Shown: positions 1-64,000 of the stretch, piece after piece
Numbering within the stretch: the first letter of the stretch is position 1
Layout of the letters: each line of letters starts with the position of its first letter
Origin: Pseudomonadota bacterium
GTDB lineage: Bacteria > Pseudomonadota > Alphaproteobacteria > Acetobacterales > Acetobacteraceae
Direction of reading: 5' to 3'
Assembly (NCBI GenBank): GCA_021798915.1
Contig: JAJZBM010000002.1
Coordinates: 62,001-126,000, forward strand
DNA length: 64,000 nt
Position numbers and translations under genes: made by a program
The notes under the pieces: model-generated
Told to the model about the DNA's origin: nothing
The model's input: only the letters and a program-made list of their open reading frames with translations
Databases searched by the model: none

Positions 1-256
1 CGTGCTCCTTCACGAGCGTGACCATGACCAGCGCCGTCGCTCCGGTCGCGGCGGAGATCATCGCTGGCCGCCCGCCGGCGATAGCCGTGATGACGGCGAT
101 ACAGAACGAGGCGTAGAGGCCCACTTTCGGATCGACCCCGGCGATGATGGAGAACGCGATAGCTTCCGGTATGAGCGCGAGAGCAACCACCGTGCCGGCC
201 AGAAGGTCACGCGTGATATCTGGCACCCACTCGGCGCGCAATTTCGATAAGGTCAT
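1..256 (-). CDS. SulP family inorganic anion transporter, N-terminal part (runs off window)
   Basis: Reading down from an ATG at 256 gives a protein that opens [20 protein letters not shown], followed by a first membrane helix ([20 protein letters not shown]) and then the stretch [23 protein letters not shown]. This matches the start of SulP/SLC26 sulfate or bicarbonate permeases, where a short cytoplasmic segment precedes the first helix and a proline-rich turn. Only about 85 residues are in the window, so the transport core and any STAS domain cannot be judged. The substrate is unknown. The family call is strong; the specific anion is not. Confidence 0.85.
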
Positions 257-328
257 GAAACACTTTCAATAGCCGACATCCGCGTCCGCGGATGGAGCAA
301 TGGGGATGGTGGCAATTTCGCTGCCGGA

Positions 329-364
329 CCGGCAAGAAGCGGGTAACCGGCAGGAAGCGGGTAA
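329..364. repeat. 18-bp tandem duplication
   Basis: Two adjacent copies of ccggcaagaagcgggtaa (second copy has g for a at one position), 17/18 identical, lying 70 bp upstream of the SulP start codon. The length and the near-identity suggest a recent slippage or duplication event. No function is evident. Confidence 0.75.
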
Positions 365-664
365 TAGGTGGAGAAGACGGGATTTATGGTGGCGTCGGCC
401 GGCAAAGCGGCGAAATGCGATCCGTGATCATGCGCCTCTTATGGCAGGTGTTATGCTGCAATGCAACATGCTCGATGACTGACCTCCCCTGTTTCTTCGG
501 ACCTTCCCCGCGGCACGGCTTCGGGCCACCCGCCCCCCATGCCCCGAGGATTCTTTCGTGTCTCAGCGAGAATGAGGGGATGCGTGAGGTGATGCCCCGG
601 CAATGGGCCGAGTGGATATCAAAGACGGCACTCCACACTTCCGCCCGGAAGTCGAATGTGTCGC

Positions 665-705
665 GGATCTGAACCGTCCCGGCAAACCCAGAGCGGTTCA
701 GATCC
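665..705. repeat. Perfect 12-bp inverted repeat (hairpin)
   Basis: Arms ggatctgaaccg (665-676) and cggttcagatcc (694-705) are exact reverse complements separated by 17 bases. There is no T-run on either side, so it is not an obvious intrinsic terminator. It lies directly next to the 14-bp tandem repeats and could be an operator or the edge of a small repeat element. Confidence 0.75.
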
Positions 706-707
706 TC

Positions 708-763
708 GATCGTCTCGGAACGATCGTCTCGGAACGATCGTCTCGAAACGAGCGTCTCGAAAC
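708..763. repeat. Four tandem copies of a 14-bp unit
   Basis: Units at 708-721, 722-735, 736-749 and 750-763 read gatcgtctcggaac, gatcgtctcggaac, gatcgtctcgaaac and gagcgtctcgaaac. The first two are identical and later copies carry one and two changes. There are no spacers, so this is not a CRISPR array. The array could be a variable-number tandem repeat or a cluster of protein-binding sites. Confidence 0.85.
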
Positions 764-818
764 GAATCAGGAACGCCACCGCGCGTAACGATTCGCGGTG
801 ACGTTCGGCTTTCGTCTC

Positions 819-1145
819 TCAGCGTACCGTCGAAAAACTAGTCGGCTGCAAGAAGCTGTTGGTGATCGAGGCGACGATCTGGCCGTCACGCTCGGTTTCG
901 GCACGTTTGGCGATCCATTCCGGATCGGTCATGAAACCGTTCCAGATACGTTCGCGCTCGGCCATCGAATCCCAGGCGAGCAGATAGACCAGATCCTGAT
1001 TCGATTCCCCGACCAACACCGTCCAGAATCCCGCCTGGCGGATGCCGTGGCGCTTCCAGATCGCCAGCGTGATGGTCTCGAAGCGCTTGAGCAGCGCTGG
1101 CAGCCGCCCGGGCAGGCAGTGATAGACCCGCATCTCGTAGATCAT
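819..1145 (-). CDS. NIPSNAP family protein
   Basis: The 108-residue product begins MIYEMRVYHCLPGRLPALLK and continues with a body rich in Trp and Phe (FWTVLVGESNQDLVYLLAW, then a MAERERIWNGF segment). This is the pattern of the small NIPSNAP/dimeric alpha-beta barrel proteins found in many proteobacteria. The start at 1145 is chosen because it opens exactly on the conserved MIYE(M/L)R motif and follows AGAGAGGAAACG, a good ribosome-binding site; the longer frame adds an Arg-rich tail with no homology pattern. The family's function is not firmly known. No operon partner is visible on this strand. Confidence 0.8.
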   Translation of the reverse strand: MIYEMRVYHCLPGRLPALLKRFETITLAIWKRHGIRQAGFWTVLVGESNQDLVYLLAWDSMAERERIWNGFMTDPEWIAKRAETERDGQIVASITNSFLQPTSFSTVR

Positions 1146-1318
1146 CGTTCGTTTCCTCTCTGCGCGCGGTCCAGAGCGCCGCGACGATGCGATCATGCGG
1201 GAATTGCATGACGGGGGGCAAGACAGCCGGGACGAAGCCGGGCAATATGGCGCTGTCCCAATATCCCCGCCGCGCGCATTCGGGCAGGCATCCGGCGGGC
1301 AAGAAGGAGTGCTGCGCC

Positions 1319-2401
1319 ATGACCGCGTTTCCCATCACCCGCGCCGCCACGCTGAAGGCGACGCCGCCCGATGCCAGCCTGAAATTCGGCACCGTATTCA
1401 CCGACCACATGTTCATGATGGAGTACGCGGAGGGACGCGGCTGGACCAATCCGCGCATCGAGCCCTATCACGCGCTCAGCCTCGATCCCGCGACCTGCGT
1501 GCTGCATTACGCGCAAGCGGTGTTCGACGGGCTGAAGGCGTTCCGCGGCGCCGATGGCGTGATCCGCATCTTCCGCCCCGACCGCCACGCCGCCCGGCTC
1601 AACCAATCCTGCGCGCGGCTCTGCATCCCCGCCCTCGATCCGGCCCTGGTCGAGCAATCCTTTCACGCTCTGGTCGGGTTGGAACAGCGCTGGGTGCCGA
1701 AACTGCCCGGCACCGCGCTCTATATCCGCCCGACGGTGATCGCGACCGAGCCTTTCCTCGGCGTCCGCCCGGCGACCACCTATCTCTATTACGTCATCCT
1801 GAGCCCGGTCGGCGCCTATTATCCGGAGGGGATGAACCCGGTGAAGATCCTCGCCAGCGACCGCCATGTCCGCGCTTTGCCCGGCGGCCTCGGCGCCGCC
1901 AAGACGGCGGGCAATTATGCGGCGAGCCTTTTCCCGGCCGAGGAGGCGCATCATCTCGGCTTCACCCAGGTGCTCTATCTCGACGGTGCCGAACACCGTT
2001 TCCTCGAAGAAGTCGGCACCATGAACATCATGCTGAAAATCGACGGCACGGTGATCACCCCGCCGCTCGGGGGTTCGATCCTGGCCGGCGTCACCCGCGA
2101 TTCGGTGCTGACCTTGCTCCGCGATTGGGGGATCCCGGTCGAGGAACGGCCGATCGCCATCGACGAGGTGATCGCCGCGATCGCGTCCGGCCGGCTCGAA
2201 GAAATGTGGGGCACGGGGACGGCGGCGGTGATCTCGCCGGTTGGCGAACTCGGCCACAAAGCCGAGCGCCACGTCATCCATGGCGGGAGGATCGGGGCGT
2301 TGACCCAGCGCCTCTATGACGCGATCGTCGGTATCCAATACGCGACCGGCCCCGACCCGCATGGCTGGGCCCGTCCGGTCGCGGTCACCGAGCCGGCATG
2401 A
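1319..2401 (+). CDS. ilvE: Branched-chain amino acid aminotransferase
   Basis: A 360-residue class IV PLP-dependent aminotransferase that interconverts Leu/Ile/Val and their 2-oxo acids with 2-oxoglutarate, the last step of branched-chain amino acid synthesis. Visible hallmarks: the early FDGLKAFRG segment (about residues 69-77), the RIFRPD..A.RLN motif, the catalytic lysine in GGLGAAKTAGNYAAS (K195) and the cofactor-binding EEVGTMN and GSILAGVTRDS motifs. Length and motifs fit the larger BCAT type also found in eukaryotes. The start at 1319 follows AAGAAGGAG. An amidase follows after 10 bp in the same direction. Confidence 0.93.
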   Translation: MTAFPITRAATLKATPPDASLKFGTVFTDHMFMMEYAEGRGWTNPRIEPYHALSLDPATCVLHYAQAVFDGLKAFRGADGVIRIFRPDRHAARLNQSCARLCIPALDPALVEQSFHALVGLEQRWVPKLPGTALYIRPTVIATEPFLGVRPATTYLYYVILSPVGAYYPEGMNPVKILASDRHVRALPGGLGAAKTAGNYAASLFPAEEAHHLGFTQVLYLDGAEHRFLEEVGTMNIMLKIDGTVITPPLGGSILAGVTRDSVLTLLRDWGIPVEERPIAIDEVIAAIASGRLEEMWGTGTAAVISPVGELGHKAERHVIHGGRIGALTQRLYDAIVGIQYATGPDPHGWARPVAVTEPA

Positions 2402-2411
2402 GGTGGGCGAC

Positions 2412-3842
2412 ATGACCGACGACGATCTCTGTTTCGCCCCGGCAACCGAACTCGCCCGCCTCTATCGCGCCCGCACCCTCTCGCCGCGCACGGTGATGGC
2501 GGCGATACTGGCCCGGATCGCTGCCGAGGATGGCGCCATCAACGCCTTTGCAACCCTCCTCGGCGATCAGGCGATGGCAGAGGCGGCGGCGGCCGAGCGC
2601 CGCTTCGCCGCCGGAGCCCCGCTCGGCGTGCTCGATGGCATCCCGGTCACGCTCAAGGATCTGACGCTGACACGCGGCATCCCGACGCAATATGGCTCGA
2701 AGACGCGGCGCGGCTTCGTCCCCGATCTCGACGCGCCGATCGTGACCAGGCTGCGCGCCGCCGGCGCCATCGTCATCGGCAAGACGACGACACCCGAATT
2801 CGGCTGGATCGGCACCGGGCGAAGCCCGCTCACCGGTCTGACGCATACCCCCTGGCGCATCGGGCTCACCGCCGGCGGCTCCTCGGCCGGCGCCGCTGCC
2901 GCCGCCGCCGCCGGCTTCGGGCCACTCCATCAGGGAAGCGATGCCGCCGGCTCGATCCGGCTGCCGGCGCATTTCTGCGGCGCCTTCGGCTTGAAGCCGA
3001 GCTTCGGGCGGGTTCCCATCCACCCGGTCTCGAACACCGATTATTCCTCCCATCTCGGCCCGCTGACCCGCAGCGTCGCCGATGCGGCGCTGATGCTGAA
3101 AGTGATGGCCGGGCCGCATCCTTGGGACCACACCAGCCTGGAGGCGCCGCCGGCGGATTATCCCGCCGGGCTCGATCAGCCGCCGCGCCGCTTGCGCCTC
3201 GCCTATAGCGCCGATTTCGGCCATGCCCGCGTCGATCCCGAAATCGCCGCACTGGCCCGCGCCGGCGCCACGCGGCTGGCGGACGCGCTGGGCGCCGAGA
3301 TCCACGAGGTCACGCCGCCCTGGGGTAAGGCCGGACCGGAGCTGATCCGCTTCCTCTGGCCCGCGCACTGGGCGGTGCATGCGCCGAAACTCGCCGATTG
3401 GCGCGCGGACATGGATCCCGGCTTCGTCGCCTGCATCGAGGAAGGGACGCAGATCGGCATGGCCGAGTATCAGCTCATGCGCGAGCGCAAATACGCTTAT
3501 ATCCGTGATATCAATATTTTCTTCGAGGATTGGGACTTTCTGCTATCGCCTGCCGCCTCGGTCGCGGCCTTCCCCTCCGAGCGTCTGGTGCCGGTGGGCT
3601 GGCCGGAACATCCCTGGGACTGGCTCGCCTGGGCGGAGTTTTCCTATCCCTTCGACCTCTCGGGCCACCCGGCGGCATCGGTACCGGCCGGCTTCACCGC
3701 CGACGGCTTGCCGGTCGGGTTGCAGATCGTCGGGCACCGTTTCGATGATCTCGGCGTTTTGCAGATGTCCCGCGCCTTCGAGCGCGCCGCCCCATGGGCG
3801 GCGCGGCGGCCCCCCAAGCATGCGGCACCGCCCGCCACGTGA
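2412..3842 (+). CDS. Amidase (amidase signature family)
   Basis: A 476-residue amidase-signature hydrolase. The Ser-cisSer-Lys triad is visible as K82 (GIPVTLKDL), S157 (TAGGSSAGAAAAAAAG) and S181 (GSDAAGSIRLPA), with the family's usual 24-residue spacing between the serines. GatB and GatC are absent nearby, so this is more likely a stand-alone amidase than GatA; the substrate is unknown. It begins 10 bp after ilvE with GAGGTGGG as ribosome-binding site, so the two are probably co-transcribed. Confidence 0.88.
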   Translation: MTDDDLCFAPATELARLYRARTLSPRTVMAAILARIAAEDGAINAFATLLGDQAMAEAAAAERRFAAGAPLGVLDGIPVTLKDLTLTRGIPTQYGSKTRRGFVPDLDAPIVTRLRAAGAIVIGKTTTPEFGWIGTGRSPLTGLTHTPWRIGLTAGGSSAGAAAAAAAGFGPLHQGSDAAGSIRLPAHFCGAFGLKPSFGRVPIHPVSNTDYSSHLGPLTRSVADAALMLKVMAGPHPWDHTSLEAPPADYPAGLDQPPRRLRLAYSADFGHARVDPEIAALARAGATRLADALGAEIHEVTPPWGKAGPELIRFLWPAHWAVHAPKLADWRADMDPGFVACIEEGTQIGMAEYQLMRERKYAYIRDINIFFEDWDFLLSPAASVAAFPSERLVPVGWPEHPWDWLAWAEFSYPFDLSGHPAASVPAGFTADGLPVGLQIVGHRFDDLGVLQMSRAFERAAPWAARRPPKHAAPPAT

Positions 3843-3898
3843 CGGGAGGGGATGTTTTCGAGAAAAACTGCCGCCGGGAGGGCCCTTCCTGGCGGCCC

Positions 3899-4933
3899 TC
3901 ATGCGACCGCCGTCTCCGGCCAGAGCGCGGCGAGATGGGAGTGCCGCGCCACCGCCCAGATACGCGCCTGCTCCTCCGCGCTCAGTTCGCTCCGCCATTT
4001 ATCGATCTCGGCCGCCGCATTGCGGAATACCCGATAATAGCCGGTGGCGCCGGTATGTTCGGTGCTGCGGCGGATGAAGGCGGCGGTTGCGGGTGGCAGG
4101 GAGAGGCCGGCGAAGGCGAGGAGTTCGCGCGCCTGGGCCAACGGCGCCCGCGCGAGATCGGCATGGCGCACCACGCGCGCCGCCGGGTGATGCGCGAGAT
4201 CGGCCAGCGCCCGCTCGTTCAAAAGAACCCATTGCCAGGCGAGTCTTTCGAGCAGCGGCCAGCGCGCGAAAGTAGCCGGATCGAGCCCATGTGCCTTCGC
4301 CTCCGGCCCGGCGAGCAGCCAGTCGAGATCGAGCGCGTGTTCGAACAGGCCGAGCCGCTCGCCACGGCGCATCGACGCCACCTGCCCGCAAGGGTGGCGG
4401 AGGGTGTAGATCACCCGGCAGCCCGGTAGCGCCTGGGCGAAAAGCCCGAGCCGGGTCGGCGAGCTGACCGATTTGAGAACCAGGGTGATCCCCCCCCAGG
4501 CCGTGGCTGCGACCCAGTCGGGGATGGTGACGCGGCGGGCGAGACGCGGGCCGCCGAGCCGCTCCGCGAGCCGCACCGCCTCGATCAGCGCGGCGTGGAC
4601 CCGCTCGGCCACCGCGCCACGATAGGCTTTCGGAAACAGCGGCCGCGTGCCGATGGTTTTCAGCGTCCGCGTTCTCATGAGCCGATCGAGATAGGCCCGT
4701 GCCTCGGACAGCGCCGCCGCCGAAGGCGTGGCGGGCGGCCAAACCGGCAAATGGCGGCCGCGCCATACCGTATCCGGCTCGTGGCGATAGAGAACATCGG
4801 GGTGGCTGTCGAAAACCTTGGCGAGCCAGGTGGTGCCCGAGCGCGGCAGACCAAAAAGCAGCACCACGCGTTCGGCCGCGATCCCCCCGATCAGGGGTGC
4901 CGCTCCGGCGGATGTCAGCGCAGCATCCAACAC
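3899..4933 (-). CDS. Sulfotransferase family protein
   Basis: The N-terminal block VVLLFGLPRSGTTWLAKVFD contains the PAPS 5'-phosphosulfate-binding loop (PRSGTTWL), and a later LRHPCGQVAS segment matches the 3'-phosphate-binding region (R..P...S). The protein would transfer sulfate from PAPS to an unknown acceptor. I place the start at a GTG (4933), which is preceded by GGAGGGGAAG; the longer ATG frame would run into the 5' region of the divergent methyltransferase and has an Arg-rich, unconserved beginning. About 344 residues. It sits convergent to the amidase and divergent from the methyltransferase. Confidence 0.82.
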   Translation of the reverse strand: MLDAALTSAGAAPLIGGIAAERVVLLFGLPRSGTTWLAKVFDSHPDVLYRHEPDTVWRGRHLPVWPPATPSAAALSEARAYLDRLMRTRTLKTIGTRPLFPKAYRGAVAERVHAALIEAVRLAERLGGPRLARRVTIPDWVAATAWGGITLVLKSVSSPTRLGLFAQALPGCRVIYTLRHPCGQVASMRRGERLGLFEHALDLDWLLAGPEAKAHGLDPATFARWPLLERLAWQWVLLNERALADLAHHPAARVVRHADLARAPLAQARELLAFAGLSLPPATAAFIRRSTEHTGATGYYRVFRNAAAEIDKWRSELSAEEQARIWAVARHSHLAALWPETAVA

Positions 4934-5120
4934 CCTTCCCCTCCGGTTCGGCACGGCCTCGCGCCCCCTCGGCCCTCGCGAAATGGTGAGGTCCGTTCGC
5001 GTGGTTTTGCCAGAGGCCCCCGCCCGGTGCAATCCGCGGTTTGCGCCGCGCCGGGTTGCGCCGAAGTCAAAGCCGGCTTTATCTCTCGGGCATACGCAAC
5101 GGCGACAACGGGAGCCCCTC

Positions 5121-6146
5121 ATGACCACGACCTCTGATCTCAAGGCGCGTTTCCACGCCCAGGCGCAGGGCGCGATGGTGCTCCATCTCGGCTATATCGG
5201 GGTCGTGAACCGGCTCTTCGAGACGCTGTTTCACCTCGGCGCCGCCGATAGCGCGGCGCTGGCGGCGGCGGCGGGGATGGATGCCGGCTATGTCCGCCGC
5301 TGGTGTGATGCCGCTTATGCCACCGGCTATCTCGAAGAGGCCGATGGCGAGCGTTTCCGCCTCAGCGCGATCGGCGAGGCGATGCGCCCGGAAGCGCCGG
5401 AGAGCCTGATGCCGGTCGTGGTGCAGACGATGATTTCGGCGCACATGGCCGAGCGCGCGGCGGGTCTGATGCCGAGCGGAGCGCGGCCCGGCGAGCAGGT
5501 TCTGGCCGAGCGCGAAACTCTCCTGCCCTGGTTCGGCCCGATGCTGGAAGCGAGCTACGCCCCGATGTTCGAGACCACCATCAGCCCGGCCATTCCGGTC
5601 TTCGGCGAGATCGATGCGCGCGGCGGGCTCGCCGTCGATCTCGGCTGTGGCAATGGTTGGTATCTGCGGGGCCTCGCGCGGCGCTATCCGCATCTGCGCG
5701 GCCACGGGATCGACGGATTCGCCGAAAATATCGCGCAGGCGACGGCGATGGCAGAAAAGGCGGGACTCGGCGCGCGGCTCAGCTTCGCGGTCGGCGACGC
5801 GCATCATTTCACCCTGCCCGAACCCGCCGATCTGATCGCCATGAACCGGGCGCTGCATCACGTCTGGGAGGGCGGGATCACGCGCTTTCTCGCCCGGCTT
5901 CGCGGTCAGCTCAAGCCCGGCGGGGCGGTGGTGTTCTGGGAGCCGAACTGGCCGGGGACGCGCGCGATGCTGCGCCAGCCGGGCTGGGCGCGCATCGCGT
6001 TTCAGAATCTGACCGAGCATGTCCAGGGCAATCACCTGCTCGGCGCCGAGGAAATCACTGCCGCCGTGCGCGCCGCCGGCTTCCGGGACGCGGAGACGCA
6101 TCTCTTCGCCGATGGGCGGGAAGCGGTCATCGTCGCCCGCGCGTAG
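5121..6146 (+). CDS. SAM-dependent methyltransferase with N-terminal winged-helix region
   Basis: A 341-residue class I methyltransferase. Motif I (LAVDLGCGNGWYLRGLARRYP, about residues 173-193) binds SAM; the acidic motif II position falls at GHGIDGF, and MNRALHHVW and a KPGGAVVFWEP strand follow. The first 100 or so residues are helical and resemble the dimerisation/winged-helix half seen in O-methyltransferase and Rv2258c-like proteins. The start at 5121 follows a GGGAG. The substrate is unknown. It is divergent from the sulfotransferase and followed by nrdJ after 92 bp. Confidence 0.85.
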   Translation: MTTTSDLKARFHAQAQGAMVLHLGYIGVVNRLFETLFHLGAADSAALAAAAGMDAGYVRRWCDAAYATGYLEEADGERFRLSAIGEAMRPEAPESLMPVVVQTMISAHMAERAAGLMPSGARPGEQVLAERETLLPWFGPMLEASYAPMFETTISPAIPVFGEIDARGGLAVDLGCGNGWYLRGLARRYPHLRGHGIDGFAENIAQATAMAEKAGLGARLSFAVGDAHHFTLPEPADLIAMNRALHHVWEGGITRFLARLRGQLKPGGAVVFWEPNWPGTRAMLRQPGWARIAFQNLTEHVQGNHLLGAEEITAAVRAAGFRDAETHLFADGREAVIVARA

Positions 6147-6238
6147 ACAGGCCGCCCTCGCCCCGCCGGCGGGAAAACTTTATACTGGCGCCCTACCGGA
6201 GTCGGGCCGCCTGCCGGTCGCAATCGAGGAGGGGTGAG

Positions 6239-8518
6239 ATGGATATCCCGCTAGCCGAAGCCGGCGCCGCCGCGCGCATCGCGCCGATTTCACGCCAGGT
6301 CTGGGATGCCAAATATCGCCTGAAAGCCCTCGATGGCACGCCGCTCGACCGTGGCATCGAGGAAAGCTGGCGCCGGGTCGCCCGCGCCCTCGCCGCCCCC
6401 GAGCGCGAGAAGGCGCTCTGGGAGGAGCGGTTTTACGCCGCTCTCGAGGATTTCCGTTTTCTCCCCGCCGGGCGGATTCTCTCCGGCGCCGGCAGCGGGC
6501 GGCGCGTCACCCTGTTCAACTGCTTCGTCATGGGCGACATCCCGGACGATCTCGGCGGTATTTTCGAAAATTTACGCGAAGCCGCGCTGACCATGCAGCA
6601 GGGCGGCGGCATCGGCTATGATTTTTCCACGCTTCGGCCCAAGGGCGCGGTGGTCAAGGGCGTCGGCGCCGATGCCTCCGGCCCGCTCTCGTTCATGGAT
6701 GTGTGGGACGCGATGTGCCGCACCATCATGTCGGCCGGGGCAAGGCGCGGCGCGATGATGGCGACGTTGCGCTGCGATCATCCCGATATCGAGGCGTTCA
6801 TCGCCGCCAAGCGCGAACCGGGACGGCTGCGCAATTTCAATCTTTCGGTTCTGGTCACCGATGATTTCATGGCGGCGATCGATGCCGATGCCGACTGGCC
6901 GCTCCGCTTCGAGGGCAAGACCTATCGCAGCGTCCGCGCCCGCGCGCTCTGGGACGCCATCACCCGCGCGACCTATGATTACGCCGAACCCGGCGTTCTG
7001 TTCATCGATCGCATCAACGCCCGCAACAACCTCGCCTATTGCGAAACCATCCACGCGACCAACCCCTGCGCCGAGCAGCCTCTGCCGCCTTATGGCGCCT
7101 GTTTGCTCGGCTCGATCAATCTCGCGCGGCTGATCCGCGAGCCCTTCACCGAGCGCGCCCGCCTCGATACCGCGTTGCTCGACGAGTTGGTCGCGGCGGC
7201 GGTGCGGATGATGGACAACACCATCGACGTATCCGGCTTTCCCCTGGAGGCGCAGCGCCGCGAGGCGATGACCAAGCGGCGCATCGGCCTCGGCGTCACC
7301 GGCCTCGCCGACGCCCTGATGATGTGCGGTGAACGCTATGGCTCGCCGGCCGCGGCTGCGGTCGCGGGCGAATGGGCGCGCCGTGTCAACCGCGCCGCCT
7401 ATCTCACCTCCGCCCATCTCGCCGCCGAAAAGGGCGCCTTCCCGCTGTTTGATCGCGAGGCCTATCTCGCCGGCGAAAGCGTGCGCGAACTCGATGAGGA
7501 TGTGCGCGCGCTGATCGCCGAAAACGGCATCAGGAACGCCCTCCTCACCTCGATCGCGCCGACCGGCACCATCTCGCTCCTCGCCGACAATATTTCGAGC
7601 GGCATCGAGCCGGTATTCGCCCACAGCTATACCCGCAAGGTGCGCGAGCCCGACGGGTCACTCCGCGAGGAGGCGGTTTCGGATCACGCGGTCAGGCTCT
7701 ATCGCGACATGTTCGGGCCCGAGGCGCCGCTGCCGGCGCATTTCGTCACCGCGCAGGATCTGACCCCGGCCGAGCATGTGCGCATGCAGGCGGCGGTGCA
7801 GCGCCATGTCGACAGCGCGATTTCGAAAACCGTCAATGTGCCGGAGGATATCTCCTTCGCCGATTTTCAGGAAGTCTATCGCGACGCCTATCGCTCCGGC
7901 TGCAAGGGATGCACGACCTATCGCCCGAACGCGATCACCGGCTCGGTGCTCGAGGTCACACCGGCGGCGCCGGCCGCACGCCCGCAGACCGGGCCGGAAC
8001 TCCTGCTACGCACCGAAAAACTCACCGGCGCCACCTATAAATTGCGCTGGCCGGACAGCGAACACGCGCTCTATGTCACCCTCAACGACATCGAACAGGA
8101 CGGCGTGCGGCGGCCGTTCGAGGTGTTCGTGAACTCCAAGAATCTCGAACATTACGCCTGGGTGGTCGCGCTCACCCGGATGATCAGTGCTGTGTTCCGC
8201 CGTGGCGGCGAGGTTGGCTTCGTCGCCGAGGAATTGAAGCAGGTTTTCGATCCGCGCGGCGGACACTGGCATAACGGCCGCTACGTGCCCTCGCTGGTCG
8301 CGGCGATCGGCGATGTCATCGAACGCCATATGATCTCGACCGGATTTCTCACCATGCCGCTCTTCGACGAAACCTTGGCGGAAGGCACGGCGGCGAACGG
8401 CACGGCGGCGCGCGGCGGGCTGGTCGGCCCGGTCTGTCCGAAATGCAGCCAGCCGGGCTTGGTCAAGGAAGCCGGCTGCCTCTCCTGCTTTCACTGCGGC
8501 TGGTCGAAATGCAGCTAG
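6239..8518 (+). CDS. nrdJ: Adenosylcobalamin-dependent (class II) ribonucleotide reductase
   Basis: A 759-residue enzyme that reduces ribonucleotides to deoxyribonucleotides using adenosylcobalamin instead of an oxygen-made tyrosyl radical. Visible: the first redox cysteine in TLFNCFVMG, the QQGGGIGYDFSTLRPKG substrate loop, the NPCAEQPLPPYGACLLGSIN active-site segment with catalytic Asn-Cys-Glu, the phosphate-binding APTGTISLLADNISSG-type loop, and a C-terminal cysteine-rich tail (CPKCSQ...CLSCFHCGWSKC) that resembles the zinc-binding, thioredoxin-rereduced tail of this class. The ATG at 6239 follows GAGGAGGGG. No nrdA/B is seen in the window. The 92-bp upstream gap is too short for a full cobalamin riboswitch. 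Confidence 0.95.
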   Translation: MDIPLAEAGAAARIAPISRQVWDAKYRLKALDGTPLDRGIEESWRRVARALAAPEREKALWEERFYAALEDFRFLPAGRILSGAGSGRRVTLFNCFVMGDIPDDLGGIFENLREAALTMQQGGGIGYDFSTLRPKGAVVKGVGADASGPLSFMDVWDAMCRTIMSAGARRGAMMATLRCDHPDIEAFIAAKREPGRLRNFNLSVLVTDDFMAAIDADADWPLRFEGKTYRSVRARALWDAITRATYDYAEPGVLFIDRINARNNLAYCETIHATNPCAEQPLPPYGACLLGSINLARLIREPFTERARLDTALLDELVAAAVRMMDNTIDVSGFPLEAQRREAMTKRRIGLGVTGLADALMMCGERYGSPAAAAVAGEWARRVNRAAYLTSAHLAAEKGAFPLFDREAYLAGESVRELDEDVRALIAENGIRNALLTSIAPTGTISLLADNISSGIEPVFAHSYTRKVREPDGSLREEAVSDHAVRLYRDMFGPEAPLPAHFVTAQDLTPAEHVRMQAAVQRHVDSAISKTVNVPEDISFADFQEVYRDAYRSGCKGCTTYRPNAITGSVLEVTPAAPAARPQTGPELLLRTEKLTGATYKLRWPDSEHALYVTLNDIEQDGVRRPFEVFVNSKNLEHYAWVVALTRMISAVFRRGGEVGFVAEELKQVFDPRGGHWHNGRYVPSLVAAIGDVIERHMISTGFLTMPLFDETLAEGTAANGTAARGGLVGPVCPKCSQPGLVKEAGCLSCFHCGWSKCS

Positions 8519-8583
8519 CCGATACCATCAAAAAGCTTTTGCGGATTTTTTATCGGAAAACAGCGTTTTCGACGGGAAGCCGC

Positions 8584-9630
8584 CTATAGCAATCCTTCGC
8601 GGCGCAGACTGAGCCATCTGCCATTGCCGACGATGACGTGGTCGTGCAGCGTGATCGAGAGAATCCGCGCCGCCTCGCGCACCTCGTTGGTCATTTCTAC
8701 ATCCTCGGGCGAGGGCGTCGGGTCGCCGCTCGGGTGGTTGTGGACCAGGATGAGCGCCGAGGCGTGCAGCTCCAGCGCCCGCTTCACCACTTCGCGCGGA
8801 TAGACCGGCGTGTGGTTGACGGTGCCGCGCGCCAGCACTTCATCGGCGAGCAGATGGTTGCGGTTGTCGAGGAACAGCACCCGGAACTGTTCCACCCGCT
8901 CGCGCGCCAGGATGGCATTGAGGTAATCCATCAGCCGGTCCCAGTTATTGAGCACCGGCCGCGCCAGCACCTCCGCCCGCGCCAGACGCAGCGCCGCCGC
9001 CTGCACCAGCTTGATCGCCGCGACCCCGTGCATGCCAAGCCCGGGGGCGGCGAACAGGTCACGTTGGTTCGCCGTGAGTACAGCGGCGAAACTGCCGAAA
9101 TGATTGATGATCGCCTTGGCGAGCGGCTTGGTGTCGCCGCGCGGCTGGGCAAAGAACAACAGCATTTCCAGCAATTCGTAATCCGCCAGGGCCTCGGCGC
9201 CACGCCCGATCAGCTTTTCACGAAGCCGCGCGCGATGGCCGTGCGGGCCGGTGCTGGGAAACGGGAGATCCTGCGGGTCGGCGGCCGCCGGCCCGGGAGC
9301 ATCGGGTGCCGCGGCGCCGGCGCCGGCGGAGGGATCGGCGGCGATCGGCCGGGCGAGAAATTCCGCGACGTGATGCGCCGCCTCGGCGAAACCCGGCACG
9401 GCGCGCGACGGAGCCGCCGGCGCATCGACCGGCCACGGGGCGGCGGTCCAGGCCTCCTCGCCCCCCGGCGGCGCGAGCGGCGCCGGCGCCTCGCCCCAGG
9501 GGGCTGGCCGCCATGCGGATAGAACCTCGCGGCGGGCGAAACGCGCCACCTTTCTCTTGCCCCGCAGGTCTCGCCACAGCCCGGACAACCAGAACGACAA
9601 CACACCCTCCGCCGCCGCGCACATTGGCAT
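8584..9630 (-). CDS. radC: RadC family JAB/MPN-domain protein
   Basis: The C-terminal two thirds is a typical RadC protein: a helix-hairpin-helix region (LADYELLEMLLFFAQPRGDTKPLAK, then GLGMHGVAAIKLVQAAALR) followed by the JAMM metalloprotease-like motif HNHPSGDPTPSPEDVEMT. The role of RadC is unsettled despite the old name 'DNA repair protein'. The first 120 or so residues are a low-complexity Ala/Pro-rich extension not usual for the family, so the true start could be an internal codon nearer FPSTGPHGHR. The gene is preceded by an AT-rich stretch (9631-9705) that could hold its promoter. Confidence 0.88.
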   Translation of the reverse strand: MPMCAAAEGVLSFWLSGLWRDLRGKRKVARFARREVLSAWRPAPWGEAPAPLAPPGGEEAWTAAPWPVDAPAAPSRAVPGFAEAAHHVAEFLARPIAADPSAGAGAAAPDAPGPAAADPQDLPFPSTGPHGHRARLREKLIGRGAEALADYELLEMLLFFAQPRGDTKPLAKAIINHFGSFAAVLTANQRDLFAAPGLGMHGVAAIKLVQAAALRLARAEVLARPVLNNWDRLMDYLNAILARERVEQFRVLFLDNRNHLLADEVLARGTVNHTPVYPREVVKRALELHASALILVHNHPSGDPTPSPEDVEMTNEVREAARILSITLHDHVIVGNGRWLSLRREGLL

Positions 9631-9705
9631 TGGAGAGATTAATATTTCAACCTAAACTGGCGTATTGGATTAGTTTTTCACTTATTATTAACGTTTTCGC
9701 GCGCC

Positions 9706-9960
9706 TCACCCCCTGTCCGTCGCAAAGGCGTTGAAGGTGATCAGCGTGTAGGTATCCTTGACCCCCGGCAGTTTCTGGATCGCCTCGGTGACGAACATGC
9801 CGATATCCTGCTCCGGCTCGAGATAGAATTTGCCGAGGAGATCATACTGGCCGGAGGTTGAATACAGCTCCGAGAGCTGTGCGATAGTGTCGGCCGCCTC
9901 CCGCGCGACGCGATAGGCTTCGCCCATCTCGCATTTGATCATCACGAAAATCGCCCGCAT
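9706..9960 (-). CDS. Lrp/AsnC ligand-binding domain protein (stand-alone)
   Basis: An 84-residue protein, [20 protein letters not shown]..., equivalent to the C-terminal RAM/effector-binding half of Lrp/AsnC regulators without the DNA-binding half. The [31 protein letters not shown] pattern is the family's strand-helix-strand core. Such stand-alone domains assemble into oligomers and may bind amino acids. The ATG at 9960 follows GAGAGAGGAG. It is divergent from hppA. Confidence 0.85.
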
Positions 9961-10226
9961 CCCGAACTCCTCTCTCTGCGCCAAAACGCGATGCGAAACC
10001 ATACGCGTGCGCGATGCAAATGCCGAGCCGCCGCCGTCCCGACTATGCGCTATCGGGCGAGGCCGGGGGGCTTTTCCCGGGGCGGTCATTCTGTCATGTT
10101 CGTGAACGCATCGTCGGCGGCGACGCCGCGCGGGGCAGGGTTGGGGCAGGGGTATCGTGCTCTTGTTATGCGCTTGTCGTCTCCGATCAGATCACCCGGA
10201 TCATAAAACATAAGGAACCGTCCCGG

Positions 10227-12326
10227 ATGCTTTTGGCCGAAATCATCGTCATTGCCTGTGGTGCCGTCGCCCTGGCCTATGGCTGGGCAACCGCCCGCGA
10301 AGTCCTTGCCGCCAGTCCCGGCACCGCCCGCATGCAGGAAATCGCCGGCGCGGTACAGGAAGGCGCGCGGGCCTATCTCAACCGCCAATACACCACCGTC
10401 GCCGCCGCCGGCATCGTCATTCTGATCATCCTCGGCGCGCTCCTCGGCCTTCGGGTCGCGATCGGCTTTCTGATCGGCGCCGTGCTCTCGGCGGCGGCCG
10501 GCTATGCCGGTATGAACGTCTCGGTGCGCGCCAATGTCCGCACCGCCGAGGCCTCGAAAAGCGGCCTTGCCGCCGGGCTGTCGCTGGCCTTCAAATCGGG
10601 CGCGATCACCGGGCTTCTGGTGGTCGGCCTCGGTCTCCTCGGTGTCACCCTCTATTACATCATTCTCCGCGCCATCATGCCCGGCGATGATCTCCGCCCG
10701 GTGCTGGAGGCGATGGTCGGGCTCTCCTTTGGCGCCTCGCTGATCTCGATCTTCGCCCGACTCGGCGGCGGCATCTTCACCAAGGGCGCCGATGTCGGCG
10801 CCGATCTGGTCGGCAAGGTCGAGGCCGGCATCCCCGAGGACGACCCCCGCAACCCCGCCGTGATCGCCGACAATGTCGGCGACAATGTCGGCGACTGCGC
10901 CGGCATGGCGGCCGATCTGTTCGAGACCTACGTCGTCACGGTGGTCGCGACGATGCTGCTGACGGCGATCAATTTCACCGGCCAGATTCGGGACCTCCTG
11001 CTGTTCCTGCCGCTCTTGATCGGCGGTGTCTGCATCGTCACCTCGATCATCGGCACCTATTTCGTCCGACTCGGGCATGACGGCAACATCATGCGCGCGC
11101 TCTACAAGGGGCTGATCGTCACCGGCGGCCTCTCGGTGGTGGCGATCGCGCTGGTGATCGCCGCACTCACCGGGTTTTCGACCGCGATTCCGACCGCCTC
11201 CGGCGGCGCCGTCACCGGCGGCGGGCTCTTCGTCTGCGCCCTGATCGGACTTGCCGTCACCGGGCTGATCGTCTGGATCACCGAGTTTTACACCTCGACC
11301 GCCTATCGCCCGGTGCGCAGCATCGCGCAAAGCTCCACCACCGGGCATGGCACCAATGTCATCCAGGGCCTCGCGGTCTCGATGGAGGCGACGGCGCTGC
11401 CCGTGGTGGTGATCTCGGCCGGCATCATCGCCGCCTCCCTCACCGCCGGGCTCTATGGGATTTCGATCGCCGCGACGACGATGCTGGCGCTCGCCGGTAT
11501 GATCGTCGCCCTCGACGCCTATGGGCCGGTCACCGACAATGCCGGCGGCATCGCCGAGATGGCCGATCTGCCGAAAGAGGTGCGGGTGACGACGGATGCG
11601 CTGGATGCGGTCGGCAACACCACCAAGGCGGTCACCAAAGGCTATGCCATCGGCTCCGCCGGGCTTGCCTCGCTAGTGCTGTTCGCCGCCTATTCCGAGG
11701 ATCTGAAACATTATTTCCCGCGCCTCGACGTGCATTTCAATCTCCAGGATCCGTTCGTCGTCATCGGGCTCTTCATCGGCGGGCTGCTGCCGTATCTGTT
11801 CGGGGCGCTCGGCATGACCGCGGTCGGCCGTGCCGCCGGCGCGGTGGTGGTGGAGGTGCGGCGGCAGTTCCGCGAGATCCCCGGCATCATGGAAGGCACC
11901 GGACGCCCGGAATATGGCCGCGCCGTCGATCTGCTGACCCGGGCCGCGATCCGCGAGATGATCGCACCCTCGCTCTTGCCGGTGCTGGCGCCGGTGGTGC
12001 TGTTTTTCGTGGTCGACGCGATCGATGGCGCCGCCGCCGGCTTCAGCGCGCTTGGTGCGATGCTGCTCGGCACCATCGTCACCGGCCTGTTCGTCGCGAT
12101 TTCGATGACCTCGGGCGGTGGCGCTTGGGACAACGCCAAGAAATACATCGAGGAGGGTCATCACGGCGGCAAAGGATCCGACGCCCATAAGGCGGCGGTG
12201 ACCGGCGATACCGTCGGCGATCCCTACAAGGACACCGCCGGGCCGGCGGTCAATCCGATGATCAAGATCACCAATATCGTCGCGCTGCTGCTCCTCGCCA
12301 TCCTTGCCAAATGGTTGGGCGGCTAG
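10227..12326 (+). CDS. hppA: Membrane-bound proton-translocating pyrophosphatase
   Basis: A 699-residue, roughly 16-helix integral membrane protein that couples pyrophosphate hydrolysis to proton pumping. The substrate/metal loop [47 protein letters not shown] is complete (reported here in parts: [11 protein letters not shown] and [12 protein letters not shown]), and the late [12 protein letters not shown] and [14 protein letters not shown] motifs are intact. [10 protein letters not shown] carries Lys where potassium-dependent enzymes have Ala, which marks the potassium-independent subclass. The start at 10227 is preceded by AAGGAACC. Monocistronic. Confidence 0.96.
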
Positions 12327-12335
12327 ACAGGGGCC

Positions 12336-12360
12336 GGGCCGGGGGACGATCCCTCGGCCC
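12336..12360 (+). terminator. Hairpin after hppA
   Basis: Arms 12336-12345 and 12351-12360 form a 10-bp GC-rich stem with one G-U pair and a 5-base loop, 9 bp after the hppA stop. The following sequence has only a weak T-rich stretch (ctttattt) about 10 bases on, so termination efficiency is uncertain. The convergent DUF2892 gene ends 12 bp later, so the structure could serve both sides. Confidence 0.45.
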
Positions 12361-12371
12361 GATCCCGGGCT

Positions 12372-12578
12372 TTATTTCGCGTCCTTGGCCATCGGACAGG
12401 TCCGCATGCCGAGGACGGCGTAAAGCGGGCAAAACCGCATCAGCGCGGTCGCGATAGGAATGATGCCGATCAGCCCGACCCAGCGCCATTCGCCCTGGTC
12501 AAAGGCGGCGAAGGCGAGAAGGGCGATCCCGATCACGATGCGGATGATCCGGTCAAGGGCTCCGACATTGGCGGTCAT
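12372..12578 (-). CDS. DUF2892 (YgaP-like) small membrane protein
   Basis: A 68-residue protein beginning MTANVGALDRIIRIVIGIAL and containing two membrane helices around a short loop, ending with the CPLYAVLGMRTCPM motif. This is the DUF2892 pattern, found alone or fused to rhodanese domains; the paired cysteines are typical. No rhodanese domain is adjacent. The biochemical role is not established for stand-alone copies. Confidence 0.88.
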   Translation of the reverse strand: MTANVGALDRIIRIVIGIALLAFAAFDQGEWRWVGLIGIIPIATALMRFCPLYAVLGMRTCPMAKDAK

Positions 12579-12724
12579 GTTTCCAACTCCTCATGCAAGC
12601 CGGACGGAATTCCGGTCTTTTGTTTCATATAGGAAAAGTTTTGCCGCCTGAAATCCCCCCTCGGGCCGCGCTTTCTTCGCGGCGGCGGGTATCCGATGTC
12701 ACCTCTCACGCCGCATGCGGCCCT

Positions 12725-13366
12725 TCATTTGTCCTGCAACGCCGGCTTCCGCCGTGCGACGAGATCGATCAGGGCGGAACGGCCGCGATGTCCTTCGCCT
12801 TCATGGATGTCGCGATCGACGGCGGCAAGCAGCAGGATGTCGGCCGCGGCGAATGCCTCGCGCAGCATCGTTTCGGTATAGAGATGCGCGACGTCGGACG
12901 GCCCTCCGGTTTTATAGGCGAGTTGTTCGACCCGGTACCCCTCCAGGAGCAGGATCCCGCCAGGCTTGAGCGCGGCGAGCATGTTGGCGAAGAGGCGCGG
13001 GCGGAAATCCGGGGAAGCGAACTGAATGAAAATGGCGACCACCGCATCATAGGCCGCTTCCGGCCAGGCCCAGTTGCGAAGATCGGCGGTCTCGCAGCGA
13101 AGCGTGACGCCGCGCGCGTCCGCCAGTTTCTCGGCTTTCTCGCGTGCTTTGGGGGAAAAATCGACCGACAACACATCCATGCCCCGCTCGGCGAGAAAGA
13201 CGCCGTTCCGCCCCTCCCCATCGGCGACGGCGAGCACTGTCCCGCCCGGTTTCAAGCGCCCGGCCTCGCGCGCCAGGAACGCATTCGGCTTGGTGCCGAA
13301 AACATAGTCCGGTGCGGCGAAGCGGGTTTCCCAGCGTTGCAGGTCTGGCGGTGTCGTGTCGCTCAT
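12725..13366 (-). CDS. Class I SAM-dependent methyltransferase (TehB-like)
   Basis: A 213-residue small methyltransferase. The opening WETRFAAPDYVFGTKPNAFL resembles the W..R(Y/F)...(Y/F)G..P...L start of TehB/thiopurine-type enzymes, and motif I reads VLAVADGEGRNGVFLAERG, with VLSVDFSP following. I chose the ATG at 13366 (MSDTTPP...) because the 11 extra upstream residues are not conserved-looking. Substrate unknown; members often methylate small thiols or metalloids. Divergent from the acyl-CoA synthetase gene. Confidence 0.82.
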   Translation of the reverse strand: MSDTTPPDLQRWETRFAAPDYVFGTKPNAFLAREAGRLKPGGTVLAVADGEGRNGVFLAERGMDVLSVDFSPKAREKAEKLADARGVTLRCETADLRNWAWPEAAYDAVVAIFIQFASPDFRPRLFANMLAALKPGGILLLEGYRVEQLAYKTGGPSDVAHLYTETMLREAFAAADILLLAAVDRDIHEGEGHRGRSALIDLVARRKPALQDK

Positions 13367-13531
13367 GGAGATCTCGCTCGATCGTAACGAAAGACGCATT
13401 TTGGGGAAGATTTTTCGATCTAAAAGGAGAATCGAACAGACGCGGACGACGCGACGATAATGGCGAAAATCTCCCGACCTTTACCCAAAGCGCGTAACCC
13501 GCTCTAATCGCATCGGAGGAACGTGCCCATC

Positions 13532-15157
13532 ATGGATGACCGCGATCTGCCGCGCAATCCGGCCAATTACGTGCCGCTCTCGCCGCTCTCCTTCTTGCTG
13601 CGCACGGCGCGAATCTGGGGCCGGCGCACCGCCATCATCCACGGCGCGCGGCGCATCACCTATGCCGAGATGCTGACGCGCTGCCGCCGCCTGGCCGCGG
13701 CGCTGGCGCGCCTGGGGGTGGGGCCGGGCGATACCGTCGCCGTCATCGCGCCCAACGTGCCGGCGCTTTTGGAAGCGCATTACGCGGTGCCGGGGCTCGG
13801 CGCCGTGCTCTGCCCGATCAACACCCGGCTCGATGCCGCGACCATCGCCTTCATCCTCCGCCATGCCGAAGCCAAGGTCCTGCTCGCCGACCGTGAACTG
13901 GTCGGAACGGTGGCCCCGGCGCTGGCCAGCCTCGCGTCGCCGCCCCGGGTGGTGGACATCGCCGATGCCGAGCTGGCGGAGGCGCGGGCGATCGGGGCGG
14001 TCGAATACGAGGATTTCCTCGCCGGCGGCGATCCTGCCTTCGCGCTCTCTCTCCCCGCGGATGAATGGGCGGCGATCGGGCTTGGCTATACCTCCGGCAC
14101 CACCGCCGACCCCAAGGGGGTGGTGACGCATCATCGCGGCGCCTATCTCAACGCCACCGCCATGGTCCTCGAATTCGGCCTGACGCCGGAGAGCGTCTAT
14201 CTCTGGACGCTGCCGATGTTCCATTGCAATGGCTGGACCTTCACCTGGAGCGTGACGCTGGCCGGGGGCACGCATGTCTGTCTCCGCCGCGTCGATCCGG
14301 CGCTGATTTTCCCGCTGATCGCCGAGCACGGGGTCACCCATCTCTGCGGCGCGCCGGTGGTGCTCAACATGCTGATCCACGCGCCGGAGACTATACGCCG
14401 CCGCGTCGCGCATCCGGTCCACATCATGACCGGCGGCGCGGCGCCGCCCTCCATCGTCATCGAACGCATGGAGGCGCTCGGGTTCGAGGTCCATCATCTC
14501 TACGGCCTCACCGAAACCTATGGCCCGGCGACGGTGAATGCCTGGCAGCCCGAGCGCGCAGCGCTGCCGCTCGCCGAGAAGGCGCGATTCATGGCGCGTC
14601 AGGGGGTGCCGCATCCGCTGGCGTCGGACATGGCGGTGCTCGACCCGGTGACGATGGCGAGCGTCCCCGCCGATGGCCGGACGCTTGGCGAGTTGATGCT
14701 GCGCGGCAATACGGTGATGAAGGGCTATCTGAAGAACCCATCGGCGACCGAGGCCGCCTTCGCCGGCGGCTGGTTCCATACCGGCGATCTCGCCGTCCTG
14801 CATCCGGACGGCTATGCCGAAATCAAGGATCGCGCCAAAGACATCATCATCTCCGGCGGCGAGAATATCAGCTCGCTGGAAGTGGAGGAGACGCTGTTTC
14901 GCCACCCGGCGGTGCTCGAAGCCGCCGTGGTCGCGCGCCCGGATGAGAGATGGGGCGAGGTGCCGCATGCCTTCGTGACCCTGCGCGAGGGCGCCGGCGT
15001 GGTCACGGCGGAGGAGATCATCGCCTTCTGCCGTGCCCGGCTCGCCCATTTCAAATGCCCGCGTTACGTCACTTTCGGCCCGCTACCCAAGACCTCGACC
15101 GGCAAAATCCAGAAATTCACCCTCCGCGCGCAAGCCGAGAAAGGATCCGAGCCATGA
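13532..15157 (+). CDS. AMP-forming acyl-CoA synthetase
   Basis: A 541-residue ANL-superfamily ligase that activates a carboxylic acid as acyl-AMP and then acyl-CoA. Seen: the P-loop YTSGTTADPKGV, the FHCNGWTF segment typical of the AlkK/medium-chain type, the YGLTETYGP motif, the hinge IKDRAKDIIISGGENIS, and the catalytic lysine in TSTGKIQKF. The ATG at 13532 lies 11 bases after GGAGGA; a GTG three codons upstream is too close to that site. The stop overlaps the SDR start (ATGA), indicating translational coupling. Confidence 0.92.
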   Translation: MDDRDLPRNPANYVPLSPLSFLLRTARIWGRRTAIIHGARRITYAEMLTRCRRLAAALARLGVGPGDTVAVIAPNVPALLEAHYAVPGLGAVLCPINTRLDAATIAFILRHAEAKVLLADRELVGTVAPALASLASPPRVVDIADAELAEARAIGAVEYEDFLAGGDPAFALSLPADEWAAIGLGYTSGTTADPKGVVTHHRGAYLNATAMVLEFGLTPESVYLWTLPMFHCNGWTFTWSVTLAGGTHVCLRRVDPALIFPLIAEHGVTHLCGAPVVLNMLIHAPETIRRRVAHPVHIMTGGAAPPSIVIERMEALGFEVHHLYGLTETYGPATVNAWQPERAALPLAEKARFMARQGVPHPLASDMAVLDPVTMASVPADGRTLGELMLRGNTVMKGYLKNPSATEAAFAGGWFHTGDLAVLHPDGYAEIKDRAKDIIISGGENISSLEVEETLFRHPAVLEAAVVARPDERWGEVPHAFVTLREGAGVVTAEEIIAFCRARLAHFKCPRYVTFGPLPKTSTGKIQKFTLRAQAEKGSEP

Positions 15158-15912
15158 ACGCCTTCGATCTTTCGGGAAAAGCTGCCGTCGTCACCGGCGG
15201 CAATGGCGGGATCGGGCTCGGCATCGCGCGCGGGCTGAGCGCCGCCGGGGCACGAATCCTGCTGGTCGGGCGCAACGAGGAAAAGGGCGCGGCGGCGGTG
15301 GCCGAATTCGGCGCCGACAAAGCGGCGTTTCTCGCCGCCGATGTGACCCGCAAAAGCGAATGCGAGGCCCTGGTCGCGGCGGCGGTGGAAAAATTCGGCC
15401 GGCTCGATATCCTGGTCAACAATGCCGGTGTCTCGCTCCGCAAGGCGCCGGAGACCTATACCGAGGATGAATGGCGCACCATTCTCGAAACCAACCTCTC
15501 CAGCGTGTTTTTCGCCTCGCAAGCGGCGCATCCGGTGATGAAACGCGGCGGCGGCGGCAAAATCATCACTATCGGCTCGGTGATGTCGGTGCTCGCCGCG
15601 CCCTATAGTGCGCCCTATGCGGCGAGCAAGGGCGGGGTTCTGCAACTGACCAAGGCGCTGGCGACGGCGTGGGCGGCGGACAACATCCAGGTCAACGCCA
15701 TCCTGCCCGGCTGGATCGATACCGACATGACGAAGACGGCGCGCAAGGTCGTGACCGGGCTTCATGAGCACGTGCTCGCCCGCACCCCGGCGGCGCGCTG
15801 GGGTGAGCCCGGTGATCTCGCCGGCGCCGCGGTTTTCCTCGCCAGCCCGGCGTCCGATTTCGTCACCGGCGCTGGCCTGCCGGTCGATGGCGGCTATATG
15901 GTCAAGGCGTAA
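15154..15912 (+). CDS. Short-chain dehydrogenase/reductase
   Basis: A 252-residue classical SDR. The Rossmann glycine motif is TGGNGGIGLGIARG, the structural NNAG follows DILV, and the catalytic residues are visible as the Ser in TIGSVMS and Tyr/Lys in YAASK. The end GLPVDGGYMVKA is the usual oligomerisation tail. It overlaps the acyl-CoA synthetase by 4 bases, so it probably reduces or oxidises a hydroxyacyl/oxoacyl or alcohol intermediate in the same fatty- or carboxylic-acid pathway (inference). Confidence 0.9.
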   Translation: MNAFDLSGKAAVVTGGNGGIGLGIARGLSAAGARILLVGRNEEKGAAAVAEFGADKAAFLAADVTRKSECEALVAAAVEKFGRLDILVNNAGVSLRKAPETYTEDEWRTILETNLSSVFFASQAAHPVMKRGGGGKIITIGSVMSVLAAPYSAPYAASKGGVLQLTKALATAWAADNIQVNAILPGWIDTDMTKTARKVVTGLHEHVLARTPAARWGEPGDLAGAAVFLASPASDFVTGAGLPVDGGYMVKA

Positions 15913-15939
15913 TGGCTTGCCTTCGTTATCAATAACGGA

Positions 15940-16080
15940 TCAGTAATAATACCAGCCATAATGGTAATAGGGCTGCGGCGGGGGCGGCGGCGCCGCGCAC
16001 GCCGCCAGCGCCAGGGTGAGGCCGGCGATCCAGGCGGCAAGCCTGAGGTAGGGCGCGTTTTCGTGGCGGAAGCGGTTCAT
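15940..16080 (-). CDS. Small lipoprotein, Pro/Tyr-rich tail
   Basis: A 46-residue product: a basic N-terminus, a hydrophobic helix, then the lipobox LAAC, followed by AAPPPPPQPYYHYGWYYY. The lipobox fits lipid modification and export. The ATG at 16080 follows GGGGAGAGATC. The aromatic, Pro-rich tail is common in tiny alphaproteobacterial lipoproteins of unknown role. It lies opposite to and just upstream of the marR operon. Confidence 0.7.
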   Translation of the reverse strand: MNRFRHENAPYLRLAAWIAGLTLALAACAAPPPPPQPYYHYGWYYY

Positions 16081-16204
16081 GATCTCTCCCCGGTTGGTCG
16101 CGTCAGCGCCCGAGAATGCGCGCGAATTCCTGCCATTTGGTTTGCATGCCGCGCCGCGGGGAAATTTCAAATCGGCCTTGCGGATATTGCATGGCTGGTC
16201 CTGT

Positions 16205-16232
16205 TTGTGATAACCATAATCTTGCTTATAAT
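16205..16232 (+). promoter_or_regulatory. Likely sigma-70 promoter/operator of marR-emrAB
   Basis: TTGTGA (16205-16210) and TATAAT (16227-16232) are separated by 16 bases and lie 19 bases before the marR start codon. The whole stretch is strongly AT-rich against the GC-rich background and contains repeated ATAACC words, so autorepression by the MarR product at this site is plausible. Confidence 0.6.
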
Positions 16233-16250
16233 AACCGGAGGAGAAATCCC

Positions 16251-16748
16251 ATGCCCCAATCGCAACCCGATTTCATGTTCTATCTCCACGATGTCGCGCA
16301 TCTTTTGCGTATCATGGTCGATAAACGCGCGCGGATGCACGATATGACCCGGGCGCAATGGCTTATCCTCCTTCGCCTGCACCGCCAGCCCGGCATGTCG
16401 CAAAAGGAGCTGGCAGAGCTGCTCGAGGTCGAGCCGATCACCGTCGCCCGGCTGGTCGACCGGCTGGAGCAGCGGCAGATGGTGGAACGGCGCGCCGATC
16501 CCCATGACCGTCGGATCTGGCGGCTGCATCTTTTGCCCGACGCGGCCCCGCTGATCGGCGAGATCGAGGCCGAGCGCGACGATATCGCGCGCCTCCTCCG
16601 CCAGGGGATCGAGCCGGAAACCATCGCCGTCGTGCTCGAAGCCTTGAAGAAAATGAAGGCGACGCTGTGCGGCGAGTTGCGTTGCCAGCGCCGCCCCGAA
16701 CAAGTGCGCTTGCTGGCCGAGGAAGACACCACCGAGGAGGCTGCCTGA
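16251..16748 (+). CDS. MarR family transcriptional regulator
   Basis: A 165-residue winged-helix repressor. The MSQKELAELLEVEPITVARLVDRLEQRQMVERR segment (given here as MSQKELAEL then VARLVDRLE) is the recognition helix, and the DPHDRRIWRLHLL wing follows with the usual Asp/Arg pair. It starts at an ATG eight bases after GGAGG. It is the first gene of a three-gene operon with an EmrA/EmrB pump and likely represses it until a toxic ligand binds. Confidence 0.93.
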   Translation: MPQSQPDFMFYLHDVAHLLRIMVDKRARMHDMTRAQWLILLRLHRQPGMSQKELAELLEVEPITVARLVDRLEQRQMVERRADPHDRRIWRLHLLPDAAPLIGEIEAERDDIARLLRQGIEPETIAVVLEALKKMKATLCGELRCQRRPEQVRLLAEEDTTEEAA

Positions 16749-17836
16749 TGTCGCAAGCCAGCGCCACGATGTCGGCGCGTGACGTTGAGGTCGCCGCCCG
16801 GCCGCGGCGGAAAACACGTCTGTTGCGCACGGTTCTGATGCTGGGGGGCATCGCCGTCGTTGCCGCCGGCGCGCTCGGGGCGTGGCTGATGGGCGGGCGC
16901 TATGCCTATACCGATGATGCCTATGTCGAGGCCGCCCTGCTCCCGGTTTCGACCGATGTCTCCGGCCTGGTCGGCGAGGTCGCGGTGCATGAGGGCGAGC
17001 ATGTCGCGAAGGGACAAATCCTGTTTCGTCTCGACCCGCGCCAGTTCGAGATCGCGCTCGCCGGCGCGCGCGCCACTCTCGCCGAAACCGCGCTCACCAT
17101 GACGGCGATGAAGCATGATTATCGCCGCATGCTCCATGATATCGACGCCAAGGCGGCGCAGGTCGCCGATGACCAGGCCAATCTCGGCCGCTTCGCCAAT
17201 CTGGTGAAAACCGGCGGTGTCACCCGCGTGGAATACGACGATGCGCGCTACCGGCTCGCCGCCGATCAGCAGGCGCTCGAGAGTCTGCGCGCCCAGGCCG
17301 AGGCGCAGCTCGCCCGCTTGAGCGGCAACCCCGATGTCGATGTCACCGAGACGCCGCAATACCGCGAAGCCGCGGCGCGGGTCGATGAGGCACAGCGCGA
17401 ACTCGATCACGCCGTGGTGCGCGCGCCGTTTTCGGGGATCGTCACCCAAGTCGATCACCTCCAGCCCGGCCAATATCTCGCCGCCTCGACCGGCGCGTTC
17501 GGCCTGGTCTCCGATGAACATGTCTGGGTCGAGGCGCAGCCCAAGGAGACCGAGCTGACCTGGGTCAAGCCCGGCGATCCCGTCGATGTCACCGTCGATA
17601 CCTATCCCGGCCGGGTCTGGCACGGCGTCGTCGAAAGCATCGCGCCGAGCGCCGATTCGCAATTTTCCCTGCTTCCAGCACAGAATTCTTCCGGCAACTG
17701 GGTCAAGGTGGTGCAGCGCATCCGAGTGCGGGTGCAGGTTGACCGCGCGCCCGGCGACCCGGCGCTCCGGACCGGCATGAGCGTCGAGACCGAGATCGAC
17801 ACCGGCCATCACCGTACCCTCAAGGATCTGTTCTGA
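16748..17836 (+). CDS. emrA: HlyD/EmrA family efflux periplasmic adaptor
   Basis: A 362-residue membrane-fusion protein: a cytoplasmic basic N-terminus, one membrane helix (about residues 34-53), a biotinyl-lipoyl half (YTDDAYVEA...GLVGEVAVHEGEHVAKGQILFRLD), a coiled-coil hairpin (ARATLAETALTMTAM to LESLRAQAEAQ), the second lipoyl half with APFSGIVTQV, and a beta-barrel with PKETELTWVKPGDPV. It links an inner-membrane pump to an outer-membrane channel. Its ATG overlaps the marR stop (ATGA) and emrB follows after 3 bases. Confidence 0.93.
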   Translation: MSQASATMSARDVEVAARPRRKTRLLRTVLMLGGIAVVAAGALGAWLMGGRYAYTDDAYVEAALLPVSTDVSGLVGEVAVHEGEHVAKGQILFRLDPRQFEIALAGARATLAETALTMTAMKHDYRRMLHDIDAKAAQVADDQANLGRFANLVKTGGVTRVEYDDARYRLAADQQALESLRAQAEAQLARLSGNPDVDVTETPQYREAAARVDEAQRELDHAVVRAPFSGIVTQVDHLQPGQYLAASTGAFGLVSDEHVWVEAQPKETELTWVKPGDPVDVTVDTYPGRVWHGVVESIAPSADSQFSLLPAQNSSGNWVKVVQRIRVRVQVDRAPGDPALRTGMSVETEIDTGHHRTLKDLF

Positions 17837-17839
17837 GCC

Positions 17840-19396
17840 GTGACCGCGCGTGCGGAGACCGATGCCGTCCCGGGCGTTCCCCATCGCGGCATCATCACCG
17901 TCTGCGCGATGGTGGCAACGCTCATGCAGGCGCTGGATGCGACCATCGCCAATGTCGCGCTTCCCTACATGCAGGGCAGTCTCTCCGCGACCTCGGATGA
18001 GATCACCTGGGTTCTGACCAGCTACATCACCGCCGCCGCGATCATGACGGCGCCGGTCGGCTGGCTGGCGATGCGGTTCGGGCGCAAGAATCTTTTCATC
18101 CTCTGCCTTGCCGGCTTCACCGCCGCCTCGATGTTGTGCGGGATCGCGCAGACCTTGCCGCAGATGGTCGGGTTCCGCCTGCTCCAGGGCATGTTCGGCG
18201 CCGCCCTGGTGCCGCTCTCGCAAGCCACCATGCTCGATATCTATCCCGTCGAGCGCCGCGGTTCGGCGATGGCGATCTGGGGCATCGGCGTCATGATCGG
18301 CCCCATCCTCGGCCCGACGCTCGGCGGCTATCTCACCGAACTCTATAACTGGCGCTGGGTTTTCTACGTCAACCTGCCCTTTGGCCTGCTCGCCATTCTC
18401 GGCATGGTCATTTTCATGCCGCGCGCGCCGACCCAAGAGGGCATGCGTTTCGACTGGACCGGCTTCGCGGTTCTCGCGCTCGGCCTCGGCGCGTTGCAGA
18501 TGATGCTCGATCGGGGACAGGATCAGGACTGGTTCTCCTCGCGCGAGATCATCACCGAGGCGGTGCTGGCTGGTCTCGGGATCTATCTTTTCCTCACCCA
18601 TCTCCTCACCGCCGAGCGCCCGTTCATCCGCCCGGTGATTTTCCGCGATCGCAATCTCTCCGCATCCCTTCTGATGATGTTCGCGATCGGGCAGATCCTG
18701 GTCGCGAGTTCGGCACTGATGGCGCCCTATCTGCAAAGTCTCGGCAATTACCCGGTGGCGACCGCCGGTCTGGTCATGGCGCCACGCGGCATCGGCACCA
18801 TGCTCGCGATGATGATCTCGGGGCGTCTCGCCAGCCGGATCGATCCGCGCAAGCTGATGTTCGTCGGTGTCATGCTGCTGATCGGATCGAGCTACAGCAT
18901 GACCGGCTGGACGCCGGATATCGCCATCTCGGTGCAGGTGATCACCATCATCGTCCAGGGCATGGGGCTCGGCTTCGTCTTCACGCCGCTGCAAGTGATC
19001 GCCTTCGCGACCCTGCCGATGGCGATGCGCACCGATGCCGCCGCCATGCTCAGCCTGTTCCGCAATGTCGGCAGCGCGATCGGCGTCTCGCTCACCTCGG
19101 CGCTGCTCGCGCGCAATATCCAGGTCGCGCATGCCGGGCTTGCGGCGCGGATCACGCCCTTCAACCGCGCGCTGCAATCGAACCCATCGCTCTTTCATCG
19201 TCTCGACCCGCTGACGCGCCATGGCGCCGTCCTGCTCGATCACATGATCAACCAGCAGGCCGAAATCATTTCTTATATCGATGATTTCGTGTTCATGACC
19301 CTGACGACTTTGCCGGCGCTGCTGCTGCTCTTCGTCATGCGCCGCCCGAGCCACATGGCGGCGCCCGCCGATGACCACCCAGCGGTGCTGGACTGA
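17840..19396 (+). CDS. emrB: DHA2 family multidrug efflux MFS transporter
   Basis: A 518-residue, 14-helix major facilitator antiporter. The motif LDATIANVALPYMQGSLS (D-T-x-V-N-V-A-L-P type, here with I and A) in helix 1 and the loop GWLAMRFGRKNLFI are diagnostic for EmrB/QacA proteins. It starts with GTG 3 bases after emrA. Together with the adaptor it should export hydrophobic compounds. An outer-membrane TolC partner is not in the window. Confidence 0.93.
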   Translation: MTARAETDAVPGVPHRGIITVCAMVATLMQALDATIANVALPYMQGSLSATSDEITWVLTSYITAAAIMTAPVGWLAMRFGRKNLFILCLAGFTAASMLCGIAQTLPQMVGFRLLQGMFGAALVPLSQATMLDIYPVERRGSAMAIWGIGVMIGPILGPTLGGYLTELYNWRWVFYVNLPFGLLAILGMVIFMPRAPTQEGMRFDWTGFAVLALGLGALQMMLDRGQDQDWFSSREIITEAVLAGLGIYLFLTHLLTAERPFIRPVIFRDRNLSASLLMMFAIGQILVASSALMAPYLQSLGNYPVATAGLVMAPRGIGTMLAMMISGRLASRIDPRKLMFVGVMLLIGSSYSMTGWTPDIAISVQVITIIVQGMGLGFVFTPLQVIAFATLPMAMRTDAAAMLSLFRNVGSAIGVSLTSALLARNIQVAHAGLAARITPFNRALQSNPSLFHRLDPLTRHGAVLLDHMINQQAEIISYIDDFVFMTLTTLPALLLLFVMRRPSHMAAPADDHPAVLD

Positions 19397-19460
19397 TCAC
19401 CCGCGGGCGCCGGGACGGGCGCCGGGCCGGATCGGGGATGGCGCTTCCGCCCTGTTTGCG

Positions 19461-22043
<2,583 letters not shown>

Positions 22044-22117
22044 GTCTTTGTCCCTCGTGACGTAGGCGACGCCCCGCTGGCCCCGGTCGTGGCGGCCGGC
22101 GGGGTGTTGGTAAAATT

Positions 22118-22147
22118 CATCTGGGCGATCGGAGGGATGGTCTCAAG
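22118..22147 (-). promoter_or_regulatory. Possible heat-shock (sigma-32) promoter of clpB
   Basis: On the minus strand CTTGAGA (22147-22141) and CCCAGATG (22125-22118) are separated by 15 bases, close to the RpoH pattern CTTGAAA / CCCCATNT. The site lies about 75 bp upstream of the clpB start, a sensible distance. It overlaps the 3' end of the COQ9 gene. The match is by eye only. Confidence 0.4.
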
Positions 22148-22769
22148 AGGGGGAGGGGAGGCGCCCCGCGCATGGCATCGCGCGCTGGAGGCGGGCCCGC
22201 GCTTGGCCGATGGTTTTCAGCCCGGCGAGGCGCCGGTCGAGAAAAGCCAGCGTCGCCGCATCATCGGCGCTGGGATCGGTGAGCCAGTAAAGCAGCGTCG
22301 CGCCATAAAGGCCGGCGAGCGTCGCGCGTTTGGTATACCAGGAAAAATCGGTGGCCTGATCGCCGGCCGCATACCAGATCGCGTCCACCGTCGCGGCGAG
22401 GAGACGGGCGGCGAGAGGGGCATGCCGGCGTCTCGCGAGGCGGCCAAGGGCCCGCCGCACCGCCTCCTTATGCGGCCGCATGACGGCGAGCCGCGCCACG
22501 ATCAGCGCCCGCACCCGCCCGGTCAGGCCGCGCCCGGTGAGATCGGCGCACGCGATCATGCGGCGGTCGGCGCTGGCGGTGAAGGCCGCGATCATGTCGG
22601 GCGCGCCGCCGGGGAAAAGCCGCGCCGCCTCGGCCTCCGCCTGGCCATGGCGGCGAAGCACGGAAGCGAGCGCGGCGAGCGACCAGCCGGGGAAGTCCGG
22701 CTCGGCGAGCAGGCACGCGAGCGCCGCGTCACGTGCCTCGGTCAAGGAGTCGTCGGGAGTGTCGGTCAT
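22143..22769 (-). CDS. COQ9 family protein (ubiquinone biosynthesis)
   Basis: A 208-residue all-helical protein. The helix-turn-helix-like first part ([16 protein letters not shown], then [15 protein letters not shown]) and the C-terminal [32 protein letters not shown] block are characteristic of COQ9, a lipid-binding TetR-like fold protein that helps present ubiquinone precursors. The family model is also known as 'rpsU-divergently transcribed protein', and rpsU is indeed divergent here. The ATG overlaps the def stop by 4 bases. Confidence 0.9.
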
Positions 22770-23332
22770 GCCGTCGCCTCCGCCGCCCGGGTCAATTCCT
22801 GCTGGGCCAATTCCTGCCGGGCCAATTCCTGATCGAAGCCGAACAGGCGAAAATCGGTCATGCGCATGGGGTAGAGAATGCCGTCGAGATGATCGGTCTC
22901 GTGCTGCACGACGCCGGCATGGAACCCGGCGGCGATGCGCTCGACCGGCGCCCCCTCGGCATCGAGGCCGCGATAGCGGATCCGCCACGGCCGCGACACG
23001 GCACCGCGGAGGCCTGGGATGGAAAGACACCCCTCCCAGCGGAGCCGGATATCATCGCCGAGCGGTTCGATCTCGGGGTTGATGAGGACACTCGGGGCGA
23101 GCGGCGTATCCTCCGCGTCGTCCCCGCCACGCGCTTCGGGGGCGCGATAGACGAAGAGCCGGAGCGGCACATGGACCTGGGGGGCCGCGAGCCCGACCCC
23201 GGGCGCGTCCATCATCGTCTCCATCATGTCGGCGATCAGCCGGCGGATTTCCGGTGCCGTCGGGTCGGGAACCGGGGCGGCTTTCTGGAGCAGCACGGGG
23301 TGGCCCATGCGCGCGATCTTCAAAATGGCCAT
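22766..23332 (-). CDS. def: Peptide deformylase
   Basis: A 188-residue metallohydrolase that removes the N-formyl group from new proteins. The three family motifs are present: [16 protein letters not shown] and QHETDHLDG (HExxH with the metal-binding histidines). The ATG at 23332 is taken because it opens [14 protein letters not shown], the usual start; a GTG three codons upstream is possible. The C-terminus carries an unusual repeated RQEL/QQEL tail encoded by three 15-bp repeats. No fmt gene is adjacent. Confidence 0.93.
22789..22833 (-). repeat. Three 15-bp tandem repeats inside def
   Basis: gggtcaattcctgct, gggccaattcctgcc and gggccaattcctgat lie end to end at 22789-22803, 22804-22818 and 22819-22833. 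Being in frame they add a repeated Gln-Glu-Leu pentapeptide ([15 protein letters not shown]) to the C-terminus of peptide deformylase, beyond the catalytic domain. Confidence 0.85.
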
Positions 23333-23360
23333 TTCTCTCACATAGGCGCTGGAAAAAGCT

Positions 23361-23388
23361 TTGGCGAGAGGCCGGCGCGTGCTATAGC
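23361..23388 (+). promoter_or_regulatory. Likely promoter of rpsU
   Basis: TTGGCG (23361-23366), a 16-base spacer and TATAGC (23383-23388) lie about 95 bases upstream of the rpsU start, leaving a GC-rich leader with a 12-bp perfect palindrome (cggaagcttccg). The position between the divergent def and rpsU genes supports it. Confidence 0.45.
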
Positions 23389-23482
23389 GCCTCGCCCGGA
23401 CGGAAGCTTCCGCCCTCGGGCATCTTGTGTTCGCGGCCGGGATGGGCTTGGCCGCGTCTCAGCGAGAGGAGAAAGCCGCCAA

Positions 23483-23686
23483 GTGCAAGTCGTTGTTCGT
23501 GACAATAATGTCGATCAGGCGCTCAAAGCGCTCAAGAAAAAGCTGCAGCGCGAAGGCGTGTTTCGCGAGATGAAGCTGCGGCGCCATTACGAGAAACCCT
23601 CCGAACGCCGCGCCCGCGAAGCCGCCGAGGCGGTGCGCCGCGCCCGCAAGATGGAGCGCAAGCGGCTGGAGCGCGAAGGATTCTGA
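23483..23686 (+). CDS. rpsU: 30S ribosomal protein bS21
   Basis: A 67-residue strongly basic protein, [20 protein letters not shown]..., with the family's signature N-terminal [14 protein letters not shown] and the [13 protein letters not shown] core. It joins the small subunit near the anti-Shine-Dalgarno end of 16S rRNA. The start is a GTG at 23483, about 10 bases after GAGAGGAG. It is divergent from def-COQ9, a conserved alphaproteobacterial arrangement. Confidence 0.96.
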
Positions 23687-23735
23687 TGCCCGCACGAGCG
23701 AGCGGGGGGCATCCCGCCGGGACGTGGCGGGCGCC

Positions 23736-24212
23736 ATGACCCAGGATCTGCCAACCCCGGTCGCTTCGCGCTATTTCGAAGATTATCCGCTCGGCTCGCT
23801 ATCTGAATACGGCCCGGTCACCGTCACCGAGGCCGAGATCATCGCTTTCGCCCGCCAATTCGACCCGCAATCGATCCATACCGACCCGCAAGCCGCCGCG
23901 TCCGGCCCATTCGGCGGGCTGATCGCCAGCGGCTGGCACACTGCCGGGCTGATGATGCGGCTGCTCGCGACGCATTTTCTCTCGCCTGTCGCCAGCATCG
24001 CCTCGCCCGGCATCGATGAGCTACGCTGGCGGGCGCCGGTCCGGCCGGGGGATGCCTTGCGGGTGCGGGTGCGGGTGACGGAAGCCACGCTGTCACGCTC
24101 GAAACCCGATCGCGGCATGATCCGGAGCGCGATCGAGATCGTCAACCAGCACGAAACCGTGGTGATGTCGCTCTCGGCGATGAATTTGATGCGCTGCCGA
24201 CCGGCGTCCTGA
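23736..24212 (+). CDS. MaoC-like (R)-specific hydratase
   Basis: A 158-residue hot-dog-fold protein. The catalytic region AFARQFDPQSIHTDP (Asp and His of the hydratase motif) and GLIASGWHTAGLMMRL are clear MaoC/PhaJ features. Members hydrate enoyl-CoA thioesters; the substrate is not known here. The ATG at 23736 is preferred over a GTG four codons earlier. It follows rpsU after about 50 bp. Confidence 0.86.
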   Translation: MTQDLPTPVASRYFEDYPLGSLSEYGPVTVTEAEIIAFARQFDPQSIHTDPQAAASGPFGGLIASGWHTAGLMMRLLATHFLSPVASIASPGIDELRWRAPVRPGDALRVRVRVTEATLSRSKPDRGMIRSAIEIVNQHETVVMSLSAMNLMRCRPAS

Positions 24213-24234
24213 GCCAAGGCCGGGTCGTGGTGGA

Positions 24235-24276
24235 CTGCTCTTCTCTGGCCGGGGGGCTGCTCTTCTCTGGCCGGGG
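24235..24276. repeat. 20-bp direct repeat
   Basis: ctgctcttctctggccgggg occurs exactly at 24235-24254 and again at 24257-24276, a 22-bp period, in the gap between the converging MaoC and PEP-CTERM genes. Its pyrimidine-rich character and exact identity suggest a recent duplication. Confidence 0.85.
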
Positions 24277-24282
24277 CCAGAT

Positions 24283-24304
24283 GCTGAACTCAGCTTAGTT
24301 CAGC
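24283..24304 (-). terminator. Hairpin at the 3' ends of two convergent genes
   Basis: gctgaact (24283-24290) and agttcagc (24297-24304) form a perfect 8-bp stem with a 6-base loop that overlaps the stop codon of the PEP-CTERM gene. There is no T-run, so it may mark the 3' end of either transcript without being a classical terminator. Confidence 0.35.
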
Positions 24305-25085
24305 GCCGGCGCAGCCGCGTCGCGCCAAGCCCGAACAGGGCGGTCCCGAACAGAACCAGCGAAGCCGGCTCTGGCACTGGCACCGGAGGATTGCCATTGA
24401 CGGTGGGTGGCACCACGCCGGGGGTGGAGATCGTGCCGCTCCCCGAAATACTGCCATTATTGATGATGGTTGCGCCCGCCGCCTGAATCCCGGTCTCGTT
24501 GAAGGTCAGCGTGATGCTCATCGTCTGATCGAGCGAGGAAACCCCATTATAGCTGAGAATATTTGCCCCCGAAGCAGGATTGGCGGCGACGAAATTGCCG
24601 ACCTCGTAAACCGTCACCGATTCGCTGCCTGAACTCGTGCTTCCGGTCTCGTTGAGAATCTCCGAATGGTATTGCTGACCGTTGATGGTGATCGAACCCG
24701 CGCCGGTGAAGGTGCCGAGGGCGGAGACGAGGGTAAAATTATCCAACGTGCCGAAACTGAAGCTGACGCTGCTGGGCAGGCTTGGATTGCCTGACCAGGC
24801 GGTGATCGCGGAATTCCCGTCCAAACCCATGGGGGTCAGGGAGCCGGTTCCCTGGGCCCAAGCAACGGGAGACGTGGAAAACCCGGTTCCTCCCGAAAAC
24901 GTCAACCCGCGCCCTTGGGCGATCAGCGAGAATAAATCTTCCCCGGCTTGAGAGGGGCTGACGGTGGGAAGGGATAGGACGGCGGACCCGGTGATCGTTC
25001 CGGCCAGCGCCGGCGTTGCAACCGCGAGGAGCGGGAAGGTCGCCAGCATCGCTATCCGGGCGAAAATCGAGGTCGTCATGCGCAT
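24300..25085 (-). CDS. PEP-CTERM sorting domain protein
   Basis: A 261-residue exported protein. A signal peptide (MRMTTSIFARIAMLATFPLLAV...ALA) is followed by a Gly/Ser/Thr-rich beta body and the C-terminal sorting signal VPVPEPASLVLFG...RLRRR: Pro-Glu-Pro, a membrane helix and a basic end. Such proteins are processed by an exosortase and usually surface-displayed in exopolysaccharide-making bacteria. No exosortase or polysaccharide gene is in the window. The body has no recognised domain. The AT-rich region upstream (25086-25282) probably contains its promoter. Confidence 0.9.
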   Translation of the reverse strand: MRMTTSIFARIAMLATFPLLAVATPALAGTITGSAVLSLPTVSPSQAGEDLFSLIAQGRGLTFSGGTGFSTSPVAWAQGTGSLTPMGLDGNSAITAWSGNPSLPSSVSFSFGTLDNFTLVSALGTFTGAGSITINGQQYHSEILNETGSTSSGSESVTVYEVGNFVAANPASGANILSYNGVSSLDQTMSITLTFNETGIQAAGATIINNGSISGSGTISTPGVVPPTVNGNPPVPVPEPASLVLFGTALFGLGATRLRRR

Positions 25086-25282
25086 ACCCCTTCACCGAAC
25101 CATCACCTGCCACCTCTGGGCGCACCAGCCGTGACGAGTAGCCTTGTCTATTATGTAGATTAATTTCGGCGCTAACGCAAGAACGAAGCGGCTACTCTAA
25201 AAACTTTCATAACCGATGGAATATATGAAAAGCCCGTGATTTGGCGCTAATTTCTGGGGACGTGACAATTTTATTAACTATT

Positions 25283-28200
25283 TTAATATTGAAGTTGGTA
25301 GCTCAAGCCAAGGCTGTTGGCGCCGTAGCCGCTGCCGGCGGTGGTGTCGAGCTTGACGCCGCGCCCGAGATTGATCTGCAACTCCGCCTGGGTGTCGTTG
25401 GTGCCGGTGGTGCCTTGCTTGGCGCCGAGATAGACGCCGGGGGCGATGTAGCGCCCGGCTTCGAGCGTCGGCACCGCTTGCGCCGCACCCGGCCCGCCGG
25501 CCGGCCCCGGCGTCTGATTGGTGGGCGTGCCGACGGTGAGGCGATCGAGGCCGAGGGAACTCCGGATACTGTCCATCGCGCCGCTCGGTCCCGCCGCGCC
25601 GGAAAGCTGGGCGACACCGGCGGCGATCTCGGCCAGTTGCAGGGCGCTGAGCTGGGACGCCGATTGCCCGAATAGGAGATGGGCGAGAATATCGTCCTGC
25701 GGCAGTTCCGGGGTACTCGCGAGGGTAATTTTCGGGGCCGAGGCGAAGCCGCCGACGGTCAGCGTCGCCGAGACATTGCCGTTCGAGCTGGTGGCGACGA
25801 GGTTGAGCGCCGGGTCGATCCGGTGCCCGCCCTCGAAGCCGATCGCACCCGAGGTGAAGTTGAGCGAGGTGCCGCCGAGAGTGACGGTGCCGCGGCGGAG
25901 CGTGAGCCCGCCCTTGATCGCCGGCGCGCTCGCTGCGCCGCTGACATCGAGGCGCCCGCCCAGTTCGGCATCGATGCCGCGGCCATGGATGAAGACCGCT
26001 TCCGGCGCGATGACGGCGAGCGCGAGGGTGATCTCCGGCCCGCTCGCCGCGTCCGGCGCGGGGGGCGGCGCGGCTGTGCCGGCGCGGCGGACGTTGAGCG
26101 CCGCGACCGAGGGGGGCAGCGAATCGGGGATGGTGATTTCGGCCCGCTTGATGGTCACCGAGCCGCCGAGCGTCATCGCCGCCAGCGCCGCGCCGGAGAT
26201 ATGAAGATCGCTGTCCAGCCGCTCGGTGAGCTGATCGGTGGTGATCGGGCTCGCGTTGCGGGCGGTGAGGGTGAGATCGAGCGGAATGGTCGGGGCCAGC
26301 ACGCCGATCGTGCCGGACGCGGTGATCGTCCCCTGCCCGGCCCGGGCCGTGAGGCTTGCGATGCGGAGCGTCTGGCCGCTGGCCTCCAGCCGGGCGGCGA
26401 TGGCGCGGAGATCGAGGCCTTGCGCGAAATCCCGCGCCTCGCCATCGGCGAGCGTCGCGCCGCCACTCAGCGAGGGCGCGGCGCGCGTCCCCGAAACACC
26501 GGCATCGAGGGTGAGCGCGCCGGTGACGCGCTGCCCGCCGGCGGTCAGAATGGGGTCGAGCAGGGCGAGATCGAGCCGCCCGCGCGCGGTGAGCGAGAAT
26601 GCCCCTTCTGGGTCCATCGGCACACCGCCGGCAACCGCGAGATGGACCCGCGGCCCGGCCGCGAGGCTGCTGTCGAGCCGAATTTTGCGGCCGTCGAGCG
26701 TCGCTGTCGCGTGGAGATCGGCCGGTGGCATCGCGCTCGCCGGCCCGCTCGCGGCATGAAGCCCGGTCGCGGTCAGCGTCACCTGGCCGGATGGCCGTGC
26801 CGGCACGCCGCTGAGATGGGCTGCGAGGCGCGCGACACCGGCGCTGTTGGCGAGGGCCGGCAGGAATGGGGCGGCGAGCGCCGGGGTCACGTTGTCGAGG
26901 CTCGCGGTCGCATCGAGGCGCGGGGTGAGCCGGCCAGCCAGCGTCGCGCGGGCGGCACCGAGGCCGAGCGCCAGGCGGTCGAGCGCGATGCCGTCGGCGA
27001 ATGTCAGATGCATCGGCGACAGCAAATGTAGCGACTCGCCATGCCAGGACGCCGCGAGCGCGGTCAGCGCGAGACGCTTGGCCTCGGCATCGAGGGTCGC
27101 GCTGGCGGAGGCGCTGGCCGGCGCGCCGGCGAGGGTTTCGAGATTGGCGTCGAGCTTGGCGGCGAGGGCTTGCGGCTTGCCGGTAACCGCAAGCGTCGCA
27201 TCGCCGGCGATCCCGCTGGCGATGATGCCGTTCAGGGCAAGCTGCGCCGAAAGCGTGGGTGCGGCCATCGGCGCGGTGACGCCGGCCGTAAGACGGGCAT
27301 GGGCAATGCTCGCCATGCCCGCGACCCCGGCGCGTTCCGCGGTGAGCGTGAGCGTCGCCCGATCCGGCAAGGCGGTCGCGCTGGCGGCGAGGCTGCCGGT
27401 GAGGTTTCGCCCGATCAGCGGCCCGGTCAGCGAATCGAGATCGCCAAGCCGGGCGAAGCGGAGCGCGACCTCTCCGTCCGGGAGGCTGGCCCCCGCCGCC
27501 AATGCGGCATGACCGGTGCCGGTGAGGCTCTTCCAGGCGAGATCGGTGAGCGCAAGGCGCGCCGCCCCATCGGCGTCGCGCGCGGCATCGAGCGTGAGCC
27601 GGAGCGGTGCGCGATCGAGGGTCGCGGTGAGTTGGAGATGGGCGCGGGGGGCGGTGGGAAGCGACTGGGCGCTGAGCGCGAGGCTGAAGGGGATCGCCGG
27701 CAGCGGGGCGGCGGCGAGACTCCCGCCGAGCAGGCTATCGAGGGTGAGATCGTCCAGCCCGCCGGCGGCGTGGCCATCGCCCGCGATCGCGCCGGCGAGG
27801 GCGGGGGTGATCGCCCGCAGATCGGCGAGCGCGAGATGCCAGTCGAGGGCGAGCCGCCCGCCGGTGACCCCCCCAGCGGCGGCGAGCGACAGCGCCTGGC
27901 CGTCGAGGGTGAGCGCGGCCGCCGGCACGGCGCTGAAATCATGCGCGAAGCGCGCCGCCGCCGCGAGATGGGTGCGCGCGCCGAGCAACGCCGGCACCGG
28001 CGCCATCCCGCGTTCGACCGCGATATCACCGGCGAGATCGGCGTCGGCGAGGCCGGTTGCGGGCAGGGTTGCGGTCAGTGCGAAATCGGCGTGACCCGCG
28101 AGATCGGCTTTGCCGATCGCGGCGAGCGGGGCGAGATCGGGAAGAGTGAGGGTCGCCTTTCCGCCCATCGTCCCCGCCGTCGTCAGTTGCGCGTCGAGAT

Positions 28201-29356
28201 GGAAAAGCGGGTGATCGAGGGACAGGGTCAGCGGCCGCGTCGGCGCGCCGAGCGTGAGCCTGGCGGCGAGCGCGAGCGGCGTTCCGGCCAGAAGCGCGGG
28301 CGCCGGGCCGGGGAGATCACCGGGGAGACGGATGGTTTCGGCGCGCGCGGTGAGTTGGGCGGTGCCGGCATCGCCCGCGAGATCGGCGGTGAGCGCGCCG
28401 ATCCGCGCGCCCGCCGCGGCGAGCGCGTCGATACGGAGATGGCCGGTGGCCCGCGGGGCTGAAAACGGCCCGTTTGCCGCCGCCGCGAGCGTGATCGCGT
28501 CCCAGGAAATTCCCGGCGCCGGCGCCATCGCCGGGGCGTTGGCGGTGAGGCGGAGATCGCCGGCGCGATGAGCGAGATCGACCCGGCCGTCGAGATGGGC
28601 CCGCAAGGGACCGGCGGCGAGATCGAGCCCGAGCACCGCCGCCGTCCGCGGGCCGGCGAGGCGCGCCGAGGCGGCGATGGCGCCGAGGCTGGGAAGCTTG
28701 CCGAGGGTCGCGAGAAGACCGCCGGCTGGCTCGTCGAGCTTGACCTCTGCCGTGACATCGTTGCCGCTGAGCGCGAGCGCCACCGTATAGCGCCCGGGAT
28801 GGTCATCGCGGGCGGTGATCCGCAATGTCGCCTCGGTGTCATCGAGGGCGCGAAACCGCGCCGCGCCGCTGATCGCGAGCGCCATCGCCGTGCCCGCGAC
28901 CGGGGGCGCGAGATCGAGTTCGGCGATGTCCAGCCGCGTGAGGGTCACGCGCCCCGGGAGCGCGAACGCTGATGCCGTGTGTTCGGCCGGCGGCGCGGTT
29001 TCCGGCGCCGGCGCGGGCAGGCGGGCGAGCGCGACCCGCTGCGCGGCAAGGCGCGAGATGCGGAGTTCGCGCCCGGTGAGCGCGGCGAGGTCGAGATCGA
29101 GCGCCATCCCCTCGATCCGCAGCCAGACGCCGTGCTGATCGCGGAGTTCGAGGGCACCGAACCGCAGCCGGTCGGGGAAACGCCCGGCGAGCCCGGTGAG
29201 CCGCACCGCGCCGCCGGTGAGCGCCGGGCTATAGCGCTCGACCGCATGGCGCCCCGCGCCGGTATTGAGGGCGAGGTCGGCGAGCCCCACCAGCAATAGA
29301 ACGCCCGCCAGCGTTGCCGCCACGCCGATCACCAGGCGCCGCATCAGGCCGCGCAT
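25283..29356 (-). CDS. tamB: Translocation and assembly module subunit TamB
   Basis: A 1357-residue inner-membrane-anchored, periplasm-spanning protein. One N-terminal membrane helix (LVIGVAATLAGVLLLVGLA) is followed by about 1000 residues of repeated beta-strand, Ala/Leu/Gly-rich sequence and the C-terminal DUF490 block, including PELPQDDILAHLLFGQSASQLSALQLAE and the final strand LGLSYQLQY. TamB works with TamA in outer-membrane protein insertion and lipid transport between membranes. Its ATG shares one base with the tamA stop (TGATG), after GGGAGG, so the pair is translationally coupled. Confidence 0.94.
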   Translation of the reverse strand: MRGLMRRLVIGVAATLAGVLLLVGLADLALNTGAGRHAVERYSPALTGGAVRLTGLAGRFPDRLRFGALELRDQHGVWLRIEGMALDLDLAALTGRELRISRLAAQRVALARLPAPAPETAPPAEHTASAFALPGRVTLTRLDIAELDLAPPVAGTAMALAISGAARFRALDDTEATLRITARDDHPGRYTVALALSGNDVTAEVKLDEPAGGLLATLGKLPSLGAIAASARLAGPRTAAVLGLDLAAGPLRAHLDGRVDLAHRAGDLRLTANAPAMAPAPGISWDAITLAAAANGPFSAPRATGHLRIDALAAAGARIGALTADLAGDAGTAQLTARAETIRLPGDLPGPAPALLAGTPLALAARLTLGAPTRPLTLSLDHPLFHLDAQLTTAGTMGGKATLTLPDLAPLAAIGKADLAGHADFALTATLPATGLADADLAGDIAVERGMAPVPALLGARTHLAAAARFAHDFSAVPAAALTLDGQALSLAAAGGVTGGRLALDWHLALADLRAITPALAGAIAGDGHAAGGLDDLTLDSLLGGSLAAAPLPAIPFSLALSAQSLPTAPRAHLQLTATLDRAPLRLTLDAARDADGAARLALTDLAWKSLTGTGHAALAAGASLPDGEVALRFARLGDLDSLTGPLIGRNLTGSLAASATALPDRATLTLTAERAGVAGMASIAHARLTAGVTAPMAAPTLSAQLALNGIIASGIAGDATLAVTGKPQALAAKLDANLETLAGAPASASASATLDAEAKRLALTALAASWHGESLHLLSPMHLTFADGIALDRLALGLGAARATLAGRLTPRLDATASLDNVTPALAAPFLPALANSAGVARLAAHLSGVPARPSGQVTLTATGLHAASGPASAMPPADLHATATLDGRKIRLDSSLAAGPRVHLAVAGGVPMDPEGAFSLTARGRLDLALLDPILTAGGQRVTGALTLDAGVSGTRAAPSLSGGATLADGEARDFAQGLDLRAIAARLEASGQTLRIASLTARAGQGTITASGTIGVLAPTIPLDLTLTARNASPITTDQLTERLDSDLHISGAALAAMTLGGSVTIKRAEITIPDSLPPSVAALNVRRAGTAAPPPAPDAASGPEITLALAVIAPEAVFIHGRGIDAELGGRLDVSGAASAPAIKGGLTLRRGTVTLGGTSLNFTSGAIGFEGGHRIDPALNLVATSSNGNVSATLTVGGFASAPKITLASTPELPQDDILAHLLFGQSASQLSALQLAEIAAGVAQLSGAAGPSGAMDSIRSSLGLDRLTVGTPTNQTPGPAGGPGAAQAVPTLEAGRYIAPGVYLGAKQGTTGTNDTQAELQINLGRGVKLDTTAGSGYGANSLGLSYQLQY

Positions 29357-31209
29357 CAGAACGCCTCCCCGAGCCCGATATAGATCTCGAACGGGAAATC
29401 TCCCGGAACCTGCACCAGCGGCACCGCGAAATCCACCCGGATCGGGCCAAATCCGGTGAAATAGCGCAGGCCGACGCCGACGCTGGGATAGGTCTGGCCG
29501 GTGAAGGGGGCGGGTTGTTCGCTGACCTGGCCGACATCGAAAAACGTCGCCGCCCCCCAGTTGCTGCCGATCCGCTGGCGGAGTTCCACCGTCCCGGCAT
29601 CCATCGCGAGACCGCCGGCCGGCAATTGGTCGGCGAATTGCGGGCTCGCCCACTGGTAACGATAGCCGCGCATATTGGCGCTGCCGCCGCCATAGAAGCG
29701 CTGATCGGCGGGCACCTGAAATTCGCTCGCCCCCCAGGTATCGCCGACCATGGCGCGGAGGGCGAGCACCGTCCGCCCGTTGCCGAGGAGATCGATATAG
29801 GTCGAGGCCTGACCCTGGCCGATGACGAAGAAGGCATGGCCGTCATAGCCGCCGAGGGAGGCGGTCGGTGTCGCCTGGGCGGTTGCGCGGAAGCCGCGCG
29901 TCGGCTCCAGCGGGTTATTGGTATTGTCCCATTTCACCCCGATTGGGGTGCTGAAGAGGGCATAGAAATCGCTGCTGTTGTTCTGCGCGATCACCTCCTG
30001 CTCGAGTTCGACGCCGACATTGACGGAGAGCGCCGGGGTGATCTGGCGGGTCACCGTGGAGGTCGCGTAAAGCGCGGTCTGCGTATACGTATAGAGATAT
30101 TGCTGCAGCGCGGTGACGTTGAAGGAGAGGGTCTGATCGCGGCGTTGCCATTGCGGGATGGTATAGGTGCCGCTCAGATCATAGCCGGGATATTGCGCAT
30201 CGAGCCCGCCGATTTCATCGGCACTCGCCGAGAGGGTCAGGCTCTCGCCATTGCCGAAGACGTTGCGGTCGGTCCAGGACGCGGTGAGGTCGGCGCCGAG
30301 GTCGGTCGAATAGGCGCCATTGAAGGTGATGGCGTGGCGTGGCGCCTCGTTGAAGGCGAAATCGAGCGGCAATTGGCCATTGGCGTCGAGCTGATCCGGG
30401 GTTTTCGCCTGCACACCGGCGAATACCGGGAGGCCGGCGAGAAGCTGGCGCTGCTGCTCGATCTGATCGGCGTCATAGGGCATCCCCTGTTTCAGGGTGA
30501 TCAGCCCCTCGGGGAAACCGGGATTGACCATGGCCAGCCCCGTGAGGCTGACCGGGCCGAGATCAACGCGCGGGCCGGGGTCGGCGCGGAAGCTGACATC
30601 GAGCGTATGGGCATCGTCATGCGCGATCGCCTCCGGCGGCGCGACCTTCGCGAAGGCGTGGCCGTCATGCTTCAGCGCCTTGAGAAGCTTTTCCTGTCCC
30701 GCGAGAACATCGGCCGCGATCGCCGGCTGGCCCGGCTGGAGGCCGAGCGCGGCACGCTCGGTGTCCGTCACCGCGCCGATGATGGTGACCTTGCCGAGGT
30801 GATAGAGCGGCCCTTTGGTGAGCGTGACCACCACCGGCGCCGTCGCCTTGGCGGGCAGGGCATCGAGAGTGGCGAGCAAAGTGGGATCGTCGAGATCATG
30901 GCCGAGGATGCTGATCGACACCTTCCCGAGATAATAGCCCTGGCTTTCGAGCGCGCTCTGAAAGCGGACGATGTCCTGGCGGGCGCGGGCGATCAGGGCG
31001 AAGGGCCCGATCGCCGATTTGCCGCGGAGTGAGATCAGGGTCGAGGATTGACGGATGAGCGTATCGAGGGCGTCGTCTCCGGTCGGCTTGATCTCGACGG
31101 TATAGGCGAGCGGGTCGGCGGCGCGAGCGATCATCGCTGCCAGCAGCACCAGCGCGACCAGCAGACGGAGAATAAAAGTTTTTTGGTTCTTTTTTTCAAA
31201 AAAGAACAA
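29356..31209 (-). CDS. tamA: Outer-membrane assembly factor TamA (BamA superfamily)
   Basis: A signal-like hydrophobic segment (LRLLVALVLLAAMIARA) is followed by POTRA domains (about residues 35-270) and a 16-strand beta-barrel containing the family's GGSANMRGYRY motif and a final strand ending in Phe (EIYIGLGEAF). Upstream it joins purD with 9 bases between. No ATG, GTG or TTG exists between the purD stop and the hydrophobic helix except a TTG at 31209 that lies inside an interspersed hairpin repeat, giving the odd start MFFFEKKNQKTF. Start is therefore uncertain. Confidence 0.9.
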   Translation of the reverse strand: MFFFEKKNQKTFILRLLVALVLLAAMIARAADPLAYTVEIKPTGDDALDTLIRQSSTLISLRGKSAIGPFALIARARQDIVRFQSALESQGYYLGKVSISILGHDLDDPTLLATLDALPAKATAPVVVTLTKGPLYHLGKVTIIGAVTDTERAALGLQPGQPAIAADVLAGQEKLLKALKHDGHAFAKVAPPEAIAHDDAHTLDVSFRADPGPRVDLGPVSLTGLAMVNPGFPEGLITLKQGMPYDADQIEQQRQLLAGLPVFAGVQAKTPDQLDANGQLPLDFAFNEAPRHAITFNGAYSTDLGADLTASWTDRNVFGNGESLTLSASADEIGGLDAQYPGYDLSGTYTIPQWQRRDQTLSFNVTALQQYLYTYTQTALYATSTVTRQITPALSVNVGVELEQEVIAQNNSSDFYALFSTPIGVKWDNTNNPLEPTRGFRATAQATPTASLGGYDGHAFFVIGQGQASTYIDLLGNGRTVLALRAMVGDTWGASEFQVPADQRFYGGGSANMRGYRYQWASPQFADQLPAGGLAMDAGTVELRQRIGSNWGAATFFDVGQVSEQPAPFTGQTYPSVGVGLRYFTGFGPIRVDFAVPLVQVPGDFPFEIYIGLGEAF

Positions 31210-31219
31210 CTTTCTTTTC
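31174..31219 (+). repeat. Interspersed hairpin repeat, copy 1
   Basis: aaaagttttttggttcttt... continues to a mirror half aaaaaagaac and a tttctttt tail. The stem gttctttttt (31186-31195) pairs with aaaaaagaac (31198-31207). The same 40- to 45-bp unit occurs at 33980-34025 (reverse) and 50881-50920. Here it lies between purD and tamA, both on the minus strand, and covers the 5' end of tamA. Confidence 0.85.
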
Positions 31220-32499
31220 TACCCGTTGCTGGCGAGCGCCCGCCAGCCGATATCGTGGCGGCAGAAACCATCCGGAAAATCGAGGCGCGCGATCGCCGCA
31301 TAGGCGGCATCGCGTGCTGCGCGCAGGGTTGCTCCGGTCGCGGTGACGGAGAGGACGCGCCCGCCGGCGGCGATCAGCCTCCCCGCCTGATCGCGCGCCG
31401 TGCCGGCGTGAAAAATCCGCACCCCCGGCACCGCCCCGGCGGCCTCCAGCCCGCGAATTTCGCCACCCAGAACCGGCTTCCCCGGATAGCCGCGCGCGGC
31501 GAGGGCGACGGTGATCGCGGCCTGGTCGTGCCAGCGAAGATCGAATCTCGCCAATTCGCCATCGCAGGCGGCGAGCAGCGCCGGCAGCAGGTCGGATTTG
31601 AGCCGCGGCAGCAGCGCCTGGCATTCGGGGTCGCCGAAGCGGACATTGAATTCGATCAGCTTCGGGCCGGTCTCGGTCAGCATCAACCCGGCGAAGAGAA
31701 TGCCGCGAAACGGCGTGCCGCGGCGGGCGAGTGCTGCCAGCGCCGGGCGGACGATGCGCGCCATCGCCGCCTCCTGGATCTCGGGCGTGAGCACCGGCGG
31801 CGGCGAATAGGCGCCCATGCCGCCGGTATTGGGGCCGGTATCGCCGTCACCGACGCGCTTGTGGTCCTGCGCCGCGCCGAGGAAGATCGCCTGCTCGCCA
31901 TCGCAGAGCGCGAACAGCGAGACTTCCTCGCCGACGAGACATTCTTCGATGACGATTCGTGCACCGGCGGCGCCGAGCTTGCCGGCTTCCATGAAATCGC
32001 TGATCGCCGCCTCGGCTTGCGCCATGTCTGCTGCGACCACCACCCCCTTGCCGGCGGCGAGGCCGTCGGCCTTGATCACGATCGGCGCGGTCTGGCGGCG
32101 GAGATAGGCGCGGGCGGCGGCGGGATCGTCGAAACTCGCCCAGGCGGCGGTCGGGATCGCGGCCGCGGCGGCGATCTCCTTGGTGAAGGTTTTCGAGCCT
32201 TCCAGCCGCGCCGCCGCCGCACTCGGGCCGCAGCAGCGAATGCCGCGCGCGGCGAGAAGATCGGCGATACCGGCGACCAGCGACGCCTCCGAGCCCGGCA
32301 CCACGAGATCGATCCCGGCCGTGACGGCGAACCCGACCAGGGCGTCGATGTCATCGGCCTTGATCGGCAGGTTTTCGGCGATCTCGGCGGTGCCGGCATT
32401 GCCCGGCGCGCACCACAGTTTTTCGACCAGCGGGCTCGCCACGAGGCGCCATAAAAGCGCGTGCTCGCGCCCGCCGGCACCCACCACCAAAATCCGCAT
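31219..32499 (-). CDS. purD: Phosphoribosylamine-glycine ligase
   Basis: A 426-residue ATP-grasp enzyme of purine synthesis that joins phosphoribosylamine and glycine. The start MRILVVGAGGREHALLWRL, the GSEASLVAGIAD and KADGLAAGKGVVVA lysine-binding loops and the DHKRVGDGDTGPNTGGMGAY block are textbook PurD. The ATG at 32499 follows GAAGGAGGATG; a longer frame adds only six residues. Divergent from xseA; tamA follows directly. Confidence 0.96.
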   Translation of the reverse strand: MRILVVGAGGREHALLWRLVASPLVEKLWCAPGNAGTAEIAENLPIKADDIDALVGFAVTAGIDLVVPGSEASLVAGIADLLAARGIRCCGPSAAAARLEGSKTFTKEIAAAAAIPTAAWASFDDPAAARAYLRRQTAPIVIKADGLAAGKGVVVAADMAQAEAAISDFMEAGKLGAAGARIVIEECLVGEEVSLFALCDGEQAIFLGAAQDHKRVGDGDTGPNTGGMGAYSPPPVLTPEIQEAAMARIVRPALAALARRGTPFRGILFAGLMLTETGPKLIEFNVRFGDPECQALLPRLKSDLLPALLAACDGELARFDLRWHDQAAITVALAARGYPGKPVLGGEIRGLEAAGAVPGVRIFHAGTARDQAGRLIAAGGRVLSVTATGATLRAARDAAYAAIARLDFPDGFCRHDIGWRALASNG

Positions 32500-32567
32500 C
32501 CATCCTCCTTCGCGCAACGCCGCCCGGCGCGCTTCACCTCCGGCGCGAAATCGCTACTCTCGCCACC

Positions 32568-33974
32568 ATGAGCGATGAAACCCCGCCTCTCCTTAGCCCG
32601 GTCTCCAACGTCCCGGAATACACCGTCTCCGAAATCTCTGGGGCGGTGAAACGCACGCTCGAGGGCAATTTCGGCCGCGTGCGGGTGCGCGGCGAGATTA
32701 CCGAGTGCAAGCGCTATCCCTCCGGCCATATCTATTTCGCGCTCAAGGACGAGGGCGCCAAGCTCGCCGGGGTGATCTGGAAATTCACCGCGCAAAAACT
32801 CGCGCTCCAGCCGGAAAACGGTGTCGAGGTGATCGCGACGGGAAAGATTTCCGCCTATGCCGACCGCTCCTCCTATCAGCTCATCGTCGAGCGGCTCGAT
32901 TATGCCGGCATCGGCGCGCTGCTCGCGCGGATCGAGGCGCTCAAACTGCGGCTCCAGGCGGAGGGGCTGTTCGCCCCGGCGCGCAAGCGGGCGTTGCCGC
33001 TGCTCCCGCGCGTCATCGGCGTCGTCACCTCCGAGCAGGGGGCGGTGCTGCAGGACATCCGCACCACCATCACCCGGCGCTTCCCACGCCCGATCCTGCT
33101 CTGGCCGGTCGCGGTGCAGGGCGAGGGCGCGGCTGAGCGAATCGCCGCGGCGATCGCAGGTTTCGGCGCTCTGCCGCCGGATGGGCCGATCCCGCGCCCG
33201 GATGTGGTGATCGTTGCGCGCGGCGGCGGCAGCCTCGAAGATCTGATGGCGTTCAATGACGAGGCCGTGGTGCGCGCCGCCGCCGCCTCGCCGATCCCGC
33301 TGATCTCTGCCGTCGGGCATGAGACCGACACGACGCTGATCGATTTCGCCGCCGATCGCCGCGCCCCGACCCCGACCGCTGCCGCCGAGCTTGCGGTGCC
33401 GGCGCGGGCGGAATTGCGCGCCGATCTCGCCAACCGCGCGGCGCGGCTCGGCGGCGCGCTGACCCAGCGCGTGCAGGCGGCGCGGCTTCGCCTCCAACGC
33501 GCCGCGGCGAAGCTTCCCGATCTGCCAGGCCTGTTCGGGGCCGCGCGCCAGCGCCTCGATGATCGCGTCGGGCGGCTTTCGCGGGCTCTGCCGGGCTATC
33601 TCGCCCAGCGCCGGAGCCAGTTCGACCGGCTCGCGACCGGGCTTGCGACCGCGCTCCGCCATCTCGCCGCGGCGCGCCGGGCGCGGGCGCTGCGCATCCT
33701 CGCCCGCCTCACCCCGGCGCCGCTCACCGCCCACCTCCGCGAACGCCGGACCCATCTCGTCGGACTCGCCGCGCGGCTGGAATCGGTCTCCCATCGCGCG
33801 GTTCTCGCGCGCGGCTACGCCCTGGTGCGGGGGGAGAGAGGTCAAGTGCTGACCAGCGCCGCCGCCATCCACCCGGGCAGCCGGATCACCATCGAACTGC
33901 GCGACGGCACGCTCGCCGCGACCACCAGCCGCGCCCGTCCGGCACAGGCGGAATTGCCGCTGGGTGAAGGGTAG
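32568..33974 (+). CDS. xseA: Exodeoxyribonuclease VII large subunit
   Basis: A 468-residue subunit of a single-strand exonuclease. The N-terminal OB-fold (YTVSEISGAVKRTLEGNFGRVRVRGEI), the core GVVTSEQGAVLQDI, RGGGSLEDLMAFND and SAVGHETDTTLIDFAADRRAPTPTAAAE motifs and the long C-terminal coiled coil are all present. The small subunit XseB is not adjacent. The gene is divergent from purD and is followed by a hairpin repeat. Confidence 0.95.
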   Translation: MSDETPPLLSPVSNVPEYTVSEISGAVKRTLEGNFGRVRVRGEITECKRYPSGHIYFALKDEGAKLAGVIWKFTAQKLALQPENGVEVIATGKISAYADRSSYQLIVERLDYAGIGALLARIEALKLRLQAEGLFAPARKRALPLLPRVIGVVTSEQGAVLQDIRTTITRRFPRPILLWPVAVQGEGAAERIAAAIAGFGALPPDGPIPRPDVVIVARGGGSLEDLMAFNDEAVVRAAAASPIPLISAVGHETDTTLIDFAADRRAPTPTAAAELAVPARAELRADLANRAARLGGALTQRVQAARLRLQRAAAKLPDLPGLFGAARQRLDDRVGRLSRALPGYLAQRRSQFDRLATGLATALRHLAAARRARALRILARLTPAPLTAHLRERRTHLVGLAARLESVSHRAVLARGYALVRGERGQVLTSAAAIHPGSRITIELRDGTLAATTSRARPAQAELPLGEG

Positions 33975-33979
33975 GGGGA

Positions 33980-34025
33980 AGAAAGAAAAAGGTTCTTTTT
34001 TGAAAAAAAGAACCAAAAAACTTTT
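33980..34025 (-). repeat. Interspersed hairpin repeat, copy 2 (terminator-like)
   Basis: Reverse-oriented copy of the unit seen at 31174-31219. On the minus strand it reads aaaagttttttggttcttttt, a loop, then aaaaagaacc and a tttttctttc tail: a 10-bp stem followed by a T-run. That is a good intrinsic terminator for the lytic transglycosylase gene, which ends 5 bp away, and it also separates it from xseA. Confidence 0.85.
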
Positions 34026-34029
34026 GTCT

Positions 34030-34869
34030 TTAATGCAAAGCGGCCTGCATGGCGTTGACCATGGCAACCGGGTGCGCGCGGTAGGACGCGAGCCCGCGGC
34101 CAGGGGGGGCGAGGGTCGCGCCGGCGCCGGCAGCGTGCCCGACCATGCCCGAACGCGCCGTCGCCATCGGGATGATGTGTGGCGGCGGCGCGGTGTTCAT
34201 CTGGACCCGCGACATGGCGCCGCGCAGGCCACCGACCGGGCGCATGGCCGGGGCATCGGAGGCCGCCAGCAGAAGGGAAGGTTGCACCGGCATCCCCTGC
34301 TGCTCGCTGGTCCACGCCGCCACCACCTTGCGCTGATAGGCGAGGGCGAGTTCCGGGGTCATGGAATGATATTGCGCCGCCGCCCGCGTCCAATCCCCGG
34401 TTTGGGCGTGGAGCTGGGTCAGGAATTGCGCCGCGTACTCGGCATTGGCATTCGGGTCGAAAGCCTGGTCGAGGCTGGCGAAGGCGCGCGGATGATGCAT
34501 CAGATTGACTTGCAGGCAGCCGACATCGATGGAGGCGACGCCGCGCGCCTGTAGCGCGCGGACGGCGGCGATGGCTTCCGCCTTGGTCGCGTAGAAATGC
34601 CCCTCGCCCTCGGCATTCACCGTCCACGGCCAGGGCGCGAAGCTGCCGGTCGCGGCATCCTTGCGGCCGCTTTCGACCAGAGCGATGGCGCTCAGAAGAT
34701 GCGGCGGGATGGCATGGCCGCGCTCCGCCGCGTCAACCGCCTGCCGGCAGAGCAGGCCGAGCGCCGGCGCGATCAGCGGCCGCAACATCGGCGCCAGCAT
34801 GTCGGCGCGCGCGGCAGGCGCCATGAGCGCACTCAAAATCAGCCCCAATGCCCAGATCCGCTGCCGCAT
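34030..34869 (-). CDS. Lytic transglycosylase domain protein (exported)
   Basis: A 279-residue protein with a signal peptide (WALGLILSALMAPAARA) and a goose-lysozyme-like SLT domain. The catalytic Glu lies in LLSAIALVESGRKDAATG, followed by AEGEGHFYATKAEAIAAV, the IDVGCLQVNLMHHP motif and the AAQYHSMTPELALAYQRKV segment. It would cleave peptidoglycan glycan strands in the periplasm. The C-terminal 80 residues are low-complexity. Similar proteins sit near secretion or flagellar systems, but none is adjacent here. Confidence 0.85.
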   Translation of the reverse strand: MRQRIWALGLILSALMAPAARADMLAPMLRPLIAPALGLLCRQAVDAAERGHAIPPHLLSAIALVESGRKDAATGSFAPWPWTVNAEGEGHFYATKAEAIAAVRALQARGVASIDVGCLQVNLMHHPRAFASLDQAFDPNANAEYAAQFLTQLHAQTGDWTRAAAQYHSMTPELALAYQRKVVAAWTSEQQGMPVQPSLLLAASDAPAMRPVGGLRGAMSRVQMNTAPPPHIIPMATARSGMVGHAAGAGATLAPPGRGLASYRAHPVAMVNAMQAALH

Positions 34870-34977
34870 GGCGGCGAGACTGACGGAAAAATCTTAGCAA
34901 ATCGTTGAAGCGGCACCGCTCCGCCCGCGCCGGCGGCAGGCGTGCGGCGCATGCGATGCTGCAATGCAAAAAAACGC

Positions 34978-35006
34978 TTGCGACGGGGTGCCCGATTAGC
35001 TAGATT
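34978..35006 (+). promoter_or_regulatory. Sigma-70 promoter of the small RNA
   Basis: TTGCGA (34978-34983), a 17-base spacer and TAGATT (35001-35006) form a near-consensus promoter in an otherwise gene-free interval. The expected start lies around 35012, immediately before the first hairpin of the predicted RNA. Confidence 0.7.
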
Positions 35007-35011
35007 GTGCA

Positions 35012-35098
35012 TCGCAGCAATGCGGCACCGCCGCGCTGCTGCTTTCTTGGACGTTTCCTCCCTAAACTTGGCGGCGCCAAAAGCGCCGCCATTTTTTT
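35012..35098 (+). ncRNA. mmgR: Trans-acting small RNA, probable MmgR / alpha-r8 family
   Basis: A freestanding transcription unit of about 87 nt: consensus promoter, a 5' hairpin (gcagc..gcggc paired with gccgc..gctgc, about 35014-35041), an unpaired stretch containing tttcctccct (35054-35063) and a strong terminator. The unpaired UUUCCUCCCU, which can pair with Shine-Dalgarno sequences, is as I recall the absolutely conserved motif of the alphaproteobacterial alpha-r8 (MmgR) family, known in Sinorhizobium meliloti for limiting PHB accumulation and dependent on Hfq. The layout of hairpin, motif, terminator fits. Family name is from memory; the presence of an sRNA gene is well supported by sequence alone. 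Confidence 0.75.
35069..35098 (+). terminator. Intrinsic terminator of the small RNA
   Basis: A perfect 9-bp stem (tggcggcgc 35069-35077, gcgccgcca 35083-35091) with loop caaaa, followed by seven T residues (35092-35098). This is the clearest rho-independent terminator in the window. Confidence 0.93.
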
Positions 35099-35135
35099 GT
35101 CTGCGGACGCCCCGGGATCGCCGATCCAGGGACGT

Positions 35136-35798
35136 TCAGAGTCCGCGCAGGAAGGGATTGCTTTGGCGTTCGGCGCCGATGTTGGATGCCGGCCCGTGGC
35201 CACAGATGAACCGCACGTCGTCGCCGAGCGGCAGGATCTTCCCGGCGAGCCCGGCGAGCAATTGCTGATGATCGCCATAGGGAAAATCGGTGCGTCCGAT
35301 CGAGCCCTGAAACAGGACATCGCCGAGCACCGCGAAGCGGTTGGCGTGATCGACGAAGACGATATGCCCGGGCGTATGGCCGGGGCAGTGGAGAACCGCG
35401 AACCGCACCCCGGCGATCTCGACCTCGTCACCCTCGGCGAGGAAGCGGTCCGGCGTCGCGTTCTCCATGTCCGCGAGCCCGAACGCCGCCGCCTGGCGCG
35501 CGATGCCCTCGAGCAGGAAGCGATCGCGCGCTTCGGGGCCGAGGATCGGGATGGTCTGTCCCGGCCGGTCCGCGGCCAGCGCCCGCGCCAGCCCGCTCGT
35601 GCCGCCAGCATGATCGAGATGGCCGTGCGTCAGCAGGATGCTCTCGACGGTGACATCGTGTTTTTTGATCGCGGCGAGAATGCGCGGGACATCGCCGCCG
35701 GGGTCGATCACCGCGCCGCGACGGCTTTCGGGGTCGTACAGGATGGCGCAATTCTGCTGAAAAGCGGTGACCGGCACCAGCGTGACCGCGAGTTTCAT
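35136..35798 (-). CDS. MBL-fold metallohydrolase (YcbL/glyoxalase II-like)
   Basis: A 220-residue metallo-beta-lactamase-fold hydrolase. Metal ligands are visible in LLTHGHLDHAGG (HxHxDH), CPGHTPGH and the late Asp/His positions (GDVLFQGSIGRTDF, ICGHGP). Short type II glyoxalase-like proteins (YcbL/GloB3) match best, cleaving thioesters of glutathione. The ATG at 35798 opens MKLAVTLVPVTAFQQNC, the usual start. It is downstream of, and codirectional with, a second MBL gene. Confidence 0.88.
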   Translation of the reverse strand: MKLAVTLVPVTAFQQNCAILYDPESRRGAVIDPGGDVPRILAAIKKHDVTVESILLTHGHLDHAGGTSGLARALAADRPGQTIPILGPEARDRFLLEGIARQAAAFGLADMENATPDRFLAEGDEVEIAGVRFAVLHCPGHTPGHIVFVDHANRFAVLGDVLFQGSIGRTDFPYGDHQQLLAGLAGKILPLGDDVRFICGHGPASNIGAERQSNPFLRGL

Positions 35799-35811
35799 CG
35801 GATGCTCTCCG

Positions 35812-36669
35812 TCAGGCACTGGCCGCGGCGGCGGCCGCTTCGGCCAGCCAATGCTCGCCTTCGCGCCGCACCCGTCCCTCACCCTCGAGCTTGATCAGAT
35901 GGGCGAGGACGTTGCGTTCGGCGGCACGGCGCAGCATGGGATCGAGCTTGGAATAGAGCGCCGCCATCAAATCGTGCGTATTCGCCGGGCCCTTTTCGAG
36001 CGCTGCGGCGATGGCGTTTTCGCGCGCGATGCGATGGGCGAGCAGATCGCGGACATAAGGCTGCGGCGCCGGCAGGGCGGGGCCGTGGCCGGGGAGATAG
36101 ACCTGGTCGGCGCGGGTGAGCAGGCGCCGGAGGCTCGCGAAATACGCCGCCATATCGCCGCCGGGCGGGCTCACGATGCTGGTCGACCATCCCATTACGT
36201 GATCAGCGCTGAACAGAATGCCGTCCCGCCAGGCGAAACAGAGATGATCGGCGGCATGACCGGGGGTATAGACGGCGGTGAAGCCGGCCACCGCGTCGCC
36301 GTCGTCGAGCGGGATATCGGGCGAAAAATCGGGATGCGGGCTGGTTTTGTAGGCGGCGACCGGGGCGCCGGTCGCGGCTCTGAGAGCCGCCGTCGCGCCG
36401 ACATGGTCGATATGGGTGTGGCTGAGCAGAATCATCGCGAGGGATCCGCCATTGCTCCCTGCCCGGATCGCCGCCAGCAGCGCCGCGACATGGGCGGCGT
36501 CATCGGGGCCGGGATCGAGCAGCACCAGACCATCCGGGGTCTCGATCAGATATGTGTTGGTGCCGTGATAGGTCATCGGCCCGGGATTGGCGGCGACGAC
36601 GCGGCGAATACCCGGAAGCATCGGTTCCGCCACGCCGCGCTGCGGCTCGGGTTCGGTCAAAAATGCCAT
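35812..36669 (-). CDS. MBL-fold metallohydrolase (LACTB2-like)
   Basis: A 285-residue protein with the MBL metal-binding motif LLSHTHIDHVGA, the TPGHAADHLCF histidine, GWSTSIVSPPGGDM and LPGHGP, then a C-terminal winged-helix-like region (RIARENAIAAALEKG...AERNVLAHLIKLEGEGRV) typical of LACTB2/beta-lactamase-like 2 enzymes, which act as endoribonucleases in animals. It starts 14 bp upstream of the other MBL gene's start region and the two likely form an operon. Confidence 0.86.
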   Translation of the reverse strand: MAFLTEPEPQRGVAEPMLPGIRRVVAANPGPMTYHGTNTYLIETPDGLVLLDPGPDDAAHVAALLAAIRAGSNGGSLAMILLSHTHIDHVGATAALRAATGAPVAAYKTSPHPDFSPDIPLDDGDAVAGFTAVYTPGHAADHLCFAWRDGILFSADHVMGWSTSIVSPPGGDMAAYFASLRRLLTRADQVYLPGHGPALPAPQPYVRDLLAHRIARENAIAAALEKGPANTHDLMAALYSKLDPMLRRAAERNVLAHLIKLEGEGRVRREGEHWLAEAAAAAASA

Positions 36670-36726
36670 GATCTCTCCTCAGCCAGCTACCCTACACATA
36701 ATCGTCTCTCTTGCCATGTGCCAAGC

Positions 36727-37566
36727 TCATGCCAGTTCCGCCTCCGCCCGCATGCAGCACGCCCCGTCCGGGTCGCGCGATTCGAGACGGTATTGCGCGC
36801 CGTCCCGCCAGCCGACCAGGGTCAGGGGGCGGTCGTGAAACGCCGGGCGCTGGCCGCGGAAGCTGATTTTGGCGAGCGTCGCCCCCGCCGGGGCATGGCG
36901 GCGCAGAAGATCGGCGAGCAAGGTCGCCTGCAAAGGCCCATGCACGACCAGGCCGGGATATCCCTCCACCTTGGTCACGTAATCGAGATCATAATGGATG
37001 CGATGGCCGTTGCCGGTCAGCGCCGAGTAGCGGAACAGCATCACCGCGTCGGGCGTCACGGTGCGGCTGAAGGCGCCTGCCGGCGGCGCCGGCTCGGCGT
37101 TTGCCGCGCGTACCGCAGCACCCTCCGCGCCGCGATAGACGATGTCCTGCTCCTCCTCGATCGCCGGGCCGTCCCGGCCTTCGATGACGTGGCGGACGGT
37201 GACGAAGACCAGCCGTCCGGAACCGCCGCTTTTCTCGCGAATGGCGAGGATGGTGCTGGCGCGCCGGATCGCGGTGCCGGCGGCGAGCGGGGCGCGGAAC
37301 ACCACCCGCCCGCCGGCCCACATCCGTCGCGTCAGCTCATGGATCGGGGGCAGGAAGCCGCCGCGCCGCGGATGCCCGTCCGGCCCCAGCGCCGAGGCCG
37401 GCACCCAGGTCTGAAACAGCATCCAATGCCAGAGCGGCGGCAGGATTCCGCCCGGCGCCACGCTCTCCGGCGCGAGATCGAGGGTCGCGGCAAGCCCGGC
37501 GATGGAGGCCGCCGAGACCTGATCCCGATGTTCCTCGCCGCGACCGATATATTCGCCATAAGCCAT
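36727..37566 (-). CDS. MaoC-family dehydratase (mesaconyl-CoA hydratase-like)
   Basis: A 279-residue double hot-dog protein: an N-terminal MaoC_dehydrat_N-type half with PPLWHWMLFQTWVPASALGPDGHP, and a C-terminal half with FRYSALTGNGHRIHYDLDYVTKVEGYPGLVVHGPLQATLL, the hydratase motif with Asp and His. This is the arrangement of mesaconyl-C4-CoA hydratase and of HTD2-type 3-hydroxyacyl dehydratases. The exact substrate is unknown. It lies alone between the MBL pair and kdpE on the same strand. Confidence 0.83.
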   Translation of the reverse strand: MAYGEYIGRGEEHRDQVSAASIAGLAATLDLAPESVAPGGILPPLWHWMLFQTWVPASALGPDGHPRRGGFLPPIHELTRRMWAGGRVVFRAPLAAGTAIRRASTILAIREKSGGSGRLVFVTVRHVIEGRDGPAIEEEQDIVYRGAEGAAVRAANAEPAPPAGAFSRTVTPDAVMLFRYSALTGNGHRIHYDLDYVTKVEGYPGLVVHGPLQATLLADLLRRHAPAGATLAKISFRGQRPAFHDRPLTLVGWRDGAQYRLESRDPDGACCMRAEAELA

Positions 37567-37616
37567 GATGTCCGTCCTTTCCGTCTGATCTCCGGCCGAT
37601 CTCCAGCCGGCCGGCG

Positions 37617-38321
37617 TCAGGCCTCGTCCTCTCGAAGGCGGTAGCCGATACCGGGCTCGTTGACCAGCAGCCGGTCTGCCCCCTCGCCGAGTTTGCGCCG
37701 CAACTGCCAGACCGAGACCCGGAGATAGGCGATATCCTCGGCATGCGCCGGGCCCCAGAGGGTGGTGAGCATCTGGCGATGCGTCAAAACCCGGCCAGGA
37801 TGGCGCGCCAGCAGCGCGAGCAGGGCGAATTCCTTGGGCGTGAGCGCGATCGGCATGCCGCCTCGTCGCGCCTCGTGGCGGGCGAGGTCGATTTCGATGC
37901 CGCCGGCGCGGATGATTTCCGCCGGATCGGGGCTCACCGCGACCCGCCGCAGCGCCGCCCGGGCGCGAGCCAGCAATTCGCCGAGCGCGAAGGGTTTTTC
38001 GACGTAATCATCGGCGCCATTGTCGAGGGCGGCGATTTTTTCGGCCTCGCGCTCGCGCGCCGACAGCACGATCACCGGCACCGCGCTGAAGCCGCGCAGG
38101 CGCCGCAGCACCTCCTGGCCGTCGAGATCGGGAAGCCCGAGATCGAGCAGCACGAGATCGGGCGCCTGCGCTGCGATCAGCCGCAACCCCTCGGCCGCGT
38201 TCTCGGCCCGGATCACGGCGAACCCCGCCGCTTCCAGCGCCGGGCGCAGGAAACGGTGGATTTGCGGCTCGTCGTCGATCACCAGGACGCGCGCCGCCCC
38301 GCTCATATCGTTCCCACTCAT
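37617..38321 (-). CDS. kdpE: KdpE response regulator
   Basis: A 234-residue OmpR/PhoB-type regulator. Receiver: VLVIDDEPQIHRFL, phospho-acceptor Asp in DLVLLDLGLPDLDG, signature Ser/Thr and Lys in VIVLSARE and YVEKPF; DNA-binding winged helix with LTPKEFALLALLARHPGRVLTH and the recognition helix in AYLRVSVWQLRRKL. It responds to KdpD and activates kdpFABC under potassium limitation. Two ATG codons (38321 and 38306) lie in a short tandem duplication at the kdpD/kdpE junction, so the start is ambiguous. Confidence 0.95.
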   Translation of the reverse strand: MSGNDMSGAARVLVIDDEPQIHRFLRPALEAAGFAVIRAENAAEGLRLIAAQAPDLVLLDLGLPDLDGQEVLRRLRGFSAVPVIVLSAREREAEKIAALDNGADDYVEKPFALGELLARARAALRRVAVSPDPAEIIRAGGIEIDLARHEARRGGMPIALTPKEFALLALLARHPGRVLTHRQMLTTLWGPAHAEDIAYLRVSVWQLRRKLGEGADRLLVNEPGIGYRLREDEA

Positions 38322-38340
38322 CTATCGTTCCCGCTCATCG
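38307..38340 (-). repeat. 17-bp tandem duplication at the kdpD/kdpE junction
   Basis: atcgttcccactcatct (38307-38323) and atcgttcccgctcatcg (38324-38340) are 15/17 identical. On the minus strand this duplicates the start region: kdpD's TGA overlaps a first ATG that opens a 6-codon mini-ORF (MSGNDR) whose stop overlaps the real kdpE ATG (ATGA). The same architecture occurs at queE/queD. Confidence 0.85.
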
Positions 38341-41025
38341 CGCTGCCGGGAGGTGGAGGGTGATGACGGTGCCAGGGAAGCCGAGCGGCGGCGCATCGGG
38401 GCGCGGGCTCGCAGCGTCGATCCGCCCGCCCATCGCGACGGTGAAGCCGCGCGCGATGGCAAGGCCGAGCCCGGTGCCCGGCGCCACCCGGTCACCGCGC
38501 CCGGCGCGATAGAAGCTGTCGAAGACATGGGGCAGATCCTCGGGCGCGATGCCGACCCCTTCATCGCTGATGCTGATCGCGATCTCCGCCCCCTCATGCC
38601 GCGCCGCGACCGCGACGGTGCCGTTCGCCGGGGAATATTTCAGCGCGTTGTCGAGCAGGTTGACCAGAACCTGCTCCAGCAACACCGGATCGGCGAGAAC
38701 CGGCGGGAGGTCGGGGGGGATATTGACCAGGATCAGGAGCCCGTTCTCCTGCCGCGCGATCGCCGCCTCGACCACCTCACCAAGCGGGATCGCCGCAAGC
38801 TGCGGCGTGATTTCGCCGCTTTCGATGCGCGTCATGTCGGTGATATTGGCGAGGAAGCGGTGCATGCGCGCGGTGTCGTGCTCGATACTGCTCAGGAGAT
38901 CATCGCGGGTCTCCGGCGTGAGCTGCGCCCAGGCGCTCCGCAGCGTCTCGGCGGCGCCACGGATGGCGGTGAGCGGCGTGCGGAGATCATGCGAGAGCGA
39001 GGAGAGCAGCGCTGTCCGCAGGCGCTGGGTCTCGGATTGCGCGGCGCTATGCGCCGCCTCGCGGGCGAGGCGGAGACGTTCCAGGGTGACGGCGGCGCGG
39101 TCGGCGAGGGCATCGAGCGCTTGGGCCTGTGGCTCGGTGAGCGGCGCGCTCGGGCTCACGCCGAGCACGCCGAGCGTGCCCTGCGAGGTGGCGAGCGGCA
39201 GGAAGCGCCAGGCGGCGGAGGGCATGGTCGCGGTGCCGGCGCCGGCTGGCTCGCCTTTCTCCACGGACCAGCGCGCCGCCGCCAGTGCCGCCTCGTCCAG
39301 CTCCGCCACCGCCGCCGCCGCGCTTCCGGGCGCCGGCGGCTCGGCGGCGGTGGCGGTGGCGGCGGGGCCGCTGGCGCGGAGCAGGAGATCGTTGCTCTCG
39401 GTGGTCGTCAACACCACCGCGCGTGACGCGATGCCAGCCCCTTGATGGGCGAGTTCGGCGAGCAATTCGGGCTCGGTCCGCGCCGCCCCGAGGGCGCGGC
39501 TGAAGCCGGCGATGCGGCGCAGGCTCTCGATCCGGGCCTGCGCCACCCGGGCCTCGTTGCGCACCCGGCTCGCCATCGCCCCGGTGATCGCGGCGACGCC
39601 GAGGAAGACGAAGATCGCGATGACGTCCTTGGTGTCGCTGATGGTGAGCACATAGAGCGGCGGGATGAAGAAGAAATTCCAGGAGAGAAAGCCGAGCACG
39701 GCGGCGAACAGCGCCACTCGTAAGCCGTGGAGGCTGGCGGCGGTGACGACGGCGGCGAGAAACAGCATGCCCATCGCCTCTTGCGGGATGGTGCGCACCA
39801 CTTCGCCGATCCCGGTGACGAACGCCACCAGCGCCGCGCCGGCGAGCCACGGCCAGAGGCCGAGCGGCGGGCGTGCTGGGCGCGCCGGCGTCCCGGCGCC
39901 GATCGGGCGCGGGGTGATGTGGATCGCGAACGCCTCCGCCCGCCGCGCCAGCACTTCTGCGAGCCCGCGCCGGGGGAGGCGCCGCCACCAGCCGTGCCTC
40001 CCGCGGCCGAGCACGATTTGCGTGACGTTGCGCCGTGCCGCTTCGGCCAGCACCAGCCCGGCGACATCGCCGCCGGTCAGGGTCTCGGTCTCGGCGCCGA
40101 GCTGGATCGCGAGCGAAAACGCTTCCCGGAGATCGGTGATCGCCCCTGGTCGCTCCACATGCACCGCAAACCACGGCGCCCGGAGCGCCTCGGCGAGCCT
40201 GGCCGCATGCCGCACCACCGCCTCGGCCCCGATGCCATCGCCGCCGAGCAGCGCCATCACCCGCTCGCTCGCCGGCCACGGCCCGGCGATCGCTTTGGCG
40301 CGCATGTAGCTCGCGATATCGGCATCGACATGCTGCGCCGCCCGCCGCAGCGCCATTTCCCGCAAGGCGGCGAGATTACCCTCGCGGAAAAACCCGCCGA
40401 GCGCCCGCCGCGCCGTCTCCGGCGGATAGACCCGCCCCTCGGTGAGCCGGGCGCGCAGTTCCGCCGGCGGCAGATCGATCACCTCGATGTCATTGGCGAG
40501 CGACAGCACGCGATCGGGGATGGTTTCGGCGACGCGCACGCCAGTGATGCGGGCGACGGCGTCGTTCAGGCTCTCCAGATGCTGGATATTGAGGGTCGAC
40601 CAAACGTCGATCCCCGCCTCCAACACCTCCACCGCGTCCTCCCAGCGCTTGGCGTGGCGGCTGCCGGGGATATTGGTGTGGGCGAGTTCGTCGAGCAGCA
40701 GCAATTGCGGGCGGCGGGCGAGGGCGGCATCGAGGTCGAATTCCTCGATCTCGCGTCCGCGATAGGCCAGTCTGCGCCGCGCGAGAACCGGAAGATCACC
40801 GATCTGCGCGATGGTCTCGGCGCGGCCATGGGTTTCGATCAGGCCGGCGAGAACGTCGACACCTTCCTCGCGCTTGCGCCGGGCGGCGGCCAGCATCTCC
40901 CAGGTTTTGCCCACCCCGGGGGCCATGCCGAGGAAAATCTTGAGCCGCCCCTTGCCTTCGCGCGCGGCGGCGAGCGCGAGCGTATCGGGATCGGGGCGGC
41001 GGTCATCGTCGGGGGGGCGCGGCAT
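38335..41025 (-). CDS. kdpD: Sensor histidine kinase KdpD
   Basis: An 896-residue potassium sensor. N-terminal KdpD domain with a Walker-A-like GMAPGVGKTWEMLAAA, universal-stress-like domain (about 250-370), four membrane helices with short loops (about 395-500), a GAF-like region, then HisKA with the phospho-acceptor SLSHDLRTPLTAIRGA and the HATPase N and G boxes (LLDNALKYSP, DEGVGIAPEDLPHVFDSFYR, GTGLGLAIARG). It signals potassium or turgor state to KdpE. It ends just before kdpE and starts 21 bp after kdpC. Confidence 0.96.
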   Translation of the reverse strand: MPRPPDDDRRPDPDTLALAAAREGKGRLKIFLGMAPGVGKTWEMLAAARRKREEGVDVLAGLIETHGRAETIAQIGDLPVLARRRLAYRGREIEEFDLDAALARRPQLLLLDELAHTNIPGSRHAKRWEDAVEVLEAGIDVWSTLNIQHLESLNDAVARITGVRVAETIPDRVLSLANDIEVIDLPPAELRARLTEGRVYPPETARRALGGFFREGNLAALREMALRRAAQHVDADIASYMRAKAIAGPWPASERVMALLGGDGIGAEAVVRHAARLAEALRAPWFAVHVERPGAITDLREAFSLAIQLGAETETLTGGDVAGLVLAEAARRNVTQIVLGRGRHGWWRRLPRRGLAEVLARRAEAFAIHITPRPIGAGTPARPARPPLGLWPWLAGAALVAFVTGIGEVVRTIPQEAMGMLFLAAVVTAASLHGLRVALFAAVLGFLSWNFFFIPPLYVLTISDTKDVIAIFVFLGVAAITGAMASRVRNEARVAQARIESLRRIAGFSRALGAARTEPELLAELAHQGAGIASRAVVLTTTESNDLLLRASGPAATATAAEPPAPGSAAAAVAELDEAALAAARWSVEKGEPAGAGTATMPSAAWRFLPLATSQGTLGVLGVSPSAPLTEPQAQALDALADRAAVTLERLRLAREAAHSAAQSETQRLRTALLSSLSHDLRTPLTAIRGAAETLRSAWAQLTPETRDDLLSSIEHDTARMHRFLANITDMTRIESGEITPQLAAIPLGEVVEAAIARQENGLLILVNIPPDLPPVLADPVLLEQVLVNLLDNALKYSPANGTVAVAARHEGAEIAISISDEGVGIAPEDLPHVFDSFYRAGRGDRVAPGTGLGLAIARGFTVAMGGRIDAASPRPDAPPLGFPGTVITLHLPAAR

Positions 41026-41046
41026 GCGGCCGAGTATAGCCGCTGA

Positions 41047-41640
41047 TCAGGGCGCCCGCATCCGATCGAGGGCGCGGTTCAGCGCCAGCACGTTCACCCG
41101 CGCCTCGCCGATGAGGCCCAAAAACGGTGCCTCGGTATACGCGGCGACGAGGGCGGCGACGCGGTCCTCCGGCCAATGCCGGGCGCTGGCGACGCGGGCG
41201 ATCTGCCGGCGCGCGTTCTCGGGCGAGATGTCGGGGTCGAGGCCGGAGGCGGAGGTGGTGACGGCGTCCGCCGGCACCGGCGCCGGCCCCGCCGAGGCGA
41301 GATCGCCCTTGACGCGGTCGATCAGCGCCTTCGCCGTCGGCGCGAGGTTGGAGGCGTTGGAATTATCGGCCGCATAAGGCACCGGCACGGTCTTGCTCGC
41401 GTCCTTGGGATCGGGCTCGGTGGTCGCCGAGGGGCGCGGGTGGAAATAGCCCGCCCCGGTGAAATTCTGCCCGATCAGCGCCGAGCCGATGATCCTGCCG
41501 TGATCCTCGATGAGACTTCCCCTAGCCTCGAAGGGAAAAGCGAGGCCGGCGAGGCCGGTCATGGCGAGCGGAGCCACGAGGCCGGTGAGCAGGGTCAGCA
41601 GCACGACGAGGACGAAAGCGGGGCGCAAAGCGTTGGCCAT
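41047..41640 (-). CDS. kdpC: Potassium-transporting ATPase subunit C
   Basis: A 197-residue single-span subunit. The N-terminal helix (LVVLLTLLTGLVAPLAMTGLAG) is followed by the conserved block GSLI..HGRIIGSALIGQNFTGAGYFHPRPSA, then GLDPDISPENARRQI, VAALV and FLGLIGEARVNVLALN motifs. KdpC stabilises the KdpA-KdpB complex. Order and spacing match the kdpFABC operon. Confidence 0.96.
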   Translation of the reverse strand: MANALRPAFVLVVLLTLLTGLVAPLAMTGLAGLAFPFEARGSLIEDHGRIIGSALIGQNFTGAGYFHPRPSATTEPDPKDASKTVPVPYAADNSNASNLAPTAKALIDRVKGDLASAGPAPVPADAVTTSASGLDPDISPENARRQIARVASARHWPEDRVAALVAAYTEAPFLGLIGEARVNVLALNRALDRMRAP

Positions 41641-41652
41641 GGAGGGTCTCCT

Positions 41653-43710
41653 TCAGGCGAGCCCGGCGAGGGCGAGCAGCATGTCGATCAGCTTGATGCC
41701 GATGAACGGCGCGACGATGCCGCCCAAACCATAGATCAGCAGATTGCGCCGCAGCAGCGCCGAGGCGCCGATGGCGCGGAAACGCACGCCGCGGAGCGCC
41801 AGCGGCACGAGGGCGACGATGATCAGCGCATTGAAAATCACCGCGGACAGAATAGCCGATTGCGGCGAGGCGAGGCGCATCACGTTCAGCGCCCCGAGTT
41901 CGGGGTAGGCTGCGACAAAAATCGCCGGCAGGATCGCGAAATATTTCGAGATGTCGTTGGCGATCGAAAACGTGGTGAGCGAGCCGCGGGTGATCAGCAA
42001 TTGCTTGCCGATCTCGACGATTTCGATGAGCTTGGTTGGATCGCTGTCGAGATCGACCATGTTGCCGGCCTCGCGCGCCGCCTGGGTTCCGGTCTGCATG
42101 GCAACGCCGACATCGGCCTGCGCCAGCGCCGGCGCGTCGTTGGTGCCGTCTCCCGCCATCGCGACCAGCCGGCCATCGGTCTGGGTTTTGCGGATGTAAT
42201 CGAGCTTGTCCTGCGGCGTTGCCTCAGCGATGAAATCATCGACGCCGGCTTCGGTCGCGATGGCGGCGGCGGTGATGCGGTTGTCGCCGGTCACCATCAC
42301 GGTGCGGATGCCCATGCGGCGAAGCTCGGCGAAACGCGCGCGAATGCCGGGTTTGACGATGTCCTTGAGTTCGATCGCGCCCATCAGCCGCCCATCCCGG
42401 GCGACTGCAAGCGGGGTTCCGCCGGCCCGCGCGATCCGCTCGATGGCGGCGGTGAACTCCGCTGGCGGCATCTGCAATTTGAGCCAGGCGAGTACCGAAT
42501 CGACGGCGCCCTTGCGGAAACTCCGCCCGGCGTGATCGAGGCCGGAAAGCCGCGTCTGGGCGGAAAACGGCACCACCAAAGCCCCCTCCGGCTGCTCGGG
42601 CGCGATGCCGAAGCGGTCACGCGCGAAGGCGAGGATCGAGCGCCCCTCTGGCGTCTCATCGCCGAGGGTCGCAAGCGCGATCGCACTCGCGAGATCGCGT
42701 TCATTGACGCCGGGGGCGGGGATGAAGGCGTTCGCCATGCGGTTGCCGAGCGTGATGGTGCCGGTCTTGTCGAGCAGCAGCGTATCGACGTCACCTGCCG
42801 CTTCCACCGCGCGCCCGGAGGTCGCGAGCACGTTGAAACGCACCAGCCTGTCCATCCCGGCGATACCGATCGCCGAGAGCAACCCGCCGATCGTCGTCGG
42901 GATCAGGCAGACCAGCAAAGCGGCGAGCACCGGAACCCCGAGAATGGCACCCGAATAACGCGCGAAGCCGACCAGGGTCACCACCGCGATGAGAAAGATC
43001 AGCGTGAGACCGGCGAGAAGAATGTCGAGGGCGATCTCGTTCGGCGTCTTGCGCCGCTCGGCCCCTTCGACGAGGCGGATCATACGGTCGATAAAGGTCG
43101 AGCCGGGGGCAGCGGTGATGCGCACGACGAGCCAGTCGGAGACGATCTGCGTGCCCCCGGTGACGGCGCTGCGATCGCCACCGGATTCGCGGATCACCGG
43201 TGCCGATTCCCCGGTGATGGCGCTTTCGTTGACGCTTGCCATCCCTTGGACGACGTCGCCGTCGGAGGGAATGAGATCGCCGGCCTCGACCAGAACGTGA
43301 TCGCCGACCGCCAATTCGCTCGCCGCGACCGGCTGGAAAATGGCGCGGTCGGCGGGATTGACGAGGCGCTTGGCCATCGTCTCGGTGCGCGCGCGGCGCA
43401 GACTCTCGGCGCGCGCCCGCCCGCGCCCTTCCGCGACCGCTTCGGCGAAGGTTGCGAACAACACGGTCAGCCACAGGAAGAAAGCGATCGCGAGGGCAAA
43501 ACCCGCCGGCGCTCCGGTCGCAAGATTGCGCAAGCCGAGGATGGTGACGAGAACCGAGATCACCTCGGTCACGAAGATCACCGGATTGCGGATCAGTTGC
43601 GCCGGATTGAGCTTGCGAAACGAATCGGCCACGGCGCGCGAGAGTAAAGGGCTATCGAACAGGGCGGACGCCGCGGTTTCGGCATGGGCGGTTTTGGCGT
43701 GGGTAGCCAT
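41653..43710 (-). CDS. kdpB: Potassium-transporting P-type ATPase subunit B
   Basis: A 685-residue P-type ATPase. Catalytic phosphorylation motif [13 protein letters not shown], the actuator TGES ([14 protein letters not shown]), the hinge motif [18 protein letters not shown] and the [20 protein letters not shown] segment are intact. It drives high-affinity potassium uptake through KdpA. Three bases plus a short gap separate it from kdpA and kdpC. Confidence 0.97.
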
Positions 43711-43722
43711 GAAGCGGTCTCC

Positions 43723-45432
43723 TCAGAACGTCTTGCCGGCGAGCAGCGTGAATTGTTCGGCCAATGGGCCGAGCGAGAGCGCAGGCATGAATTGCAGCCC
43801 ACCCATGATCACGATCACACCGCAGAGCAGCCCGACGAAAAGCGGCCCGTGAGTTGGAAACGTGCCCGATGACGGCGGCACTTTCACTTTTTCCGCGAGT
43901 GCGCCGGCGATCGCCAGCACCGGAATCAGAAACGCGAAGCGGCCGAGCAGCATGGCGATGCCGAGCGTGGTGTCGAGCCAGGCTGTGTCGGCGCTGAGCC
44001 CGGCGAAGGCGCTGCCGTTATTGCCGGTCGCCGAGGTGAAGGCATAGAGCATTTCCGAAAGCCCGTGCGGCCCGGCATTGCCGAGGGAGGCGGTGGCCGC
44101 CGGCATGACCAGCGAAAGTGCCGTGAAACCGAGGATCGCGAGCGGCAGGATCAAGACTGCGAGCATCGCGAGTTTGACTTCTTTCGCCTGGATCTTCTTG
44201 CCGAGATATTCCGGTGTCCGCCCGACCATGAGGCCGGCGACGAACACCGCGATGAGGGCGAAGATCAGCAAGCCATAAAGTCCCGAGCCGACGCCACCGG
44301 GCACGATTTCGCCAAGCTGGATCAGGAACATCGAGGTCATGCCGCCGAGCGGCATATAGCTGTCCAGCATCGCGTTCACCGCGCCACACGAGGTCGCGGT
44401 GGTGATGACGTTGAACAACACCGAAAGCGGGATGCCGAAGCGGAGTTCCTTCCCCTCCATGTTGCCCTGCGCGGGATCGACGCCGAGCGCGGTGAGCAGC
44501 GGATTGCCCGCCGCCTCGGCATGATAGGCGACGGCGATGGCGGCGAGGACGAAAACGCCGATCACCGCGAGCAGCGCATAACCCTGGCGCGCATCCTTGA
44601 CGATGCGCCCAAACGTGAAGGTGAGCGCGATGGGAATCAGGAACACCAGGACTGTCTCGAGAATGCTTGACCAGGCATTGGGATTTTCGAACGGGTGGGC
44701 GGAATTGGCGTTGAAATAGCCGCCGCCATTGGTGCCGAGTTCCTTGATCGCTTCCATGAAGGCAACCGGACCCATCGCAATGGTCTGCTTCATCCCTTCC
44801 AGCGTCGTCGCGTCGGCGTGGGTCGCGAGCGTTTGCGGCACCCCGAGCGCGACGAGCGCGATGCCGGCAAGGATCGCGATCGGCAGCAGGAGATAGAGCA
44901 CGATGCGCGTCAGATCGGCCCAGAAATTGCCGAGCGTTTTCATCCCGCCCGCGGCGAAAGCGCGCGCGATGGCGAGGGCGGCGGCAATGCCGGTCGCCGC
45001 CGAGACGAACATATGCGAGGTGAGGCCCCACATCTGGCTGCCGGGCGAAAGCGTCGTCTCGCCGCCATAGGCTTGCCAGTTGGTGTTGGTGACGAAGCTC
45101 ATCGCGGTGTTGAAGGCGAGCCGTGGTGACATCCCGGCGAGATGATCGGGATTGAGCGGCAGATAGAATTGCAGCCGCAGCATCGCGTACAGCATCAGGA
45201 AATGGAGCGCGTTGAGCAGAATGAGCGCAACGGCATAGCCCCGCCAGTCCATGCCGCGCCTCGGGTCGACGCCGGCCAGCGCATAAAATCCGCGCTCGAT
45301 CGGGGCGAGCACGGGATGGAGAAAACTCCGCTCGCCGGCGGCGATGCGGGCGATATGGATCCCGACCGGCCAGGCGGCGAACACGATGAGAGCGAGCACG
45401 AGCAAAATCTCGGCCCAGCCACTGATTGTCAT
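43723..45432 (-). CDS. kdpA: Potassium-transporting ATPase subunit A
   Basis: A 569-residue channel-like subunit of the KdpFABC pump. The four P-loops with the potassium selectivity regions are visible (TNTNWQAYGGE, ELGTNGGGYFNANSAHPFENP, ATSCGAVNAMLDS and ATGNNGSAFAG), and about 10 membrane helices are evident. It binds potassium for transfer to KdpB. Start at 45432 follows a gap of 12 bp after kdpF. Confidence 0.97.
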   Translation of the reverse strand: MTISGWAEILLVLALIVFAAWPVGIHIARIAAGERSFLHPVLAPIERGFYALAGVDPRRGMDWRGYAVALILLNALHFLMLYAMLRLQFYLPLNPDHLAGMSPRLAFNTAMSFVTNTNWQAYGGETTLSPGSQMWGLTSHMFVSAATGIAAALAIARAFAAGGMKTLGNFWADLTRIVLYLLLPIAILAGIALVALGVPQTLATHADATTLEGMKQTIAMGPVAFMEAIKELGTNGGGYFNANSAHPFENPNAWSSILETVLVFLIPIALTFTFGRIVKDARQGYALLAVIGVFVLAAIAVAYHAEAAGNPLLTALGVDPAQGNMEGKELRFGIPLSVLFNVITTATSCGAVNAMLDSYMPLGGMTSMFLIQLGEIVPGGVGSGLYGLLIFALIAVFVAGLMVGRTPEYLGKKIQAKEVKLAMLAVLILPLAILGFTALSLVMPAATASLGNAGPHGLSEMLYAFTSATGNNGSAFAGLSADTAWLDTTLGIAMLLGRFAFLIPVLAIAGALAEKVKVPPSSGTFPTHGPLFVGLLCGVIVIMGGLQFMPALSLGPLAEQFTLLAGKTF

Positions 45433-45444
45433 GGAAATAGCCTC

Positions 45445-45534
45445 TCAGATCAGATCTTCTGGCCGGATCAGCGCCCAGAGCAGATAGACGAACAAGGCGA
45501 GCGCGACGGCGCCGCCGAGAACGAGATCGAGCAT
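45445..45534 (-). CDS. kdpF: KdpF small subunit
   Basis: A 29-residue single-helix peptide, MLDLVLGGAVALALFVYLLW then ALIRPEDLI. The late Y-L-W-A-L-RPE motif is the usual KdpF ending. KdpF stabilises the Kdp complex in the membrane. It has only a weak ribosome-binding site and starts 3 bases after an upstream small ORF, so its translation may be coupled. Confidence 0.9.
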   Translation of the reverse strand: MLDLVLGGAVALALFVYLLWALIRPEDLI

Positions 45535-45537
45535 GGC

Positions 45538-45621
45538 TCAGATCCGTGCGCAGAAATCGGCATAGGCGATCATCAGCAGGATGCCGCCGGCGCCGAGAAC
45601 GATGAACACAACATCCAACAC
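45538..45621 (-). CDS. Small membrane peptide upstream of kdpF
   Basis: A 27-residue ORF beginning with GTG: VLDVVFIVLGAGGILLMIAY then ADFCARI. It is a single hydrophobic helix followed by a Y-A-D-F-C-A-R-I tail. GAGGAGG lies 5 bases before the GTG, an excellent ribosome-binding site, better than kdpF's. Similar short ORFs with a C-terminal Cys-Arg pair are found before kdpF in other proteobacteria as I recall, but they are rarely annotated. I infer an accessory Kdp peptide or a coupling leader for kdpF. Confidence 0.65.
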   Translation of the reverse strand: MLDVVFIVLGAGGILLMIAYADFCARI

Positions 45622-45660
45622 GCATCCCTCCTCGGGTTTGTTTCGCGAGCGTGTCAGGGT

Positions 45661-45687
45661 AATAAAAACCGACGTCAAAAAACGATA
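45661..45687 (-). promoter_or_regulatory. T-rich region upstream of the kdp operon (possible KdpE box)
   Basis: On the minus strand the sequence contains TTTTTTGACG and TTTTTATT within an AT-rich pocket 40-65 bases upstream of the first small ORF. E. coli KdpE binds a T-rich tract next to the -35 region; the resemblance is only in composition. Confidence 0.3.
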
Positions 45688-45728
45688 TGGCTTTTCGCGC
45701 CGGCGCATCAAAAACGCATAAAATCCCC

Positions 45729-48392
45729 TCAGGGTGCTGCGTTTTCGGCATTTCCCGGCGGAACGAGAGACAACCGTGCTTCGAGCACGTCGTCCTCGCC
45801 CGGCAGACGATGGAGCGAAAAACCGAGATGGCGGACGAAGGCGAGCATCGGCGCGTTATCGGCCAGGATCTGGCCGGTGATCTCGGTCATGCCCTGCCCG
45901 CGCGCCCAGCCGATGAGGCGGCGCATGAGATGGGCAGCCAACCCCTTGCCCTTCATGTCCGGCTGCACGATGATCGCGAATTCGCTGCTGTTTTCATCGA
46001 GTTCGCGGACCAGCCGGGCGACCGCGACGGTCTCGCCGGTGGTCGGGCGGACGGCGATGAAGGCGATTTCGCGTTGGTAGTCGATTTGCGTCATGCGGGC
46101 CATCTGCTCGGCCGCGAGGGTGCGCATCGGCGAGAAGAAGCGATAACGGATGTCTTCCGGAGAAAGGCGCTGGAAGAATGCGCCATGCGCCTCGGCGTCC
46201 TCGGGGCGGATCGGGCGGATCAGCAGCGTCTCGCCGCCGGCCGTCCAGGTCTCCTCGAGTTCGGCGGGATAAGGCGGGATGGCGAGTTCGGCCGCATGGC
46301 CGGCCGGGCGCAGCGTGAGCCCGGCGTCGCCGACCAGAACCCCCTCGCCATCGACGAACAGGGGATCGATGCGCAAGGTCGCGATCTCGGGAAAATCGAC
46401 CACCAGTTGCGAGACCCGTACCAGGGTTTCGGCGATGGCGTCGCTGTTCGCCGGCGGAAATTCTCGAAACGCGCCGAGCAGCGGGGCGATGCGCGAGCGG
46501 GCGATCAACGCATGCGCGAGTGGCAGGTTGAGGGGCGGCAGATCGACCACGCTTTCCCCGAGAAGGGCGCCGGCGCTGCCGCCGAGACCGAAGCCGAGCA
46601 ACGGGCCGAACACCGCGTCATCGCCGAGGGTGATCGCAAATTCGCGGGCGCGGCCGATCTGGCGTTGGACGAGAAAACCATGCGCGGGCGCCTGCCCGGC
46701 GGCCATCCGTTCGGCAGCGCGGATCACGGCGTCGGCATCGGCGAGGTCGAGCACGACGCTCGGCGCGCCGGGCTTGGTCGTGCGCCGGTGCTTGAGCGCG
46801 ATCGGGTAGCCGAGCATCGTCGCCGCCACCCCGGCATCCTCGGGGCTCGCTGCCGCCCGTGTCGGCACCACCGGCACATCATAGGCGGACAGCACCGCCA
46901 TCGCCTCGTCCTGCAGCAAAGCGAGGCGCCCGGCCAGGCGCGCCCTGGTGAAAACCTGCTTCGCGGTGGTGCGATCGGGGAGCAGGCGCAGCACGGTGCT
47001 CGGCGGCAATTCACGCGCCGCCTGGCGGTTGCGGCGATGCTGGAGGAGATGGTGAAACCCATGCACCGCCTGCTCGGGTGTCGCGAACACCGGCAATCCG
47101 GCATCGGCGAGGCGGCGGCGGAGCGGGGCAGCGGTGGTTTCGCCCATCACCGCGACCAGGAGCGGACGTTTGATGGCGCGCGCGCTGGCGGCGATATGGG
47201 TGGTCCAGGCCTCGTCCTCGGCCGGGCTCCGGCGTTGCTGGGGAGGCGCGAGAATGGCGAGGATGCCGCCGATCTCGGGGCAGGCGGCCAGACGCTCTAG
47301 CGCCGCGGTGAAGCGCGCCGGCGGGTCGAGGCCGATATAGAGCGGCTCGCGGGCGCCGCCCTGGCCGGTGAGTTCGTGCGGCAGTTGCCGCTCCAACGTG
47401 GCCCGGATGGCCGGCGGCAGCGGATGGAGGGGAATGCCGAGGCGGAGCGCCTCGTCCGCCGCCATTTCGCCGGGAGCGATGGCGGTGGTGACGATGGCGA
47501 GCGGCTCGCGGGGGAGGGGTGGCGCGCGGCTCAGGGTTTCGGCGGCGGCGAGCAGGTCTTCGAGCCGGTTGACGACCAGCAGGCCGCAACGCCGCCCGGC
47601 GGCGCCGAAAGCGGCTTCGGCCCCGACCCCGGGAGGCGCCCCGGGGATCGGCTGGGTCTCGCTCCCGGCATCGCGCAGCACGCCGCCGGCGCAGAGCGCC
47701 ACCACCGGGCGGAGGCGGGCGGCGGCGCGGGCGGCGGAGATGAAGGCGCGCGGGCTCTTGAGCCGGCGGATATCGAGCAGGATGGCGCCGGTCGCGGAGT
47801 CGCGCGCGAGCCAGTCCAACGTCAGACCGAAACCGATATCGGCATTGCCGCCGATGCCGACGATATGGGAGAAACCGACCCCGTTCGGCCCCGCCCAGTC
47901 GAGCACGGCGCGGCAGAGGGCGGCGGATTGCGAGATCAACGCGGTGCGCCCGGCCGGCACCGGCAGATGGCCGAGGGTCGCATTCAGCCCGAGCGCCGGG
48001 ATGGCGAGCCCGAAGGAGCCGGGGCCGAGCACCCGCACGCCGCTGGCCCGCGCCGCCTCGCGCAGCCCCGGCATCATCGCCGTCGCGATCACGACAAAGC
48101 AGCCGCGCGCGGCGAGGGCGCCGAGTACCGCGCGCGGGTCATCGAGCGGCGCCGCCAGAACCGCGACATCCGGCGGCGGGATTGCCGGGGGCGCGGCATT
48201 GGGCGGAGCTGGCTCCCGCACGAGGGCGGCGGCGTCGAGCGTTGTGATGCTTCCCGCGAAGCCGCCGGCGTGGAGATTGGCGAGCACCAGCGCCCCTTCG
48301 GCAGTCTCGGCGCCGAGCACGGCGATGCGCGTCGGGCGGAATAACCGCTCGGGGTGGAAGCGGTGGCGGGAGATGCGCGGCAGCCAGGACAT
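45729..48392 (-). CDS. NDP-forming acyl-CoA synthetase-like / GNAT fusion (protein lysine acetyltransferase type)
   Basis: An 887-residue protein: CoA-binding Rossmann domain (about 15-140), succinyl-CoA-ligase-like flavodoxin domains (about 150-450), ATP-grasp (about 480-700, including the PIALKHRRTTKPG region) and a C-terminal GNAT acetyltransferase (LLIRPIRPEDAEAHGAFFQRL to LRHLGFSLHRL, with acetyl-CoA loop VQPDMKGKGLAAHLM). This is the architecture of Pat/YfiQ, which acetylates acyl-CoA synthetases and other lysines. Whether the ACS-like half is active cannot be told from sequence. Starts with a clear ATG; it is alone on the strand upstream of kdpF. Confidence 0.88.
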   Translation of the reverse strand: MSWLPRISRHRFHPERLFRPTRIAVLGAETAEGALVLANLHAGGFAGSITTLDAAALVREPAPPNAAPPAIPPPDVAVLAAPLDDPRAVLGALAARGCFVVIATAMMPGLREAARASGVRVLGPGSFGLAIPALGLNATLGHLPVPAGRTALISQSAALCRAVLDWAGPNGVGFSHIVGIGGNADIGFGLTLDWLARDSATGAILLDIRRLKSPRAFISAARAAARLRPVVALCAGGVLRDAGSETQPIPGAPPGVGAEAAFGAAGRRCGLLVVNRLEDLLAAAETLSRAPPLPREPLAIVTTAIAPGEMAADEALRLGIPLHPLPPAIRATLERQLPHELTGQGGAREPLYIGLDPPARFTAALERLAACPEIGGILAILAPPQQRRSPAEDEAWTTHIAASARAIKRPLLVAVMGETTAAPLRRRLADAGLPVFATPEQAVHGFHHLLQHRRNRQAARELPPSTVLRLLPDRTTAKQVFTRARLAGRLALLQDEAMAVLSAYDVPVVPTRAAASPEDAGVAATMLGYPIALKHRRTTKPGAPSVVLDLADADAVIRAAERMAAGQAPAHGFLVQRQIGRAREFAITLGDDAVFGPLLGFGLGGSAGALLGESVVDLPPLNLPLAHALIARSRIAPLLGAFREFPPANSDAIAETLVRVSQLVVDFPEIATLRIDPLFVDGEGVLVGDAGLTLRPAGHAAELAIPPYPAELEETWTAGGETLLIRPIRPEDAEAHGAFFQRLSPEDIRYRFFSPMRTLAAEQMARMTQIDYQREIAFIAVRPTTGETVAVARLVRELDENSSEFAIIVQPDMKGKGLAAHLMRRLIGWARGQGMTEITGQILADNAPMLAFVRHLGFSLHRLPGEDDVLEARLSLVPPGNAENAAP

Positions 48393-48540
48393 GGCGGCAT
48401 TCTAGCTCATGTTGCGCTGCAATACACGCTGGCACGTCACGCGGTCGCTCGTCGCGTCGGGCGGGGGACGAGAAGCACGGGAGACGGTCAGTTTTTTTCG
48501 GGCCGGGCGATTTTTTGCTTGCCCGGGCGGGGAGAGGAGT

Positions 48541-48608
48541 CCTATCTAAGCGGCGGAGAGGCGCGCCAAACCGTATGGGTGCGCTTGTGCCCCGGTTTAG
48601 CCGATAGG
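48541..48608 (+). other. Base-paired 5' element of the Nramp leader
   Basis: CCTATC (48541-48546) pairs with GATAGG (48603-48608), enclosing AAACCG/CGGTTT (48578-48583 and 48593-48598 approximately) and a GC-rich interior. The element lies at the start of the long interval before the transporter and is followed by a CCGAA-agg-TTCGG hairpin. It does not show the conserved strings of the M-box or manganese riboswitches. Confidence 0.4.
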
Positions 48609-48661
48609 GTTTCGATCCGAAAGGTTCGGGCCGGTCGTGTCAACTTTCTGTCAGGGAACAC

Positions 48662-48793
48662 ATGAACCCGCGATCTAGCAGCCAGCCTACGGAGAGCGAT
48701 AGTTGGCGCTTTGCGCCTGCTTTGCCGCCGTCGGATTGGTCCACCGCTCGGGATCCGCATGTGACCGTTAAGGTGCCAGCGCTCCGCCGCTGA
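48662..48793 (+). CDS. Leader ORF 1 upstream of the Nramp-like transporter
   Basis: A 43-codon ORF starting ATG eight bases after TCAGGGAA, product MNPRSSSQPTESDSWRFAPA then LPPSDWSTARDPHVTVKVPA and LRR. It is rich in Pro, Ser and Asp and ends with a basic triplet. Its stop is 13 nt before a hairpin that hides the ribosome-binding site of the next ORF. Magnesium-transporter leaders in enterobacteria also contain Pro/Asp-rich peptides whose translation controls readthrough, so a similar attenuation role is possible. No homology is claimed. Confidence 0.5.
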   Translation: MNPRSSSQPTESDSWRFAPALPPSDWSTARDPHVTVKVPALRR

Positions 48794-48806
48794 CCCACAA
48801 CGGCCA

Positions 48807-48847
48807 GGCCTCCCGGGCTCGAGTTTCCACTTGAGCAAGAGGAGGCC
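48807..48847 (+). promoter_or_regulatory. Hairpin sequestering the ribosome-binding site of leader ORF 2
   Basis: GGCCTCC (48807-48813) pairs with GGAGGCC (48841-48847), and inside it GCTCGAG (48817-48823) pairs with CTTGAGC (48830-48836) with one G-U. The 3' arm is exactly the GAGGAGG that would start the second ORF at 48851. The hairpin begins 13 nt after the stop of ORF 1, so a terminating ribosome would melt it. Confidence 0.7.
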
Positions 48848-48850
48848 GTG

Positions 48851-49057
48851 ATGGCCGTCTTTACGTTTCCTCGTCAGTTCTCCGCGCCTGGTGATCGCCG
48901 GGCCGAGAGGCATGGCTTCGTCGTCATGGCGGCGCTCCCGCGCCGGCGCGCCGCGCGTCCGGCGCTCGGTCTTTGTTGGCAGCGCGACGGCGAAGGCCGG
49001 TTGCGCGCGCAATGGGGTCTCGCCGCTCCGCGACCGCGAGCCTCCCTGGTCGATTGA
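48851..49057 (+). CDS. Leader ORF 2 / small Arg-rich protein
   Basis: A 68-codon ORF starting at the ATG five bases after GAGGAGG; an in-frame GTG sits one codon earlier. The product runs MAVFTFPRQFSAPGDRRAER, then HGFVVMAALPRRRAARPALG and LCWQRDGEGRLRAQW. The pattern RPALxLCWQRD-GxGRLxxxW looks like a conserved short-protein tail seen in other alphaproteobacterial small ORFs as I recall. It ends 139 nt before the transporter start. It could be a second leader peptide or a genuine small protein. Confidence 0.5.
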   Translation: MAVFTFPRQFSAPGDRRAERHGFVVMAALPRRRAARPALGLCWQRDGEGRLRAQWGLAAPRPRASLVD

Positions 49058-49072
49058 ACGGCCGCGAGCGAC

Positions 49073-49124
49073 CGCCTTGCCGTATCCCACCTCTCCCGTG
49101 CCAACCGGGCGATACGGCAAGGCG
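49073..49124 (+). promoter_or_regulatory. 14-bp perfect stem in the Nramp leader
   Basis: cgccttgccgtatc (49073-49086) is exactly complementary to gatacggcaaggcg (49111-49124), with a 24-base loop containing cacctctccc. It begins 16 bases after leader ORF 2 ends and ends 72 bases before the transporter ATG. No T-run follows, so it is not a simple terminator. Confidence 0.75.
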
Positions 49125-49196
49125 CCTGCCGCCGGCTCCGCCGCCGCTTGTCCCCCTCAGCCAGACGCCGTCTTGGCGCAGAACGGACCAGAGACC

Positions 49197-50831
49197 ATGA
49201 CCCACATCGATAGGCTCGATAACCTGACCAAGGAGGCGGTGCTCGATTCCGCCCATCTCGGCGACATCACCGGCGCCCTCGGCACCATAAAGCGTGATGA
49301 CGACCAGCCCCGGCGCAGCGTGTTTGCGCGGCTCGCGACCCTGCTCGCGGTCATCGGTCCCGGCCTCATCGTCATGGTCGGCGATAACGATGCCGGCGCC
49401 TTCGCAACCTATACCCAGGCTGGCCAGACCTATGGTTCGACCCTGCTCTGGACGATGCTTCTGCTCATTCCCGTGCTCTATGTCTGCCAGGAGATGGTGG
49501 CACGGCTCGGCGCGGTCACCGGGGTTGGCCATGCGCGGCTGATTTTCGAGCGTTTCGGCCGTTTCTGGGGCGCGTTCAGCGTCATCGATCTCTTTCTTCT
49601 GAACGGGCTCACCATCATCACCGAGTTCATCGGCGTCAGCCTGGCGATGGATTATTTCGGTCTCTCGAAGCCACTCGGCGTGTTGATCGCGGCGGGGCTG
49701 ACCATCGCCGCCGTCAGCACCGGCAGTTTCCGGCGTTTCGAGCGTTTCGCGGTGCTGCTGTGCTTTGGCAGCCTGGTGATCGTGCCGATCGTCATCGTCG
49801 CCCATCCGCCGCTTGCCGTCATGGCCCATGATCTCGTGGTGCCGGGACTGCCGCAGGGCAAGCTTTCCGATATCATGCTGCTGATCATCGGCCTCGTCGG
49901 CACCACGGTCGCGCCCTGGCAGCTTTTTTTCCAGCAGAGCTATGTCGTCGACAAGCGCCTGCGGCCGCGTTTCATGGCCTATGAGCGGGCGGACATGGCG
50001 CTCGGCATGGTGTTCACGCAGATCGGCGCCATCGTGATGATCGCCTTGGCTGCCGCGGCGTTCGCGGGGAAGCCGGAATTCGGCAATTTCACCGATGCTG
50101 GCGGGGTCGCGGCCGGGCTCGCCAAATATGTCGGGCGCTGGGCGGGTGATCTGTTCGCGATCGGCCTCGTCGATGCGGCGCTGCTTGGTGCCGCGGCGGT
50201 CGGGCTTTCCACCGCGTATGCGTTCGGTGATACCTTGTCGGTGCGTCACTCCCTGCACCGCAAGCCGAATGACGCGCTGGGCTTTTATCTGATCTATGGC
50301 GCGCTGATCGCTCTCTCGGCGGTGATCGTGCTGATCCCGGGCTCGCCGCTCGGGCTGATCACCGAAGGCGTGCAGGTGCTGGCCGGCGTGTTGCTGCCGA
50401 GTGCGACGGTATTTCTGCTGCTCCTCTGCAATGACAAGGCGGTGCTCGGCCCGTGGGTGAACGGCAAGTGGCAGAACCTGATCACCGGGGTGATCGTTGG
50501 CGTTCTGGTTCTTCTCTCGCTCATCCTCACCGCTGCCGTGGTTTTCCCGGACATCAGCGACCGGGCGATCGTGCTGATACTGGGCGGGGGGACGGTGCTT
50601 GGCATCCTTGCTTATGCTTTGGTGCGTTTGTTCGCCAAGCCGGCGCGGGCGGCGCAGGCGGCGGCGGTGCCCGGCGATCGCGACCATTGGCGGATGCCGC
50701 CGCTTGCCGATCTCGCGCCGCTTCGCCTGTCGGCGGCAGCGCGGTTTTGGATGGGAACCTTGCGGCTTTATCTCGTGGTTGCGGTCGCGCTGGTGATTTA
50801 TTCCGTGGTCAAACTCGCGATCGGATCTTAA
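49197..50831 (+). CDS. Nramp-related divalent metal transporter
   Basis: A 544-residue, 11- or 12-helix member of the Nramp superfamily. A cytoplasmic N-terminus (DSAHLGDITGALGTI) is followed by helix 1 with GDNDAGAFATYTQAG, where canonical Nramp proteins have DPGN before the QAG: here the Asn ligand is Ala. In helix 6 GTTVAPWQLFFQQS replaces the canonical M-P-H-N pattern, so the metal-selecting Met is Ala. Those substitutions have been described for Nramp-related magnesium transporters as I recall, so Mg2+ is a reasonable substrate (inference). The ATG at 49197 has a weak ribosome-binding site, consistent with control by the leader. Confidence 0.9.
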   Translation: MTHIDRLDNLTKEAVLDSAHLGDITGALGTIKRDDDQPRRSVFARLATLLAVIGPGLIVMVGDNDAGAFATYTQAGQTYGSTLLWTMLLLIPVLYVCQEMVARLGAVTGVGHARLIFERFGRFWGAFSVIDLFLLNGLTIITEFIGVSLAMDYFGLSKPLGVLIAAGLTIAAVSTGSFRRFERFAVLLCFGSLVIVPIVIVAHPPLAVMAHDLVVPGLPQGKLSDIMLLIIGLVGTTVAPWQLFFQQSYVVDKRLRPRFMAYERADMALGMVFTQIGAIVMIALAAAAFAGKPEFGNFTDAGGVAAGLAKYVGRWAGDLFAIGLVDAALLGAAAVGLSTAYAFGDTLSVRHSLHRKPNDALGFYLIYGALIALSAVIVLIPGSPLGLITEGVQVLAGVLLPSATVFLLLLCNDKAVLGPWVNGKWQNLITGVIVGVLVLLSLILTAAVVFPDISDRAIVLILGGGTVLGILAYALVRLFAKPARAAQAAAVPGDRDHWRMPPLADLAPLRLSAAARFWMGTLRLYLVVAVALVIYSVVKLAIGS

Positions 50832-50880
50832 CTCGCCGCCGATGTCCCGGGGCAGTGCCAGCGGCACTGCCCCAACGGCT

Positions 50881-50920
50881 AAAAGTTTTTGGTTCTTTTT
50901 CCCAAAAAGAACCCCTTTCT
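50881..50920 (+). repeat. Interspersed hairpin repeat, copy 3 (terminator-like)
   Basis: aaaagtttttggttcttttt, then cccaaaaagaacccctttct: a GGTTCTTTTT / AAAAAGAACC stem with a short loop and a T-rich tail, 49 bp after the stop of the Nramp-like gene, in the sense orientation. It probably terminates that transcript. See also copies at 31174 and 33980. Confidence 0.85.
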
Positions 50921-50927
50921 ACTCTCT

Positions 50928-51377
50928 CTACTCTTCTTCCAAATCTCCCCCCAAATCCCTCGCCATGATGAGCGCGTCATCACCGTTCGCGTAATAGCGC
51001 GCGCGGCGGCCGGCAGGGCGAAACCCTGCCGCGTCGTAGAGCGCCCGGGCCGCGAGGTTGCGCGCCGCGACTTCCAGATAGAGACGGCTGGCCCGGTGTT
51101 CGCGCGCCGCGGTGATCGCCACGGCGAGCAGGGCGCGGGCGAGACCTTGGCGGCGGTAGGGCGGGGCGATGGCGAGGGTGAGGATTTCGGCCTCGCCGGC
51201 GAGCGCTCGGAGCAGGATCATCCCGGCGGGGGGTGTGATCAGGGCGATGGTGCCGGGGAGGGTGAGTTGGGCCGCGATCGCTCGCGCATCCCAGCGTTCC
51301 GGCTCGGGGAAACTCGTCGCGTGGAGCGCGGCCAGGGCCGCGGCGTGGGCGAGGCTCGCGCGGATGATGGTGGTCAT
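50928..51377 (-). CDS. rimI: Ribosomal protein S18-alanine N-acetyltransferase
   Basis: A 149-residue GNAT enzyme. The acetyl-CoA loop is IAPPYRRQGLARALL, and the C-terminal LEVAARNLAARALYDAAGF...RARYYANGDDALIM matches RimI, with the R-x-x-YY motif. It overlaps tsaB by 4 bases (ATGA), a conserved pairing in bacteria. Confidence 0.9.
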   Translation of the reverse strand: MTTIIRASLAHAAALAALHATSFPEPERWDARAIAAQLTLPGTIALITPPAGMILLRALAGEAEILTLAIAPPYRRQGLARALLAVAITAAREHRASRLYLEVAARNLAARALYDAAGFRPAGRRARYYANGDDALIMARDLGGDLEEE

Positions 51378-52018
51378 GCTGGCGGCGGGCGGGCGATCGC
51401 GGCAATCGCTGCCGGCGGCTCAGCATAGACCGGCTGCGCGGGATGGGGCGGGGCGCCGGCGTCCGCGCGCCGGGCGGCGGCGGCGGCGACCAGCCGGGCG
51501 GAAGGATCGCGGAGCCCGGTGCAATGCGCGCGGATGCCGGCCGCATCGAGTTGTGCCGCGACCAGCGCCTCGGCCTCGCCGGCGAGGGTGACCGCTTCCG
51601 GCGGCGAAGGCAGTGCGGTGAGGTCGAAGCGGCCTTGCGTGCCATCCAGTCCGTCGATGAACACCCCGCCGAGGCGATGCGGCAGCGCGACCCAGAACAC
51701 GCCCTCGGGCGGTGCCGGCAGGGCTTCGGCGAGGGTTTCGGCGAGGGTGATGCCGGTGAGCGCGGCGCCCTGCCCGAGCGCGAAACCCTGCGCCAGGGCG
51801 ATCGCGGCGCGGAGGCCGGTGAAGCCGCCCGGCCCGATCATCACCGCGACGAGATCGATCCGTCCCGGCGCCGCCCTGAGTGTTTCGGCGAGCAGGGTCG
51901 CGAGTACCGTGCTTTGCCCCCGCGCCGCCGCCGCGTGCCGCTCGGCGCGGAGTTGGCCATCCTCGCTCACCGCGACCGAGCAGCCGGCGAAAGCGGCGTC
52001 GAGCCCGAGAATCCGCAT
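51374..52018 (-). CDS. tsaB: tRNA threonylcarbamoyladenosine biosynthesis protein TsaB
   Basis: A 214-residue ASKHA-fold subunit of the t6A synthesis complex. The start MRILGLDAAFAGCSVAV and the GPGGFTGLRAAIALAQGFAL motif are TsaB hallmarks. The C-terminal portion is Ala/Pro-rich and shorter on conserved residues, as usual. It lies 11 bp after infC on the same strand and overlaps rimI. Confidence 0.9.
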   Translation of the reverse strand: MRILGLDAAFAGCSVAVSEDGQLRAERHAAAARGQSTVLATLLAETLRAAPGRIDLVAVMIGPGGFTGLRAAIALAQGFALGQGAALTGITLAETLAEALPAPPEGVFWVALPHRLGGVFIDGLDGTQGRFDLTALPSPPEAVTLAGEAEALVAAQLDAAGIRAHCTGLRDPSARLVAAAAARRADAGAPPHPAQPVYAEPPAAIAAIARPPPA

Positions 52019-52029
52019 CCCGGCCCCGC

Positions 52030-52566
52030 TCAGCGTGGGCTCAGCACCATCACCATCTGGCGATTTTCCAGGCGCGGCATCTGCTCGACTTTGGTTGCGG
52101 CATCCATATCGGTGCGGATGCGCTCCAGAACCTTGACGCCGATTTCCTGATGCGCCATTTCGCGGCCGCGGAAACGCAAGGTGACCTTGACCTTGTCGCC
52201 CTCCTCGATGAAGGATTTCATGGCACGCAATTTTACCTGATAGTCGTTTTCGTCGATATTCGGCCGGACTTTGACTTCTTTGATTTCTATGACTTTTTGC
52301 TTTTTCTTGGCTTCGTTTTTTTTCTTCTGAATTTCGTATTTATATTTGCCGTAATCGAGAATTTTTACTACCGGCGGATCGGCGTTGGGGCTGATTTCCA
52401 AAAGATCGAGGCCGACGGCATAGGCCCGGGCCTGCGCCTCGCGGGCGCTCATCACGCCGGCCATCTCTCCGTTCTCGTCGATCAGGCGGACCTGGGGGTT
52501 GCGGATCTCCTCGTTGACGCGGGGGCCGTCGCGCGTCGGCGCGGCGGGCAGGGGGGGTCTGGCGAT
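52030..52566 (-). CDS. infC: Translation initiation factor IF-3 (ATC start)
   Basis: A 178-residue IF-3 reading ARPPLPAAP, then [10 protein letters not shown], the linker [18 protein letters not shown] and the C-terminal domain [21 protein letters not shown]. It keeps ribosomal subunits apart and proofreads the start codon. Homology begins well upstream of the first in-frame ATG (52464). A TGA lies two codons before an ATC at 52566, and GAGGAG sits 8 bases before that ATC. The start is therefore inferred to be ATC, in line with the rare AUU-type start of infC in E. coli. Confidence 0.9.
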
Positions 52567-52647
52567 GGGTCACTCTCCTCTTGCCGTGACAGGGATGGGC
52601 ATTGCAACGTGCCGAGTTTTGCCGGACCCGGCGGCGGCGATCAAGCT

Positions 52648-54585
52648 TTACTGTCGCGATGCTGGCATGAGATCGGGGGGTGTCGCCTCACCGGCGAGCC
52701 GCGCAATAGCCTCGTCGAGCGCCAGCACCTCTTGCGCTGCGCCGCCGAGCCGGCGGAGGGCGACGGTGTTGCTCTCCGCCTCCTTCCGCCCGACGACGAT
52801 GAGCACCGGCACATGGGCGACGCTATGGGCACGTACTTTGGCGTTGATCTTCTCGTTCCGGGTGTCGCATTCGACGGTGAGCCCGGCGGCGCGGAGCCGT
52901 GCCGCCACCGTCTCGGCATAGGCATCGGCGTCCGAGACGATGGTCGCGACCACCGCCTGCACGGGGGCGAGCCAGAGCGGGAAGCGCCCGGCGTGATGCT
53001 CGATCAGAATGCCGAGAAAGCGCTCGAAACTGCCCAAAATCGCGCGATGCAACATCACCGGGCGATGGCGGGCGCCGTCTTCGCCGACATAATCGGCATC
53101 CAGCCGCTCGGGCAGCACGAAATCGACCTGCAAGGTGCCGCATTGCCAGTCGCGCCCGATCGCATCGCGTAGCACGAATTCGAGTTTCGGGCCGTAGAAC
53201 GCGCCCTCGCCAGGGTTTAGCGTATACGCGACGCCGGCGGTCGCGCAGGCCTCGCTGAGCGCCCGTTCGGCGCGGTCCCAGACGGCGTCGCTGCCGGCGC
53301 GGATCGCGGGGCGGTCGGAAAATTTCACCCGGAAATCGGGGAAGCCGAAATCACGATAGATCTCGCCGAGCAGGGCGACGAAACGCACGGTCTCGGGCGC
53401 GATCTGATCCTCGGTGCAGAAAATATGCGCATCATCCTGGGTGAAGGCGCGCACCCGCATCAGGCCGTGCAACGCGCCCGACGGCTCATAGCGGTGGCAG
53501 GCTCCGAATTCGGCCATGCGCAGCGGCAATTCGCGGTAGCTGCGCACGCCCTGGCGGAAAATCTGCACATGGCAGGGGCAGTTCATCGGCTTCAGGGCGA
53601 GCGTCTTTTCCTCTTCCTCGACGGTCGCGATGAACATGTGCTCGCGGAATTTCTCCCAATGCCCCGAGGCTTCCCAGAGTGCCCGATCGACGAGTTGCGG
53701 CGTGCGCACCTCCTGATAGGCGTTGGCGTCCAGTTTCCGGCGCATATAGGCCTCGACGCGGCGATAGAGCGCCCAGCCCTTGGGATGCCAGAAGATGCTG
53801 CCGACCGCTTCCTCCTGGATATGGAACAGATCCATCTCGCGTCCGAGCCGGCGATGGTCGCGCCGCTCGGCCTCCTCGATCTGGGTGAGATAGGCGTCGA
53901 GTTCCTTCCGGTCGCGCCAGGCGGTGCCGTAGATCCGGCTCAGCATGGCGTTGCGGTGATCGCCCCGCCAATAGGCGCCGGCGACCTTCATCAGCTTGAA
54001 GGCGTCACCGACATCGCCGGTCGCGCGCATATGCGGGCCGCGGCAGAGATCGACCCATTCACCCTGGCGGTAAAGGGTGATCGTTTCGGTTTCCGGGAGG
54101 TCACGGATGATCTCGGCCTTGTAGCTCTCGCCGCGCGCGGCGAAAAACGCGATCGCTGCGTCCCGCGCCCAGACCTCGCGCACGAAGGGGGCGTTGGCGG
54201 CGATGATCTCGCGCATTTTGGCTTCGATCTTCGGGAAATCCTCGGGCGTGAAGGGCTCGGGGCGGGCGAAATCGTAATAGAAGCCGTTATCGATCGCCGG
54301 GCCGATCGTCACCTGGGTCTCGGGATAGAGCGCCTGCACCGCCTCGGCGAGGACATGGGCGGCGTCATGGCGGATCAGGGTCAGGGCTTCCTCATCGCGC
54401 CGGGTCACGAAGCGGATGGCGGCGTCCTCGGCGAGCGGGCGGGAGAGATCGCGGGTCTCGCCATCGACGACGACCGCGAGCGCGGCGCGCGCGAGGCCCG
54501 GCCCGATGGCGGCGGCGAGTTCGGCACCGGTCGGGGCCGCCTCGAACCGGCGGATCGAGCCATCGGGAAGGGTGAAAGCGGGCAT
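52648..54585 (-). CDS. thrS: Threonine-tRNA ligase
   Basis: A 645-residue class II aminoacyl-tRNA synthetase: N-terminal TGS domain ([14 protein letters not shown]...), editing domain with [18 protein letters not shown], catalytic domain with NCPCHVQIF and [14 protein letters not shown], and the C-terminal anticodon domain including [11 protein letters not shown]. It starts at the ATG 54585 and is followed by infC, the standard thrS-infC order. Confidence 0.97.
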
Positions 54586-54624
54586 GCCGGAATCCTGACT
54601 AATTGTCGTAAAAAATCTATGGCC

Positions 54625-55533
54625 TCAGGGAAGCGCCGCCGCAACCCTCGCCAGCGGCAGAGCGGCGAGATCGGGGGCGGCGAGGATTACCGGCCAGCCG
54701 CCATCGGGATAGCGCGGCGCGGTGATCGCGGGATCGCTGGCGCTCGAAAACAGCACGATCGCCGGGCGGCCGAGCAAGGTCGCGAGATGCATCGGCCCGG
54801 TATCATTGCCGAGGACGAACGCTGCATCGGCGAGAACCGGGCCGAGATCGGCGAGTGTCGTGCGCCCGGTGAGGTCGATCGCTTCCGGCGCGCGGGCGAG
54901 AATTGCGGCGGCGAGCGGCGCCTCCTGCGCACTCCCGATCACCACCGGCGTCGTGCCGCGCGCGGCGAGTTGGGCCGCGATTGCCCCGAACTGCCCCGCC
55001 GGCCAGCGCTTTTCCGGCCGGTGCGGCGCAGCACCGGGGACGAGGACGGCATAGGGTGCGGGGAGATGGCCGGGTTTCGCCCCGGCGCTGAGCCAGGCGA
55101 GATCGGGCGGCGGAAATTCGGCGATCCCGGCCATCGCCAATTGTTCACGCTGGCGCTCGCGGGTGTGGAGGAAATCGCGCCGCGGATTGGCGTGCGGCAG
55201 CGCGCAGCCGGGCGCGATGCCGGACCAGCGCGGCCGCCCGGCGAGCCGGAAATAGCGCGAAGACCGTGACGAGGTCTGTAAATCATAGACGAGATCAAAG
55301 CCGCGCAAACGCCGGGCGAGCGCGAAGAGGCCGGGGAGGTTCCAGAACGCCGGACGCGGATCGAGCGCGATCGCGTCGAACCACGGCGCGCGCGCGGCGA
55401 GGGCGGCGAAGGGTGCGGTGGTGAGGAGGGTCACGTGATCGCCGGCGTGATGGGCGCGGATCGCGGCGAAGGACGGAAAGCTCTGTACGATATCGCCGAA
55501 CGCGCCGAGACGGATGACCAGAATTCGGCTCAT
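54625..55533 (-). CDS. Glycosyltransferase family 9 (heptosyltransferase-like)
   Basis: A 302-residue GT-B enzyme. The start RILVIRLGAFGDIVQSFPSFAAIR and the late FVLGNDTGPMHLATLLGRPAIVLF are GT9 signatures; VPGAAPHRPEKRWPAGQF is the nucleotide-sugar loop. Such enzymes add heptose to the lipopolysaccharide core. Overlaps the preceding GT4 gene by 4 bases (ATGA). Confidence 0.89.
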   Translation of the reverse strand: MSRILVIRLGAFGDIVQSFPSFAAIRAHHAGDHVTLLTTAPFAALAARAPWFDAIALDPRPAFWNLPGLFALARRLRGFDLVYDLQTSSRSSRYFRLAGRPRWSGIAPGCALPHANPRRDFLHTRERQREQLAMAGIAEFPPPDLAWLSAGAKPGHLPAPYAVLVPGAAPHRPEKRWPAGQFGAIAAQLAARGTTPVVIGSAQEAPLAAAILARAPEAIDLTGRTTLADLGPVLADAAFVLGNDTGPMHLATLLGRPAIVLFSSASDPAITAPRYPDGGWPVILAAPDLAALPLARVAAALP

Positions 55534-56696
55534 CGCAGCAATTCGGCGTAAACGCCGAGAGTTGCGGCCTGCATCGCGGCGGTGGTGAAGCGTTCGAGAA
55601 TGGCGGCCCGCGCCCGCCCGCCCTGCGCTGCGCGCGCCGCGGGGTCGAGCGCGAGGGCGACGGCCATCGCCGCGGCGAGTGCCGCCGGATCATCCGGCGC
55701 GACACGCCAGCCGGTCTCCCCGGGGCGGATGGTTTCGATCGCGCCGCCATGATCGCTCGCGATCACCGGCCGCGCCATCGCCTGCGCCTCGATCACCGTG
55801 CGGCCGAACGCCTCCGGCCGGGTCGAGGCATTGATGACGACATCGGCGAGGGCGTAGGCGGCGGGCATGTCGGCGCAATCGCCGGCGAAGAAAACCCGCG
55901 GCTCGACCCCGAGACGGCGCGCCGCCTCACGCAGGGCGCGGGCGAGCCGGGATCGGGGATCGCCGCCGGCGAAGACCAGAACCGGGTCAGGGGGAAGCCG
56001 CGCCAGCGCCGCGATCGCGACCGCGTGCCCCTTCCACGAGCTCAGTCGCCCGGGCAGCAGAATGACCGGCCTTCCGGCCGGCAAGCCCCAGGCTTCGGCG
56101 AGATGTCGCTGACGTGCGAGACCCGAAGCGCCGGCCAGCGCGGCAGGGTCGAACAGCGCGGGATCGACGCCGCGCGGAATGACGCGAAGCCGCCAGGGCT
56201 CGATCGGATAGCGGTCGAGGATTCGGGCGGCGATGAAGTCACTGATCGCGATCACCCGCTCGCCGCGCGCCATGACGCTGTTATAGGCGCGTTTGCCGGG
56301 AAAATTCTCGGCGTAGGCGCCATGATAGGTGGTGACGAAGCGGGACGCGACGCGGCTTGCGGCAAGCCAGGCGGACCAGCCCGGGGCGCGCGAGCGGGCA
56401 TGGATCAGGGCGACGCGCTCGCGGGTTGCGATCTCGGCGAGACGGGCGGCGTTGCGCCAGATCGCATAGGGCGATTTGCCGGTGAGCGGGAGGGTGATGT
56501 GATGCCCGCCGGCCGCCTCGATCGCCGGCACCAGCCGCCCGCCGGCCGAGGCGACGAGGGCGACGCCGCCGGCCTTGGTGATCGCCGCCGCCATCTCCAG
56601 CGTGCCGCGCTCGACGCCGCCGGTATTGAGCGCTGGCAGCACTTGCAGGATCACCGCGCCGGCGGGGAGAGGCGGAAATGGCTGGGCGGACATCAC
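55530..56696 (-). CDS. Glycosyltransferase family 4
   Basis: A 388-residue GT-B enzyme. N-terminal LPALNTGGVERGTLEMA, nucleotide-binding LPGRLSSWKGHAVAIAAL and the conserved EAFGRTVIEAQAMARPVIASDHGG acidic-Gly motif are clear. It probably works on lipopolysaccharide core or O-antigen with the GT9 partner. Overlaps queD by 4 bases, which suggests a shared transcript with the queuosine genes but not a shared pathway. Confidence 0.9.
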   Translation of the reverse strand: MMSAQPFPPLPAGAVILQVLPALNTGGVERGTLEMAAAITKAGGVALVASAGGRLVPAIEAAGGHHITLPLTGKSPYAIWRNAARLAEIATRERVALIHARSRAPGWSAWLAASRVASRFVTTYHGAYAENFPGKRAYNSVMARGERVIAISDFIAARILDRYPIEPWRLRVIPRGVDPALFDPAALAGASGLARQRHLAEAWGLPAGRPVILLPGRLSSWKGHAVAIAALARLPPDPVLVFAGGDPRSRLARALREAARRLGVEPRVFFAGDCADMPAAYALADVVINASTRPEAFGRTVIEAQAMARPVIASDHGGAIETIRPGETGWRVAPDDPAALAAAMAVALALDPAARAAQGGRARAAILERFTTAAMQAATLGVYAELLR

Positions 56697-57052
56697 CCCG
56701 GCCGGTAAAGGCAGCGTTCGCCGAGCGCGTCGCGGCAGATCGCGACGCTGACCAGGCCGGGAAATTCGGTCTCCAAGTGCCGCCAGACGAAGAGGGCGAG
56801 GCGCTCCAGCGTTGCCGGCGCAAGCTCGGGGATTTCGTCGAGGAAGCGGTGATCGAGCCGGTCGCGGACGCGCGCCAGCGCCGCCGCGAACAGGCCGAGA
56901 TCGACCAGCATGCCGCTTGCCGCAATCTCGCCGCCGATCGTCACCTCGGCGCGGTAGGAATGGCCGTGGATGCGGCGGCTGGCCTCGGTCTCGACCGCCC
57001 GCTCCAGCGTGTGCGCGGCCTCGAAGCGGAATTCCTTGGTGAGTTGGAACAT
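56693..57052 (-). CDS. queD: 6-carboxytetrahydropterin synthase-family protein
   Basis: A 119-residue T-fold enzyme of the PTPS/QueD family. The zinc ligands are visible as HTLERAVE, IHGHSY and the following His; the late DHRFLDEIPELAPATLE and conserved Glu of the pterin site (LGERCLYRP region) fit. The essential cysteine of E. coli QueD in the C-x-x-x-HGH context is Ser here (ASRRIHGH). Directly follows queE through a duplicated start region. Likely makes 6-carboxytetrahydropterin, but activity is not certain without the Cys. Confidence 0.85.
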   Translation of the reverse strand: MFQLTKEFRFEAAHTLERAVETEASRRIHGHSYRAEVTIGGEIAASGMLVDLGLFAAALARVRDRLDHRFLDEIPELAPATLERLALFVWRHLETEFPGLVSVAICRDALGERCLYRPG

Positions 57053-57080
57053 CAGGGGGTGAGCTGGAACATCAGGGGAT
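57041..57080 (-). repeat. 20-bp tandem duplication at the queE/queD junction
   Basis: gagttggaacatcagggggt (57041-57060) and gagctggaacatcaggggat (57061-57080), 18/20 identical. On the minus strand the queE TGA overlaps an ATG that opens a 6-codon mini-ORF (MFQLTP), whose TGA overlaps the queD ATG (TGATG). The mini-ORF repeats the first codons of QueD. Confidence 0.9.
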
Positions 57081-57725
57081 GCCGATGAATTTATGGGTCT
57101 GAAGCGAAAGCCGCCAGCGCGGATGCGCCTGGATGTAGGCGATCGCCGCCTCCGTATGGCGGGCGCGCTCTGGCCCGTCCATGGGCTGGAGCAGGAAATG
57201 GGTGAAGGCGAGGCCGGCGAAGCGCTCCGGTGGCGCCTCCGGTTGCGGATAGACGAGCTTCAGTTCGTCGCCGTGATCGAGTGCCAGCTTTGCTGCGGCC
57301 TTGGGGCTCACGCAAACCCAGTCGATCCCCGGCGGGGCGGCGATGGTGCCGTTGGTCTCGATCGCGATGGTAAAATTTTCCCGATGCAGGGCGGCGATCA
57401 GGGCGGGATCGACCTGGAGCAGCGGCTCCCCCCCGGTCAGCACCACGAACCGCCCCTCGCGCCCCGCCCCCCAGCATGCGGCGATGGCGTCGGCCAGCGC
57501 CTCGGCGCCGGCGAACACACCGCCGCCGGCGCCATCGGTGCCGACGAAGTCGGTGTCACAAAACCGGCATACGGCCCGCCCCCGGTCCTGCTCGCGGCCA
57601 GACCAGAGATTGCAGCCGGCAAAGCGGCAAAACACCGCAGCCCGCCCGGCATGGACCCCCTCACCCTGGAGGGTGAGAAAAATTTCCTTGACGGCATAGC
57701 GCGAGGCGGGAAGGTTTTCCAGCAT
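57072..57725 (-). CDS. queE: 7-carboxy-7-deazaguanine synthase
   Basis: A 217-residue radical SAM enzyme. QGEGVHAGRAAVFCRFAGCN, an insertion, then CRFCDTDFVGTDG supply the C-x14-C-x2-C-type cysteine set of QueE, and LTGGEPLLQ and IETNGT follow. It converts 6-carboxytetrahydropterin to CDG on the way to queuosine. QueC and QueF are not in the window. It ends at the duplicated junction with queD; upstream is the lower-GC insertion. Confidence 0.94.
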   Translation of the reverse strand: MLENLPASRYAVKEIFLTLQGEGVHAGRAAVFCRFAGCNLWSGREQDRGRAVCRFCDTDFVGTDGAGGGVFAGAEALADAIAACWGAGREGRFVVLTGGEPLLQVDPALIAALHRENFTIAIETNGTIAAPPGIDWVCVSPKAAAKLALDHGDELKLVYPQPEAPPERFAGLAFTHFLLQPMDGPERARHTEAAIAYIQAHPRWRLSLQTHKFIGIP

Positions 57726-57793
57726 GGCGCGGGGTTTTAGCGACGCGCGGGTGTGTCGTCCATGACGGCGGAGGGTTGGATGGCTATCGCCAC

Positions 57794-59185
57794 TCAGTTC
57801 GTTGGCTTGACGCCGCCCTTACGGCCCAGGCCGAATCCCACACGATACAAATCCGGCATGTCGATACGCCCGTCCTTCTTGGTTTCAATAAGCCCCAAAC
57901 GTTGCAGGTCTTCGCGTAGTCCCTCCCAGCCGCGTGCAATGTGCTGCGCCGGCAGGCGATCCGGGTGAATTTCTTGGGGGCCTTTGGGAAAGGCTGCAGC
58001 CCAACGCTGAACAACCGTGTCGAATTCACAGGGCACGTTCAAACCTCTCAATGCGAACAGCACTTTAGGCACCCAAGGATAATCTTCTGCCATTTCCTGC
58101 ACACGAATCGTCGAGGCCATCTGGATGCCACGTTTGATGCTTTCATAATGCAATGCGAACTCATACTGGGTGTAGCGTTCGGCGGAATCCTCCGCAGCCT
58201 GTCGAATCGCCGCGAGGAATGAGCGTGGCGAGGTCCGGCCTTTGCCGTCCGCCAAGTGGCTGACGGACCATGTGTAAGGCACGCCGCGCCGCCTGTCGCG
58301 CCCCATCCAGGGACCGGCCAGACACTCGAAGGCGTTGCGCTGCGCCTCAGATTCGCGTTTCATTTCATCCGCCACGCGCCACACGTCCGCCTGTTCAACA
58401 TGTGGGCAGATCTTGCGCAGAAGCTCGCCATGCTCGTTCGGCGCATTGATGAGACGCTGCCAGAGCAAGCCATGCAAATCATGCCTAGCCCAGGTCAGTT
58501 CGGCTTTGGTGGCCGTGAGTTTCGATGCGTCCGGGAAATTGAACACTGTGCGTTCCGCTTGGTCCTCGCGCAAAAACACTTTGGCATAGAGGCCAGAAAA
58601 GCCTTTTAGCCAAAGCACCATACGCAACAGGCCGCGCACGATTTCGTCCATGCGTTGCCAGTCATTGCTGGTGCGGTCCAGCGCGTCGAACAGGATCACC
58701 CCACGCCAGCTACGGGGCTGCCGCATCAGCTGCGCTGCCGCCTCGGGGTTAGATTTGAGCCATCGGACTGTATCACTCCATTGCGTTTTGGGAATTCTTT
58801 GTCTTGCCTGATGCGCAACCCAACGCAGTACCACCGCGCGCCACAAATCGTACGGTTCCCCACCTTGGTCGAGAAAATTCGAGAACACGTCGGCATTCGG
58901 ATAGCTGGCATCTTCCTTATTGGCAAAGCCCAGATGAACGAAGATGTCATTGAGTTCGGAAGCTGCGCCGACTAAAAGACGACGCAACTGGTCGGATTGC
59001 AAAACAGCCGTCCAGAACGATTTGCCCACCCCCCGGCTTCCGACGACGACGTGCGCGTCCAGACGCAGCGCCTTGAGGTGCGATGGGGGCAAGTAAAGCG
59101 TTTTGGGCTCCGGCGTTTCGCCGAAATTACTTGTTTCCAGCGGCGCGGAGCGGATAGCCTCCCGCAGAGCCTGCGCCTCAGTCAT
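57794..59185 (-). CDS. P-loop ATPase of the three-gene operon
   Basis: A 463-residue protein. Walker A is GSRGVGKS at residues 49-56 and Walker B is VILFDALDR at 163-171; between them, a region with DVFSNFLDQGGEPYDLW. The C-terminal part (about 340-463) has a winged-helix-like stretch ending RLGLIETKKDGRIDMPDLYR. No nuclease, TIR or protease motif is visible. It follows the KGGVGR gene after 13 bases. The codon and base use are visibly less GC-rich than the neighbours. I do not recognise a named family; it resembles STAND/AAA-type ATPases of conflict systems in general form only. Confidence 0.75.
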   Translation of the reverse strand: MTEAQALREAIRSAPLETSNFGETPEPKTLYLPPSHLKALRLDAHVVVGSRGVGKSFWTAVLQSDQLRRLLVGAASELNDIFVHLGFANKEDASYPNADVFSNFLDQGGEPYDLWRAVVLRWVAHQARQRIPKTQWSDTVRWLKSNPEAAAQLMRQPRSWRGVILFDALDRTSNDWQRMDEIVRGLLRMVLWLKGFSGLYAKVFLREDQAERTVFNFPDASKLTATKAELTWARHDLHGLLWQRLINAPNEHGELLRKICPHVEQADVWRVADEMKRESEAQRNAFECLAGPWMGRDRRRGVPYTWSVSHLADGKGRTSPRSFLAAIRQAAEDSAERYTQYEFALHYESIKRGIQMASTIRVQEMAEDYPWVPKVLFALRGLNVPCEFDTVVQRWAAAFPKGPQEIHPDRLPAQHIARGWEGLREDLQRLGLIETKKDGRIDMPDLYRVGFGLGRKGGVKPTN

Positions 59186-59198
59186 GGCAGATGCCCGC

Positions 59199-60542
59199 TC
59201 AAAACGCGCCTCCGTCGCTCACCCTCGGATAACCGTTACCCCAGTCCAGAAAGCGCAAGATTCGGCCAATCAAATCACCGAACACATTTCGAATCTCGTC
59301 GTCGCCGACAGACACGAGCCTTCCATGCAAGGAATGCAGCGCCGCAAAACCACGATGCCACTCGACAATCCAGGGCATATGTGGCGCCAGTTCATCGGCA
59401 AGGTCGAAACTCCACCGCTCGACACCCTGCCTGTCCTTCCCACCCTCAACCGGAGGGGGTATTTCATCGTATAGAGTTTCAATGAAAAGATCGTAAGCGT
59501 GCTCTCGCAAATCCGCAAGATAGATAGCCGGTTCCAACTCCGGCACGAGGGCCGCGACGATTTGCAGCCGTTCGCGAATACACTCAGCAACGCGACCCCG
59601 CCGCCAATGATCAAACAGCATGCGGTAACCGTTCCAGGTTTGGGTACCTGCTAGCGCGAAAAGCAACACCAGATTCGCGCCGAGATCGGTAACACAACTT
59701 GACGCCACCTCGTCGATGCCGGCGCGCGAATCGATAAGCACAATGTCGGGCTTGAGACGTTCTTCCAACTTACGCAACAGTCGTTGCAGCCGGCCGGACC
59801 AAGACTCACGGGCGCCACCGTCTTGGATCTTGGGCATCCACACTCGCCCGAGCTTGGCGATGTACTCGCCAGGATTGTCGCCATGAGCGGGGATCACGCA
59901 GATTTCTCCGTCGTGGGACAAGGTGCTCCGGGCGATCATGTCATCAAGCATGCTGTCCGCGTTATCGACCAAGTCCTCGACCAACCAGTCGACAATTCCA
60001 TAAGCTGGTTGGCGCTCCGACGGAAGCAGGCTGGAGGACAGCCCCGGCGATTCCAGATCCAGGTCGAGCACCAGCACCTTCTTGCCGAGTTGGGCAAATT
60101 TCCAGGCGCAGGCCGCGAGAGCGGTGGAGCGACCTACTCCCCCTTTTATGGAAAAAAATACGATGCGCGGCGCGCCGGCGGCTTCCGGGGCGATCTGGCT
60201 CCAGTTCCCTTCCGTTGCGAGACGATCGACCACCCAGATTTTGGCGAACCCTTCCAGTGGGTAGTGTGCCGCATCTTGGCAGACCTGCTCCAGGCCTGCC
60301 TCGTACAGGAGGCCGGATTCAGGGGGATAAGCGTGCGGCACGATACGCTCGCCAAAAACGCGATAGACTGCCACGAGTTGCTTGCGCTGTTCTTCATTTG
60401 TCTCGACGGCCTCCGGCACGATGAATCGCACGCGCCCATTGAGGTCGCGATTGATCACCAGCCAGTCCACACTTGCCACGAATTCTGAATGTTTCTCCAG
60501 CACCTCTCGCGCAGCGGGCAAAATCTGGTCGAAGGTCGTCAT
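59199..60542 (-). CDS. KGGVGR-motif variant ParA/MinD-like ATPase
   Basis: A 447-residue protein with an N-terminal extension of about 125 residues and then a ParA-type ATPase core. The deviant Walker A reads IKGGVGRST (residues 132-140), with Arg where the family has Lys; switch regions are VLVLDLDLESPGL (156-168) and PDIVLIDSRAGIDEV (265-279). 'KGGVGR-motif variant' ATPases are known mostly from actinobacterial clusters as I recall. The N-terminal extension has no recognised domain. It overlaps the upstream gene by 4 bases and is followed by the P-loop ATPase after 13 bases. Confidence 0.8.
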   Translation of the reverse strand: MTTFDQILPAAREVLEKHSEFVASVDWLVINRDLNGRVRFIVPEAVETNEEQRKQLVAVYRVFGERIVPHAYPPESGLLYEAGLEQVCQDAAHYPLEGFAKIWVVDRLATEGNWSQIAPEAAGAPRIVFFSIKGGVGRSTALAACAWKFAQLGKKVLVLDLDLESPGLSSSLLPSERQPAYGIVDWLVEDLVDNADSMLDDMIARSTLSHDGEICVIPAHGDNPGEYIAKLGRVWMPKIQDGGARESWSGRLQRLLRKLEERLKPDIVLIDSRAGIDEVASSCVTDLGANLVLLFALAGTQTWNGYRMLFDHWRRGRVAECIRERLQIVAALVPELEPAIYLADLREHAYDLFIETLYDEIPPPVEGGKDRQGVERWSFDLADELAPHMPWIVEWHRGFAALHSLHGRLVSVGDDEIRNVFGDLIGRILRFLDWGNGYPRVSDGGAF

Positions 60543-60955
60543 ACCAGCCCATCCTTTTGCGCCTTCTCGATCAATTTGCGGACGGTGTCTGCGCCCGATT
60601 GATGAGCCTGTGCCCGCGCCTGATCAAAATTTGATCGATGAGCATAGCGCTGTGAAACACTCCAGTCGCCGAAGGGGTTGGAGGTGGGCAGGGCATAGCC
60701 CGCTCCCTGATGGTGGCCACATCGATAGCTCTCAAAGCGTTTCCAGACCCCGTCCGCATGCACGCGGTCCGCTTTGTCATGGGGCAGGCCATGACTCTCG
60801 TCGTAGCGCATGCCAAAGGCCAACATCAGTCGTTTCAAGCCGCATTCCGCTGCTATGCCATACAGATGATCGGCATTTGCCCAACGATTTGCCTTGAACA
60901 AATGTTCCGCGTCCTCCCAATGCCGTTCGTATGCGTCCAGAAAGTCCGAGTGCAA
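60539..60955 (-). CDS. HEPN-like small protein, first gene of the operon
   Basis: A 138-residue mostly helical protein with a TTG start (60955) 7 bases after GCGAGGA. The segment W.DAE.LFKANRWANADHLYGIAAECGLKRLMLAFG closely follows the HEPN pattern (A.H...DAE.L....R..NA..L...A.E.A.K..L). A later W..SQRYAHRS could supply the conserved Arg, but a clean R-x4-6-H RNase motif is not present, so nuclease activity is unclear. It overlaps the KGGVGR gene by 4 bases and so is translated with it. The longer frame upstream has no better start. Confidence 0.65.
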   Translation of the reverse strand: MHSDFLDAYERHWEDAEHLFKANRWANADHLYGIAAECGLKRLMLAFGMRYDESHGLPHDKADRVHADGVWKRFESYRCGHHQGAGYALPTSNPFGDWSVSQRYAHRSNFDQARAQAHQSGADTVRKLIEKAQKDGLV

Positions 60956-61025
60956 CAGCGTTTCCTCGCTCTTGATTTCCGCCGAGAACTGATTTGGAAA
61001 TCTTACTAAATTGACCCAGGTTGTA

Positions 61026-61055
61026 GTTATGATTTGGGTTTCAGGAGGGGGTCAA
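61026..61055 (-). promoter_or_regulatory. Possible promoter of the three-gene operon
   Basis: On the minus strand TTGACC (61055-61050), an 18-base spacer and CATAAC (61031-61026) lie about 70 bases before the TTG start of the HEPN-like gene. The -35 matches well, the -10 poorly. Confidence 0.4.
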
Positions 61056-61120
61056 GGGCTGATTTTCTCCTTTGGCTCGCTGAAATGCGCCTTGGCGTCG
61101 GCGATGCTCACATTGCCCAT
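61052..61120 (-). pseudogene. Phd/YefM-type antitoxin N-terminal remnant
   Basis: A 22-codon frame, MGNVSIADAKAHFSEPKEKI then SP. The first 15 residues are the standard opening of Phd/YefM/prevent-host-death antitoxins (M..VSIADAKAHFSEL), after which the sequence breaks off. No toxin gene is present. A palindrome 11 bp upstream may be its former operator. It marks the right edge of the lower-GC insertion, upstream of the three-gene operon. Confidence 0.7.
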
Positions 61121-61130
61121 GATGCGACCC

Positions 61131-61148
61131 TGACCATCTTGTTGGTCA
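61131..61148 (-). promoter_or_regulatory. Palindrome upstream of the antitoxin remnant
   Basis: tgaccatcttgttggtca: arms tgacca and tggtca with a 6-base centre, ending 11 bases before the remnant's ATG. Antitoxin genes are commonly preceded by such operators, so it may be a surviving autoregulatory site. Confidence 0.45.
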
Positions 61149-61211
61149 AATATAGCATGGCGCCGGTTGCAGCCAAAGCGCCGAAGCGGGTCGTCCGTGG
61201 GCCGGATACGA

Positions 61212-61237
61212 AACGAGGGGGCTTTCGCCCCCTCGTT
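61212..61237 (-). terminator. Strong hairpin downstream of the small exported protein
   Basis: aacgagggggc (61212-61222) and gccccctcgtt (61227-61237), an 11-bp perfect stem with loop tttc. On the minus strand it is followed by tcgtatcc, only weakly T-rich. It lies 37 bp after the stop of the 82-residue gene and so may terminate it. Confidence 0.6.
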
Positions 61238-61273
61238 GGATGGTCTCAAGTCAGCCGGAACGGGTGACCGGGA

Positions 61274-61522
61274 TCAGGCGTTGCCGTTCGGGCTCGCGCG
61301 CTGGGTTTCCGGCTTCTGGCCGTCATAGCCTTGCGCGGTCTGGAAGCTGTTGCTGTCCATCTGCGGCGCGCGGCCCCAGGCCAGCGTCGCGGCGCGGTCG
61401 CTGCTCGATGCGGGCGGCTTGGCGGCGGCCTGCTGCTGGAGGGAGGAGGGCGCCTGATGGACGCCACTGCCGGACGCGGTGAGGGCGATGGCGGCAATGG
61501 CGGCGAATAGGATTTTACGCAT
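61274..61522 (-). CDS. Small exported protein of unknown function
   Basis: An 82-residue product with a signal peptide (MRKILFAAIAAIALTASGSG) and a Gln/Ala/Ser-rich, low-complexity mature part with several Pro. It has no recognised domain. Such small periplasmic proteins are frequent but rarely characterised. An RBS-like GAAGAAAGGC lies ahead of the ATG. Confidence 0.6.
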   Translation of the reverse strand: MRKILFAAIAAIALTASGSGVHQAPSSLQQQAAAKPPASSSDRAATLAWGRAPQMDSNSFQTAQGYDGQKPETQRASPNGNA

Positions 61523-61694
61523 GATATCTGCCTTCTTTCGTCGTTTGGCGGTCTGCCGATCCGGCTGTCCACCTGACAGGGGCAGAGATAATAGCGCTGG
61601 TTATGACATACAAGCTTATAAACGCATGGCTGTGTTGCGCTGCACACAAAAACATCAGGCTTGCCATATCAGATGCTTCTCCCGATCCGCGCAT

Positions 61695-61886
61695 TCAGGG
61701 GATGAGCGGGCGGGCCTCCTCGGGCAGCATGATCGGGATGCCGTCCCGGATCGGGTAGGCGAGGCCGGCGGCGTCGCTGATCAGCTCGTTCCGCGCGCGG
61801 TCATAGCGCAATTTCTGCTTGGTGAGCGGGCAGATCAGGATTTCGAGGAGCCGGGGATCGACCGGGCGTTCGTTGGTCTCGGACAT
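61695..61886 (-). CDS. Trm112-family small protein
   Basis: A 63-residue protein, [20 protein letters not shown] then [17 protein letters not shown]. This is the bacterial Trm112p/YcaR pattern, with the C-P-L motif and the IPIML strand; the second Cys pair of zinc-binding members is missing here. It may act as a partner of methyltransferases, as eukaryotic Trm112 does (inference). Confidence 0.88.
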
Positions 61887-61914
61887 CTGGGGCCTCCAGG
61901 GACACGGGGAAAAA

Positions 61915-62568
61915 TCAGCCGGAGAGGCGGGTTTTCTCGCCGGTTTCGGCGAGCGCCATCTCGAGCAGCGCGATCAGGGCGGCGAGCCGCGCATCGCCAT
62001 CCGGCGCCTCCAAAAGCGCCTGCTTCTCCGGCGGCGGAAACGGGCAGATCATGCAGAGGGTGACGACCAGTTCCTCGGCCGGCATCGCCGCGATGGTGTT
62101 CCAGTTCACGTCATAGCGCTGGCGGGCGAAATAGGGGCGGAGACGCGCGGCGAGGGCGTCGCGGTCCAGATCCCGCCCCGGCCAGGGCACGAGATCACCG
62201 GCATGGGCGGAAAAATCCGCCCGCACCCGGCGATAGCCGCGCCGCATCGGCGCTTCCTCGGCGACCGTAAAACGGCTGACGCCGGTGAGCGTGATGAGAT
62301 AGCGCCCGTCCCCGGTCTCGCTGAACGAGGAGAGGCGCCCGAGGCAGCCGACACGATAGAGCGCCGGGCCGTTCGCCGTCGCCGGGCGGGCGCGGTCGGG
62401 CTGGATCATGCCGAAGAACCGGCCCATCGCCAGCGCGTCCTCGACCAGCGCCAGATAGCGTGGCTCGAAAATATTGAGCGGCAGCCGCCCGCGCGGCAGG
62501 AGGAGGGCGCCGGTCAGGGGAAAGACCGGAAATTCCTCCGGCAAGCCGGCGGGCGGGGCTGCGCGCAT
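61915..62568 (-). CDS. LON peptidase substrate-binding (PUA-like) domain protein
   Basis: A 217-residue protein containing only the N-terminal Lon domain: [34 protein letters not shown], the GCLGRLSSF and LTGVSRFTV motifs, and no ATPase or protease part. Function of the stand-alone form is unsettled. It is 6 bp from the thioredoxin gene, with which it shares orientation. Confidence 0.88.
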
Positions 62569-62574
62569 CGCCGC

Positions 62575-63525
62575 TCAGCGGAACAGGAGGGCGGAGAGTT
62601 TGCGCCGCGCCGCCATCGTCGCCGGGTCGTCCATGCCCCAGGCGGCGAAGAATTTCAGCAATTGCAGCCGCGCCGCATCCTCCCTCCAGCCCGGCTGGCG
62701 GCGGATGATTTCGAGCAGGGAATCGGCCGCCGCTTCCCGTTCGCCGAGCACCGCCTGCGCGGTCGCGAGCGCGAAGCGGGCCTCATGATCGGCGGGGTCG
62801 GCCTTGAGGCGGGCGCGGTGGCTCTCGATCGCCGCCGCCGCCTTGCGGCCTTCGCTGGCAAGGGCGAGCGCGCTTTTGGCCCCGAGGATCTCGGCGTGCT
62901 CGGCCAGCGAATCCGGCACCCGGGCGAGCGTCTGGTTTGCCTCCTCCTCCTCGCCGAGCGCGGTGAGCGCGCGGATCAGCCCGCCCCAGCCGGCGGCGTT
63001 TTCCGGCTCCTCGGCGAGGAGCGCGCTGAACAGATCGGCCGCCCCGGCGCCATCCCCCGCCTCCAGCGCCGCTTTCGCCTCGGCCAGCAGATCGGCCGCC
63101 GGCATCGCGCCGCCAGCCTGTTTCAGCAGGGTCTCGACGAAGCGCTTGACCTCCGATTCCGGTAACGCCCCCTGAAACAGATCGGCGATCTGCCCCTGCC
63201 AGAAGGCGGCGACGGTCGGCACCGATTGCAGCGGCAGGCCGAGCTGGGCGAGTTGCTGCACCAGCGACTGGTTTTTGTCGATGTCGATCTTGACCAGCTT
63301 GATCCGCCCACCGGCGGCGCGGGTGACTTTTTCGAGCGTCGGGGTGAGCTGGCGGCAGGGGCCGCACCAGGTCGCCCAGAAATCGACCAGAACCGGCATT
63401 TGCCGCGATGCCTCGATGACGTCGCGCATGAAGGTGCGCTGATCGCCATCGACGATCATCTCCGCGCCGGCGCCGGGCGGCGCCCCCGTTGCGGCGGCGC
63501 GCCGCCCCTCTCCGATCAGTTCCAT
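62575..63525 (-). CDS. Thioredoxin-TPR co-chaperone (YbbN/CnoX-like)
   Basis: A 316-residue protein: a thioredoxin domain with an active WCGPC motif (VLVDFWATWCGPCRQLTP), followed by tetratricopeptide helices to the C-terminus. The CGPC motif makes it redox-competent, unlike E. coli CnoX. Such proteins hold unfolding proteins and pass them to chaperones. The ATG at 63525 (MELIGEGRR) has AAGGA ahead; an upstream GTG adds 19 residues with no recognised pattern. Confidence 0.87.
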   Translation of the reverse strand: MELIGEGRRAAATGAPPGAGAEMIVDGDQRTFMRDVIEASRQMPVLVDFWATWCGPCRQLTPTLEKVTRAAGGRIKLVKIDIDKNQSLVQQLAQLGLPLQSVPTVAAFWQGQIADLFQGALPESEVKRFVETLLKQAGGAMPAADLLAEAKAALEAGDGAGAADLFSALLAEEPENAAGWGGLIRALTALGEEEEANQTLARVPDSLAEHAEILGAKSALALASEGRKAAAAIESHRARLKADPADHEARFALATAQAVLGEREAAADSLLEIIRRQPGWREDAARLQLLKFFAAWGMDDPATMAARRKLSALLFR

Positions 63526-63611
63526 GGTCGCAGCATCCTTGTTCGCGGGTTGTCGCAAATCCGATGGCGCATCATATGGCACGAAACCGCGTCTTCGCCA
63601 TCAGCCGGGCG

Positions 63612-64000
63612 TCAGGGCGCCGGGAAAGCTCTAAAGCTCTGCACAACGTCGTGGGCGCCCTCGGCGATCATCTTGAGCGCGACATAGAGCACGATCAGCC
63701 AGCCGATCCAGGCGAGCCGCGGATAACGCGCCAGCAGGCGGGCGACGAGGTCGGTCGCGAAGGCCATCAGCACGACGCCGAGGGCGAGGCCGGCGACCAG
63801 CACGACGCGGCTGTTCGCCGCTGCCCCGGCGACGGCGAGCACATTGTCGAGGCTCATCGAGAGGTCGGCGAGAATGATCCGCAGCAGGGCCTGGGGCAGC
63901 GTTTTTGCCGCCGGCATGGCCGCGCCGCCGGCCACCGGGTGGCGCAGCTCGCGATACATCTTCCACGAAACCCAGAGCAGCAGCAGCCCACCGGCGAGGG
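63612..64000 (-). CDS. TerC family integral membrane protein (partial, runs off window)
   Basis: The visible 129 residues are the C-terminal part of a TerC-type membrane protein: WVSWKMYRELRHP, the conserved ADLSMSLDNVLAVAG with acidic residues in the helix, then RYPRLAWIGWLIVLYVALKMI. Related proteins (Alx, YjbE, YkoY) have been linked to manganese export. The N-terminal half with its own conserved Asp lies outside the window. Confidence 0.88.
   Translation of the reverse strand, partial: LAGGLLLLWVSWKMYRELRHPVAGGAAMPAAKTLPQALLRIILADLSMSLDNVLAVAGAAANSRVVLVAGLALGVVLMAFATDLVARLLARYPRLAWIGWLIVLYVALKMIAEGAHDVVQSFRAFPAP

Follow-up and report, generated by a model that had tools for sequence, protein, structure and literature searches.

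Ribosome-based sensing of cation shortage is best known in enterobacteria, and leaders of the mgtA type act through Rho-dependent attenuation. In translational attenuators of the erm type, which are induced by drugs, a ribosome stalled on the leader frees a sequestered Shine-Dalgarno sequence (SD). The system closest in its logic to the one considered here is the Salmonella mgtQ-mgtB leader, in which, by experimental evidence, the upstream ORF (uORF) mgtQ governs a choice between a helix designated 2:3 and a helix designated 3:4 that hides the ribosome-binding site (RBS), and mgtB encodes a Mg2+ transporter (PMC8092293). The mgtQ ORF is 8 codons long, has a 1:2 stem and sits between two genes (PMC8092293). 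Cis-acting RNA also controls an Nramp-related transporter in Clostridium, where an M-box (RF00380) is reported upstream of nrmT (PMC4072509).

We examined the interval 48541-49196 of the window, by which we mean the whole 64,000-nucleotide stretch of Acetobacteraceae DNA that was analysed. It lies between a minus-strand gene (45729-48392), whose product has CoA-ligase, ATP-grasp and acetyltransferase domains, and an Nramp-family gene starting at 49197. Its features are as follows.

48519..48548, plus strand: probable promoter of the leader transcript (TTGCCC, 18 nt, TATCTA)
48653..48657, plus strand: SD of ORF1, AGGGA; an SD-like string occurs in 58 of 61 leaders
48662..48793, plus strand: ORF1, 43-codon leader peptide MNPRSSSQPTESDSWRFAPALPPSDWSTARDPHVTVKVPALRR; open in 61 of 61 leaders, at 38-46 codons
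48682..48739, plus strand: helix P1 within ORF1, joining 48682-48688 to 48733-48739; in the window one of its pairs is broken
48705..48717, plus strand: helix P2 within ORF1 (GGCGC 48705-48709, GCGCC 48713-48717)
48746..48753, plus strand: strand 2, GCUCGGGA, ORF1 codons 29-31; its partner in the ON state that we propose is 48811-48818
48777..48792, plus strand: helix P3 at the ORF1 stop codon, the weakest helix
48808..48846, plus strand: RBS-sequestering hairpin B (3:4), with GCCUCC 48808-48813 and GGAGGC 48841-48846; outer and inner stem covary
48851..49057, plus strand: ORF2, 68-codon short protein with motif CWQRDGEGRLRAQW, counted from ATG; GTG at 48848 is also possible
49073..49124, plus strand: 14-bp perfect stem in the spacer between ORF2 and the transporter (arms 49073-49086 and 49111-49124), not conserved
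49197..50831, plus strand: NRMT-like Nramp-family transporter (PF01566, E 2.4e-78); closest solved structure 7QIA, EleNRMT

We consider it rather probable, judging from comparison of related loci, that this interval is a leader-peptide translational attenuator in which shortage of Mg2+ or a related cation may relieve sequestration of an SD. Like mgtQ-mgtB, it would place the choice between 2:3 and an RBS-hiding 3:4 under a uORF, but the uORF has 43 codons, a further short ORF comes after it, no 1:2 stem is supported, the transporter belongs to another family, and there is no obvious sequence similarity. It resembles the Clostridium nrmT M-box in being a cis-acting RNA ahead of an Nramp-related transporter, but it has no M-box match, and it combines SD sequestration with a uORF whereas the M-box combines an aptamer with a terminator. 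Release of the SD by a stalled ribosome is proposed here as in the erm-type attenuators, with no known drug link. The best reading is that the leader belongs to no named RNA family and follows the logic of mgtQ-mgtB with unrelated sequence. A literature search showed no description of this leader among the titles and abstract openings listed; as subscription journals lay mostly outside that search, it does not prove absence. A cmscan of window positions 44000-54000 against Rfam, with matches counted to E 5, returned three, of which none was to M-box, Mg_sensor or yybP-ykoY and none lay inside 48541-49196, in keeping with the sequence-only reading, which had seen no known M-box or manganese riboswitch; with no Rfam match in the leader, we rejected a known riboswitch as its identity.

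The transporter matched 7QIA (EleNRMT) with an E value of 4.9e-53, the other chains among the matches listed having E values of at least 3.4e-19, so that EleNRMT ranks above MntH. EleNRMT is described as a transporter of Mg2+ without coupling, for which it depends on Thr 224, and of Mn2+ as well, and DxxG-TxxA/T is given as the ion-site signature of the NRMTs (PMC8806188). The helix-6 TT opposite Thr 224 is kept in the window transporter, but the full signature is not: the window has DAGA (DxxA) and TTVA (TxxA) where EleNRMT has DAGG and TTIA. Because DxxA stands in place of DxxG we call the protein NRMT-like and have not filed it as an NRMT, while noting that the NRMT (magnesium) branch is the nearest to it by sequence within Nramp. 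The DxxA counts against our reading, and so does the NrmT of A. capsulatum, which has been reported as a likely Mn transporter; a gene with an MgtE domain has also been reported adjoining nrmT (PMC4072509).

To follow the leader across genomes we used R1, a covariance model that draws on 40 leaders and covers their first 122 nt, applied at E 0.001 with strict filters. R1 was present in 38 of 299 genomes of the order and in 7 of 385 genomes of the class. Within the order, all 23 of the close transporter homologues (at least 62% identity, the window's own included) have R1 upstream, with 119-505 nt from the end of R1 to the start of the transporter match. A second Nramp branch (37-41% identity) adds ten further places with R1; the remaining places of that branch and of more distant Nramp branches in the 299 genomes gave no R1 match. 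Altogether R1 precedes an Nramp gene in 33 of the 38 positive genomes, the other five being two weak matches and three species of one genus that have the leader and ORF2 and no transporter match at E 1e-30. In the class sample, R1 stands at six of eight close transporters, a recognisable leader being absent at L138 and L139, while the seventh class match lies at a contig end, adjoining a KUP-like gene and a PF02583 repressor, with no transporter in view. Comparison thus shows the leader to be tightly associated with this transporter clade. Copies before the transporter include one in Mesorhizobium sp. AR07 (R1 E 2e-26) and those on two Acidiphilium plasmids (E 7e-23).

Counting against our reading, a few leaders precede other genes, namely a SLOG gene on a Rhizobium contig (L063), an EipB-like gene (L018) and a CarboxypepD_reg gene (L024). 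The Rhizobium case is made less odd by Methylobacterium, where the genes after a diverged leader are hisE, the transporter, one for a Na/Pi cotransporter and one with a SLOG annotation. ORF1 of that leader begins MNPRSRPSSSIGEGR and has 40 codons and a weak SD, the R1 match is weak (E 0.19), and both the hairpin (-18.9 kcal/mol) and the ORF2 motif are legible. In a genome of the same genus (G062), the leader has a second copy, L125, with ORF1 at 2797 on the minus strand, and this too lies before a CarboxypepD_reg-domain gene.

Near relatives of the transporter gene we found MgtC genes in Acidiphilium cryptum (second branch), Paraburkholderia fungorum and, by annotation, Leifsonia, and genes with MgtE_N and CBS domains in Leifsonia and Cellulomonas; only Acidiphilium among these four carries R1, and the window transporter itself has neither neighbour. 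Together with the conservation of ORF1, the covariation of the helices and the NRMT-like kinship, these MgtC and MgtE_N neighbours support the likeness to leader-peptide control of magnesium transporters that had been suggested from the sequence.

ORF1, its AGGGA and ORF2, both ORFs having been claimed beforehand at 43 and 68 codons, are present and conserved, and conservation in orthologous upstream regions, on which the sequence-only reading had staked itself, extends to the hairpin. Of 200 same-family genomes put to a protein search, 21 (in 14 of 102 genera) have an ORF1-like peptide, with the consensus start MNPRSSSQP.ES.S.R.... At the DNA level there are two conserved blocks, one running from the ORF1 SD through codon 16 and beyond, the other comprising the hairpin before ORF2. 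No in-frame stop precedes the end of ORF1 in any of 40 aligned leaders, as against 40 of 40 in the +1 frame and 39 of 40 in the +2 frame, and the spacing from AUG to strand 2 preserves the frame in 37 of 40, counts that come from related and hence not independent sequences. Among codons 2-16 of 60 leaders, differing codons have a mean BLOSUM score of 1.36 versus 0.28 (sd 0.38) in column shuffles, values as high being reached in 2 of 1000 shuffles by BLOSUM and 19 of 1000 by synonymy. Codons 24-41 are without such a signal, values as high being reached in 53 and 177 of 500 shuffles, and we rejected the idea of ORF1 as a full-length conserved protein, selection being seen in codons 2-16 only. 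On comparison, then, the leaders support ORF1 and its frame, and have the uORF, open throughout and nearly always with an SD-like string, of an mgtQ- or erm-type attenuator.

The nucleotides at codons 3 and 4 are nearly invariant (CCG in 39 of 40 leaders, CGA in 40 of 40), although 13 of the 40 rows were gathered by a pattern that demands these CCG/CGA letters and 27 by protein searches. The 13 were kept by eye from 45 pattern matches in genome contigs for having MxPRSS..E..S.R and the second block, the remainder being repeats of genomes already included or unrelated chance matches; L030-L032, weak matches with in-frame stops, were excluded, and L115 was left out of the codon test for an inserted codon and out of the partner-swap test for want of GGAG. 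This near-invariance exceeds what the peptide needs, and along with the covariation of P1 and P2 it would suit a translated riboswitch, in which a metal ion or metabolite would bind directly to the RNA within ORF1 (CCGCGAUCUAGC, P1, P2) and that RNA would move strand 2, ORF1 translation merely modulating the outcome. We regard this as unlikely. Diverged leaders change the codons of residues P3, R4 and S5 silently, with CCC or CCA at codon 3 and CGT at codon 4 (L123), or drop the motif and keep the ORF (L117), and the AUG, the SD-like string and the frame, all needless for an aptamer alone, are retained.

The alternative pairings can be followed in the same alignment, where P1, P2, P3, hairpin B and a long-range helix A all show two-sided changes (40 leaders, A3). 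Helix A (2:3) joins ORF1 codons 29-31 to the 5' arm of hairpin B, and A excludes B. Helix 2:3 is paired in 90% of cells with double changes at 5 of 8 pairs; the figures are 90% and 3 of 7 for P1, 83% and 3 of 5 for P2, and 73% and 5 of 6 for P3. For 2:3 and 3:4, neither the covariation score nor the number of two-sided pairs was reached in any of 500 shuffles, and slid controls were 24-49% paired versus 85-86% for the true register; the number of further pair types lay within the shuffles for both states (71 and 126 of 500). By parsimony on a tree of 32 transporters, 2:3 underwent 6 two-sided changes and 12 breaks, and the hairpin 9 and 34; columns 104/196 went from CG to UA three times. Columns 195-196, in the internal loop of hairpin B and unpaired in B as drawn, track changes in ORF1.

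When the 2:3 strands were paired as duplexes, the own partner outdid the swapped-partner mean for 48 of 61 leaders. It did so for 16 of the 21 that the alignment does not contain, among which are close kin of leaders that it does. A swapped partner did as well in 33.5% of cases on average, a shuffled one in 20%, and only 10 of the 61 leaders came out at or below 2%. An alternative helix between uORF and hairpin, as expected of an attenuator, is thus supported by covariation, with partner swaps moderately favourable. The hairpin claimed to sequester the RBS of the second ORF lies at 48808-48846, its 3' arm being the ORF2 SD, and comparison, with folding, bears out this SD sequestration as it does both alternative helices. 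A stem 1:2 (CCGCGAU with codons 28-31), part of which RNAalifold proposes on A2, did no better than shuffles, 27.5% of which were as good.

Folding of the isolated RNA strongly favours the OFF state in these models, a fold mimicking a stalled ribosome included. Hairpin 48808-48846 alone is predicted at -24.1 kcal/mol, and forcing the ON state (2:3) in the window gives -83.3 versus -97.5 kcal/mol, a cost of about 14 kcal/mol. Over the folds of 40 leaders the central 2:3 pair has a mean equilibrium probability of 0.03 and the SD a mean accessibility of 0.08, and when RNA is freed as by a ribosome stalled near codon 16 mean SD accessibility is 0.12, versus 0.07 for the hairpin alone. As the equilibrium is so strongly OFF, a co-transcriptional switch placed by the ribosome would be required, like that of known attenuators, and this need for 2:3 to form during transcription is the weakest step of the attenuator reading, our confidence in which is slightly lowered by the duplex and stalled-fold controls. 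A 691-nt segment was not significantly more stable than its shuffles (z -1.26, 20 shuffles), and so the case rests on comparison.

We infer the following course of events. Transcription would begin near 48555 and ribosomes, which we expect to translate ORF1 in the cell, would enter it. Those reaching codon 30 and beyond would mask strand 2 (codons 29-31), leaving strand 3 to pair with the ORF2 SD (strand 4), so that ORF2 and the transporter would be poorly translated (OFF). Were ribosomes instead to stall, slow or drop off in the first 16 or so codons (MNPRSSSQPxESxSRR), strand 2 would be free as strand 3 emerges, 2:3 could form during transcription, and the SD would be open (ON). The trigger may be low Mg2+, or something else that makes ribosomes slow on ORF1, and the device probably serves to take up more Mg2+, or more of a related divalent cation, at times when its shortage slows translation. 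The transporter, whose AUG at 49197 has the weak RBS that had been noted for it, would be translated by reinitiation or coupling from ORF2, and in some relatives the freed SD would serve it directly.

That last arrangement is seen in L015 and L019, where the start codon after the hairpin is the transporter's own, and in L007, L022 and L025 there is a 4-nt overlap between ORF2 and the start of the transporter. In 27 further relatives the ORF2-transporter spacer is 25-185 nt, and in the window it is 139 nt, predicted at -59.7 kcal/mol; neither its length nor its structure is conserved among relatives. The layout supports control of the transporter by the freed SD, directly or via coupling.

A long, structured spacer of this kind could instead be exposed to Rho when ORF1 and ORF2 are little translated, giving attenuation of transcription, and a uORF-dependent, presumably Rho-mediated attenuation is on record for another alphaproteobacterium, S. 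meliloti (PMC12218461). We think this very improbable here, as the spacer is not conserved in length or structure and the conserved hairpin targets an SD, which in two relatives is that of the transporter itself; a scan of the window also gave no intrinsic-terminator-like site, a result with which Rho is still compatible. The 14-bp stem claimed for this spacer is indeed present and perfect, but it has no counterpart in seven relatives, whose longest perfect repeats in the 120-150 nt after ORF2 are 5-8 bp, and it lies outside the conserved device. We rejected it both as a conserved element and, from the same scan, as a terminator.

A motif W-x6-GRLxCxW recurs in ORF2, and a W..G..W pattern, chosen post hoc, occurs in 22 of 38 versus a shuffled mean of 0.36. 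The window ORF2 matched no family in Pfam or NCBIfam, the Methylobacterium ORF2, annotated as a protein, had no Pfam match, and the ORF2 of L074 had no plasmid match. In one genus (L124 from G100, G157 and G584), ORF1, hairpin and ORF2 are kept with no transporter match at E 1e-30, and there ORF2 may be a functional product. The recurrent motif, the annotated Methylobacterium protein and the genus that keeps leader and ORF2 while lacking a transporter match could all be accommodated if ORF1 and ORF2 were plain small protein genes of the operon and the hairpin set their coupling with no sensing. This seems to us quite unlikely, given that the second half of ORF1 is free of coding signal and that pairing of codons 29-31 with internal-loop bases of the hairpin would be pointless without a switch.

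Upstream of the attenuator so read, TTGCCC (48519-48524) and TATCTA (48543-48548) align with TTGA-TATA-type boxes upstream of homologues, and a permissive promoter pattern occurs in 49 of 61 leaders against a shuffled mean of 2.4. A stricter sigma-70 scan gave no promoter anywhere in the window. From the alignment, 48519-48548 is the probable promoter of the leader transcript, and a start near 48555 is expected. The 5' paired element CCTATC/GATAGG that had been proposed for the leader shares bases with the probable -10 box, so it is probably not transcribed whole, and it falls outside the conserved device.

In several alphaproteobacterial copies a PF02583-type repressor gene (metal/formaldehyde type) is divergent from the leader, assigned by Pfam in L114, L131 and L132, by similarity in L116 and by annotation in L144-L146, in an incomplete sample of upstream neighbours (20 loci, the two longest ORFs of each). 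By a permissive count with no chance control, 19 of 61 leaders have dyads that overlap the promoter. Given these repressors and dyads, leader transcription is probably also under another signal, and the repressors count against our reading. Beyond the divergent repressor lies an annotated KUP potassium transporter in L144 and, in L114, a gene that we take to be one. In the window a KdpA-like gene (43723-45432), presumably a potassium-pump subunit, is one gene away from the leader, and KUP genes occur near some relatives; a potassium link for the leader, from these neighbours, is conceivable. The annotated repressor of Acidiphilium cryptum (ACRY_RS20075, 516 nt, 4628-5143 of L146) runs antisense across ORF1, whereas that of A. 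multivorum measures 276 nt; the A. cryptum annotation probably sets the start of the gene too far upstream.

The same transporter clade in the Burkholderiales has leaders of another make, with several short ORFs upstream, one starting MPDPEP or M(P/N)D.DS; the MNPRSS ORF of the window type was not seen there. When R1 was applied to seven plus five loci beyond the leader's main range, matches were at chance level in Burkholderiales (E 0.65 or worse) and Actinomycetota. Eight Burkholderiales loci show a TTG-start frame (M)D.CSSR(P/S) in seven, a second ORF M(P/N)D... in six and an ORF of 45-49 residues before the transporter in six. The conserved short ORFs of L147, L148, L152, L154-L156 and L158 read (M)D.CSSRPSN..., M(P/N)DSDS or MPDPEP..., and MNFGLLLSQLPHV...-like; the MPDPEP starts, at two of the loci, presumably resemble that of MgtL.

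A further reading, possible but doubtful, is that the leader is a hybrid sensor, one RNA segment being read twice, as a peptide whose first 16 residues govern the behaviour of the ribosome and as a folded RNA in which strand 2 works the switch, and coupling a shortage of divalent cations felt by the ribosome to the Mg2+ transporter and to a small protein, ORF2, that would act together with it. If so, the Burkholderiales leaders with their unrelated short ORFs would be a repeated, convergent solution. Should the signal of the attenuator be magnesium, ribosome-based sensing of cation shortage would occur in the Alphaproteobacteria as well, with other sequences. How this branch of transporters is regulated is known for few organisms; it gains here a recurrent, unannotated candidate control region, along with two short ORFs that annotation omits or labels hypothetical, and the named pairing partners make the switch testable by a handful of point changes.

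Elsewhere in the window, a minus-strand ORF at 52030-52464, which we take to be IF3-like, starts at an internal Met and its open frame extends upstream; its true start may be a non-AUG codon farther upstream.
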